Assembly (NCBI RefSeq): GCF_000003815.2
Contig: NC_049982.1
Coordinates: 12,712,917 to 12,776,916, forward strand
Source: Branchiostoma floridae
Lineage: Eukaryota; Chordata; Leptocardii; Amphioxiformes; Branchiostomatidae
Reading direction: 5' to 3'
DNA length: 64,000 bases
Made by a program: the position numbers and the translations under genes. Shown one piece after another: positions 1 to 64,000 of the stretch; position 1 is the first letter of the stretch; each line of letters begins with the position of its first letter. The notes beneath the pieces were generated by a model. The model made no database searches. It was not told where the DNA came from and worked only from the letters and a program-made list of their open reading frames with translations.

Positions 1-3000
1 CTTTTAAACAAAGGAATTTTAAAAAAAATTAGAACTTTTTATTAAAACACGGGTAAAATTTAAAAAGTTTGCCACAATTTGGGACTGTCTAATAAAGAAA
101 AGAAAAACCCCACCAAAAGCCCGAATGGTAATTTTTCGGCGAGATCAAGTTGGGAATCAAATTTCTTGAAGGAAGGCTTCAATTTGCTAACCCCTCTCCT
201 CCTGGGAAGATGGTAAGCGAGTAATATTGAGCATGAGGCGTGGAGCCGATTTAGAGACCGAACATGGTAACTAAACCATTTGGTGAACGTGACCAGAAAT
301 CCTCATCCTCGGTAAAACGTTTTTAACATTTCGGTCTCGGGAAGAACTGTCAAAGCTACATGTTGTAGACAGGTAAGAGCTTATCTGACTTTCAAGGGAG
401 AGCACTTCTCAGCTCCCTTAGCTTATTATTTGGCATTTTAGATCTTATAAATCACACAGTAACAGTAAGTGCCCCATGGAAACCTAACACCCACGGTCAT
501 TCGTCAACAGTCTTTAAAGTTTTAACATTAACAACAACAGCACCGCATAAAGAAAGTTTCCTTTTTAACAGTCACAGCACATTCTACTTCTGCAAGTGTG
601 CATCAAATCTATATGACTGCATTACCTCCACCATGCGTTATCGCCAAAATAATCAATCTATGCCAAAAATATTTTACGCCTAATAGATCTTGCTCAGGCA
701 TTAACGCTCCTCTATATCTAGACTGTGTGTAATCGATTTTCAATTAATGGCCCAAGATTCAATCAACAAGGAATAGGCCAGAAGAGGCATTACAACGGTA
801 CTTACCGCTATTTAATGGTTCCATGACCTTGACGTCGCATTAACTGATCCAAAGGTGAGAAAAATTGTCATTTTGTGGAAGATTTATTGGAAATCACGTG
901 ATGCACCGTTGTTTCTACCTCTTTTGTCATTTAGTTTGAGGGTGTGTGGAAGGCTTCATTGTCGTTGAATAGATTAGAATTGAAAGACTAGCACCAATAT
1001 TAATCTACAATGAAAATAAAAAAGAGACTGTTCAAAGAATTCGTCATTTGAAGAGAATTTCCTTATTCGTATAATTTGCATGCATGATTTGCCATCCGAT
1101 GATCAAATTGAAGAATACTTTCTGCTGCTTAACGTGCAGATCATATAAAGCTTCCGTTTATCCCCCATCTGCTCAGTCAACTACGTTACGACCACGAGTT
1201 TAGATGTGTCAGCGACATTTGGGATGGATCCTGATTCAATCAGTGCTATACATGTAGGCGCACCTAGATCTTTATTTTAACAGAAACTTCGACCTCTGGT
1301 ATCAGATCTGTCAAAATGGTTTAATTTCTTTGCTAGGTTATTTTAGTCATGGCCTTAGATATGTCACATTTTTTGTTGCAGGAATAGCTAGCTGCTTTTG
1401 GTTTATTTTGTTCTATCACCAGGACAGCACTAGTCGGGTAACTTAAATTGTCAGCTGAATTGTCAGCCATGATAATTCTTGTCTTGTTAGGTTTCTCTAG
1501 GGGGTGAAACGGTATAAAACTGCCGCCCCACAGTTAGCGCTTTAAAAAACTGAGACAAATTGAATTCCATGCTTTCATGCACTAGGGAATTTAGCTGTTG
1601 TCGTAACTTGCCAGACATGAGTATCACGATCTTTCGTCATTGGCATAAAACTCAACGGCCTTACATCTCAATCCTACCCATCAAAGAAGAGCCTCGTTTA
1701 CAGCAGTCGTAAAACCACGCTAATTCTTGTTGTAAAGTCATGCAGAGCGCTGTCGTAAAATCACGGCGAGACCCAAGACACGCAAGGAATAACGTGCCAT
1801 CAGAAAGGTGTCGTCCATTATCGTAAATAGGCACGTAGTTACATTGCAAGGAGGTGTAACGGCATAATGAAGGAAATAAGTGGGATGGCAGCAGTGCCGG
1901 AGGTCACAACAGACGACCTTTGGAACATCGGAAATAACATATACGATCTCAGGAGTCAAACGTCTTGGCAGGAAGGCGCCTTGGCAAAGCTCTTTGTCTG
2001 TCGAAGTTATGAGGCAGACAGACCGGCCATGACGTTTACTATACCAATAAAAAACCTCACCAAAGGACACTATAATAACAAAGCTAAACTAGGAGACGTA
2101 GATTTCCCTCGCGAGTCGTCAGTGAGCCACCCCTTTATCAGTAGAAATATCATATTGACCAAAGACGCTCCATTACTTTCAACAGAATGCATTTCCTCCC
2201 AGGTAATCGAGTTTTTCCATTATGATCAGTTCTGACTGTTTGATGTGATACAGCCCTGAGAACTACTGGAGGCCCTGATTACATTGCGGCAGAACTATCA
2301 AATCCACAATCCACTCAGGAAGCAATTTGACATCGATGTGATGTCTGTAATTTACATGGTAACCGACCCAGTTTTAAAAACTTCAGGACTTACAAACCCT
2401 AGTCTATGTATGGCTCCGAAGTAAAGCAAGACGCACGAATTTATAAATGTGAAAAGCTGGTAGTGCCAATATGTAGCGCTGACAGCACAATTTTGGTGAT
2501 CTATCTATTCTTGACGGCAATTTCTCTTTCTATCTAGCTGATCCTCTGATATAGTTTTTGCAATAAAGTCATTAGGTATAGCGGCCATTGAAGTCGACGG
2601 TTGGCCATGGATCTATCTTTCTCCAATCATGTCGAACCGTAGCTAATGTCAGGCCGCCCAATAAAGTCTGCAGGGTGTTTCATAGCCTTGGCATACAACT
2701 GCTACAGTCGCACATTTCTCACAACATTAGTGCTATTGGGATCGGAGTAGCTGATAGACTGAAAAACGACCATACAATCTACCGTGTAACACGCATACAT
2801 TATGATTTGCCACATCTTTGCCACGTACATAAGCGGCTTGTGTGCTCAGTAAAAAGAAGCTCAGCATTACTTAGCGAGGTCCGTATTAACTCTGTGTCAT
2901 CAATAATACTGGCATAAATGAGTACATGTGACCACAATTCATGACGTTACTGAGTGCAGATGACGTTTTAGGGACAATGCGTGGACAGCATGAGTCAAAC

Positions 3001-3617
3001 TTCATTAAACACTGATAAATGCTAGCTTCTTTCGTATTTTCCAAGGAAAAGAAACGTTTATTATGATGAAGAATTACCGAGGTTGTGAGGGGTTCAAAAT
3101 GGGTCCATCTATTTTCTCACCACTTTATCATAGCATAGGATTATCTCAAATACACACAAACCGCTTTTTACGTCTGTAGACGGATGATTGTGAATAATGG
3201 CAAGACAGTGTCCATAGGCCAAAAAATATCCAGTCCTGGCTGGCTGGATTTATTCTGGTCCATGGGTACAGAGTATATGCAGTCATCAACTAAGCAAACA
3301 CATGCATAATCATCGCGTATCATATGACAAAGTGTCCAATTAATATGGGATTATACCATTCTTGGCAGACAATTTAGTTTGCTAGTCTAATTGCGGATGT
3401 CACCAATAAATCTTCTTACCATTGATGTCAATACGGGGTGTTGCTACTCTCAGTTTCTGGTGAGGCACTGCATTAAATCGTTGGGTTTTTGCAAGAAAAT
3501 ACAATTAGAAAGTGACGTCGTGTTGATTCTGGTCTCTAAGATTATTAGTAGCTATAAACCATATCTTATCTTTGTTTTTATTGCGGAAGATAAGATGCGC
3601 CAGTTTTAGGTAAAGCT
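1..3617. other. Intergenic DNA, no supported gene
   Basis: I see no exon chain, domain or RNA gene here. Open frames of 60-122 codons occur on both strands (the longest is + 1867-2235), but none has recognisable protein features and several overlap one another antisense. Confidence 0.5.
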
Positions 3618-3936
3618 AAGGGCACAACCCGCCGTACATGCAATTTGTCCGTACGTTTTTTTTGAGAGGCCACGTCCGCCACGTATTTCTGAAAACGGTC
3701 AGGCTGTACAGGGCAGGCGCGTCGCCCGTACTGGCACGGAGCCCGATGGCGCACGAAGTTTTGCCTGCACGTTAAGTTCTACGGCGTGTCTGCGTGCTCC
3801 AAAATCCGTCGGATTCCGTACGAGTTCGTACGGAGGCGTTACTTACCGCTTACGGATCCCAAAAGATTTCCCGCGTTGTGGCACGTTTTGGCACGTATTC
3901 ATTTATTCATTTGCACGTACGGCGAGTTGTGCCCTT
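3618..3936. mobile_element. Non-autonomous TIR element (MITE-like), CpG-rich
   Basis: The left end (aagggcacaacccgccgtac) and the right end read in reverse complement match over about 25 bases with two or three changes, so this is a 319-bp element with terminal inverted repeats. The interior is CpG-rich, repeats gtacg/cacgt-type words, and has a perfect palindrome at 3816-3833 (ccgtacga-gt-tcgtacgg). No transposase frame is present. The flanks (taaagct and taatagct) hint at an imperfect 7-8 bp target duplication, which is not enough to name a superfamily. Confidence 0.7.
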
Positions 3937-4774
3937 TAATAGCTTAAGGAAACTATAATTGAAAAGACAAAGTTATACCATTGAGGAGGGGGACTCGGAT
4001 ATGTGGAAACAATGTTTGTAAAGTTTCAGTTCAAAATAGCTTGCATCGAAATATCAACACTGAACCACAGCCAATAGTGGAAGTTTAAGAAAATAGCACA
4101 ATTGTAACACGGCATGCAAAGGGAGTGTATGTTGTCCACCAACTAGTAATGATAACACAGAAAAGCCGCACTAGAAGATAGCATCTCGCCATCTCCACCA
4201 ACAGTCGATAACGATTTTCTCCACTCAGCATCAGCGTGGGCCTGTATTTATTTTATTAGATAGCCAGGTTCACTGCCAAATTGCCGCCAACATCAGACTT
4301 GACGTTTAATTTACGGGCAACAGCCACGCCACCACTACAATGGGGCCAGGGAAGTGATCGTGGGCCTATTTCTGGCAGATTGGCCGCGGTCCTTATCGAT
4401 CCAGACGGGGGATTCAAGGCAGGAAGGCGAAATTGCATCCTTTCTACTTCATCAACCGCAGGCGGACAAGAAGTTTAGTTGCACCCAGGTTGCTAATATC
4501 GGAGTATTGATCAGACACTTCAGACAAATCTACGTCACGTTTAAAAGAACCATTCTCTTACGGAAGGAGATTTTAAAGCTCTGGCCGGACTTCAAGACCA
4601 ACAGCGCTAAATATGCTCTGTAATATATGGCTAAGGTCTACGTGGTCAATACCATAGTGTTGTATTCTAGGGAACTTAGCCACACGAATGGGAACCTGTC
4701 AAACTCCGGCAGTTTCTACTATTCGTAATGGGGTAATAATGAGCATGTTTTTGTATCACAATGAACTGGTGACT
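3937..4774. other. Intergenic DNA, nothing recognised
   Basis: Overlapping open frames at 4256-4623 run on both strands and in two frames of the + strand. None continues into a plausible exon chain. Confidence 0.4.
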
Positions 4775-5003
4775 GTTCAAGCATGCTTTAAAAATCACTC
4801 GGCTTAGAAGATGCTGTGAGAAAAAACTGATGACTCGGGCGGAAATGAGAAAGCAAGCCGGTCGATTGCTACCACTGCCATCGGCGACATTTCCTCCTGA
4901 TAGATACCTCTCCGAAGGGGCAGATTGGAATAAGGCCAATTATTGCAGCAGTGTGCATCAAGAACACCGCCGACGTGCTCGAGTGTACATAACCTTCGGG
5001 TAA
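4775..5003 (+). other. Possible coding exon (unidentified)
   Basis: A frame on the + strand stays open from just after a TGA near 4772 to the TAA at 5001-5003, with a protein-like composition (for example DRYLSEGADWNKANYCSS near its end). A GT donor (gtaacg) lies at 5000. If that donor is used the exon ends in phase 2, which does not fit the phase-0 exon at 5288, so I cannot join it to the downstream Thr-rich gene. It may be a different exon or chance. Confidence 0.15.
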
Positions 5004-5287
5004 CGACTAGCCTGTGCGTCACGTTTCCTTTCATCCAGTTCCTTGTATCAAAGTTCTTGTTCGTTAATGAATGTTGAAACGTGTTGGAGACCAAATGGTG
5101 TTGTGATTAGACAGGAGAAGGACACGACTTCATCGCGCTGTATAGCTTTAGTTACTACGACTGAGAAAATTTCATGCATGTTAGATGTGCCTTTAGAGTA
5201 TAAAAAGGCAAACTTTAGAAATCCACGGCCTTGAAATCTGTAGACTTTCTTCCGAATGCTTATACATTGCCCATGTTCTACCCATAG

Positions 5288-7476
5288 GGCAACCGTTGCT
5301 TTTTCTCCATCCACCGCACGCCTGGTGCCTACTACCCACGGCCGAGCCCTGAACACTCGTCCGGCGCAAAGAACAACGTCAACAACAACAACGCGGAGAA
5401 AGGGCAGCCATCGCACCGCCACATCCGTCCCGAGGGAAGGCATCCTGACGAGGTACGAAACCGTCTGGAAGCGGTGGCTACTCTCCACCCACCATCTCCA
5501 GATCATCACAAAATACCAGTAGGTTTGCCCAACGTGCTGCAACGTGCTGTACCTGTTAAATGCTTATTGTTTTGCTTTTAAAGCCACTTATGTTGTTTTC
5601 TCACCCTTTCTATGCTCGTCTATCTGCACAGGTGTTGAAGACAGAGCACTGGTATCCTAAGCCGTTCTACCATGTCGAAACGGGCTTCTTCCCGCCTGAG
5701 TGGCTCAAGCCAAGGCCCACCAAGCACGCCCCCACCACCTCCACGCATGATAATCCACCAAAGGTAAACATTGGTTATAAACACTTTTAACCATCAATCT
5801 TATTACGAGAATATGTAACCGAAGTTACGTTACTTAAGTTGACCAGGTCAATGGTCATTGACTTTGTCTTGTCAATAATGTCTCACCTCTTATTTCAGTT
5901 CTAGATATACAAAATTCATCGACCAATCTCACCAGGTAGTTACGGTGTTTTACAGGTCATTCAGAAGCCAACTGAGGTTCCGCGGACGCGCCGGCCCTTC
6001 AGTGGCATCTGGAAAGCCCTTGGGCTGACTACGGAGCAATCCGTAGTACCTACACCGACTCAGCCTGCTACTAGTACCAAACAACAGCAGACCACCACCG
6101 TCAAAGTCACCACGGAAAAGCCCAAAACCACGCGGCTGCCGACGTCAGCACCAAGTACCGCGCCGGGACCTGTAACTCTTAAAAACACCACACCTCTTTC
6201 GACAACTAAAATGGTTCAAACGGCCACTACTCAATCACCGCCACCAACTACCAAGGCGCCTATAGTAACAACAACTGTCCCACATCAACCTACACCGACA
6301 ACTAAGATAGAAAAGACCCTTCAAGCTGTGACCACCTACAAACCATCCGAAACTATGAAACCAGTAATTGCCACCACCCGTAAACCAGCTTCGACCACCA
6401 CCATGTTCGTTCAAGAGACAATAACTAATAAAGCAGAGTCAGAAGCAACAACTCCAAAGCTGGGTCAAGATAAAGTCACCACAGCTAGTCAAAGCTCTCT
6501 GGTCACCCCAACGACAGCTCTTCCCCCGGTAATGTCTACTGCGACTTCGCAAGTTCCCGTTAGCAGCACGTTGGCCAGAAAAACATCAGGGCCTCGTGAT
6601 GCAAAGACGCGTGGAATTATCGTAACTACTGTTTCTCCGGCGAAGATGAAGACCACCATGGAAACTAGTACCATCACACCGAAGACTGAAGTCATCACAA
6701 AGCACACCATTAGTCCCAGTATTCGGGGAACAACGGCTCCTGCTACCCATATTCCAACAGGTACTGCTGACATTACTACTAAAGTAAATCAGATGCAGGG
6801 AGACCAGCCTATACTCAACAACCATATGAAGGTGACACCAGCGGCTACGCAGAAACAAACGGTGACTCCTACAGCTGTGAACGTCCTCCCTTCACCGACA
6901 GCAAAGATACCAACCGAGTCAGCAGTACCAACTTCATCAGTTGAGAAGGCAACAACCACCCCACCAAAGCGCACGGTTCCAGACCAGAAGACGTACCAAA
7001 CGGTGCCCATGGTGAGAATCATACAGGAAGCTGCCGATGTCACAAGTGCTCCCGACATGAAGACGTCGACCCGCCAAGTTCCAACTATGGGATCAAATAA
7101 AACGGAGGCCAGAAAGCATGCACCTGTGATTCAACCTGAAGTGGCGAAGCCCACGTCCGTCAGTACTACCTTGGCACCACATCCGCCACATCTGTCCACC
7201 CGGCCATCTATTGAGTTCGTCGCCACGCCGACAGCTTACCGGACGCCGTGGCACGCCTTCACCTCTGACGACACAACGGGAGCCAATGAAAATGTGTCGT
7301 CCGTCACGGCAGTACAAGGTGACGTAACGGCCTTGGAGACAGCAACCGTGACGTCATCCACGCCGATCGAATTTTTCACCGCAACAGAAAGTATGACGCC
7401 AAATGTCTCTCCAAAGGAAACTAAGCAGTCCACGCTTGCCTCCGTTACAAAGAGCACCGCTGATCAGGAGAAGTAA
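5288..7476 (+). CDS. Thr/Pro-rich mucin-like protein, 5' end not found
   Basis: Three exons join in phase 0: 5288-5518, 5632-5763 and 5956-7476 (stop TAA 7474-7476). They encode at least 627 residues. The acceptors cccatag, ctgcacag and gttttacag and the donors at 5519 and 5764 fit well; the first exon is the least certain and could instead end at a GTACGA donor near 5453. The first part is Asn/His/Pro-rich; the second holds a less repetitive segment (VLKTEHWYPKPFYHVETGFF). The last exon codes about 506 residues dominated by Thr, Pro, Ser, Ala, Val and Lys with many TT/TTT runs, like O-glycosylated mucin stalks or extracellular matrix proteins. No signal peptide, cysteine-rich domain, membrane segment or GPI signal is seen in this part; the start and any signal peptide must lie upstream. 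Function is not assigned. Confidence 0.55.
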
Positions 7477-10400
7477 TGTGTTTGATTATGTACAGTGATT
7501 GAACGTAAGACGTCCACCACATAAATGTTTAACCAGAACATGTGGTAGTGAAATGTACAACGTTTCGTCCGGGAATCTGTTCACGCCATTGGAAAGATAA
7601 GAAGAGGATATATATAGTTTTGCGGTGGACCGAAGAGTGGATTCAGTTCCAAATACGCTTTACTGAAAGAAAATATGCTGGACACAATAAGATGGCCTAG
7701 CTCATTTGTTCGGTGAATAGATGTTTATGGACGGAATAGACTCCAGTATTTGGCGTTTTATACAATGTGGATGTTTGCGTTGAGAATGTGACGTTAGCTA
7801 TTTGTCGTCGAGATCAAGCGATATCAGGGCAACAGTAACAACACGTAGGATGACACATGCAGTGGACAACCCGACTGTCGACAGTCGTGCTACATTTGTA
7901 TCATTGGAGCTATTACAGCACTGAAGTACAAATTTCTGATGTTTCATGTCCGAATAACTTTATCCACATATGCAACATTTCCTGTTCTCCAAATCACAGA
8001 CCAATGTTGGTAAAGTGCTTTCCGTAACGTATGTGTGAAAAAAATCAGTCTTCACGTAACGTTTGGTAATCGATGCATTGCTGTATAAAACCACAAAATG
8101 CCCTATAAAGTCATCGCACATTATCAAGTACCAATCCATATCAAAGCAAAAGCAAAAATTAATCAACAGGTTGTCACTTTTAGGACGACAGCTTTCTACC
8201 GTCACATCTATGTTTTTACACAACATAGTGTTTGGAGACGACTATAGCATTAACCCGCAGAAAGCTGGCCGCATATCTGTAATTTGAGACACGAAGGAAT
8301 CGTTCAAAATAAATAGGGATTTAAAGACAATTTGACTAAAAGGAAACATTTCAACACTTCCAAATTTGAATTAGCATATGGTGTTTACAAAGCTCTCATA
8401 CGATATCCCCAGTAATACAACAAGAATATAACATGGTCATGTGCAGGACAGGCGAACAGGTCGCCGAACTCACGTCGGCAAGTGACTGTTTGCCTACTCC
8501 ATTGTCTCTCGAGACACCAATGGTTTACTTCGCTGCACACCTTGTACATCTTTCCAGAACACCGTATGATATAAAAGTGGAATACCTGATTTTGAGAAAC
8601 GGCTCCTTATGGTATCCTGTCAGAATAATCAAATGTAGCGTTGATACTATAATGAATATAAATCGAGTTAGTGAAAGCATTTTATAATAGATGTAAAAAA
8701 ATTGTACGTTGTGCAAACATTGTCATGTTCTACCACAATCATGATGTTAGATATACTCATTTAGGAACAAACCACACAATAATACAGCCATCTTTTGAAG
8801 AATCACGCAACCAAAATGATACATATCTGACAGACAGGCAAAGTTCCGTGAGATCTGTGTGGAGAAAATGGTAGTTCTAGACAAATGGTATATATAATAT
8901 ATATCTCTCCATAGATGGAGGAAAAGTGTACTATAATGGTATAGCATGTCGATGTGGCAGGCGTTTCATTTTCGTGCAAATAAACCCGAACCAGGCATTA
9001 CCGAGCGTTGTGTCAGTATTTGACTGTTTCTTTGTAGCAAGCAATCGATAGAAACATATTTCAAACACAGATATACACGTTTGTTGGTTCATTGCTATTT
9101 GTCTCTTGTAGAGATGACCGCATCTCGTGCTACACGGCAAATTTCTCCTTTATCAAACCCACTATCCACTAAGCTATTTGTTATCGGAATCCCAAGTGAC
9201 AGGAGGATACTCCCAGTAATATTGGCTTAATGGAACTAACGCTAAACTTGGGGTTCCATTAGCAAGGTATACTTTAATCTTTCCAAGGTAATCAGGGGTA
9301 CTAAGAGAACACGGATAAGGTCAGTTGAAGGTGACAGGGTATGGATGAGCTACTTAAAGGCAGCAATTTACCATACGTTTTCATGGTTTTATCTGAGTTG
9401 ACGCTGCAACAAAGGCAGTACAAGGCAAGGACAAGGGGAAAGAGTCAGGCGCGAAATCAATTACAATGGCAAGGGAACTTTTGACTGACAGGTAGAGATC
9501 TAAGACAGTCACTTACATATATGTTGTATTTTAGGGTAGTATGGGTACCATCCGGTTCGGTCCTATGTTCACTTCTGCTAAAATGCAACCGACTGTATAT
9601 AGTGTATGATAAACGTCGGAGCGAGCTACTATCCGGTTGCCCGGATGGTATCCCAGGCCGATTTTAGGTATGGTCTCATAACGTAAGGTATTTTCAAAGT
9701 TGATCTTAAATGAAAGCTACCTAAAATTTTACAATGAACATAATTAAGATCACAACAAAGAGGTTTGATTCGGTTAAGACAAATTGGTCTGTCATATTCT
9801 ACACCGACAACATCAACAACCCTACTCAACAACCTAGATGGACAGCCTTGGCTGCTCATGTATGTGTTCCAGCAGAACCAATACATGAATGAATAAGTAA
9901 ATGAGCAAGCCTATCAATAAACTGATGGCAGCACTCAGTGTTTCAAGATAGTCCCAGTTTGTGATGCAGGCGCTCATTTGACAGACGTAGTTGGCATCAG
10001 CCCTATAGTTGACCCTACATAACTTCTCGTACGGGTACTAGCCAATTTGTGGGCGATCCGTCGGCAGATTTGCCCATAATCACGTCAACCACAGGAATCT
10101 CCTCGCCTTACATCATCCTCATGTGGCAACCTTGTGACATCCAAATTGACGGCAATGGTTGGTTTCCAAGGTGATCCCATTTAATGTCAATGCTCATTGG
10201 TGCAAAATGAACACCGTAACAAGGCAGGTCCATCAATCATAGAAAACAAAAGGCGTTATTCTGACTGAAGATGATCTTCTGAATAGTGGGTATCAAGCAC
10301 CAAATATATTAGAACTGAAAAGGACCTTATATATCCAAAGTCGGTTTGTGAGCCCAGTCAGTGGCAAAGTTTGTTAAGTACGTGATCACAATGCGAATTG

Positions 10401-10811
10401 ATTTGCTCAAAAGAAAAGGTCATTGTCAACAGACTATAAATTCCGTAAAAATTATTAGCAATAACTTGTGCAGTACTACAGNNNNNNNNNNNNNNNNNNN
10501 NNNNNNNNNNNNNNNNNNNNNNNNNNNNNNNNNNNNNNNNNNNNNNNNNNNNNNNNNNNNNNNNNNNNNNNNNNNNNNNNNGAGAAGCAACAAACTGTCC
10601 TGATCATACTTTCCATTATCTACTTTCTTAAAATCTAGTCACAACAGAGTCAGATTTATTACTGTTTGACAGGGAGCAATGACAGCATTGAATACATACA
10701 TCCAAACAGAATGTTATAATACATTCTTCAAATTCATGTGTGTGAAAAATATTATCCAGTGATTGGAAGAGTAATCCTGTGGAAAGACAGCAGAGCCACA
10801 GGCTCCCTATA
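7477..10811. other. Intergenic DNA
   Basis: This holds the 3' flank of the Thr-rich gene and the 3' flank of STX18. No exon chain is seen. AT-rich stretches occur at 8880-8910. The N run 10482-10581 interrupts it. Confidence 0.5.
10482..10581. other. Assembly gap, 100 N
   Basis: Exactly 100 N, the conventional filler for a gap of unknown size. Open frames that cross it are artefacts. Confidence 0.95.
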
Positions 10812-10817
10812 TTTATT
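10812..10817 (-). terminator. Candidate poly(A) signal of STX18
   Basis: AATAAA on the minus strand, about 270 bases past the STX18 stop codon. It is the first canonical hexamer I noticed downstream. No transcript data support it. Confidence 0.35.
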
Positions 10818-11083
10818 GTAGCATGGGATCATCTAAGGTGGAATCTGAATGACTTTGACTTTATTGACAATGACACAAGTCATTACATGGGTCTGCCTAG
10901 GCAGCTTTGGGCTGGTAGCGGCAGACACTACAAAAATGCGAACGTACATGATAAAGAATTCATCACAAAAAGCATTACAATATAATACAATAAAAATGAA
11001 TTTATACTTGAAATTAGCTTACTACTGGACCACTGGCATATGTTATACTTCCTGGTGTGAACAGAGGAAGATGTTGTGACCTC

Positions 11084-14000
11084 TTAGCTGTACCACTCCA
11101 GGAAAAGCAGTGAGAAGGAGCACATGACCAGGAAGAAGAGGATCCACACACGAAATCCTGCATCCTTCTTCATGGCCTGTAGAAATACAAGATTTCATCA
11201 CACTGGAAGGTTAAACAACAGATCTTTTAAATCAATAATCAACTGGTTTTCTCCTTTAACCTGGTAATAACAGGTAGAGGTGTACTAAATCCTAGCAAAA
11301 ACTTGTACAACTGGTATATTTAATATCATAGCTTGAATCCTTAATTCCAATCTTATTGTTCTACATGCCAAGACACAAATTGAGTAAACCTCCTGTCTCA
11401 TGAACTGAAATGTCACCACATTTATACAGTGACCCAGTTGTGTTGTTCTCAGCTCCAGATGTAGGTGCTGGACTAAAGAATGTTGAAAAGGTTTCAAACA
11501 GGAGGTAGCATCTTTCATCAGCCCACTGTGATAGACTGAACCAGTTCTATCACTGCTCACAAAGGCCCTGATGGATTGAGGCCTACTTCATCTTGACTAT
11601 GTTAAATATCATGGCTTGCTGGGAATGTAATCATCACCTGGGATCTAGCTGTTCCTGGCCAGGAAAGATTTCTTGGACAAGGACAAAAATAAGGCTTGCA
11701 TGTATCTGGTAGATACCCTCTAGCATACAGTTTAGCTAGAAAGATTTCACACAACGTGTGCATTCAAAGACAAAAGTAGTTTTACAGAATTCAAAGATAA
11801 AAGTAGTTTTACAGCATTCAAACACAAAAGTAGTTTTACATCATTCAAGGACAAAAGTAGGTTAACAGCATTCAAAGACAAAAATATTTTACAGCAGACT
11901 TAAAATCAACAACTAAAGATGTCTTCAATCATACAAAGCTAAAAAACTTAGACCTATGATGTAGACTAGAGGACTAACATGAAAAGAGTTCATCTTGTAG
12001 CATTGTTTGCTGTAGTTTCTAGGAAACAGAATAGTTTTCCTCAACCTTTTGGTAATTTCATGATACTGAGGCTCACAAATATGAGCAATGATGAAAGCAG
12101 TGAGATTTATTTCTCTACTACATGTAGGAACCAAACTTGATGCTAGGGCAGTCCACACAGTCACGTTGGTCACAGTGGATGACCATTGTATAGCGTAAGA
12201 GTGAGAAGAGATTGTGACTTTTTCCCATTCATCCTACAAGTTTTGGAAGTGGTGTCATGGAGGTCATGAGGATACATGCATGGGCATTTGGCCCAAAGTA
12301 AATCACTGATTGTCTTGTGCTGCCACAGCTATTGTACCAACACAGCTGACCTCACATAATCCACTATCAGTGCACTGAATGAAAAACCTTTCCATTTCAG
12401 TTATGGCCCTGGTCTAAAGGGATATTATGTTCGTATAACATAGGAGAGGAACAGAAAGCCTTTGTATCTTGTCAGCGTAAAAGCACAGCGAAGAAGGCAT
12501 AAACAAAAAGACTGAGATATTGGATCATATAGCAGAATCAGACTTCAATGAAATAATACTGGCAACAATGCAGAGACAGACAAAAGTGTTGTCCAAGTTG
12601 CAATTGCGCTTACAGATTTCTATTCATTGACAAAGGTACTGATCAATGGCAGCTTGTGCTGTTTCGAGCTCTATATCATCATAACTCTAGAAAATTATGT
12701 GGAACTTTTTATGATATCTCTGACAAGAACAACCTAAAAAACATCCAGTCCAAAAAACATACCCTAGATGTCAGCCCTGTCCACTCATTTGTAATTTCAA
12801 GGTTTAAGTTTCAATCCTTCACTAGAAGCCAGAGCCCAGGGCAGGTAGCTTTGATAGAGCTGGAACTTTCATTTCACAGCCAGTGGCTTTAGCAGGGTGT
12901 ATAGATCAGCTCTGACCTTTGACCCAAAGGTTAATGGCTGCAGACATGGCTGAATGAACTGGTGACTTCACCAGGAGCCAGATGGCAGACCAAGTAATGA
13001 CTTGTGTCCAGGGGGTCTCAATCGGAATATGACAGGGATTTTTTTTAAAGCTCACCAGCGATATATATACACATGTGATGCTGTTCTTCCATCGGTTGAC
13101 AAGGACTGCTTAATATGTATCAGATATCATGTATCAGATACGAGAAACTCATGAATGTGCCCAATATGGCAGGCTTTTTAGTGCAGTATTTGTCAATACT
13201 TTAGGATGACAGTATATATTGAGCAATGCAATGGCATTGACAGGGCAGCTGGCAAAAACTGAAAGCAGTGATAATGATTCTTTATGATGATAACACGAGT
13301 CAAGAAAGTGTCTGTCTCTACATATCAACATTTAAAGATTGGTATTCCATATTGCATACTCTTAAGAGTACAGCACACAAAACCCTTCCACACTTTGTAG
13401 TCCCCATCAGTGGACTCCATCAAAATATCAGAGCAGAACATTTTTAATAATGATCAAATTATCTCTTAAATCCAAATCTTCAGCCAGAGTCACGGTGGAT
13501 CAAGGAGGTTTGTTTGATAGAAGCTTCTCGAGTGGTTAGACATGCTTCAGGGCGTTTTACACTATTCTATAATTGAAAAAAGATAACAGAACCACTTTGG
13601 CAGTCTCACTGGTTAGGGAAACATCTAACTTGAGATGAACGAAGGACGGCTTATATAAAATCCTTGGATGGACATGGTCTAAATCCTCATTATCTGGGGA
13701 AACCTGAGGACAAACCAATCTTGCACACCTTCCTTCAAATATGCAATGCAAAGGAGGTGAATTTAAAAGGCTAACTGGCCCTGTGGGACATTCTGGCAAT
13801 AAACCATCCTTTTGAAAAATGTAAAGACAAAGTATGGGCAAACTTGCCTGGGTGCCATCAATTTACTACAGGGCCCACCCTGTAAAAATCAAAATTTTTT
13901 CAAGGCAGGCCTGGTAGTCATCAAATGACACCCAGGCTATGGGCAAACTTGTAGCCACTGTTAAATCTAATGCAAATGCTGTATTGAGATAATTTGGTCC

Positions 14001-17000
14001 TTGACTTTCTAAACAATCTCTGCAAAACAATACATTTCAAAACAGCAGATTAGCAAGTGATGCATGAAATAGAAAATGAATTGCAGTGTGAACAATGACA
14101 TTAATCAAGGTTAATGCTGACATCAGCATTCATGTCACGTACACTCATGTCTCAATTGTGTTTCCTACGAGAGAGAAAGCCTTTGGAAACATCTGCTCTG
14201 TGCCTCTGATTAGTCCAATCAACAATTAGCTTTAATTAGCACAGATGTCAGCTTGTTCACTAAGATTTATCAGATGTAATTGTCCCCAGTGGACGCCATT
14301 TGCACAAATATGCAAGCTTGTAAATAACTCCTTCTTGGCATAGGCCGTGCCAATACCATATTCAGTTCTGTGGCCTCTTTTGTGATAAATTAAAGTGGAT
14401 CAGAGTTAACATTACATTCGTTGCATTTAGAACAGTCAACTGACTGGAGTTGCATTTCCTAATTAAGACAAAGGAGATTTCCACCCTACTTTACTGTCAA
14501 ATGATGCCTTTTTAAAACAGTGCAAGTAACGTTGCATTTATTTTATACCCAGGTTGCAGGGTTTACTTGCTAAAATTTTAAATCAGGAAATTTCACCAGC
14601 AAAATCTTGTTGTCCTAATGGAACTACAGATAAACCAGTGAACTAATGTCAGCTGGCCTTTACTCTACAGTCAGCAGTCCTGATTACAGCTCCTGGTCCT
14701 GATATACACAGTAGTCAAGATTAATTGACGAATTAATGCCCAAATTTACATGTATATTGGTTTTCCATCCTGTAGATAGATTGGACCTTCATTCCCCATA
14801 TCAGTTAGATTGTCATGTTCTCCATGGATATTCAGTTTTCCAAGGTAGGAAATCAGATTAGTATTAATTAGGGAATTCTATTCAACCTTTTGACAGACAG
14901 ATGGAACTGTTATTCCTGAAAGAATCTGTCAATTGCCAATTCAGAGGACTAGCAGTACTGGACCACTTCAAATTCAGCCTCAGTAGATGATTATCTAAGA
15001 GGCGAAATGAAGATAAACATGCTGCAAAGATGAAAATAAAGAAATTTCATGATATGAAGTAGAATATGTCCTGCCCTAAAGTATTTATTCTGTAAGACAC
15101 AAGAATGAATATCTTTATTTTGGCTTCAAGAAATCAAATGAAGATACTATTTGACAAAAAAAAACCTGTAAGGTGCAATAAAAACCACTATAATTGTAAG
15201 GATGTATGTATGGATAGTGTCTAAGCAGTCAGACAGACTAGGGAAGAGGTGTGGTCATCTGAGGCACACACAGGATTCTAATATTTTGATAGAAGGACTG
15301 AAAAAGGTTTAAGTAAGATTAACAGGTATCAAAGTGATTTAAGAAGTTAATGATTTACATGATGTGTTTATTCTACCATTTCAATCTTAGTAAGTCCTCT
15401 TAATGATATCCACATGTTCAAAAGAACGTACCATAATATAATAGTCACCCAAATATAAGACTCCAAAAATCAATCCACAACCTGAACTGTGAAAAGATTG
15501 GCAATGTAAGGCCTATCATGTATGCAGGAATTTTATGCATCAAACCTCAGACCCAACCAGTGTGAGTTATTAAAATGCCCCCCCCTCCCCCCCCATAAAA
15601 AAAAGAAAAATCAATGTGCATCCTTTCAGATTAAAGGAAACCCCAACGGATGGCCTATTGATTATTGCCCAGTCCTGACTTACGGGGAATTACATACGTA
15701 ATTGCTCACTGAAATGGCAAAATCTATGCATTTTTCCTTGGGGACAGGCCTCCTCCCTGACCTGGGTATTCATGTGCAGTAATTGCCTGTGATGAGGTAT
15801 AAGTACAGGTTAGAATATCCAGCTGGGGTGGAGAGGAGGGGAGGGAAGCACTCTGTGTGTCCCTAATGAAGTGACAACATGGCAGAACAATTCATTCTGC
15901 TTCACTATGGCACATACCACATACAGGTCAATATTATGCAGCTGCAATGCATGCTTATCCAAACGTTCAGAATTGAAAAGCAGATGGTTGACAATGTGTT
16001 TTCAGACGACTGAAAACTTTCCAAGAAGACCACTTGGGACCAATAAAATCCCGTCTATGGAGACTCGTCACCATACACAGGATTCTTAATGCTTGAGTCA
16101 TTGAAAAAATTATCTAAAAGACCATCAAAAAGTGATCAAAAGCGAAAAAAGGGAAAGTAGGACAAGTGTCAATACCATCTTTTGTCGCTTCTACGTCACT
16201 CACACAGGTAAGTAATTGTACATGTTGAACTGTTCACATACCTGGGCAGATGTTGTGGCACTGCCACTGTGTGTTAGATACTGTCATAATGAGACTTAAG
16301 GACACTGATGTCTTTTGTTTTTTAAGATATTTCAACAATACTTTCCTAATTTGTAAAATCACCTTTGCCTGTGATCTTGCATCTACAACACGACTACATG
16401 TAGTATCAAGTACATCAACCGACAGTTAAAGAGTAGCATTTAAAGGACAATCAGGTTATCAGATTGTCATATTGAAAGACAACTTGTTAAGTTTTCTACT
16501 TGTACTGAAACAGACTTACATACATGTAGCTACCGGTATATGTCCACTATGACAACTTACCTCTCGGACTTCCTCATTCCCCTCCTTGATGTTTTCAGTC
16601 GACTGTACCACTGTGTCAGCAATCCTGTCTATCTCTACTTCCTGCAGGGGAGGAACAAAGGAAATACAGCGTATCGTAAAATTCACAGGAAATACATAAA
16701 TAAAGATAGATTATCCAGATAAGCTAATGCCTTGCTATGTTGTCATAAAGATGTCAAAAGATCTTGCAGCAGATAACAATGCAGATAGACTAGGCTTGTT
16801 TCATACCTGCTGCAGAACCTTATCTGCAAATATCTCCTGCAGTCTGGAGATCTCCACCACCTTGCCTTCTATTTGCCTGAAAAGTAAAGAGTTGACAGTA
16901 ACAGACATAGTGTAACTATACAACTGAGCAACTTATCTCAATGCTAATCTGGAATGTCAGTGAAGTATGATGGGAAACATGCACATGACATTAAAAGTTT

Positions 17001-20000
17001 AATACTCAGGTAAAAGGTTACACAACTAATGTTCTATAAAGAGAGTATTTGGGCTCTAGCTAGCTTGAAATTTTATTCTGCCATCCCAACTCCAATTGAC
17101 AGAAAGATACTACAAAGAACCTTTTTTGCATGAATTCCCATCATTGTGCACAAATTCCTAGCATTTTGTTCAAAGGTGAAATTTGTATATTCTTTACTCA
17201 TCTATTTTTGTCATAATGGGCTTAGATTTTTTTGTCACATGCAGCCACATTGTTTCACATGAGAGAATGATGGGTGTTGACTAAAGACCTGCATAGCACC
17301 TGTACATGTACCAATTGTTATTTAATATATATATAGTCTATTCTAAATCCAGTTTTTCTTTGGAACAATCCTTTATTTGCAGCATAAACCCATGATTACT
17401 TGTATTAAAAAGGAACAAGCAAGTAATGAGAACACCGTAGATAGAAAACAGCCTCTTCCTTTCAACAGCTTTCACACATGTATGGAACAATTAAGTTTTC
17501 TTGTGAAAAAATTCCCACCTGACTTCATCCACCAGACTGTTCATCTCATTGTACAGCCTCTCATTCTCTTGCTCAAACTGGAACAGACAGGCTTTAATAA
17601 GAAACACACTCTTCCACTTTTCCTCTGTGGCAGCTTCTGCACAATACATCAACCGACTGAAAGGTGTATAATAGATGGGGCCTTTTAGGAATGCATGATG
17701 GATGGGATCCTTTAAGGTGCATATGTTAGGGGTTTGCACCTTCTGTTAATGATGAGCTTTGTTTTAGATTTTGGTTGTACCAACAAACTTTACTTTTACA
17801 TGGGCTACACACCATCAACCTTCCAAAATATTCTTTGTTGTACATTGATGTTGCAAATGGGGCTAAATAAAAAATCTGCTTACAAATATCACTCCATCAC
17901 AGTAGAGTACTCTAATGACTAATATACATGTAGAATGTGTTTCAAGTCAGGTTTAAAATATCTTTCCTTTAATAGACAGTATCCAATGGGGTCGGAATAA
18001 TGATGGTAAAAAATGTTTAAAAAATAAATTGTTACCTAACAATAAACAACAATTTGTTTATTTCAGGCACCATGGCCATACACAAATACAATATAAACAT
18101 TTAAAAATGATTATCTACTGAAAATATATAAAAAATGACACAGTATCTCATGATGACCTATGTACAGTGTAGCAGCAGTGTCTCCAAAACCTGCTCATAG
18201 TCCAACCTACATAGAGAAGACGTCAGTAACAAGAGTCTGACTAATGATTTATGCTAATGCTTGTCAATGACGTATCGTTTGTGTTTTATACAAATGTAAA
18301 TGAAATGAGCTGATGTTGCATCCTGGAAATGTGCACAAAGCCATAAGGTAATGATTTGTAACAATGATTGCCTGCTTCATACAGGAAAGGTCATGATTCT
18401 GTACCCATACTGATCATGCCTTTATCATTTGAAAGATTGTGGCCGGTGTACCTGAGACTCACGCCTGTAGCAGCCACCAAGATGGAATATTCATAAAGCC
18501 ATCAATAGGTGGAAGGAAAGGCTACTGTAAATGATCCCTTCAGCTTACACCTCTCCCTGAATTCATTAGCATGGCTGTTACACCAGACACAGGCAATTAC
18601 TTCCAAATCCAATGCTTTAGCGTCTCAAGGTCCATTTCTACTCATAGCATAGTGTAAGATACAAGCAGAATACAAAATTGATAACATTCAAAAGAGGCTT
18701 GAAAATTTCTTTCAAGGGACCTTACTGTCATTTCTTATGCATATGCACATATGACATCAAATGCTAACAAATCAAAAGATGATATAAAGTAAGACATGCA
18801 CTGTTATCATAAACAGATGAAACATACCATCTGTATTTCCTCGGGGGATAGTTCATCATCCTCATCCTCTTCCAAATATTCCATCTGAAGAGGATCCCTA
18901 GATGCTGGTATATTTTTCATGACCTTGCTTTCATCTGTCTTCACATTTTTGGCTCCTTCCTCAGTGTTCTGTTCTGACTGTGCTTTCCTGTGTCTCTGTC
19001 GGAGTTCAGTCAGGTCAGCGCCTGTCCTTCGGCCCTCAGGCTCTAAACGGGAACTTTCAGAAGCAAACAAGGGACACTTAATGACATTGTCTGTCTAGAT
19101 GGCATAGTAGATGTAGTCTCATTGAAACATGTGTAAGAAAGCAGTTATAACTATGAGAATACTTGAGAGGGTAGAGGGAACAGAAAATATATAAATCAAC
19201 TTAATTCATTGTCCTAGTGTCTTCTAAACCACACACTGTCTTAAAGAGAAGTTGAAACTTTATGACAGCCTTTTAGAGACTATTTCAAATTCATAGATTC
19301 CGATTGGGATCTCTACTTGCAGAATTAGTGATGCTGTAAGATTGCAATCTCTATCCTTGCATATAACATTACATCTGATTGACAAGCAGTAGGTAGTCTT
19401 TTTATTCTTATAGATTTGAAAGATGCATCAGTACATGTATTAGTCACGGCAGACATGAAAAGGTAGACATGAAATGTCAGATTGTAATATACATGTATAA
19501 CATTTTCAGATACCAATTCCTTCAGGTACTTGTATATACATACAGTATTCCATTTCAGAAAAAAATGATGATTGAATTGTGACCCCATTGAAACTGGATT
19601 ATTAGATTACTTGCATATAATCAAATGGAAATGAATCAATGCACCATGTGCATCATCTTTATGAGAGGGTTATCAAGACCTAGCTATTAGGATGCAATAA
19701 TCAATACACAATGTATCTTTGTTAGATAATGTCAATGAAGGTTAGACATCCAGGTAATAAGATATGCCAAAAAGCAGTTGCTCAAGCAACTGGATATGAT
19801 TTTGCTTCAGTAACTACTTTTTGGCATATGTTAGATAATAGACAAATGTACAAATAATAGACACTCACATTCTTTTTCTGTCCACAACTCTTTTGACACG
19901 TATGGCCCTCTGCTCACTGTATAGCTTACACACGGCTGATTGGAAAAGTAAACAATACAATGTAAGAAAAAAGAAGGTCTTTGTGATACATACTTTGTGT

Positions 20001-23000
20001 GGATCATTCATCCTAAGGCTACTAAGCACATTATTGTACATGCACATTAATTGATGTTTGTAAATATTGACCAATATCTGTATTTTATCTATGTATGAAG
20101 TCCAGGAAGTTTAGTGGCGTGCCCTAGGGCACGTCACTAATGGATTTTCTTATAAAGTCTCAAGTCTAAAGTCTCATGCTTTCCTTCTGCCAGAGAAGAG
20201 AGTTACCACAGCAGTGTATTCAGCACCATGGACACACCTTATACATGCTGGTAATGAATGATTCTGCTGATGCATTATACAAAGGTTTGCTGATGTGTTA
20301 ATTACTTGGTAACAATAATCGATTCTAAACTGGGATTAACAAAACAAGAAAAACAACAATGTATAATTACTTATTATCGACATAGCAAGTTACAAGAAAC
20401 AATACTTATACAGTAGCTTTCTTCTGGAAAACATCTAATAAGAATTCCCTGTAAACCATTTCCCCCAAATACCAGCAAATTTTCCAAGCTACATTAACAA
20501 TGTGAAATCAATGTTGGATGAAACTTGCACCGGCTGTGTCCAAGTAAACGAGCGGTAATCTCAAATCCTCTCATCTCAGATATTTCCAGATAAAATTTTC
20601 ACTTCAGGCCAACCTTGATGGGGAACTATTGATTCCTGGGCAGGACAGGAAGCCATACAAAGGGAGGGTGAGAGAGATAGATGTGTGTTGTGGGTCACCT
20701 ATTGACCTGCCAATACGAGATGCAATTCCACTGCTGCAGGCTTTATTGTTCAGAGCCAGGCAAACTGGCCTCCAGCAGCTATTGGAAACATCAAGTGCAT
20801 GAAAAGAGATCTGCCTTTCCACTTATATTATCAGCATTTTTTCTGGGCCTCTTGTCTACATTTGGCAAGCACCTGTGGTGCAAAGTGTGTCCCCCACCCC
20901 ACCCCCAGTGTTTCCAAAGGATGTACATACAACAGCAAAGAAACATAAGACACCAAACTGATATCACCATTGATTCATTATTGACAGCTCAAAGGCTTGT
21001 TGGTATGGGCCACATCTAATTTGATCTTCAACTTGAGGGAAGGCTAATGGGCCAACTCTAGAATGACCTCAATGGGCAAGTTAGAAGCTGTGATTTATTA
21101 CTAATCAATAAAGCTAAAAAGGGTTATACTTTAGGCTTCAACTGGATACAACATGATGATAATCATGTAGGCTACTACCAATAGGTCAAAGTTGATTGAA
21201 GATCCAAATTAATTACTAGATCACATAAAACCACTACCTTTTCACACTACTTAGCACATGTACCTTCCAATTTCCATATATAATCAAATAAATTCTTCAT
21301 TTGCTTATATTTCACAAGTCATCAAATTCATCATGCGAAGTAACAAATTTTGATCTGTCAGTTTCAAATATTAGTACATTGCTAATAAGGAAAGCTCACA
21401 CAAAATCAGACATTCTTCCGAAAAATAAATGTACGATGTTAGCTCTGCAGCCACGTGAACAACCCCACAAACATGCAAAATATGATTGTAGCATCTGCCC
21501 TTGAATTTCTGAAGCTAGTTTCACAATTTGTACTTCTTGAATAATAATTGGTATATTGGTATCTGATGACAATGGCAGGATCATCTATTACATGGTGGAA
21601 TGTCAAGTAATTCGGTTATGCAGAGATAAGGTCAGACTCCAGAAGCTGCAATGATTTAGAACGTCTTTTGTGACATTTTCATCAAAGATCATAATGTCAA
21701 ATATGATCATGATATGATCCCTTTGGAAGATATCATGATATTATAGTTCTTGGAGTGACATTGGAAAATCTATCCAGAATTTCAAAGCCTAGTGAACCTG
21801 GACTAATAGAAATTATTCATCATGACAAAGTTTGTGGTTGTTATAGTTAGTGCTACACACAATTATTAGCCAACCAGGGAAATAATGCAGTACTTGAATT
21901 CAACCGAATCTGGACTCAGAAGGCAGAAATGTTTCTGATCTTGTGAAGAGCCAATCATAATACATTATACTTGCAGTTAATTTCCTAGGAGATGACATCA
22001 CACAAGACAGTTTGGCAGCCGTGAGTCACCAGATGGCCCAGTGTGGGTGTAGAGTGACATGGATGGGGACCGTTATGGAACACCCCACCAACTTCTCATG
22101 TTGCACTCTCTGACCTGTTCAATGCTTCAGTGATGTTATTCATCACTGTCGGGCGGTCCATGTGTCATGAGAGAAATCCCTGTCACTATTCAATGCTATG
22201 CTGGGATGACACACCTGCGAACTTGGGGATTGTTTCATTCTTGTTTTATTCCTAGTCTCATAACAAATTACAAAACCTTAGGATAATGATTTTGATAATT
22301 TCACTCCTGGTCATTGCTATTCATAAGTTATGTAAATGCTACCTAATTGGCACTTCATAAACTTCAGTGGTCATTGCTGAACAAGAGAGAACTCAGTTCT
22401 TTCAGATTCAGAAACACCTGCTTTGAGACTGGCCCCATGAATGTATGCAAAGCTAGAGTCCTGAGGCCACATGGAATGGGCAGGTGGGCACCGCAGACAG
22501 CCGATAAATTTCACTTCCTGTTTTGTCAGATGTGATTACAATCAATTCCACACAATGATCAGCCAATCACAATGCAGAGATGTGCGTCATGACAAATACC
22601 TTGACCATGAAGGATGGCAGATATGACTATGCTATGGATCTATTGGCCTTCACAGGCTTTGCTGACATCCGTGACATCTGATATTAGGGCTCAAGTGATA
22701 TCAACAGCGCCCATTAAAACTGGGCCTTAGGACAGATATGTGCAACACACCACCATGGATACAGTCATGAACAGATAAGACATGGAGTCATTCTGTAGAG
22801 TAAACACCCTGAATGCTATCTCCCTTATGAGGGTTGGAGTCCTTGAACTGTGACCAGTTTGGGTACATGGAATATTACAGATTTAAACCAACAGGGGGTG
22901 TGTTGACATACACATGAATCCACTGTAACAAATTACATACTTTTAGATCTACAAAAGTAAACACATTAATTTAGGATGATATGGTTTCATTGTTGGTCCC

Positions 23001-25219
23001 TTCAATCTATTCAATTTTGATAAATATAATACATACATTACTCTTATCAAGGATCCATGTGATATTTTGATACAAATTTTAGAGTATAATATTCAAGTGT
23101 ATTGAACATGATTTCCTAGTGCATTTGTATTGAGTATTTGTTATTAATTAATGATCACTATTATCAATCCTTGTACTAGTCCATAAAAGCAGTTGTGTTT
23201 TTGTTAAGTGTTGTAATTGTTTCTTGGAAATCATCTATATTTTGTATGCAGATTCAGCCCTCACCTTTTAGATATGCCTCCATGAGCTCAAACACTGCCT
23301 CTCTGTGGCTACGCACTTGTTGTGGCATTGGTTGTTTTAGTACTGAAAACAAACAAACAAATGACCATGATTGTGATGATTGCAACCAAAGTATCTGTTC
23401 AATGAACACAAGTCTCTGAATAATGTTAATCATCTAGTTAGGGAAGCAGGCTTAGCTTGAGCACAGCAGCACACAAGTACTGAGTTAGGTAACTGTTTCA
23501 GTACAGTTCATTTAGATTACAGGCACATATAGTTAGGCATAGTCACCAGTAAGGAACAAGATTTGACTGCACGTCAGTCTACTATATATGTATATAGTGT
23601 ATATAATATATGTATATATGTGTATAATATAGTTTTTGTTCACCTATAATTTATTATGTTTGCCTTCATCATGGCACAATCATGAACAGTCCAGCCAATA
23701 ACAGAACAAAATAAAGTAAAGAACAAGTATTTCATCTTGGGGGATACTTTCAGCAGTACCTTCTGTCTTAAGAATCCTGATGGCCTCTGAGCAGGTGCGC
23801 ATAAACGTCTGGGCATCATTGTCAATCTGGTCCCTCTCATTGTCTGTCATCTTGGACACTTCTGATGTCAGATACCTGAAAGAATATCAAATTTACTTAT
23901 TACAATGAGTATTCTACTTTGATGGTACTTAATACAGACATTTCTTTTTCTGACCAGGCTTGATGAAGGACTGTTAGCAGAGAAACTTTAAGTCAAGGAT
24001 AAGTCAGCTATCACAACATACTAGTTTTAAGTAAGCAATTAAATGTTGACAACAGCTCTTTCAGAAACACTTATGATACTCACCCTGTGGCATCAATATA
24101 GTCCTTCCTATGCTTCAGCAGGAAATCTCTTAACTTGCTGATATTCTGTACCTAAGAGACAAAAGTAAGTCACCAACATGGAAATGACAATTCTGGCAGT
24201 CTGTATGTTATAACAGATATTGTATTGCGTGTTATGAGAGACATATTACAGTCCCTTATTGCCACTCTATAGATGTTTATCAGATACGTTCATACTTTAT
24301 AGACTAGGCCTTACTAAGTAAATCTTTTACATAAATTTTCATGTTATTGTATCTCTTTGTCCCCTTGCAATTATTACAAAGATATTGAAGTTAGCCACCA
24401 CATGAATAAAGTCAAAGGGCTGTTTGGTTGAACTGTAAAAATCTGAGGAGCAGGATATCAAACTGAAAGAGATTGATTCTTAATTACTAACTTCTACTAA
24501 CATCTGTACTGTACATATTTTAACTGTGGGGTTCAAACACCAGTCCAAACATTTTGACCTACCAATTAAAGTGTTTGGTTAGTAAGCTGGCAGACCCAGG
24601 TCAGAAGACCCTGGATGTTCAAGTTCCAGTTCAGACAAGTTTAGAGTATTATTTAGACACACCAAGGAGGTTATATAGGATACACTCCTTGGACACACAT
24701 AGTAGTTAGACAGTGCACGCTTAGTTAGAGTAGATTAGTTGAGTTATGTTGAGTTACAGTGCCAGAACATCATTAATGCCGCTTAAAGAGTTCACAGACA
24801 ACAAATTATATCAGCCAGTAGGTACCCATGTGTTGAGGCGTCTCCTCGAGCATGGGACCTTGTTACAACGAGGTTATTTCTTCGTCATTGCACTTGACGA
24901 CATTATTGGTTGATACAATTTTTACAAAATACGGTAATCCAACGTGATCACTGGCTGTTCAATAAACCATTTACTATTACTACTACTATTTGTACACGTC
25001 ATCCGGAGACTCATTTTTTTGTCGCAATCACATTTTCTTCAAGATGGTCTGAATTTTTTGACTCACCACATCTTTTGCTCTGACAATAAATTCTCCCTTG
25101 GGTCTTGGGTGAACTGTTGCTGTATTTTTGGCTTCCTCTGAACCAATGTTCAATATCTTATTGCGAGTTTTCACTGTTTTTATCGTCGCCAGAAACAAAT
25201 TTGTCCGATCGACGGCCAT
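11084..25219 (-). CDS. STX18: Syntaxin-18 (Qa-SNARE of ER and Golgi-to-ER retrograde transport)
   Basis: Ten minus-strand exons: 25067-25219, 24084-24151, 23760-23875, 23265-23342, 19869-19935, 18828-19053, 17519-17577, 16807-16876, 16561-16641 and 11084-11176. Phases agree throughout and give 336 residues; human STX18 has about 335. The start [20 protein letters not shown] matches the family's N-terminal syntaxin-18 domain. [17 protein letters not shown] and [10 protein letters not shown] are also typical of STX18. The SNARE helix lies at about residues 245-305, with a glutamine near 269 in EISRLQEIF at the expected ionic-layer position. A C-terminal tail anchor ([18 protein letters not shown]) ends the protein. 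The family pairs with BNIP1, USE1 and SEC22B in fusion of COPI vesicles with the ER. Introns are long, the last about 5.4 kb, and carry several repeats. The gene is head-to-head with the Nudix-phosphatase gene. Confidence 0.95.
11761..11894. repeat. 27-bp tandem repeat, five copies
   Basis: Five units of 27, 27, 27, 27 and 26 bases, each beginning cattcaaaga or close to it and ending tagttttacag or close to it. The units differ by a few bases. It lies in the last intron of STX18. There are no spacers, so this is a minisatellite. Confidence 0.9.
13846..13937. mobile_element. Short MITE with gcctgggtgccat ends (copy 1)
   Basis: The element begins gcctgggtgcc and ends with the imperfect complement (gacacccaggc). 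A related copy is at 58882-59007. The flanks share a 14-base direct repeat (tatgggcaaacttg at 13833-13846 and 13938-13951), a likely target-site duplication. It lies in an STX18 intron. Confidence 0.75.
19731..19829 (+). repeat. Dispersed palindromic repeat (copy 1, decayed)
   Basis: This contains gttagacatccaggtaataag, then a decayed palindrome built on gcagttgctcaagcaactgg and a partner arm. The same order appears on the opposite strand at 61438-61525. Ten-base direct repeats (gttagataat at 19721-19730 and 19830-19839) flank it, suggesting insertion. It lies in an STX18 intron. Confidence 0.7.
20112..20139. repeat. Short inverted repeat
   Basis: tagtggcgtgccc and its near-complement gggcacgtcacta sit two bases apart, with one mismatch. 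It is in an STX18 intron and no function is evident. Confidence 0.5.
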
Positions 25220-25223
25220 CTTG
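25212..25223 (-). promoter_or_regulatory. TISU/YY1-like motif over the STX18 start codon
   Basis: The minus strand reads CAAGATGGCCGT across the start codon, close to the TISU consensus SAASATGGCGGC. In vertebrates TISU marks genes with very short 5' leaders and acts both as a YY1 site and as a translation initiator. Whether it works here is inference. Confidence 0.5.
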
Positions 25224-26350
25224 CCTGGAAATATCCATCAGCTGTGGAATAGCTCATTTCCTTAGAGGGGTGCTTTTATGATACATTAAAAAAAATCACT
25301 CGCCAAATAAACTGCATAGATTATCTGCACCGACCAAATCGACATACAATACCAAAATTCTATAACAAGGTGTATTACCGTTCTTTAAAGTGGATTGTAA
25401 GTATCCTGGCCTTGCAGCCCCATTTCTCTCATCGTATAACCCAAATTGACCTTTGACCCTTCTATTTTGACGCTGACACTTTTGATTTCAATGAGGGTGA
25501 ATTTTCTCACGGGATTTGTCGATAGTTTCACTTCCCCGACCGACCAACCATGGAACCGACTGGATGTACATGTTATATGGTTCCTTGTGAATGTTTTCTG
25601 TGTCCAGATTGATTCTAAAAGGTCATCAGCGGAACCGAGAAGCGGTGGTTTCAGAGGGAGTAGCCAGTAAGCCGTGTTCTGCGTGGGTGTTACTTTTGAT
25701 GCCTGCCTTCCGAAGTTGCGTTTGACAGTTGTACACGTGGGAGCTAAAGACAGTAACGCTTGGAGGATTGCGTGTGAGGATTGCATCAACTGTGGCGCCC
25801 GTGTAACTTCCCCACAATAGAAAAGAGAACGGTAAAATATTTTGGGAACGCTTCAATTTTCTGTAGTACTAATTAATACTAATACTATGTTGTTCACGTA
25901 TACGTACCAACTTAAACATTAATGTAATCATGAACCACACTCGTCAAGGCAGTGGCCTTATATTCAAGTCCTCGATTTATTTCTTTGAGTGATTTTCATA
26001 TCAAAGTCGTGTGAATTTCATTGAGACCCTATTAGTACTCTACACTCACTACTCCCAGCTTTCATGATTTGTTGTGTCATAGGTTTGTCAAGGTCAATGT
26101 GGTTATGTTCCTTTTATGATAGCCTCTGTACATGTGTTGCAGTCATGAACTTCTCATTCATTTATGTGTCAGAAAATGAGACATTATATACCAAGACATA
26201 AAGTAGGAGTGGAATCTCTTTCACCATTAGTCAACACTTCCATTGATGATTTTTTTAAACACATTTTTTAGACTGAGGCTACCACTACCAAAAACATATT
26301 GCATGCAGATGCCAGATTAATTACCAACATGTGTAACTTTCTATGTTTAG
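25224..26350. promoter_or_regulatory. Divergent promoter region, STX18 and Nudix-phosphatase
   Basis: About 1.1 kb separates the two start codons, which face apart. The first coding exon of the right-hand gene begins after a 3' splice site (tatgtttag at 26350), so its promoter and leader exon must lie upstream, in this interval if the intron is short. A 134-codon minus-strand frame and a 74-codon plus-strand frame overlap each other here. Confidence 0.45.
25385..25789 (-). other. 134-codon open frame, uncertain small gene
   Basis: Starts at an ATG and stays open for 134 codons in one exon. The N-terminus (for example LAPTCTTVKRNFGRQ) is basic, hydroxylated and free of acidic residues, as mitochondrial presequences are. 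I recognise no family. It overlaps a shorter antisense frame and sits in a promoter interval, so chance is a real alternative. Confidence 0.2.
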
Positions 26351-26361
26351 GTGGTGATAAC

Positions 26362-29300
26362 ATGGCAAACTCAAGAGGTGCCATAGCTGTCTTTGTTGCC
26401 AGGAATCCTTGTACAGAATGCCTCCTCACCTACAATAATGACAGAGGATGGTGGCTGCCCTACACAGAGGTGGGGGACGGAGAGAGTTTTGTGGAGGCAG
26501 CTACAAGAGTAGTCAAGGAGCAGTGTGGCCTTGGTAAATACATCTGCATATACTACCAGTTTAAAAGTATAGATTGGAAAGCATGATGAATGTTGAACTT
26601 TAAGTGCTCCATGTCACTGATAAAGACAAGAAATTTGCTACCATTAGGAGATATTTGCTGTTTATCTTATGCTTCTCCCTGCTCCCAAACCCTGTAACCA
26701 ATGAGGGTTTATTGATTGAACCTTCTCACTGCAACAGATACAGACTTGGTCGTGCCAAAATGCTATTTAATTAGGTTTCAACCTTTCTTTATAATTTGTC
26801 TCCACCAGACTTAGATATTGATGGAGTTCTGGAGGTGAGACAGACCACACTGATGACATCATCCCATCCCAAGGTCATGGTGATCTTGTCTGGCTCACAG
26901 GAGGGACATGATCACAGCATACCTTTGGTGAGTATAGCAACAGGTGGTTATAGAGGCCAAATTTAGAAAAAAAGGATTACAAAATAGAACTTCTAGACTG
27001 GTTTTGATGTTTGAATTTGAAGGTTTCTTACTACTAATTACCAGTCAAATTCACCTATCCTTACCCACCAGTGTTAACTTAGGAGGTTTTATTTGTCTTT
27101 CTTACCAGGAACAACAAAGCAAAGCATCATGGTATAGTCTTCAGCAGTTGCAGCAACTCTCCACTCAGCATCAAGGCCTGTTGGGAAATGAGCCAATCAG
27201 CTGGTTCAGGCATGTGCAGAGCAATGGCCATGTTGCCCCACTGTCTGTGCTCCATTCCATCACCATGGCAAGGGAGAGGGACAGCTTTGAGGAACATGAG
27301 GAAAGCCTCCTGAAGGCTGCTAAGTTCAACCAGGAGGAACAGGAAGATCTCCTGCACGATTTCTACTCTGTGTGCTACCCCAGCATTACCATGGGTTGCC
27401 ATACATTCATCAGGTATTTTTCAGATAAAGAAGTGCCAACAGAGAAGTGCAGAAACCTCTTCAGGGCATTTGATACCAGCAATCTGAGCGTGATTAATGC
27501 AAAAGACTTCTTGATGGGCATGGCAGCTCTACAACCTTGCGTCCCACATGGAGGAATGCCTGCAGAAATTCGATGTCGCTACATTTTTAGATACTACAAC
27601 AAGAACTCTGATGGGGTCTTGAAGCAAGAAGAGCTTCAGTCAATTGTTGCAGACATCTTTGAGTGTAAAGGAAGGCAGCTTACAGCTGAAGAGTTGGCAG
27701 AAGAGACGGCCAAGGCTATAAAACTGTTTGGAAATGATGACAATGGTGGAGTGGCCCTCGCAGACTTTCTCAGTGCCGTGGGATCACTGAAATTCCGGGG
27801 TACATCTCTGTTATTCAGACTACCTCATGACTTCACCGGAAATCTGGACGCCAAGATGAATAATCTGGGGGCTGGGGGCCGGGATTTCCCTGATGCTGCC
27901 CAGCGTAGAGAGAGAAGACCATCAAAGAGAAAGAAATGGGAAGCTGGCAATGAGTCGGACAGTTCAGGCAAGGAGTCAGAAGTCGAGCTACCAGACGTAG
28001 ACATTGGGATTAAGTATGAGCTGGCTCTGCATTCCGTAAAGGTTGGTACTGTTTCAAACATTGTATCAAGTACATTTCTTAATAGTGGAACCTTATATGA
28101 AAGGAAATCAACACAGAGAAAAATTAATTTAAAGTTTATAATATTTACACCCTACACAACTAGGTTTCACAGTACTTTCAACTTTTGTGCAAAACATCTT
28201 ACATTTTCTTTGCTTTCTTGTCTTGGATAGGTGAGGAGGACAGGTGTTGTGTCAGATGTGAACACCCTGTGGGACCTACAAGGCACCAGCGCCCTGAGCC
28301 ATAGCATTGGGACTGTTCTGGAGGGGGACAAGACTCGCTTCCAGCGCCTGCCTTCTGTACAGTGCTTCAACCAGAAGTCTCATCCCAACGAGATGCTGAC
28401 TGGCCTGCGCTACTTTGAACGTCCAGTCAAGCGGCCTGATGGAACAATTGAAAAGAAGAGTTTTGAGTGGGGCCCTGTGAACAAGTAAGAAATAAACTAC
28501 TTTGAAAATAATGATAACATCACTGTGACATTAGTTTGGTTTGCACTATGTTAGTGTAGATCTATTTTGCCTTATGTCAGTCCTATCAGTTGCAAAATGT
28601 TTGACATTGTAAGGTTTACCAGGATGTTTTTTCATATGTTGTTTGAAATGAAGTGTTTTGAACAGCTGTAAAGCTTTGCTTTCTTGTCAACCCTTGTCTC
28701 TCTTTTAAGTGACCTAAATGGCCAAGGTATGAACCTAATGTATGATATGTTCCCTTCTCTACAGACCGGCCTTTGCTAAGTGTCTACTGTCCATCTGCCA
28801 TGAGGTGAAGAATGTCTTCATGGATGAACCTCGGCTTCTCAAAGTGCAGGCACCTATTTACATACTAGGTGAGGCACATTCACAGACCTAATTATAACTT
28901 ATGCTGTTGATACAGGGGAATGCATACATGTACTTCGTCTTCTGGTGTGAATTCTAAGTTCTGGTGTACAGCTAAGGCATAACACCTTTTTGTTATTACT
29001 AGTTATTGACAGTCTGACTGCTACTACAGCCACCAGCTATGGGACAGTGAGTGAGTGAACTAAACTAGTTATTATAACTTTGAAGATTAAAATTACATTG
29101 CTGTGCATTTGGATTTGATAAGAAACATGCTTATAATAATGCTTCATTTGTGTCCCCTTACAGGTGACCTGCATGGAAACTTCCAAGACTTGGTGTGTTT
29201 TGAGAAGGCCCTATGGAGGATGGGGGTCCTGCTGACTCCTGCCTCCTTCCTGTTCCTGGGGGACTATGTGGACAGGGGAGAGTACGGCATTGAAGTGGTA

Positions 29301-31082
29301 GGTGCATTTGTCAGTGGTAGGGTTGGGCACCAGTTTAGTGTACTGGTGCAAAACCGTTTTTTCCTTGTTGGACCAATTTGGGAAAACCCGAGCGTACATG
29401 TACCTGTACCTGAATTTTCTGTACCGATACCCACCCCTAGTCTATGGTGTATATCCCCTCTGAGTCTGATTTTCCTATTCATTGTTTACTGCAGACTCAT
29501 TAACAGCAGCTGGCTGTTTGCCACATTGAACAATCAGTCCAAAGAAAGATTGTTCAGCATGTTATAGCTTACATGGCATGTTCTGACGGATGAGCTTCTT
29601 ATTTTTAAAATTCTTCCTGTCTATTTAGCAAAATCTGCACCTTATGATTAAGTACTGTCACTGTTCACTTTTGAAACAAATTTCTGACTAAACATTAATG
29701 ACATTGATTCCTTTTTGTTCTTCTGTGCAGGTAGCGTACCTCTTTGCCCAGAAGCTGCTTGTTCCAGATAAGGTATTTCTTATCCGAGGGAACCATGAGC
29801 TGCGTGCAGTCCAGGAAAGGTTCTCCTTCCACACGGAGTGTCTCCAGAAGTTTGGTGAGAAGCTGGGGCTGGAGGTGTGGGAGGCCATTAACCAGTGTTT
29901 TGATGCCATGCCGGTCGCTGCAGTGGTGGACAACAACATCTTCTGTGCACACGGCGGGATCCCCAGTCTGTGGCACAGCTCGGGCCTGCTGAAGGACATG
30001 GAGAACATCCCAGTACCACTGCGCGATCCTGAAAATGAAAGTCCTCTGGCATGGGAACTGATGTGGGCAGATCCTGTATGTCTGTCTCTTTATGCTGTTT
30101 ATTTTTCGAAACAAAGATTACCAGATTACACTGGATGGTGGAACACTAAGTCTTGCAAATAATCTCCTTCATAATTAATCTAGTTGTTGAATTCTTTGAA
30201 TTTTTCTTTGTGATCTTTCCACTGCTTTGATGTTGTCAGCTTTCTACAGTACCTCAAGCTTTGTTACTTTTTGAGATAGGAGACAAAATTCCAAAAGATA
30301 TCATTAGTTTCTTGCTAAGTTGTAATAATGTTTGTTTGATCACCAAGGTGATTTGTTAAACTAAAAAAAAGCTGTTACAGCTTGTAACCTGTGATTAAGC
30401 AGCCCCAAACTGATCCTGTTTTTCATTTCCTTCAGCTAAGTTCTGACGACGTTGGTCCAGAAATGCAGGAAGAGCTGAAAACAAACCATGGCTTCACACA
30501 GAACCCCAAACGTGGCACGGCCCATGCCTTCAGTCACCAGGCACTACAGGACTTTCTGGTGAGGAATGGACTCTCCCATGTCGTCAGGGCTCATGAGGTG
30601 CAACAGGCAGGATTCCAGGTAGGAACATGTATAATACTTTTTTGCCTAAAATGTACAAAGAAAAGTAATTATTGATCATGATTCGTAATTCTTAGAATTA
30701 TTTCATTTATGTTCCTTAGTATCATTGATTCTCTTTGTATGAGTCAGGATCCATGGTATTTCTTTGTATTTATTGTGTATTTGTTTTGTGTTGTCTGAAC
30801 TATCATTTATGCTAGTTTTGGAAGAAAACAAAGAAAAATAAATATGTAAGCATTTAGGAGACACCACATGCATGTCAACTTGTGTAATCATATGTCCCTA
30901 AACATGACTTATTCTTTGTGATTTAGCTGTCTGTAACTGTTAACTGTTTCTGCCAGGTACAGCAACATGGCAAACTGCTGACTGTCTTCTCATCCTCTCA
31001 CTACTGTGGTGGGACTAACGAGGCAGCGTGTGTGCTGGCTGACAGGAACAAGATCCGTACCATACGATTAGACACAACCTAA
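26362..31082 (+). CDS. Nudix-like / EF-hand / PPP-family Ser/Thr phosphatase fusion
   Basis: Nine coding exons: 26362-26533, 26809-26927, 27109-28041, 28231-28484, 28765-28868, 29164-29297, 29731-30075, 30436-30618 and 30957-31082. They total 2370 bases in consistent phase, giving 789 residues. Residues 1 to about 110 look like a Nudix fold, with a degenerate Nudix box at 35-57 ([18 protein letters not shown] at 40-57). Residues 178-320 hold three EF-hand-like loops (219-230, 261-272, 305-316); the middle one ([12 protein letters not shown]) is closest to canonical. A basic, Ser/acid-rich linker follows ([11 protein letters not shown], 363-373, possibly nuclear targeting). The PPP core from about 524 has GDLHG 528-532, GDYVDRG 560-566, GNHE 592-595, CAHGG and SSSHYC, so the metal site looks intact. 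PPEF/RdgC phosphatases instead have an N-terminal IQ motif and C-terminal EF-hands. Substrate and location are unknown. A non-coding leader exon is implied by the acceptor at 26350. Confidence 0.85.
29321..29440. repeat. Dispersed repeat fragment in phosphatase intron
   Basis: Starts ggttgggcaccagtttagtg and ends attttctgtaccgataccca plus cccct. The terminal segment recurs at 41711-41746 with a few changes, so this is a member of a dispersed family. Confidence 0.5.
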
Positions 31083-32565
31083 GGCAGTGTTAAAAAATGT
31101 TCAGTACATCAGTATGAAGACTTGCATTTACAGCCTTGACAGCTGATTGTTTATCTGAGTAGGATTTTTAAACAGTTACTGTTTTCCTTGATTTTACAAG
31201 TGTTTGTACAATGATTATTATGAATCTTCAGAGATATATGTAGTCCGATGCTCAACAACCAACCTCTTACACACAGCAAGGAAGAACAGGTACCAGGTAA
31301 TTATAGTTGCCACACAGGATTGAACTGCATGTGGCTTCTCATAACTGAAGTGTCTAGTGCCAATTGTTCATGGTGTGGATTGATCATCATAGTTCAAGTT
31401 CAAGCTTCATTGGAAAACAAAGTTAACAAAGCTGAGTTGTTTAAATGGATGTTAAAAGAAGTGGAACCTGTTGGTTTATGCTCTAAATGTATCAAGTAGA
31501 CCATAAATGTCTGTAATTGTTGCTTATGATATGAGATCTAAGAAACATCTTGCTAAGCTAGGCTTGTGCTTTGATATGTACATTGTTGCATTTTGATATG
31601 TTGTTTTGAATGATATTGGTCTTTTTTTCATTTTTTAAAAAACATCTTTAGTATTTAAGTGCTGTTACAGTATTACAAGTTTTAATATTGCTTAACATTA
31701 TAATTATAAGATCAAAGTACTCTCATGTTCTTTTTTGTACTATTAGTAAGTACAAGGATTTATATAAATGTTTACTGGTTGTTATTGTTCTATGCTGTTA
31801 TAGATGGGTATTGATTACTGTCGATTAGAGATTCAACCTGTGATATTGTCAATCTCACCAACCATAGCTCAGTCTTCTTGTCATGTCAGAGTTAATTTCT
31901 TTCTAAGAATGCCTGACATTTGTTTCCTCAGTCAATTTGGCAATAATCCACAATGGTTGTTCCTTGTTTGAGAAATTCAGTTTCAATATCACAGTTCCGG
32001 AAGTATCTAATGTAGTTTACTGTAATATTGGTAGAGATGAGTATGTATATTCTCTGCAGAAAGGTTTTGAGGACCTGTACGTTGTACAGTGTATCCAGAT
32101 TTTGAAATATTTCTATTTTGTAGTATGTTTTGTAAACCCACAGCTTAGTATGTCATACAATTGTGGTAACATGGATGCCATTGAAATATTGACACTACTA
32201 TATTCAATATAATGGATTGTAAGTTCAATGTAAAGCAGCTGCTGCAGAATCCTCAAAATGATGAGGGCGGCAGCCCTACCGAAAGAAGAAGAAGAAGAAA
32301 GCTTCACGTTGTAAAGGAATTCTTATGTTTAAAACATTCAATTCAGCAATGATCAAGACTCCAGTGTGGTTTTATACTTCGTTAACTTAGTGACCAGTCT
32401 TGTTTTGTACAATGATGTGTTTCTATTTTTGTATGTCTTTTTCATATGGAAAGGAGTAGTAAATGCTCAAGTGTTCAGAAATGTACAATACTGTTTCCGA
32501 GTCTTGTTTCATAAAATAAGTATGACTCTTCTATTGTTTCATCATCTCAAGACAGAATCATCATT
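31083..32565. other. 3'UTR and intergenic DNA between convergent genes
   Basis: This lies between the phosphatase stop and the TANGO6 stop. It is AT-rich with no supported coding exon. A gaa-rich simple repeat occurs at 32281-32301. Confidence 0.5.
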
Positions 32566-40081
<7,516 letters not shown>

Positions 40082-40328
40082 TTTGATCGGAATCGCACCG
40101 TAGCATAGTCTCTTTATACGTAGCCACAGTTTCGAGGTAATTTTGCATGGGTGTGACCCCTAGAAATAGATAAAATCATTTTGCAGGTCATAGATAAAAC
40201 TTCCCCTTTTTTTACTAATAATATGAATATTTGGTACATGTTCTTTGGGATTATTAGTGACTCTAATGGTGACCAATGAGGTGCTATGTTCTGTTCTGGT
40301 GTCATATGACGATACGTCACATTTCAAG
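40082..40328. promoter_or_regulatory. Compact bidirectional promoter, TANGO6 and ATP6V0E
   Basis: Only 247 bases separate the two opposed start codons, so the interval must hold both promoters and leaders. A CCAAT box lies at 40273-40277, about 52 bases before the ATP6V0E start. No TATA box is evident. Confidence 0.6.
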
Positions 40329-40336
40329 ATGGTGGG
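40325..40336 (+). promoter_or_regulatory. TISU-like motif over the ATP6V0E start codon
   Basis: CAAGATGGTGGG matches the TISU consensus SAASATGGCGGC except at two positions in the downstream half. Confidence 0.45.
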
Positions 40337-41303
40337 GGTAGCCATACCGCTGGTAGTGGTGACACTTTTTTGGCTGATCATCGGCGCTGGAGTGCCGTGG
40401 GCCATCCCAAAAGGACCAAACAGAGGGTAAGAAACTAAGGAATGCAGTGAAGTAGTCATTTTAGTGAGAACTGTGTCAAGAATAGGTAATTTCGTTCCAC
40501 AAAATTTGCCGAATCCGGCTGAACTCTTTTCCACGCCCTCTCATCATCACTGCAGTGTTCACGATTTGCCTGGCATGGTATAAAATATGTAGCTCCCGAG
40601 TCTCTTCGCTCCTCTTTGCAAAGAGGAGAGAAGAGACTCGGGAGCTATATTACGGCTGGATACCAGGCTAGTTCACGATGCGATACAGCTAATATCTGTT
40701 TTCTCTGATTATGTTTCAGAGTTATCCAGACAATGATAGTGACAACTGCAGTGTGCTGTTATGTATTGTAAGTATGAAACTTGATATTTTGTATTTGCCG
40801 ATGTTTTATTTTTTAAAATCTGCATTTGAATATAATAATAAAAATTTTGTACGCACACAAGCCCTATGTCATACAATCGCAAATTATGTTCATCATGTAA
40901 ACTGTTTGTTTATCATTTTTTAACGTAGAGATTAGACATTAGAGAATATGGGATACTTAACGTTAACTAACGTTATATTACTACATTTGGGGGGTTCTGA
41001 AAACCACTGGTATGAGAAAATAAATGATAAGAGGTAGTATGGCAGAGGTCTATGTGGGATAAAGTTTATCTTATTTGGATGTAGTGCAGTACTTGTAGTG
41101 TAAATATGCATATTTTGAATATTAATATCATTGTGTAAAGGATTTTTGTGAATGATTTGACTCTTGCATGTACAAAACACATGTATGTTGATTTTGCTTT
41201 CAGTTGGTTGGTGGCGACTCTATCCCAGCTGAATCCCCTGATTGGACCCCAGCTGAAAAATACCGTGATCAAGTACATCAAGTGGTCAGAGACAGAAAAA
41301 TAG
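40329..41303 (+). CDS. ATP6V0E: V-type proton ATPase subunit e
   Basis: Three exons: 40329-40426, 40720-40767 and 41204-41303, giving 81 residues, the same length as human ATP6V0E1. Hallmarks are [14 protein letters not shown] followed by FWL, and [14 protein letters not shown]. The two hydrophobic helices fit this small membrane subunit of the V0 proton channel, which acts in organelle acidification. The TAG stop (41301-41303) ends exactly at a GT donor (gtaaac), with a matching acceptor (cttgcag) at 42119. A 3'UTR intron is therefore likely, with the stop as the last codon of its exon. The second intronless option simply reads into the same UTR. Intron 1 contains a hairpin MITE. The paralogue suffix (E1 or E2) cannot be set because the vertebrate duplication is probably later. 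Confidence 0.95.
40566..40670. mobile_element. Hairpin MITE with 9-bp target duplication
   Basis: The direct repeat gttcacgat occurs at 40557-40565 and 40671-40679. Between them is an almost full-length inverted repeat: agctcccgagtctctt on the left faces aagagactcgggagct on the right, and the outer ends gcctggcatggta and the right-hand taccaggc are related complements. It is 105 bases with no coding capacity. A 9-bp duplication is typical of Mutator-like elements, but the superfamily is inference. Confidence 0.85.
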
Positions 41304-43889
41304 GTAAACATTGTCATCTCTTCATCAGATAAGGCTTCAACCCTCTCCTTGTCATCTTATATTGTGGTAAACACAAGTGTTGATGTGTACATCTGGATAG
41401 GTGTGGGTACAGTGTACCATTAAAAAAAAATTCAGCAGACCGGATGTTGAACTGATTAGAAAATGAACAGATTATACCGGCAGGCGTTCACATGATTTGA
41501 GGTATATTGGTCCAAGAACTTAGCAAGAGAAAAGTAACGTTGATCAGGTAGTAATTTTTATCAAGTTTCTACAGTAAAACTTGGTCTAAAGAGACATTAA
41601 AAAGAGAGTTAGCGTTGTTTACGTGAAGGATATTCCACAAGATTCCTTTGTAGCAAAATGTACCATTGCTTTGAGTATTGCCCATTTACAAACAATTAGG
41701 TCCTGATCCTCTGGACCTGGATTTTCTGTATCGGTACCCACCCCTACATCTGGATATTACTGACAAAGTGTTCATGTTGGATAACATTTCTTACTTTCTA
41801 AGAAATTCTATTTCAATCTGTATTTCCTTTCTTTTGACCACAGACTGAGACAGAAGCATGGCACCTCTACTTGTTTTAGCTAGTACTGTTTTCTTGCTTC
41901 ACTGTGGCTCATGTATTTTGCAAAGTGCATGGTGTTGCCATTACTGTTCTCAATAAGTGTGTTTGATTTCATTTTCAAATTGTTAATAAATTTCTTGTCT
42001 CCAGGGTTAGAGTTACACAGCTGCCAGAGGCTCTTCTATATTCAATAACTTTACCACTCAACTTTGTTTGGCCCTTTGTTTATTTTTAAAATAATTTGCC
42101 AATATGCTTGATCTTGCAGGTTTGACAATCAGTGGAGATCACATGCAATGAAGTATGTAGCATACTTCAGGAAAGTCGAACAGTAAGGACTATTCAAACA
42201 TCAACACAAACCCTAGATCATCATAAGAAAGCTGCTTGATGGAGAATCTCCTGAATCTGACTGCGAAGAAAACTGACCATTGACTTAAAGTGATCCATAC
42301 CTCAAAACCTCTTGGGAGAAATGCACATATTTAGTCTAAAAATGACTCGTTGAAGTATTCCTGTTAGTACTCTTCCTGTAATTCTGAATGTTAAGGCATT
42401 CTAGTACTATAGTTTAAAAGGTAAAGATGGCTTATGAATGATTTTGTAATGAGGTTCTGTAACACTGGATATTTTTTGTATATTTAAGTTGTATTCAACT
42501 ATAAGTATGATATATAATAACCATTTAGGTCTTCACTTTCTCTTCAGATCATGCGTACATGTACTCGTACACACATCACACACGCATCAGTCCAATGACT
42601 GTCTTTAATTTGCATGAACTCAACTCAACATTGTACATCTAGAAAGACTGGCAATAGCCAATACTCTGGTGTTCTGTGAGGTTGTTTGAGCTAGGTACTT
42701 GATGTAAGGTATAAAATGAATCAGCAAGATGTCTCCATCTATACATGTAGATCAGATATCACATTGGGAGATTAGTAAAATACTTATAGCCTTGTACAAC
42801 TAAAAGCCATTAAAGAATATATACACAGCTAGTAAATATAGATTATTTCATTTGTATTGTGAACTGTGTTGGAGGTGAATATCTGTACTAAATGTGTAGC
42901 TGGCAAGTATGAAACAGAGCCTGAGAAGATATTTCAGGACATTCCGTTGTCATTAGAATTGTAGTGTAGGACCTGTAGCAGTGTATCTGCAGTTCCAAGG
43001 CTAACAAACATCATACAACGTATCTCTTGGCTATAGAAACTGTACAACTTTATCAGTCATACAACTTAACTGTAGTAATGCTGAGATTTGGAGGTCATCA
43101 ACTCTCATAATACATGTACATGTAGTTTGAAATCATGTTTTACAATCATCTACTGCTACTGTTATTAGTGGTGTGAAGACAACAGAAAACCTGACCATCT
43201 TCTAAAGTATCATTCATGGGTGTGCTCATATATTTGTAAATAAAAGTGATCAATGTGATTGCCTTCTCTTGTTGATGTTCCTGTATGAAAGAGAGACATG
43301 CATGAAATAAGGCCCAACTTCCAAAACCTGTATACAATGTACATTGTATGTAGAAATAGCAATGTACCTTCTGCAATTTTTCAACTTCATTTCCATCGGC
43401 TTTCCTTTCTTCAATTCTTTATGTTAAAACCTTCTTGTGCAATTTTTCATTTTTACCCTGTCATTTTCACCCTGAATGATTCCTCCTAGCATCCTTGTCC
43501 ATCACTGACCTCCAGTAACCTTGCAAGTCCTCAGCAGCCTATAGGCCGAGACCCCAGGTGGCCAACACTAGCTCCAATTACAATCTCCAATGAATAATCA
43601 ATTTGTCACATAAACCTTTGCCAAAGGAACATTTTGTGATGCTGGATTCAGGAACATAAAAGTTTTCATAAATCAGTACATTCATAATTCAATGATACCT
43701 TATCAATCTTTTGATGAGAAAATGGTGTGATTTACACATTTTTCTGGTATTAACTAGACTTGAAGTTAATAAAAACAAACTAGGCCATCCATGATTTTCT
43801 TTGATAGAGTTAAAACACAAAGATGCTTTTCCAGATCTATATCTCCTAATACTAGTATACCTTATATGCCTTACAGACAACTGACCAAA
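41304..43889. other. 3'UTR of ATP6V0E and intergenic DNA to OGFOD1
   Basis: Contains the probable 3'UTR intron (41304-42119) and the UTR exon starting at 42120. A dispersed repeat fragment is at 41711-41746 (compare 29407-29439). Candidate AATAAA hexamers are near 41986 and 43240. No further exon chain is seen before the OGFOD1 stop. Confidence 0.45.
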
Positions 43890-45365
43890 TTACTCATAGT
43901 AAGCATTATAAACTTCAAAGAAACTGCTATCTTGGTTACCACTCATTTGTCTGTCCATTGCTGTTGTGTTGATATACTTGACAAACCTGAGAGTGTCAGA
44001 ATCTCTATACACTAGTGCCAGGGCATTATTCTTTGGCACCACGGTTAGGAGTTCTTCATCCTCTCCTTTAGCTATGTAAGACACATAACCACCATAGTCA
44101 CTCTTCCAGTCTTGGGCATTGAGGTAAAACATGGAGTCCAGGCAAAAATCGTTGTTGTGAGGATCTTCATCATGCATCAAGGTGTAGTGCCCATGTCTCC
44201 ACCTGCGAACCTCCCCCCAACATTTTGGAGTGCCATGGCTATCTTCTTCACCCTCTTCTTCCGATTGGAGAGTGAGCCCTGTCAGCCTGCCAAGTAGGAG
44301 GAACATTGCCTCTGACTGAAACATCTTGGTAACCTGCTGTACAAGCTCAGATAAGCTGGTACTGTCTATTTGCTCATAGTGCCTTTTGTTGAAAGGGCCT
44401 GTTGGATTCCACTGCAGATCTTTGGCTTGTAGTGCAGTAGTTACCATCTGCACCTTGTCTTCCTTCAGGAAATCTTCCAACAGGATTTCTGAGTCGTCTT
44501 CAAAATCTTGCTGTATCTGAGCCAGGACTTCCTCATCAAAATACATTGGGTTGACCCAGTCTTCAACCATGTCAAAGTACCCATCTGTCCAGGGCTTCAG
44601 TGGAACTTTGGGCTCAGGACTCGGTGCAGGTCGGGCTAGGGGAGGCCCATGGAACCATCCTCCCATGGACAGACGGCGCTTATCTGAAGCTAGGACCTCT
44701 GCTACCTGGTGGAAGGAAGACGCTGTCACTTCAAAGAAGACCAAGCTGCTCCTTGTCGGTAGGAGAGACTTAACCACCTTTTCTGGCTGGAGCCGGCCTT
44801 CAGATGAGGAGAACAGGTCAAGCGTCCCTCCGTCTGCCATGGTCCATGATGGAGGAGTGATGTACAGAATGAAGGCGATGCGTCGCTCCTCCAGCTCATC
44901 ATCATGGCAGAGCAGTGTGTCTGTGTGCTCATAGATAGAACTTGTGATGGCCACTTTATCATTCAGAGGAATTCCTGTGACCTCCATGAGCCAGTTTCTC
45001 ATCTTTTCTTTCAACAATGATGCAAAAGCACATATTGAAGGACTGTCTGCTGTCTTCAGGTCATTGGTCTGCTTGAAACTGTAAAGATCATTTGATTTTG
45101 TGTTGAAAGATAGTTGAGAAAGATCAGTCTCCAATTTGGCGACGAACTCTTCTGTAAGGTAGTTCTTGATGATGCAGTGACGAAAAGGCTTTCCCTGTAG
45201 TGTCACACAACTAGTCTCAACATCCAGACTTTGGGACCAACCCTCTCGGAGCTTCTCTGTGGTTTCTTCATCTTGCAATGCCGCTGGAAGTTGGAGCTGG
45301 GTTTGGTCACACTTTGCAAGCTTGACATGGGGCCCGGAGGTGCCTTCCTTTCTCCGTTTACTCAT
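43890..45365 (-). CDS. OGFOD1: OGFOD1, 2-oxoglutarate- and iron-dependent prolyl 3-hydroxylase
   Basis: A single uninterrupted frame of 491 residues; human OGFOD1 has 542. The N-terminal 2OG-Fe(II) oxygenase domain spans about 60-240. Expected metal ligands are H154 and D156 in LCHDDELEERRIAFILY and H219 in SFHQVAEVL; R231 in RRLSMGGWFHG is positioned to bind 2-oxoglutarate. The C-terminal Tpa1/OGFOD1 domain follows (about 260-491), with WRHGHYTLMHDED and SYIAKGEDEELLTVVP. The vertebrate enzyme hydroxylates a proline of ribosomal protein uS12 (RPS23) and affects translation and stress granules. It is shorter mainly because the acidic insertion before LMHDED is reduced. The coding region has no intron, unlike the multi-exon vertebrate gene. 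No poly-A tail scar or target duplication was seen, and no frame damage, so it looks functional. Confidence 0.95.
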   Translation of the reverse strand: MSKRRKEGTSGPHVKLAKCDQTQLQLPAALQDEETTEKLREGWSQSLDVETSCVTLQGKPFRHCIIKNYLTEEFVAKLETDLSQLSFNTKSNDLYSFKQTNDLKTADSPSICAFASLLKEKMRNWLMEVTGIPLNDKVAITSSIYEHTDTLLCHDDELEERRIAFILYITPPSWTMADGGTLDLFSSSEGRLQPEKVVKSLLPTRSSLVFFEVTASSFHQVAEVLASDKRRLSMGGWFHGPPLARPAPSPEPKVPLKPWTDGYFDMVEDWVNPMYFDEEVLAQIQQDFEDDSEILLEDFLKEDKVQMVTTALQAKDLQWNPTGPFNKRHYEQIDSTSLSELVQQVTKMFQSEAMFLLLGRLTGLTLQSEEEGEEDSHGTPKCWGEVRRWRHGHYTLMHDEDPHNNDFCLDSMFYLNAQDWKSDYGGYVSYIAKGEDEELLTVVPKNNALALVYRDSDTLRFVKYINTTAMDRQMSGNQDSSFFEVYNAYYE

Positions 45366-46113
45366 GTTGGTACCAGATACAGTAACAGATGACAGTACTC
45401 ATACACGTGTACACAACTGGTACCATATAAAATGTCCAAGCTTCTTCCTTATGATATTCACAGCAGTCTAACCCACGCATAAGCTTATCCAGACTACTTC
45501 TTAGAAAGTTTCAACACATTCAAGACGCCAGGATGATTTCCTCCGAAAGTGGTGTCTTCGGGAAATATTCTGGAGTCAATCCGAACATCTCAGCGCGGGA
45601 GTCAGACCCACATGTCTTTCCGCCATCATGGTCCTACAAATGGTAAAATCAATTTTAGTTGAGGGGTGGGGCGGTCAAGATACAGATTTCTAGTTAGCAA
45701 TAAGAATTCTTTATCGATGTCATATAACGTTAACAGTCATGAATATTGATGAATATTGATTAAAACAAATAATAGTAATTTTTATTGCAGCGTTTGTATG
45801 ATCGAAAGAACGTTTCTTTCGAAAATAATGTCCCATACATCCCCTCAATAATGGTAAATTCCTGTGGGCGTGTCTGTCCTGTCACACCCCTGTGGCAAAT
45901 GGAACATTCTAATTTACTGTCCCAAAATGCAACATTCCAACATGGTGTCGGGGGCATATTGACAATTTTATTTACGGACATTTTCAGGGTTTATACCAAA
46001 ACATGAACGTTTCGACCAACAACTATGTAATCTAATCCATGAAGGACCTTGGGGACATTCCAATGAACTGAAGTCCTACAGGATTTCTCTCCTGGAATTA
46101 CGGAGGTGGCGCA
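45366..46113. promoter_or_regulatory. Divergent promoter region, OGFOD1 and ZFYVE27
   Basis: About 750 bases separate the opposed start codons. A YY1-like word (cgccatcatgg on the + strand, 45621-45631) lies in it. A minus-strand ATG within that word opens only about 18 codons and is more likely leader or promoter sequence than a gene. Confidence 0.4.
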
Positions 46114-49100
46114 ATGCAGCCGGCGGCTCGGAAGATGAACCACCGCTATCGGAAGAAAGAAGATGACATCGAGAAGTGCGACCTTGGCGCACTGATGCAA
46201 AACATTCGGCGGCTGCAGCAGTTCGCCGAGCCCGTTAGATGGTGCTGGGAAGTCGGAGCTTCTATAGCAAGGTACTAAAGCTGAAAATAGGTTCTTTTGT
46301 ATCTAAGGGATACGATCCTGGTAAAAACTCGTTACGTAAACCATTTTGTTTACAAAATTATATAATAGTTCACCATACACAGATTTACCTTATAATTTAT
46401 GTTCAATGTGCTCCACAGATAACACATTCGATTTCTCTTGTCTATTGTTGTCCTTTTTGACTATTGAGTGTGATAATAAAAACCCTGTACATGATGTATT
46501 CTCCATACCATAATCACCATGGCCAGTAGTATTAGTATGATGTTTTGTTATGATAAATTTCATAAAACAACCTGCTTCAAAGATACTGTGAAGTTTGTTA
46601 CCAAAACTTTCATCAGACATCAAACAGAAAACATTATCATATACTACAAAATCTAAAATAAATTCATATATGAAGATGTATTTTATCCCTGTAAATTATG
46701 TAACTGTAACATCTTGCTGGATTAAGGAGGTTGTGTGGATCAGAAAATCCACTCCAGTTTTGAACAGTGAGGAGACGAGGGAGATATTGATTTATCTCCA
46801 AGCAGATCTATTGGGGGCAAAGACAGTATCCAAAGGGCTACTAGTACAAATGTAGCCCTTTGGCCCTAGCCTCAATATACTGATACTTGTCCATGTTTTT
46901 TTTTTTTTTGGCATGTATATACTATACATCTGCTTTGAGATAAGCAGATAGGAGACTTTTAGGACCACGTTATTAAGAAATAGCTTATAAAACTCATGTA
47001 GTCTTAGTAAATTGTTGTTGACAACTTCTACATAAATGTAGCCATACTTAACAGTTGGTACTGCATTTGTAACTGCAGGCAGTGCAGCAGTGACAGCTAT
47101 GCTGCATTGTGAAAAAAAAGAAACAGTCATTATTGCCCAGAGGAAGGTGACAGATGGTCACCAAAACATTGGCTCCTGTAAATATGTGTTAGTGAATAAA
47201 ATAACTTTGTTACTTTGTCATTTACCAACCTGATGAAATTATTCACGAACATCACACAGGCTGATACACACTATAGGGAATATGCACACCTGAACTAACT
47301 GTTTGCTGTCACTATTACAAAGGTGGCAAGGGTATGACCCCATTTGTAATCATTTGTTAGGTGACTGGCTGGCTGGCTGGCATGTATAAATTAAATACTG
47401 TACTTCGTCTGCAGTCTGCTTTAACAAGGGGGCATTCACAACTAATTGCGATGGTCAGGTTTGGTCTGTTAATTTAGAATGTGTACATAAAAAGCCTTGT
47501 CATAGATTACCAAGTGGAAATGTTAAACATACATGACGGATGACACGTTGAACAGTTCCAGCCTATACTTTAGTGATAAAGCCTAACATAGTGATAAAGC
47601 TTGTTAGAGATAGATGCTCTTTATATTAAGTAGAAGGACTGAGAATATGCTTAGAAATTCCATCAGCATAGACACTGTACTAGCTAGTACTGATTTCTTT
47701 GATAGGAAAATGTTGATGGTATTATACTAGTAGATATATTTAGAACTTGAGAGAAAATTTTTTATCACTCACTTCCACTAGTGTATCACTCAATTTCAAA
47801 CACATTTTGAACAGAGTTACAGATGCCGTTTTTTTATGTATGTTACAGTATTTATCTACCATACTGCTTATGAATCATTGATGTGACAGCATGATAATAC
47901 AATGATTTCAAAACAGCAATGATGAAATAGACCAACTGACTTGACTGATAAGTATTCAAAAGACCAGCTGTAACATAAGCTTGGGGAATGGATCTGATTA
48001 AATAGCTACCAAAGAATCAATTTTTCATGCCTACTCCTTTTTAGTGCTCAGCTGAAGAAGACAGAAGAGCAGATTATTTCTTTACATGCTATTCTTCACC
48101 TCACATTCTAAGTTGTTTTTAACTTTTTTCTGTTTAATAAGTTACTAGTATATGCTTTTGAATTTTATGAAACTTATGTGCCCCAATCTTTCCACTACTT
48201 GCCAATGCAAATGCAGTGCGGCAGCTGTTGAGATTAGTGATGTCACCCTTTGTTATAGTGTGATGAGATGATTCATTGTTGGTAATTGAACTTTGACCCT
48301 CAGATGGAAGAGACCATGGCTGTCTGCTGGCTGCTGGTTGGTCAGTGTAGTCTTCTGTTACCTAGCAACATCAGGTGTGGATTTTACTTTTCCATCATTT
48401 GATAGCATGATGCAGTAGGAATTATGTCCTATCTGTAAATTTTTCATCTCAGTTTTAACAAAGGGAAGTAAAGTTCACATTGCATGTAGGTATGACCTAC
48501 ACTATTGAAAGCGAAGTACGTGAAAAGATGTTGACAAATTTGTATATTTCTAATTGAGCATCCCTTCTACTTCCTTATGACTCACTGTCAACAGCTAAAA
48601 GCTAGTCATAGGAATCAAACAGTACTGATTGAAGTTTCTCTCATCTATCCACATGTTCTTTTGCTGGTATACTCAAGACACTGCATTTATGAAGGTTATT
48701 ACATCCNNNNNNNNNNNNNNNNNNNNNNNNNNNNNNNNNNNNNNNNNNNNNNNNNNNNNNNNNNNNNNNNNNNNNNNNNNNNNNNNNNNNNNNNNNNNNN
48801 NNNNNNNNNNNNNNNNNNNNNNNNNNNNNNNNNNNNNNNNNNNNNNNNNNNNNNNNNNNNNNNNNNNNNNNNNNNNNNNNNNNNNNNNNNNNNNNNNNNN
48901 NNNNNNNNNNNNNNNNNNNNNNNNNNNNNNNNNNNNNNNNNNNNNNNNNNNNNNNNNNNNNNNNNNNNNNNNNNNNNNNNNNNNNNNNNNNNNNNNNNNN
49001 NNNNNNNNNNNNNNNNNNNNNNNNNNNNNNNNNNNNNNNNNNNNNNNNNNNNNNNNNNNNNNNNNNNNNNNNNNNNNNNNNNNNNNNNNNNNNNNNNNNN

Positions 49101-52100
49101 NNNNNNNNNNNNNNNNNNNNNNNNNNNNNNNNNNNNNNNNNNNNNNNNNNNNNNNNNNNNNNNNNNNNNNNNNNNNNNNNNNNNNNNNNNNNNNNNNNNN
49201 NNNNNNNNNNNNNNNNNNNNNNNNNNNNNNNNNNNNNNNNNNNNNNNNNNNNNNNNNNNNNNNNNNNNNNNNNNNNNNNNNNNNNNNNNNNNNNNNNNNN
49301 NNNNNNNNNNNNNNNNNNNNNNNNNNNNNNNNNNNNNNNNNNNNNNNNNNNNNNNNNNNNNNNNNNNNNNNNNNNNNNNNNNNNNNNNNNNNNNNNNNNN
49401 NNNNNNNNNNNNNNNNNNNNNNNNNNNNNNNNNNNNNNNNNNNNNNNNNNNNNNNNNNNNNNNNNNNNNNNNNNNNNNNNNNNNNNNNNNNNNNNNNNNN
49501 NNNNNNNNNNNNNCTAGAGTGGCAGTCTGTCTTTGTTTTTTATATTCTTTTGTAGACAAAATGGCATTCAGATACAAATACAGAGTATGTGATACAGGTC
49601 AGGTGCATGTAACATGATAGCATATACATCATGTCTGGAATATCTCTGCCAAGCAGGACCATTGTTTAATATGTTTCCACAAACAAAGTTGAGCTTGTAT
49701 TGCACATAGTTCCCTCTGGTTGATATGGTTGCCAAAATATACCCATATCGATCCACAAGGTTGTTGTGTACATTATGAATCAGGATATATAATGTATGTG
49801 CAACTTTGTTTTATCAGCTGGTTTATCAATAGACAAAAGCATTTGGGAAATTATGATGAAGCTCAGATATACTGCTAATCCCATTCAAAGGCAATTTGAA
49901 AACACAATAGAATAGTAGACTTGATGTATGCAAACACTAAATCACTCAGCATTTGGTATTCAGTCTTCTGTTGTTCTTTTCAAAGTCAGATTTTGTTGTC
50001 AGATTTGAATGCTTTTGTATACTAGTATGTATAAAGACAGACCTATACAAATCTATAGCATTGATAACATGTAACTACCCTGCGTAGATCTATGTTTTAG
50101 AGAAAAGGTCAAATTGCCAAGTACTCATGCATAGGCATATGTTGTTGGGCACATGACAGGGTTATATGTTATTGATTTTTATTGCACAAGCCTGTCCTCA
50201 TGTATGGAGAACTGGGTTACTTAGTACATTGGAGGCATCAGCAGTTCCCCTGGAGATTTGGGATGAACAAATGGCAGGTTTGATGGACAGAATGTTTTAT
50301 CATTATAAGCTTGAGGTTTTTATTCCTCTCATGGTTGATTGATGCTTGACATTTCAAAAATGGGTTAAACTTTAAAGAGAAAAAAAGTGCAAATATTTGT
50401 TAGACCTGTAGCCAGTATATCCTTAAATATTTGCTTTAAACCAATTTCAAATGTTAAACTCTATAGCTCTTGTGAGAATGTCAACAAATTTCAGACTGAT
50501 AACATTCTGTACACTCTACATGAACTATTTGTATTAAAACCAGACATTATGTGGGACCGCGTGGCGCAGTGGCGGCATTCGTGCTTCGTGACCGAGAGGT
50601 TGCGGGTTCGAATCCGTCTGCGTGTCACCGATCTTGTGCCCTTGGGAAAGGCACTTTACACGGCTTTCCTCACTATACTCAGGTGAAAATGAGTACCTAG
50701 CTTCGGCTAGGGCCGTCCCTCGGATAGGACGTTAAATGGAGGTCCCGTGTATGGGGAGAGTCACACCCCATGCACGTTAAAGAACCCCCACACGTGCGAT
50801 GGTGCGGTGTGAGATGGAGCAAAAACCCTTCTGTCTGGAGTTGGTGATTCACTTCAAATCACCCGGATGGAGGCCTGGCGAACCTCCATTCCGTATCAGC
50901 CACACGGTGATTTACATCAGCGAAAGGGTATGTCACCCCGCGAGGGGCGGCATAACCCCACCGCGCCGTGAGTAAGCATGTGCGAACATGCACAGGGCTA
51001 GCCCTTAGTAATAGCCACTGGCTAGTTGGGCAACCCTGGCTGTTTGTTAACAGCTGAACAAATAAATAAATGAACCAGACCTTGTTCTGGAGATAAAGAT
51101 GCAGAGCATGAAATTTGCCAGTGTCGATCCATCAGGCTATTGCCTAAACATGAATAATGCATCCCCTGGCTTTTCAAACCGAGTTTGAGGGGAATAAATA
51201 GCAATTANNNNNNNNNNNNNNNNNNNNNNNNNNNNNNNNNNNNNNNNNNNNNNNNNNNNNNNNNNNNNNNNNNNNNNNNNNNNNNNNNNNNNNNNNNNNN
51301 NNNNNNNGTAGACATTTTATTGGACCCTGATAGTACATACTAAAAAATCTCACCTGATAGTTATCAATTTTGAATTTTTGCCACACAGTTTACTTATGAG
51401 AAAGGTATGTCTTTCAGCATTGTTTGAAGGTAGATCAGAAGATTCCTGCAAGTGAGAGAATGTTGCTGTTACCTGTACTGCGTGTAATTGAGGATGGAAG
51501 AACGGTATTACATCATGATGTGGTCAGAGCTGGACTGATTGTTCTGGGAGAGATCCCTTTGATACTGATAATGAATCGAAGTCTCATTCCATGCCTCTAA
51601 AAGCATTTGGCTGTCTGGCGGAACATGGCTGCCTACCAACATCGCTTGACCTTTAGGGGAAGGGCGATGATACCAAAAACCCATTTAGATGGGATCAATG
51701 TAGTAGGCCCAGTAGAGCATGGCTGGTGGGATTAGATGATGTGGAAAATGTCCGTCCACATGGAAGGATGTACCTCCTTAAGCTGTACCAATCTTGGCAC
51801 TCTATAAGTAATGGTTACATGGAAGTACAGGGTATTAAAAGGAAAAACACATTCCAAATGTCAGAGGATAAAAAAAATGAAGAGTGTTTTTTTGTTTTAG
51901 ACAAGTGGAATTCAAAGTCGAAGGATTTTGGTGGTCTTATGCAAGAAAATATATTTCTGAGATCTACCTTAAGTGAATGTTTTTGAATATGTATGGAAAA
52001 CCTTTGACCCTCAAATCCAACAATTTGCAATCTATTCTAATGCATTGGTGGTCATTTTATATTATCAGAAAGCATCATATAGCAAAAAGATTAATGACCA

Positions 52101-55100
52101 TTTTAATATTGCCTTTACTCTATTGTAACATTATAAATGGTACCAGACACCAATAGCATATGTCAATTTGTTACCTTGAGATCATCTGTTGTGGCTGTTT
52201 GAATGTTTAATGTAAGGTGACTAATTGGCATTATACAGTAGTTAAGTAAAACTATTTCCACTAGTGTACATTTTGTAGTTAAATATTATGAGTAGACTTA
52301 CAGTGGCTATGAGATGTGATTATGTTACACTGTCAGGTGTAGTTAAAATGTGTTGCTGTTGATCTCCGGATAGCGTCTCATTACTGTAAACATGCAACAG
52401 TTTTGGGCTGCTGTGCATTTAATACTAGTAGCACCGCCCAATCTCTCCATACTGTACACACTGTGCATGGCATTATCTCATCATCTCAACTTATCCAGCA
52501 GCTAGATGTGTAATTGCTATGAGAGTCAAGGTTGTGAGTCAGAGACAGAGATAATGTTGAGGGTCATGAATACCAGTATTCAGTTCTGAACTTCAGAAGA
52601 TTTAAATCAGAGGTGCACAGATCTAGAGGTGGTTGATTATCAGGCATCTAGGAATATTCGTATAATGTCCTTGCATAGAGAAATATGTATTTTTCTCCTG
52701 ATGTAGGCTTTGTGATTTACTATAATACTAAAGCTAGCAGCTTAGCGAAGGATTTTGTGTACATTACTGGCATATTATATTAACACCATCCCTGGGACCT
52801 CCATTTTTGCTAATCTGCGCTGTAACACACCAGGGCCCTGCATGTGACAACAGAGAATGGTGTTTGCAGCTTTGTGCTAAGCCAGGGACATTAAGTTCCT
52901 TTTAGGGAAAGTCTAGGCTGGAGACATAATGGTAGTCTGCAGTCACTGTGGCATTACATGCATGTGGTTTGTTATATGACAAAAATGTCATGAAACAGAG
53001 CACTGTTATAAATAGTGATATGTTGATGATGGTAGTTTCTCTTTTTGAGACATTTTATACTTGTAGATCAGTCTAATGGATGGACATGCACATGTAAGTT
53101 ATTAGTAGCAGCACACAATGCAGAATTATTTATAGTATATACATTCAACATGTAATGACTGCTGTTATAGTCATAGCTGATTACTATAGTACTATAGTAC
53201 TATAGAGACCAAGTAGAAGTAAATGGTAATTTTATTATGCCACCAAGATACTTAATAACATGTACTCTTGACGGAACATTTGTAAATAGTTTGGTTACCT
53301 ATGTTACTCAGAGATGGACAGATGATAGCCCTTGTTGTGTCTCCTACAGTATCTCCCACCTGCAGCATTGGACCACACAGGTGAGATGTTACCTGGACAA
53401 CCTGCAGGCCATCCTGGTGTGGGAGGATGCTGGGACATCTATCAAGTAGGAGGACCTTTGTAAATTCTATGATATTACACTTTTCTTCGTTTCAGTTTAA
53501 CATATGTACCAAGTGTTGTAAATGTGACACTATACACTTTTTTGTTTTAACAAAAAAGTGTATAATGTCACATTTACAAATGCCTGTCCCCAATAGTAGA
53601 AACAAGGAGTGATTTGCAGTAAGAAAAGAACTGTGATGTGTTATCTGTGAAGTAAGATAGTATGCTAAAGTTTTGCCTTGTTTGGTTCTATTAATATGAC
53701 TTGTTTTCTTTCCAGAATATTCTGCATATCTTTAGGAACTGTTCTAGGAGTCTTTTTATTACCAGTCAGATGGTGTGTGATAGCAGGTAGGTTCTGTAAT
53801 CCGTTTAAGAAATTTTTCCAGCAGTGAAATTCATAAATTAAGATGTGTTGGATTAGATCTTGGATCGTATACTCAGATATTTAACATGTTCATTGGTGAG
53901 TTGAAAGTAAAATTTTTGCCCTATATTGTCTGAGAGAACCACTCTCCAATGGAATAAGGGGGGTTCATGGCATTGAGAATTTTCATAAAGGTCCATGCTA
54001 AGAGAAATGTCTAATAATAATGCTTTAGTTTTAATTCCAAAACATCAAGCAGCGTGGTGTGTCTCCTCTCGCCATTAGCTTTGAATAGTCACATCATGTG
54101 GCTTACAATCATTATGGTGTTAATGAAGATACGAATTTCAACTTATATGACTGTCCAAATCATCGCAATTAGAATCTTTCTGACAGTTTAGACATCATCC
54201 CTTTTACTGTGCTTTTCAGGTGTAAGCTGTGTGTTTATAGGAAATGAAGAATTTTACAAAGGTAACACAATTGTGTTGAGTATGTTTTGTAGTTGTCAGT
54301 TTGGATCCCCTTTGATTAGTAGACTTGAATGTAGGTCTACATGTCCTGACCATGAATTTTGCAGTTGTGTGGATGACTATTTCATGTACTTGTGTTATAT
54401 TTTGTGTAATTACTGATTTCGAATCTGCTCTTTTCCCTTTCCTAGTTGCTGTGCAATATATAGAAGTACTTAAGAGTAGCAGTAAGGAACCAGTTACAGA
54501 GGAGCTTGTTAGAAAAGAGTCAGCCCCCAAAGTGGAGGATGGATACCTGAACCATCATGTCACTGCTGAAAGATCCCAGCCAGATGCAGAGGTATGTAAA
54601 GAAAAAAACAATCTTACAATGTTCTTAAGAGAGAATGGAAAATTACAACATCAAGTTACATTGTACTATGATCATTTTGTGATGTAAATTACTCCAATAG
54701 AGGGAGAGAATTCTGTTACAGGTGTTCTGTCTAATGACCCCCTATCAAATGTTTTTGTCTCTGTATAGACTGAAGTAAAGAGGTTTTACATTAATAACTT
54801 CATTTTAGTTATGCTGCTTTTAGAGTGGTGTTACTTGTAGTCAGTCATCTTGTAGCTGGGGTTCTTCTGAAGGTTTTCAGACTCTGCACCTTTCCCGGTG
54901 TCTGTGGTGGTTTCTGGTGGTGGTGGCTGGTGTGTGAGACCTTCCAACATGTAGAGGTAAGGAAAAGCATGTGATGTGAGTTCCAGTGGTACTACTTTCC
55001 TGATGTCTGTGCTTTGGTGGTGGCTGGTGTATGAGACCTTCCAAGATGTAGAGGTAAGGTAAGTGTGCGATGTGAGTTCCAGTGGCACTAACTGTGTACT

Positions 55101-56826
55101 CTGGTTGTGTAGTCCATGTGGGACTTTGTGGTCTTTCAGAGTTCCCTGTCGGAGAGCAGTGACAGTGATGGTGAGGAGGCAGAGATCCTGGAGGGGGGAG
55201 ATTTCCAAGATGTCATCCATCGGGCACATTTACCGGCTCCGGACAAGTGTGTCTTCTATGATGCCGAGGTTGGTTTTCAAACTTCTCATTTCATATCCAA
55301 GCACATCCTATACCATATACATGTACAAGTTGAAGTAGATTTTGACAAAATTTTGAACAACATACACACAATTACAGTTTGTAGCTTGGGAAACTTTTGA
55401 AATGTACTGTACTCTGTCTATCAATCCGAATCTTGTCTCGTCATGTGATGGCTGATAGACTTTGTCACATGACAAAATACAGTCATAAAGAAGTTGGTAC
55501 TCAGAATTTAAAAAAAGCAAACTTTTCATCAGTCAAAGAACATATTCATACTGTATGGCAACCTTTGTGATAATAATGCTATAAGTATGTGTTAGATTGA
55601 CATAAATAAAAGGAATGTTGTGACTTTGTGCCCTTCAGTCAGAGGAAGACACAGGCTCAGATGAAAACCTGGAGAGAAAAGAGCGCATATCCAGAACAGG
55701 GCAGCTGAAGACTCGAGTCGTGTCCAAACTGGCAGAGTTCAGGAATAGGAACAAAGGTCAGTTGACCTACCCTACATTTCAGATGATTTATATGAGGTTT
55801 ATTCAGTCCAATAAGAACATAACTTAGCTGGAGCATTTATAGAATGCATTGAAAGTAAGGGTTATGAAAGGTCCTTCATAGTCGTTTCATACCGGTAATG
55901 CCTTCACTTGAATCATGACATTTTTCACGGAATACTAACTCTGCAATTTTGTAGCTGATTGCAAAAAATAAAAATCAGTCTCAGAAGCTAGCTGTTTGAA
56001 ACCACTTTATAGTAATGGTTTTCCATGAAAAGTATGAAAGTGTTGACTTAAATGTTTTGATATCTCTATCCCTTCTTCCTCAGCCCTTCCAACAAACTGC
56101 ACCTTGTGTAATGCTGTGTTCCATTCAGTCCTCAAGAGAAGGGTGCGTGTTACAGTAACTTTCTTATTACCTGTTGTGAATGTCTACCTTGTACGTTCCA
56201 TGAGTAGTCAAGTTTTATTCAAGAACAGAAAGGGAAGTCATGCTTTTTATCTTATGTTTTTTTAGTGAAAAAGACAAACTAAGATAAAAGTCTGACAATA
56301 GTAGTGAAACTTCCTTTGTTAGCAGGTAAAGTGTATTGAAAACTGTACTTCATCCTTCCTTATTGTTGTTCTGCAGAGATACTGTCGTCACTGTGGCAAC
56401 CACTTCTGCTCTCGCTGCTGCCACGAAAAGGTTCCCCGATCAGTGTTTGGTGCGACAGGTCAGGGTCAAATTTCAACATACATGTAACACTGTAATGTAG
56501 ATATATTAAGTTAAATAGTGGAGCTAGTACTTTAACAAACTGTCAATGATTAGTGGGGCTAGTATTTTCCCAAAATGCCAATGTGGATAAAAAATCACAG
56601 CATTTTTCTTCAAAACCAAAGCTTTGCTACCGGGTACAAATATTACACCCATACAAGACATGTACATTGTACAGGCATTCATTACTTACTGTCTTTAATC
56701 TTGTGATCTTCCCTAGCCCCAGCAGCAAGCAGAGAAACTGTGGTCGTGTGTAACATCTGCTACAACGTGCTGAAGAAAGTCAGCCAGGAAGACTCCATTC
56801 AACTGTCTGAGGCACAAGTGCTCTAG
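46114..56826 (+). CDS. ZFYVE27: Protrudin homologue (FYVE-containing ER protein), internal exons missing
   Basis: Exons identified: 46114-46271, 48304-48374, then (after missing exons) 53350-53445, 53716-53786, 54220-54261, 54446-54591, 55140-55268, 55639-55756, 56084-56142, 56377-56458 and 56717-56826 (stop TAG). The N-terminal part CDLGALMQNIRRLQQFAEPV parallels the human Rab11-binding region, followed by a hydrophobic segment. The exons at 53350-54261 form the re-entrant hydrophobic region (LGTVLGVFLLPVRW, NEEFYK). The exon at 55140-55268 has an acidic stretch and a FFAT-like motif (GDFQDVIH). The C-terminal FYVE-like zinc finger has CTLC, CRHCGNHFCSRCC and VCNIC, eight zinc-binding cysteines. 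Protrudin shapes ER tubules and ER-endosome contacts and promotes neurite outgrowth through VAP, Rab7/Rab11 and kinesin. Exons for roughly human residues 90-150 were not found and probably lie in the gap at 48707-49513. The 5' edge of exon 53350 is uncertain. Confidence 0.88.
47138..47170 (+). other. Decayed hammerhead-like core in a repeat tail
   Basis: CAGAGGA (hammerhead core CUGANGA with one change) is followed by a six-pair stem (ggtgac/gtcacc at 47146-47151 and 47157-47162) and then AAAAC where GAAAC is expected. Penelope-like elements and retrozymes carry such ribozymes. Here two core bases are changed, so it is probably inactive or a look-alike. It is in the first ZFYVE27 intron. Confidence 0.3.
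48707..49513. other. Assembly gap, 807 N
   Basis: Unlike the three 100-N fillers, this run has a specific length, suggesting an estimated size. It lies where protrudin exons are missing. Confidence 0.95.
50546..51072 (+). mobile_element. tRNA-derived SINE, nearly full length
   Basis: The head contains Pol III A-box-like (tggcgcagtgg, 50571-50581) and B-box (ggttcgaatcc, 50606-50616) words, spaced as in a tRNA gene. A conserved body follows (cttgtgcccttgggaaagg, and cacgttaaagaacccccac). The tail is aataaataaatgaa. Eight-base direct repeats aaccagac at 50538-50545 and 51073-51080 flank it. It lies in a ZFYVE27 intron. SINEs are mobilised by a LINE reverse transcriptase. Confidence 0.88.
51208..51307. 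other. Assembly gap, 100 N
   Basis: 100 N of filler in a ZFYVE27 intron. It could also hide an exon. Confidence 0.95.
53516..53580. repeat. Long perfect-looking hairpin, 65 bp
   Basis: ttgtaaatgtgaca on the left and tgtcacatttacaa on the right begin arms of about 30 bases (one or two differences), meeting at cttttttgttttaacaaaaaag. It lies in the intron after ZFYVE27 exon 53350-53445, 70 bases past its donor. Such a structure could be a tiny MITE. Confidence 0.8.
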
Positions 56827-57498
56827 TACTGGTACCATCGCATTATCAGACACTGACTTGTTTGGGTGATTTTCAGTCTTCAGAGCTGTTACTGATAGAT
56901 CAGTGAATACCTGTAGCTGGTAGCTAGGTTGGTAGCTATTAAGTTATTTTCATTGTTGAGGACTTTCAGCCATAGCCTGTGTGAGGTTGAAGAACAAAAA
57001 ACATCCTCACACCCATGTCATACCCGAGCAGCTACGTATAGTTTATTCACTACTGTGACTTTAAAGCCTGTGGACCTCCATGACAGTGATAAGAAGTTTG
57101 TAAACTGCGATTTACTTATGCACTAAGTCTTTCATATGGAATTTCCTAGTAGACTTTTAGTATTATTCATATCAGTCCTACATCATATACAAGTAATACA
57201 TCCCTCGGTTGGTTTCGTAGAATCTTGATATTTGGAAAAATATCACTGGTTATTTTTCAAGGAGCATTTTTGCAAAAAATTGCTTTAAGTGAATCTAATT
57301 CTGATTTCAATTTAGATTAATTGAAATCAAAGATAGAGTGCAGATATGCCAAATAAAAAGAAATACTAAGCCAGCTCCAGTTCAGTAAATGGTAACAGAT
57401 TGATGTAACTCTGAGGAGAAACCAATTTCTGCTATATCTTGCAAATTTAATACTACTGGACCTTAGTACACTCTTTGTAATGGTGCAGTATACAATGT

Positions 57499-57882
57499 AT
57501 GTTTACACAAAGCTGTGACTGGGTAGACAAATCGAATCAAACCAAGGACATGATATCCAACAAAAGAAAACCAAATCTTAGTAACGAGACTGAAGGAAGT
57601 GTTACCACAGTAATGTCAGGATCTCTTCATTGGAAACTTATTGATGGGTCAGTTCTACATCGGAAGCCACATGAAATCAAATACAACTCTTCAGCCCTTG
57701 CATGTCCAAGGTACACCAACCCTTCAAATCAACTATATGCCAAATTGTCACTACCGGTAATCAAAAAGAGAACATTATATGTGTACTTTGTACCTTGGAT
57801 AGGAATGGACTTACATAGAAACACTGACTTCTTTCCATGGAAAAATGTGCCAGTAGAAACACAAGTAGTGTATAATACATAG
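57499..57882 (+). other. 127-codon open frame, unrecognised
   Basis: The longest frame in the 3' region of ZFYVE27 starts at an ATG and ends at TAG. The sequence (for example TLYVYFVPWIGMDLHRNTDF) has ordinary amino-acid composition, but I recognise no domain. It may be chance in a UTR or a small gene. Confidence 0.2.
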
Positions 57883-58881
57883 GTTTAGGGTAGATGAAGG
57901 TTATCACTGTCACTTAAAGATCAAGGAAATAAAGGTGATAGCTCTTAGCTTAGTAAAGTAATATTACATCATGTATTTATTTAGAATTTTGTGCTGATTT
58001 TTTATATTTTTATCACACAACTTAAAAACCTACTTTTGAAAGTTTAAAAATTTGTCCTATGAGCAGTTTAAAATCAAGAAGGTGCATGCATGTAAATGAT
58101 GTTTTATATTGTTCTCTGCTTTAGTGTGGTGTTATGATGACATAGTTACAATCAATACAATAACAACTACTACAAAGCAGTAACATTATCTGTAGCACTC
58201 TTGAATAAGTAACAAAAAAGCAATGCAGTAAGAATAAATATAATGTTATCTGTGAAGTACATCTGATGTGTGTTGTGGTACCAAAGCTTAAGATGTTGCA
58301 TTTATCTATGGTAACAAAATTAATGATTGTGTGTATGCCATGTTTAAAAACTATGACACATACATGTATGCAAGGCTACAGCATGACTGCAGTATGAGCA
58401 CAGCTATTTTTTATATAATTGTTTCATTGTGCAATGGAGAACTTGACTGTTTTGAGGGCATTTCTGAATCAGAAACTTGTGCTGTATGTAAAGGTCACTG
58501 GTGCAAGCCATATTGAGAAAGCTGCCATTTCATACAGCCTTTTTGAACAAATTAAAAGTACAATATGTTAGCTGAATATACTAATCTCTGTTGTACAATA
58601 TGCTTATCTTTCTTAAAGATATTTGAAGCAGGACAAATGTACTGATAAGGTATGATAGCTTTTATTGAGTATCATTTTTGTGTTCCTTTTGCCCCTACAT
58701 TTCAGTTGGATTTAGGAGTATACATTGAGGACCTGGGTGTTCAAACGATTGTTACACCTGTGAATCAGTCAGTGATGTTGTCATTCATACTTTCAATCTT
58801 TAATCTTACAACACACGGTAATGTGGTTTCAGGGATGCCCCTTTATTTGTTTATGATCGGTGCCATGGATGGGTAAATGTA

Positions 58882-59007
58882 GCCTGGGTGCCAGCTGATT
58901 TACATGACTTTGTACTACTGGGGCTTCTATGCTTACCTTCCATAAACAATTGGGGTAGTGCAAGTATAGGAGCCCCATGCCAGTAGTAAGTTGGATGGCA
59001 CCCAGGC
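58882..59007. mobile_element. Short MITE with gcctgggtgccat ends (copy 2)
   Basis: Begins gcctgggtgcc and ends ggcacccaggc (perfect 11-base inverted ends). The right end in reverse complement (gcctgggtgccatccaac, then ttacta) closely matches the left end of the copy at 13846. The flanks tgggtaaat (58870-58878) and tgggcaaat (59009-59017) resemble a target duplication. Confidence 0.8.
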
Positions 59008-61263
59008 TTGGGCAAATCCAAGCTAATCCAGTCAGTACTTAAGTTCTGGGCTTTGGAACTGACTCCTGTCAGTTATGTATGTCTTTCACATCAAATGTCC
59101 ATATACAAAAGTACATCATGAATTGTTATGTTTATGATAAATTCTATATCTACCCTAACTAACCTTGAAGCATCTTGGTAGTTTATTATTCCTAACTCAC
59201 AATGCTGATTGTTTCCCACAGTGTAGTTTGACTTTGAAGAACTCAGCTTCAGGTCAGTTTATGACTTGTGGAACAAAAACAGAGGATGTAGCATCTCTTT
59301 CAGTGTAGCAATGATACAGGCTATAGAAGATATGCTGTGCATACTATATTTATTAGGCTTCTCAACAAATGCAAATCATGTAATACAAAAGTCCAATCAT
59401 GTAGTTGTTTGGTGCATATGTTGTTTTAATTTGATGCTACAAAAGTGCAGTTGCTTTATGTAGTTGACATGTAACAGCTCACAAATCGCATAATTATGTA
59501 AGTGCTTAATATGTATATAATATATATCTTTATACAATGTTGCATTCGAATGTGTACTAATGTACCAATAAATCTTGGAACACAGTCGGCTCATCACAGA
59601 TGTCAATGAAGTACTGGACATATGGAACTTTCTACAGTATACCATTAGAGTTATGTCAGACTTCCACGCAAGGTACAAGAAGAAAAGATTGCATTATTCT
59701 CTTGAATGTTCTGTTGGTGTGAAATGATTGTACAAAGAAAATCAGAAGTCCATGCAGGTATAGCAGTTCATGAGCAGTCTTAATCTTATGTACTTATGCA
59801 GAAGACCATAGCAGATACATGCCAATCAAATTCCAAAGTCTTGTATTATATAATGACAAAAGATAAGCATATTTGCAGTGTTGTAACAATTTCTCCAAGG
59901 CACAAGATATCAGTTTTTGTAAGTTTGCTCCGCAAGTTCCTTTTACTGTCAGACATCTGCATATGGGTCAGGGCTGTCTCCAGCTTTGGGCTTTTTTCTG
60001 TCATGCTTATGGAAATTTCATGTCATGAAGTTCAAACTTCAGACAGTCTAGGGGAAATTCAATTTGTTTGCCCCAACAAGCAGACTTCTATTCTGGGCTG
60101 GAGGGACTGGACCTGGGGACAGCCCTAATGTGGGTTTTGGAATGATATACATGTGTAGGAACCCGCAGGTCTGTGTGATACATTGTAAGGGATCACATTG
60201 CCCTTACCTCAAAGGCCCTGGCCATCAACTTATAATTGAGTGCAGTGCAGTCACTTTGTGTAATATTTATCTATGACAATTCCTACAATGTAATCTAGAT
60301 GTATCGTTTATAATAGGTGATGTTGTTTGGTTTTTCATACAGAATATATGAATCACAGTACTATGTTGAATTTCGGGTAACGTTACGTCAAAGCATATTA
60401 TTCAAGTATTTTATACTTTGTTTTTTATATTTTAGAGATGTTTTAATGCTGCATTGCATCAAAGATGTACGTGGGCCATGATACTGCAATAAAAATGTAC
60501 TTTTAAGAACATTAAGTCGATTTGGTTCTCCTTTGGTCGATTTGGTTCTCCTTCTTTGCCTTTATTCAGATTATAACAAACAATACATTGTGGACACTTG
60601 GCAGCTTGCAGTTAATGCTAACAGAAAGTCAATAATGAAACATTGTGATGCATGATTATGACCTACTTGCTGGTGAGTGTTTTTACCATCAATTTTCGTA
60701 AATGACACAAAACTAGGAACCATGAAATTGACACCCCGTTAATCTTGACTCACCTTGAGCAGCACTGTATGTCAAACGTTTTCCCTTTGAGGTTGTCATA
60801 TTTATATTATTCACCTTGAAGAAACAGCCAGTATAAACCAAATAACGTTAACGTTTGGAAACTTGATTTGGAAACTCGATTTTGTCATACCTCATCACTT
60901 GCTCGAGTATTCAATTATTAATCACTGGGAAGTTTGCAAAATGACTTTCAATCTAATCTTTCTTTCAAGTAACATTATTCTAAAGTTACAATGCACTAAT
61001 TTTGTAAGATTGAGATCCAGCAAAATAACGTTAGAACTAGAATATTAAACTTCTTTTGTCATGATCATGTCAATGCAAAACCAGCCGATCCTTGAAAAAT
61101 TCATGAAATGAGGGTCAATGTGATCTTTAATACCGACGCCTATTTACCAGTTCAGACGTTTTTCTAAACCCCTTCGTCATGTTCGTTCACTCAAATCCAT
61201 CACCTGTCCGGCGACATTATAAGGACGCCACCAGTCTATAGCGAGTTTAATCAGTACTGCAAC

Positions 61264-61294
61264 ATGGTAGACTTGCCAATGGGGTTTTACATAG
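61264..61294 (+). other. Candidate first coding exon of a downstream gene
   Basis: ATG in a TISU-like context (CAACATGGTAGA, 61260-61271) opens MVDLPMGFYI and reaches a GT donor (gtaatt) at 61295. The upstream 80 bases are free of ATG and CpG-containing, like a short leader. No continuing exon was identified before 64000. Confidence 0.2.
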
Positions 61295-61437
61295 GTAATT
61301 CAAAAGCGCCCCCTAGTGAGCTTATTCATAAATGATTTTCAAAGTGGATGCTGATTGGTCAATTGACGTAAAAAATATCCCGCATGTCCAGCAGAGCTAA
61401 ATTTTGATTGGCTATACACAAAACACATGTACACTAA

Positions 61438-61525
61438 AAAGTAGTTACTCAAGCAACTGGTTATCCAGTTGCTTGAGTAACTACTTTCTGGCGAATCTTA
61501 TTACCTGGATGTCTAACCTTCATCG
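61438..61525 (-). repeat. Dispersed palindromic repeat (copy 2, intact)
   Basis: A perfect 23-base inverted repeat (61438-61460 and 61465-61487, centred on aagcaactgg-ttat-ccagttgctt) is followed by ttattacctggatgtctaac. The same block, reversed, forms the repeat at 19731-19829. Confidence 0.8.
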
Positions 61526-61739
61526 ACGTTGATTGGCTATAGATGACCGATGGCTAAGATCGACACAAAAACACATATTTTGCATAAGCGCTAGCTAATC
61601 AATATTCATCCGACGTATATCAGGTCAATCAAACCTTAGCTATACGGAGGTGCTAAGTAGTGTTGCATTTATCACTATAGCCGCTGGAGGTCTCTCTTAA
61701 ATATATTTATACCTTTATACTTTATAGTTATACCACATC

Positions 61740-62060
61740 CAGGAGAGAAGGCTTCAGCCTGTTGTGTCCTGATCTTCGCTCTTCATGTGACGTACTTTCG
61801 ACACTCCTAGTATCTGTCTAACCTTGCCTTAAACTGATTGACACTGTCAGCTGTGACAACTGTATCTGGTAAAGCATTCCAGTTCGATACAGCTTAGATA
61901 CTGAAGGCGTAAGTTCTCACTCTAGTCTTAGCCAAGGGGACTTGCAGCTTAACGCTATGCCCTCTGGTAACTGACTACTGGGGAAAAGAAGCTGCGTGGG
62001 GGGAGTCCTTTCATGACCTTAACGACTGAATCATGTCCTCTCTCTGTCGCCTGTAACACA
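61740..62060 (-). mobile_element. Decayed LINE, reverse-transcriptase C-terminal end
   Basis: On the minus strand the frame around 61881 reads WNALPDTVVTADSVNQFKAR, the standard C-terminal signature of CR1/L2/jockey-type LINE reverse transcriptases. It is preceded by a TRGHS and KLQVP-like segment. An in-frame TAA (61894-61896) and a frameshift further 5' show it is dead. The frame ends at TAG 61807-61809, as expected near the element's 3' end. Confidence 0.8.
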
Positions 62061-64000
62061 CTACATGCATCAGTAATCATCCACGTCAAAAAATACCAGA
62101 GGAGCCTTCATACTTGTGTACACTCTTTTATTTCCCTTCAATTAAGAAAGATCTTGCCCATGTCAAGATGTCACTGCCAAATTGTGCCAGTCACCATTTT
62201 CCAATCAACTTACAGCTCATCATATGAAGTACCTTCCCTCAACAGAAAGTACAAATGATATCATCATGCCAGCAGAAAGAACCTGTCGATGGGAACTACT
62301 CCCTGAAGTTGATATCCAATGATTGCAGATACATTATTTCATCATACAAAATTGACTTGCACAGTTGAATTAGGTGATTCACATTCATAGGAATTGTCAA
62401 GGTCACAAAATATGCACTTTAAACAACTTAATGACTTGCTTTAGTAGAGACACATAAGCAGTGACAATTCTAATAATAAAACTTCCAAAAAAAAAAAGTG
62501 ATTCAGCTGATACTCACACATGTATAAAGTACCCACCACAAGAAAAATGAGTTGTTCCCTATTGTTTCATATCAAAATTTGAGAACATCTGACATGGTTG
62601 CAGCCGTAAATAATACTTGAGTACATGCCTATTAATGTTAGCCCAATTGAAAAGGCTCAGCAGCTAGTATTCTACCACAAAGTGACAGTAGTCTTGAAAT
62701 GAATTTACAATAGAACTGACAAGATGTGGGAAAGGGGGAGGTTTGGCAACTGAAGTGAAGAAGTTACAAGTCTTCCTCAACATGGTTTCAGTCTCTAAAC
62801 AACCTTGTTTTCCTGGCAAATGTAAAGCAACAAACTTAAGGAAAAGTTGTTGGTCTGACAATTGGCATCGGTATCCCTTCTCTATCCTTCCTGGTACATT
62901 CCATAAGTAACTAAAACACTATCTGACAAGAAGCACTGATGTCCTTAACCCTTGTTTGATGGGATGCACTTTTTGTATACTTTTCACTTGTTTTTCTCTT
63001 AATAATCAGTTCTTAAAAATCATCTTTGTTAAGTTTAGAATAATGGCATGACATCAAAATTCTTTTGAAGTGTGCCCACTGCATGTTTCACCATGCAGAT
63101 ATATGTATTTAGAAGCAGGTCTATACAGCCTGCTTTAGTGACTTTTGAATGCCTATGATCCCACACTGCTCTGCTAATCATCCTCTTAAAAAAATCTGAC
63201 TTACACAATGTTTGCTCCTGTTTTCTATTTACATCATTTTTTCCAGAGACCCATCAAACAAAAGGGGATTGGCATGGTTCTTGGTACACTGTACAAGCTT
63301 TCTCAACATCATGTTGAATAATAAACAACACACCTGATACAAGTGTGCCTGGAAAATAACCTTTAGAGCAATCTACAATCAGGGGACATCTTTCTAAGGC
63401 AAATTACTACTTTCAAACATTCTCTAGACTGCACACTTCTCATATTCACCATTGCAATCTTAATCAAACAAAGTGAACATCAGAATGTCTACAGCAACTT
63501 TTGTAAACCGGAGTTTGCCTTCCGTGTTCTAGTCTTGAATCCTCTTTTGCAGAAGTTCAGGGGTGTCATGAAACTTGCCTAAGCAAAGCTTTGAATGGTG
63601 AAACTGTGAGGGTGTGCTTGTGCTTCAAGTACCTCACCTCAATTAGTCTTTGAAGAATCCTTTAAGTTTTTCTGAAGAACGTGATTCAAGAAATAGTTCC
63701 AATGTACAGCTTACATCCAGTCTACAGCAGAGGTTTTGGTAACCCTTCTCATATCTTTGGAGAAGTAAAAAAGGTGGTTGATTTTGACTTGCTGTGCCAT
63801 TGCTACACAAACAATGACAAAAAATAAGTAATTTCAAGATATACTCCAGAAAATGTCAAATGTCCTTTGGTTCTGCCAATATACATACTACAGATTACAA
63901 TAAACAACATTAACATAAGTTACTAGATAAAGACGTTTATGCAAGCATGTCTGACAACAGACAATAAAGCAGATATTGACTGAGTCTTACTCATGTATGC
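62061..64000. other. Intergenic or UTR-like DNA, nothing recognised
   Basis: AT-rich sequence with only short frames on both strands (for example 62664-62861 minus and 63643-63837 minus). No exon chain or repeat family could be supported. Confidence 0.4.

Follow-up and report, generated by a model that had tools for sequence, protein, structure and literature searches.

A lancelet gene at 26362..31082 (+), within the 64,000-nt stretch of DNA analysed here (the window), encodes a single frame of 789 residues closed by TAA and spliced from nine exons, in which a Nudix domain, an EF-hand module and a PPP phosphatase domain follow one another in that order. The fusion is very likely real, because the match to the Nudix profile runs on into exon 3, whose one open frame also holds the EF-hands. 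On balance the product is best read as an active PPP phosphatase in which the EF-hand and Nudix domains would exert control through binding and conformational change. The motifs by which these two domains are usually recognized as catalyst or calcium sensor are degenerate, and those of the phosphatase are intact.

The gene model was derived from genomic sequence alone. Joined, the exons sum to 2370 bases with no internal stop, and all eight introns are GT-AG, so that the initial annotation was correct in describing one 789-residue frame, kept in phase over eight introns and divisible by three. It had also held that the fusion is no artefact of careless joining, a claim which bears on the possibility that exons 1 and 2 are part of another mRNA. 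Codon usage gives moderate support to these two exons: with a model trained on two neighbouring genes, of 2000 random open stretches 57 scored at least as high as exon 1, 58 as high as exon 2 and 107 as high as the two together, and exon 1 scores nearly equally in another frame (0.105 vs 0.143). Such an error of the model is nevertheless highly improbable. Exons 1 and 2 alone match the NUDIX profile at 21.4 bits over residues 6-69, but addition of the first 19 residues of exon 3 raises the match by 5.8 bits, to 27.2, and lengthens it to residues 6-112; the domain therefore crosses the exon 2/3 junction, where phases and splice sites also fit. A search of the 513 Mb genome, in which the best candidates alone were scored, found one place per exon; the 22 matches to the gene comprise its own nine exons and 13 phosphatase-only pieces of 26-59 bits. 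Neither AATAAA nor ATTAAA occurs in 31083-33000, no tandem repeats were found in 24000-33000, and the window contains no tRNA genes or Rfam families. Feature coordinates are collected in Table 1.

Table 1. Features of the fused phosphatase gene, in window coordinates.
Feature	Residues	Coordinates	Strand	Basis
Whole nine-exon coding gene	789 codons + TAA	26362..31082	+	Joined frame, GT-AG introns
Exons 1-9		26362-26533, 26809-26927, 27109-28041, 28231-28484, 28765-28868, 29164-29297, 29731-30075, 30436-30618, 30957-31082	+	Joined frame
Nudix domain (exons 1, 2 and start of exon 3)	6-114	26377..27159	+	Pfam PF00293, 27.2 bits isolated; PDB
Degenerate Nudix box	35-57	26464..26532	+	6/9 fixed positions
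Exon 3, Nudix end and EF-hands in one open frame		27109..28041	+	ORF, joined frame, Pfam
EF-hand module	~157-319	27286..27774	+	GCAP2 and KChIP1 alignments; EF-hand_7, 34.2 bits isolated
Likely degenerate EF-hand 1 (CYPS region)	186-197	27373..27408	+	Aligned with GCAP2/KChIP1 CPS; without a Pfam match of its own
EF-hand 2 loop, Leu at position 5	219-230	27472..27507	+	Loop inspection
EF-hand 3 loop, Asn1 and Glu12	261-272	27598..27633	+	Pfam, loop pattern
EF-hand 4 loop, Gly at position 1	305-316	27730..27765	+	Loop inspection
Linker, with basic patch of 11 residues at 363-373	~320-500	27775..28786	+	No known domain
PPP catalytic domain, catalytic motifs present	501-789	28787..31082	+	Pfam, PDB, alignment, motifs

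Profile and structure-database matches assign the N-terminus to the Nudix superfamily, as had been proposed from the letters of the sequence. The Pfam NUDIX match is modest in the whole protein (23.4 bits, cut-off 21.1) and rises to 27.2 bits for the isolated segment, spanning profile positions 4-120 of 134. All 32 PDB matches to residues 1-169 at E<=10 are Nudix proteins, some of which we take to be so from their names, and for residues 1-116 the figure is 36 of 43, the other seven all lying at E>=0.44. The best Nudix match in the PDB is NUDT18. NCBIfam and PHROGs add weak Nudix matches (14.4 and 15.4 bits), alongside a PHROG of unknown function at 15.5. The box of an active Nudix hydrolase reads GX5EX7REUXEEXGU, with nine fixed positions. 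The corresponding stretch here, T-x5-E-x7-R-V-V-K-E-Q-x-G-L, departs from that motif: it keeps six of the nine, and glutamates 1 and 3 of REUxEE, two of the three conserved, are replaced by V50 and Q54. The domain thus looks unable to cut nucleotides. The ADP-ribose signature of Nudix proteins is a proline downstream of the box, and by eye this proline is absent. An earlier proposal of a nucleotide or ADP-ribose-type ligand is weakened accordingly where it implies hydrolysis, and ADP-ribose itself finds no specific support in the sequence. Ligand binding without hydrolysis is possible by analogy with the NUDT9-H domain of TRPM2.

The EF-hand module was originally counted as three hands. Pfam agrees for hands 2-4, the only ones it detects (EF-hand_7, 34.2 bits isolated and 29.2 in the whole protein, narrowly missing the cut-off of 30), and the count probably has to be extended by one. 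Neuronal calcium sensors have four EF-hands, the first being degenerate and carrying a CPxx sequence. The best PDB match of the module is GCAP2 (1.1e-9; residues 157-299 against 7-142 of a 204-residue chain), the second is calbindin, in the region of hands 3-4, and the third is KChIP1 (1.7e-7; residues 166-318 against 8-160 of 180). A CYPS sequence in the module aligns where GCAP2 and KChIP1 carry CPS, and this alignment with neuronal calcium sensors suggests a degenerate extra first hand, which is likely to be present. The canonical 12-residue calcium loop, searched as a PROSITE-type pattern, has no match anywhere in the protein, so that calcium gating, also proposed initially, is weakened and the module may be solely structural. 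EF-hand 3 comes nearest to the canonical loop, keeping Asp5, Gly6 and Glu12 with Asn at position 1, and would be the most plausible calcium site; one plausible site at most is predicted. The linker that follows has no Pfam families and no PDB matches at E<=10, and an AlphaFold model of exon 3 alone was uninformative (mean pLDDT 40).

The C-terminal part is assigned to the PPP Ser/Thr phosphatases, with a Pfam Metallophos match of 102.9 bits in the whole protein (cut-off 21.5). The motifs GDLHG (528), GDYVDRG (560), GNHE (592), HGG (646), RG (713) and RAHE (738) are present together with Y764, and comparison with PP1 at ten active-site positions shows every one to be conserved. The catalytic domain is complete, as first described, and we infer that it is active. 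It was also described as distinct from PPEF/RdgC, and this holds by tree, gene content and domain order. The tree comprised 14 rows: the window protein, three sequences from PDB alignments, four further reference sequences (PPEF1 among them) and six assembled from tblastn pieces (among them L039, a PPEF gene of the same genome). Grouping with PPEF/RdgC was rejected in the AU test (p-AU 0.000164), and the gene is not the PPEF orthologue, given the tree and the separate L039. The window phosphatase forms a very long branch (1.86), which makes its placing unsure, and the AU test does not reject a clade uniting it with both PP5 and PPEF (p 0.149). For these reasons, its membership of the PP1/PP2A/calcineurin/BSU1 side can be called likely rather than proved.

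Within that side, the balance is even for placing the gene by descent in the EF-hand Bsu1 group of choanoflagellates and other eukaryotes, as a diverged animal representative that would have gained its Nudix domain later. BSU1 gives the best single-stretch PDB match (192 bits), with calcineurin A at no more than 172 and named PP1 chains at no more than 162, among the best 60 of 89 matches. The two proteins also have an insertion in common, GExxGxExWxxIN, and choanoflagellates do have EF-hand Bsu1 phosphatases (PMC8249667). The insertion is not a clean BSU1 mark, however, because PPEF1 has three extra residues at this site and PP2A one, and the stretch from FTxN to RAHE is closer to calcineurin. 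Calcineurin A is the neighbour in the tree, with weak support (62/84), and the tree, built without EF-hand Bsu1 sequences, neither establishes a BSU1 grouping nor rejects it (p-AU 0.42). Kinship of this kind concerns descent, and is compatible with either of the functional alternatives weighed below.

In the mechanism we favour, an active PPP Ser/Thr phosphatase that probably belongs to the PP1/PP2A/calcineurin/BSU1 side would be controlled by its two N-terminal domains through binding and conformational change. The EF-hand module would be the built-in counterpart of a calcineurin-B-type subunit, and the Nudix domain a non-hydrolysing nucleotide sensor or docking surface; as the latter apparently does not cut, the phosphatase may be switched by binding and not by nucleotide hydrolysis. 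A stricter form, in which the EF-hands gate through calcium and the Nudix domain through ADP-ribose or a different nucleotide, would fit the domain content, the residues kept in EF-hand 3 and the precedent of the dead TRPM2 Nudix domain, which binds ADP-ribose (PMC6461439). It is unlikely in view of the unmatched calcium loop pattern, the missing proline and the two lost glutamates. Alternatively, both modules could be inert, serving structure or docking, with a constitutive phosphatase whose N-terminus sets its partners or place. Both sensor parts are degenerate at ligand positions, and degenerate sensor domains have been reported in Leishmania PPEF (PMC1885993) and in DBC1/CCAR1 (PMC4287135). 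Against this, Asn1 and Glu12 may still allow EF-hand 3 to bind, and human TRPM2 binds its ligand despite a lost box (PMC6461439); inertness appears unlikely. Control by binding, the preferred reading, would place two sensor-type domains on an intact-looking phosphatase that they may switch. PP1, PP2A and calcineurin are described as controlled through separate subunits (PMC10214084). A single chain of this kind would offer a compact test of how nucleotide-binding and calcium-sensor folds act on a PPP active site. Taken furthest, and only speculatively, the gene could represent a new class of animal phosphatase: a calcineurin/BSU1-like enzyme whose activity is set jointly by a fused Nudix domain that senses a nucleotide without hydrolysing it and by a calcium-sensor module at the N-terminus. 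Just as tentatively, such a class might play among phosphatases the part of TRPM2, an effector acted on both by calcium and by the ligand of its Nudix domain.

The layout had been thought to belong to no named family. Literature searches covering Nudix found no Nudix-EF-hand-PPP protein, and to that extent the claim stands, but EF-hand Bsu1 phosphatases are already described, in two choanoflagellates, an apusozoan, a fungus and a stramenopile (PMC8249667). The protein is thus a new domain combination within a known kind, the PPP phosphatases with fused EF-hands. A protein search found no relatives in viral contigs. A degenerate DNA motif turned up once in viral contigs and once in prokaryote genomes, and tblastn of the one sequence set with both loci returned a weak phosphatase-like match outside the motif (E 0.002, 25% over 138 positions).

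Several known systems combine some of these parts. In calcineurin the B subunit is a separate chain, which binds behind the catalytic domain. The PPP domain here is 34.7% identical to calcineurin A over 291 positions, and calcineurin B, the EF-hand partner, belongs to the same broad class as the EF-hand module (stand-alone chains near E 0.001), whereas here the module sits N-terminally within the phosphatase chain itself and has GCAP2 as its best match. PPEF/RdgC proteins also carry PPP and EF-hands on one chain, in the order IQ motif, PPP, EF-hands (PMC11559042), but here the EF-hands precede the phosphatase domain and the IQ motif pattern has no match in the 789 residues. PPEF1 has GDFVDRG in place of GDYVDRG, a difference which alone proves nothing, because L034, which lies in this genome too and is of PP2A type, has GDFVDRG as well. 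The EF-hands of Leishmania PPEF are reported not to bind calcium (PMC1885993). The EFPP proteins of Plasmodium and Toxoplasma, PPP phosphatases with EF-hands, are set apart from PP7/PPEF (PMC4094981, PMC8785970); that of Plasmodium is described as a likely inactive pseudo-phosphatase (PMC3447748), in contrast to the catalytic residues present here. The EF-hand Bsu1 proteins are like the lancelet protein in joining a Bsu1-type PPP domain to EF-hands without Kelch repeats (PMC8249667), none of which occur among its seven Pfam families at E<=10. The main text of that source contains neither 'nudix' nor 'Branchiostoma', and no animal is named there among the carriers of these proteins; a fuller tree that placed the gene there would extend this group to an animal. 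DBC1/CCAR2 and CCAR1 are described as combining a Nudix domain that is inactive with an EF-hand for which calcium binding is unlikely (PMC4287135), likewise degenerate and in one protein, but in the order S1-like, Nudix, EF-hand, coiled coil and without a phosphatase. Human TRPM2 NUDT9-H, with the box RILRQE, is reported to bind ADP-ribose without hydrolysis (PMC6461439), and its binding gates the channel (PMC5671594), although the parts played by its two ADP-ribose sites are described as unclear (PMC6461439); invertebrate TRPM2 boxes are reported to be canonical. TRPM2 is an ion channel with a NUDT9-type domain, in contrast to the NUDT18-like match here, and offers the precedent of a Nudix domain that has lost its box yet binds ligand on a larger effector protein.

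The nine exons of the phosphatase gene join into 2370 bases, encoding 789 residues and a stop, and all eight introns are GT-AG, in agreement with the single phase-keeping frame described in the initial annotation. Pfam likewise recovers NUDIX, EF-hand and Metallophos matches on one protein in the order proposed there. The fusion is supported chiefly by the Nudix match, which ends at residue 69 with exons 1 and 2 alone (21.4 bits) and extends to residue 112 when 19 residues of exon 3 are added (27.2 bits), thus running into the exon that also carries the EF-hands in a single open frame. Codon usage, under a model trained on two neighbouring genes, backs exons 1 and 2 only moderately: random open stretches equalled exon 1 in 57 of 2000 cases, exon 2 in 58 of 2000 and both jointly in 107 of 2000, and exon 1 scored 0.143 versus 0.105 for another of its frames. 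The combination of Nudix, EF-hand and PPP domains is very likely real. There may be a 5' untranslated exon upstream, since a candidate 3' splice site, the AG at 26349-26350, falls 11 bases before the start codon (26362); an additional in-frame ATG precedes 26362 within the same open stretch. Among 22 matches to the protein in the 513,431,437-base genome, whose contig C4 holds the window at 12712917-12776916, with only the best candidates scored, nine are its own exons and 13 are phosphatase-only pieces within residues 502-772, with no second Nudix or EF-hand copy.

The NUDIX family is matched at 23.4 bits in the full model (cut-off 21.1) and at 27.2 bits as an isolated segment, covering profile positions 4-120 of 134. 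All 32 PDB matches to residues 1-169 at E<=10 are Nudix proteins, some of which we take to be such by name, the best being NUDT18 (E 0.00093). With residues 1-116, 36 of 43 matches are Nudix proteins, the other seven (a surface glycoprotein, four spastins and two oxidases) having E 0.44 or worse. The 23-residue Nudix box fits the consensus at six of nine fixed positions; the leading Gly is replaced by Thr, and the first and third glutamates of REUxEE by Val and Gln. The box of human TRPM2, RILRQE, also lacks the first glutamate, and a paper on that channel describes a domain that binds ADP-ribose without hydrolysis, while noting that it is unclear what the channel's two ADP-ribose sites do (PMC6461439). 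Given the degenerate box and the TRPM2 precedent, nucleotide hydrolysis is unlikely and ligand binding possible.

EF-hand_7 scores 29.2 bits in the full model, narrowly below the cut-off of 30, and 34.2 bits as an isolated segment. A phmmer search with residues 155-339 gave 130 matches at E<=0.1; among the 60 listed, GCAP2 was best (E 1.1e-9), its chain positions 7-142 of 204 aligning with residues 157-299, followed by calbindin (E 1.2e-7) and by KChIP1 (1.7e-7), whose positions 8-160 of 180 align with residues 166-318. Opposite the CPS of GCAP2 and KChIP1, which belongs to a degenerate first EF-hand in those proteins, the protein has CYPS. EF-hands are present as first noted, but the three then counted probably correspond to the second to fourth hands of a module of four. 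None of the three readable loops (24 and 12 letters, not shown) fits the canonical pattern, and EF-hand 3 is the most plausible candidate calcium site. The linker has no match in Pfam or PDB; since part of it does not look low-complexity by eye, it may carry an autoinhibitory or docking segment.

All ten active-site positions compared with PP1 are kept (D529, H531, D561, R565, N593, H594, H646, R713, H740, Y764). Among the 60 of 89 PDB matches listed, BSU1 is the best single-stretch match (192 bits), ahead of calcineurin A (<=172), FAP15 (166) and named PP1 chains (<=162), although the sum of two stretches (163 + 71 bits) puts a 620-residue calcineurin chain at the head of this list. The insertion GExxGxExWxxINQxFD is common to the protein and BSU1, but at its place PPEF1 also carries three additional residues and PP2A a single one. 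A stretch from FTxN to RAHExQxAG is calcineurin-like, and in a 14-row tree the protein, on a branch of length 1.86, adjoins calcineurin A (support 62/84), with PP5 and PPEF set apart (100/99). Grouping with BSU1 (p-AU 0.42), PP1 (0.161), PP5 plus PPEF (0.149) or PP2A (0.069) is not rejected. PPEF alone is rejected (p-AU 0.00016), and the genome holds its own PPEF gene (L039, contig C7; 365 summed bits to PPEF1 versus 45 to this protein), which upholds the proposed distinction from PPEF/RdgC. The genome also contains a PP5 gene (L038, contig C1) and PP1 and PP2A types; calcineurin A was the best match of none of the ten loci compared. A study of PPP evolution lists, from Thecamonas, Monosiga, Salpingoeca, Basidiobolus and Nannochloropsis, Bsu1 phosphatases that have EF-hands but lack Kelch repeats (PMC8249667). 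Since choanoflagellates, among which such proteins occur, are the closest kin of animals, the EF-hand Bsu1 group is the best candidate for where the gene belongs, although the tree gives no proof of this.

The probable syntaxin-18 gene and the phosphatase gene are arranged head to head and may have a common promoter region. The second syntaxin-18 piece, which matches no Pfam family, we take to be syntaxin-18-like. The OGFOD1-like oxygenase is one 502-codon open frame, its neighbours being divided into many exons, and so seems to lack introns there. The mucin-like frame has no Pfam family at E<=0.01.

Positions of the linker and of neighbouring features in the window
Feature	Position	Strand	Evidence
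Linker	27775-28786 (residues ~320-500)	+	Position in 789-residue model
Probable syntaxin-18 gene	25028-25237, 18810-19094	-	Pfam Syntaxin-18_N 28.8 bits, below cut-off 30.6
TANGO6 gene pieces	38017-39117, 33804-34538 (span 33804-39117)	-	TANGO6_N 219.6 bits; RTP1_C1 69 bits
OGFOD1-like oxygenase	43893-45398	-	Ofd1_CTDD 151.2 bits; 2OG-FeII_Oxy_4 125.1 bits
Thr/Pro/Ser-rich mucin-like open frame, 523 codons	5905-7473	+	Composition

Literature searches with Nudix showed no Nudix-EF-PPP protein among the listed titles and abstracts, weak evidence of absence given that few subscription papers were covered, and the word 'nudix' did not occur in the main text of the phosphatase papers checked for it. 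These listings are in line with the view that no named family has this layout, and the combination is, as far as seen, undescribed. Judged from sequence, the most likely mechanism, held with moderate confidence, is that the N-terminal half would regulate or position an active phosphatase through binding, the Nudix part acting without cutting nucleotide and calcium dependence being weak or absent; Bsu1 kinship can be compatible with this. Each degenerate part has a published precedent: TRPM2 for the Nudix box, DBC1/CCAR1, described as pairing an inactive Nudix domain with an EF-hand that probably does not bind calcium (PMC4287135), and Leishmania PPEF, whose EF-hands are described as not calcium-binding (PMC1885993).
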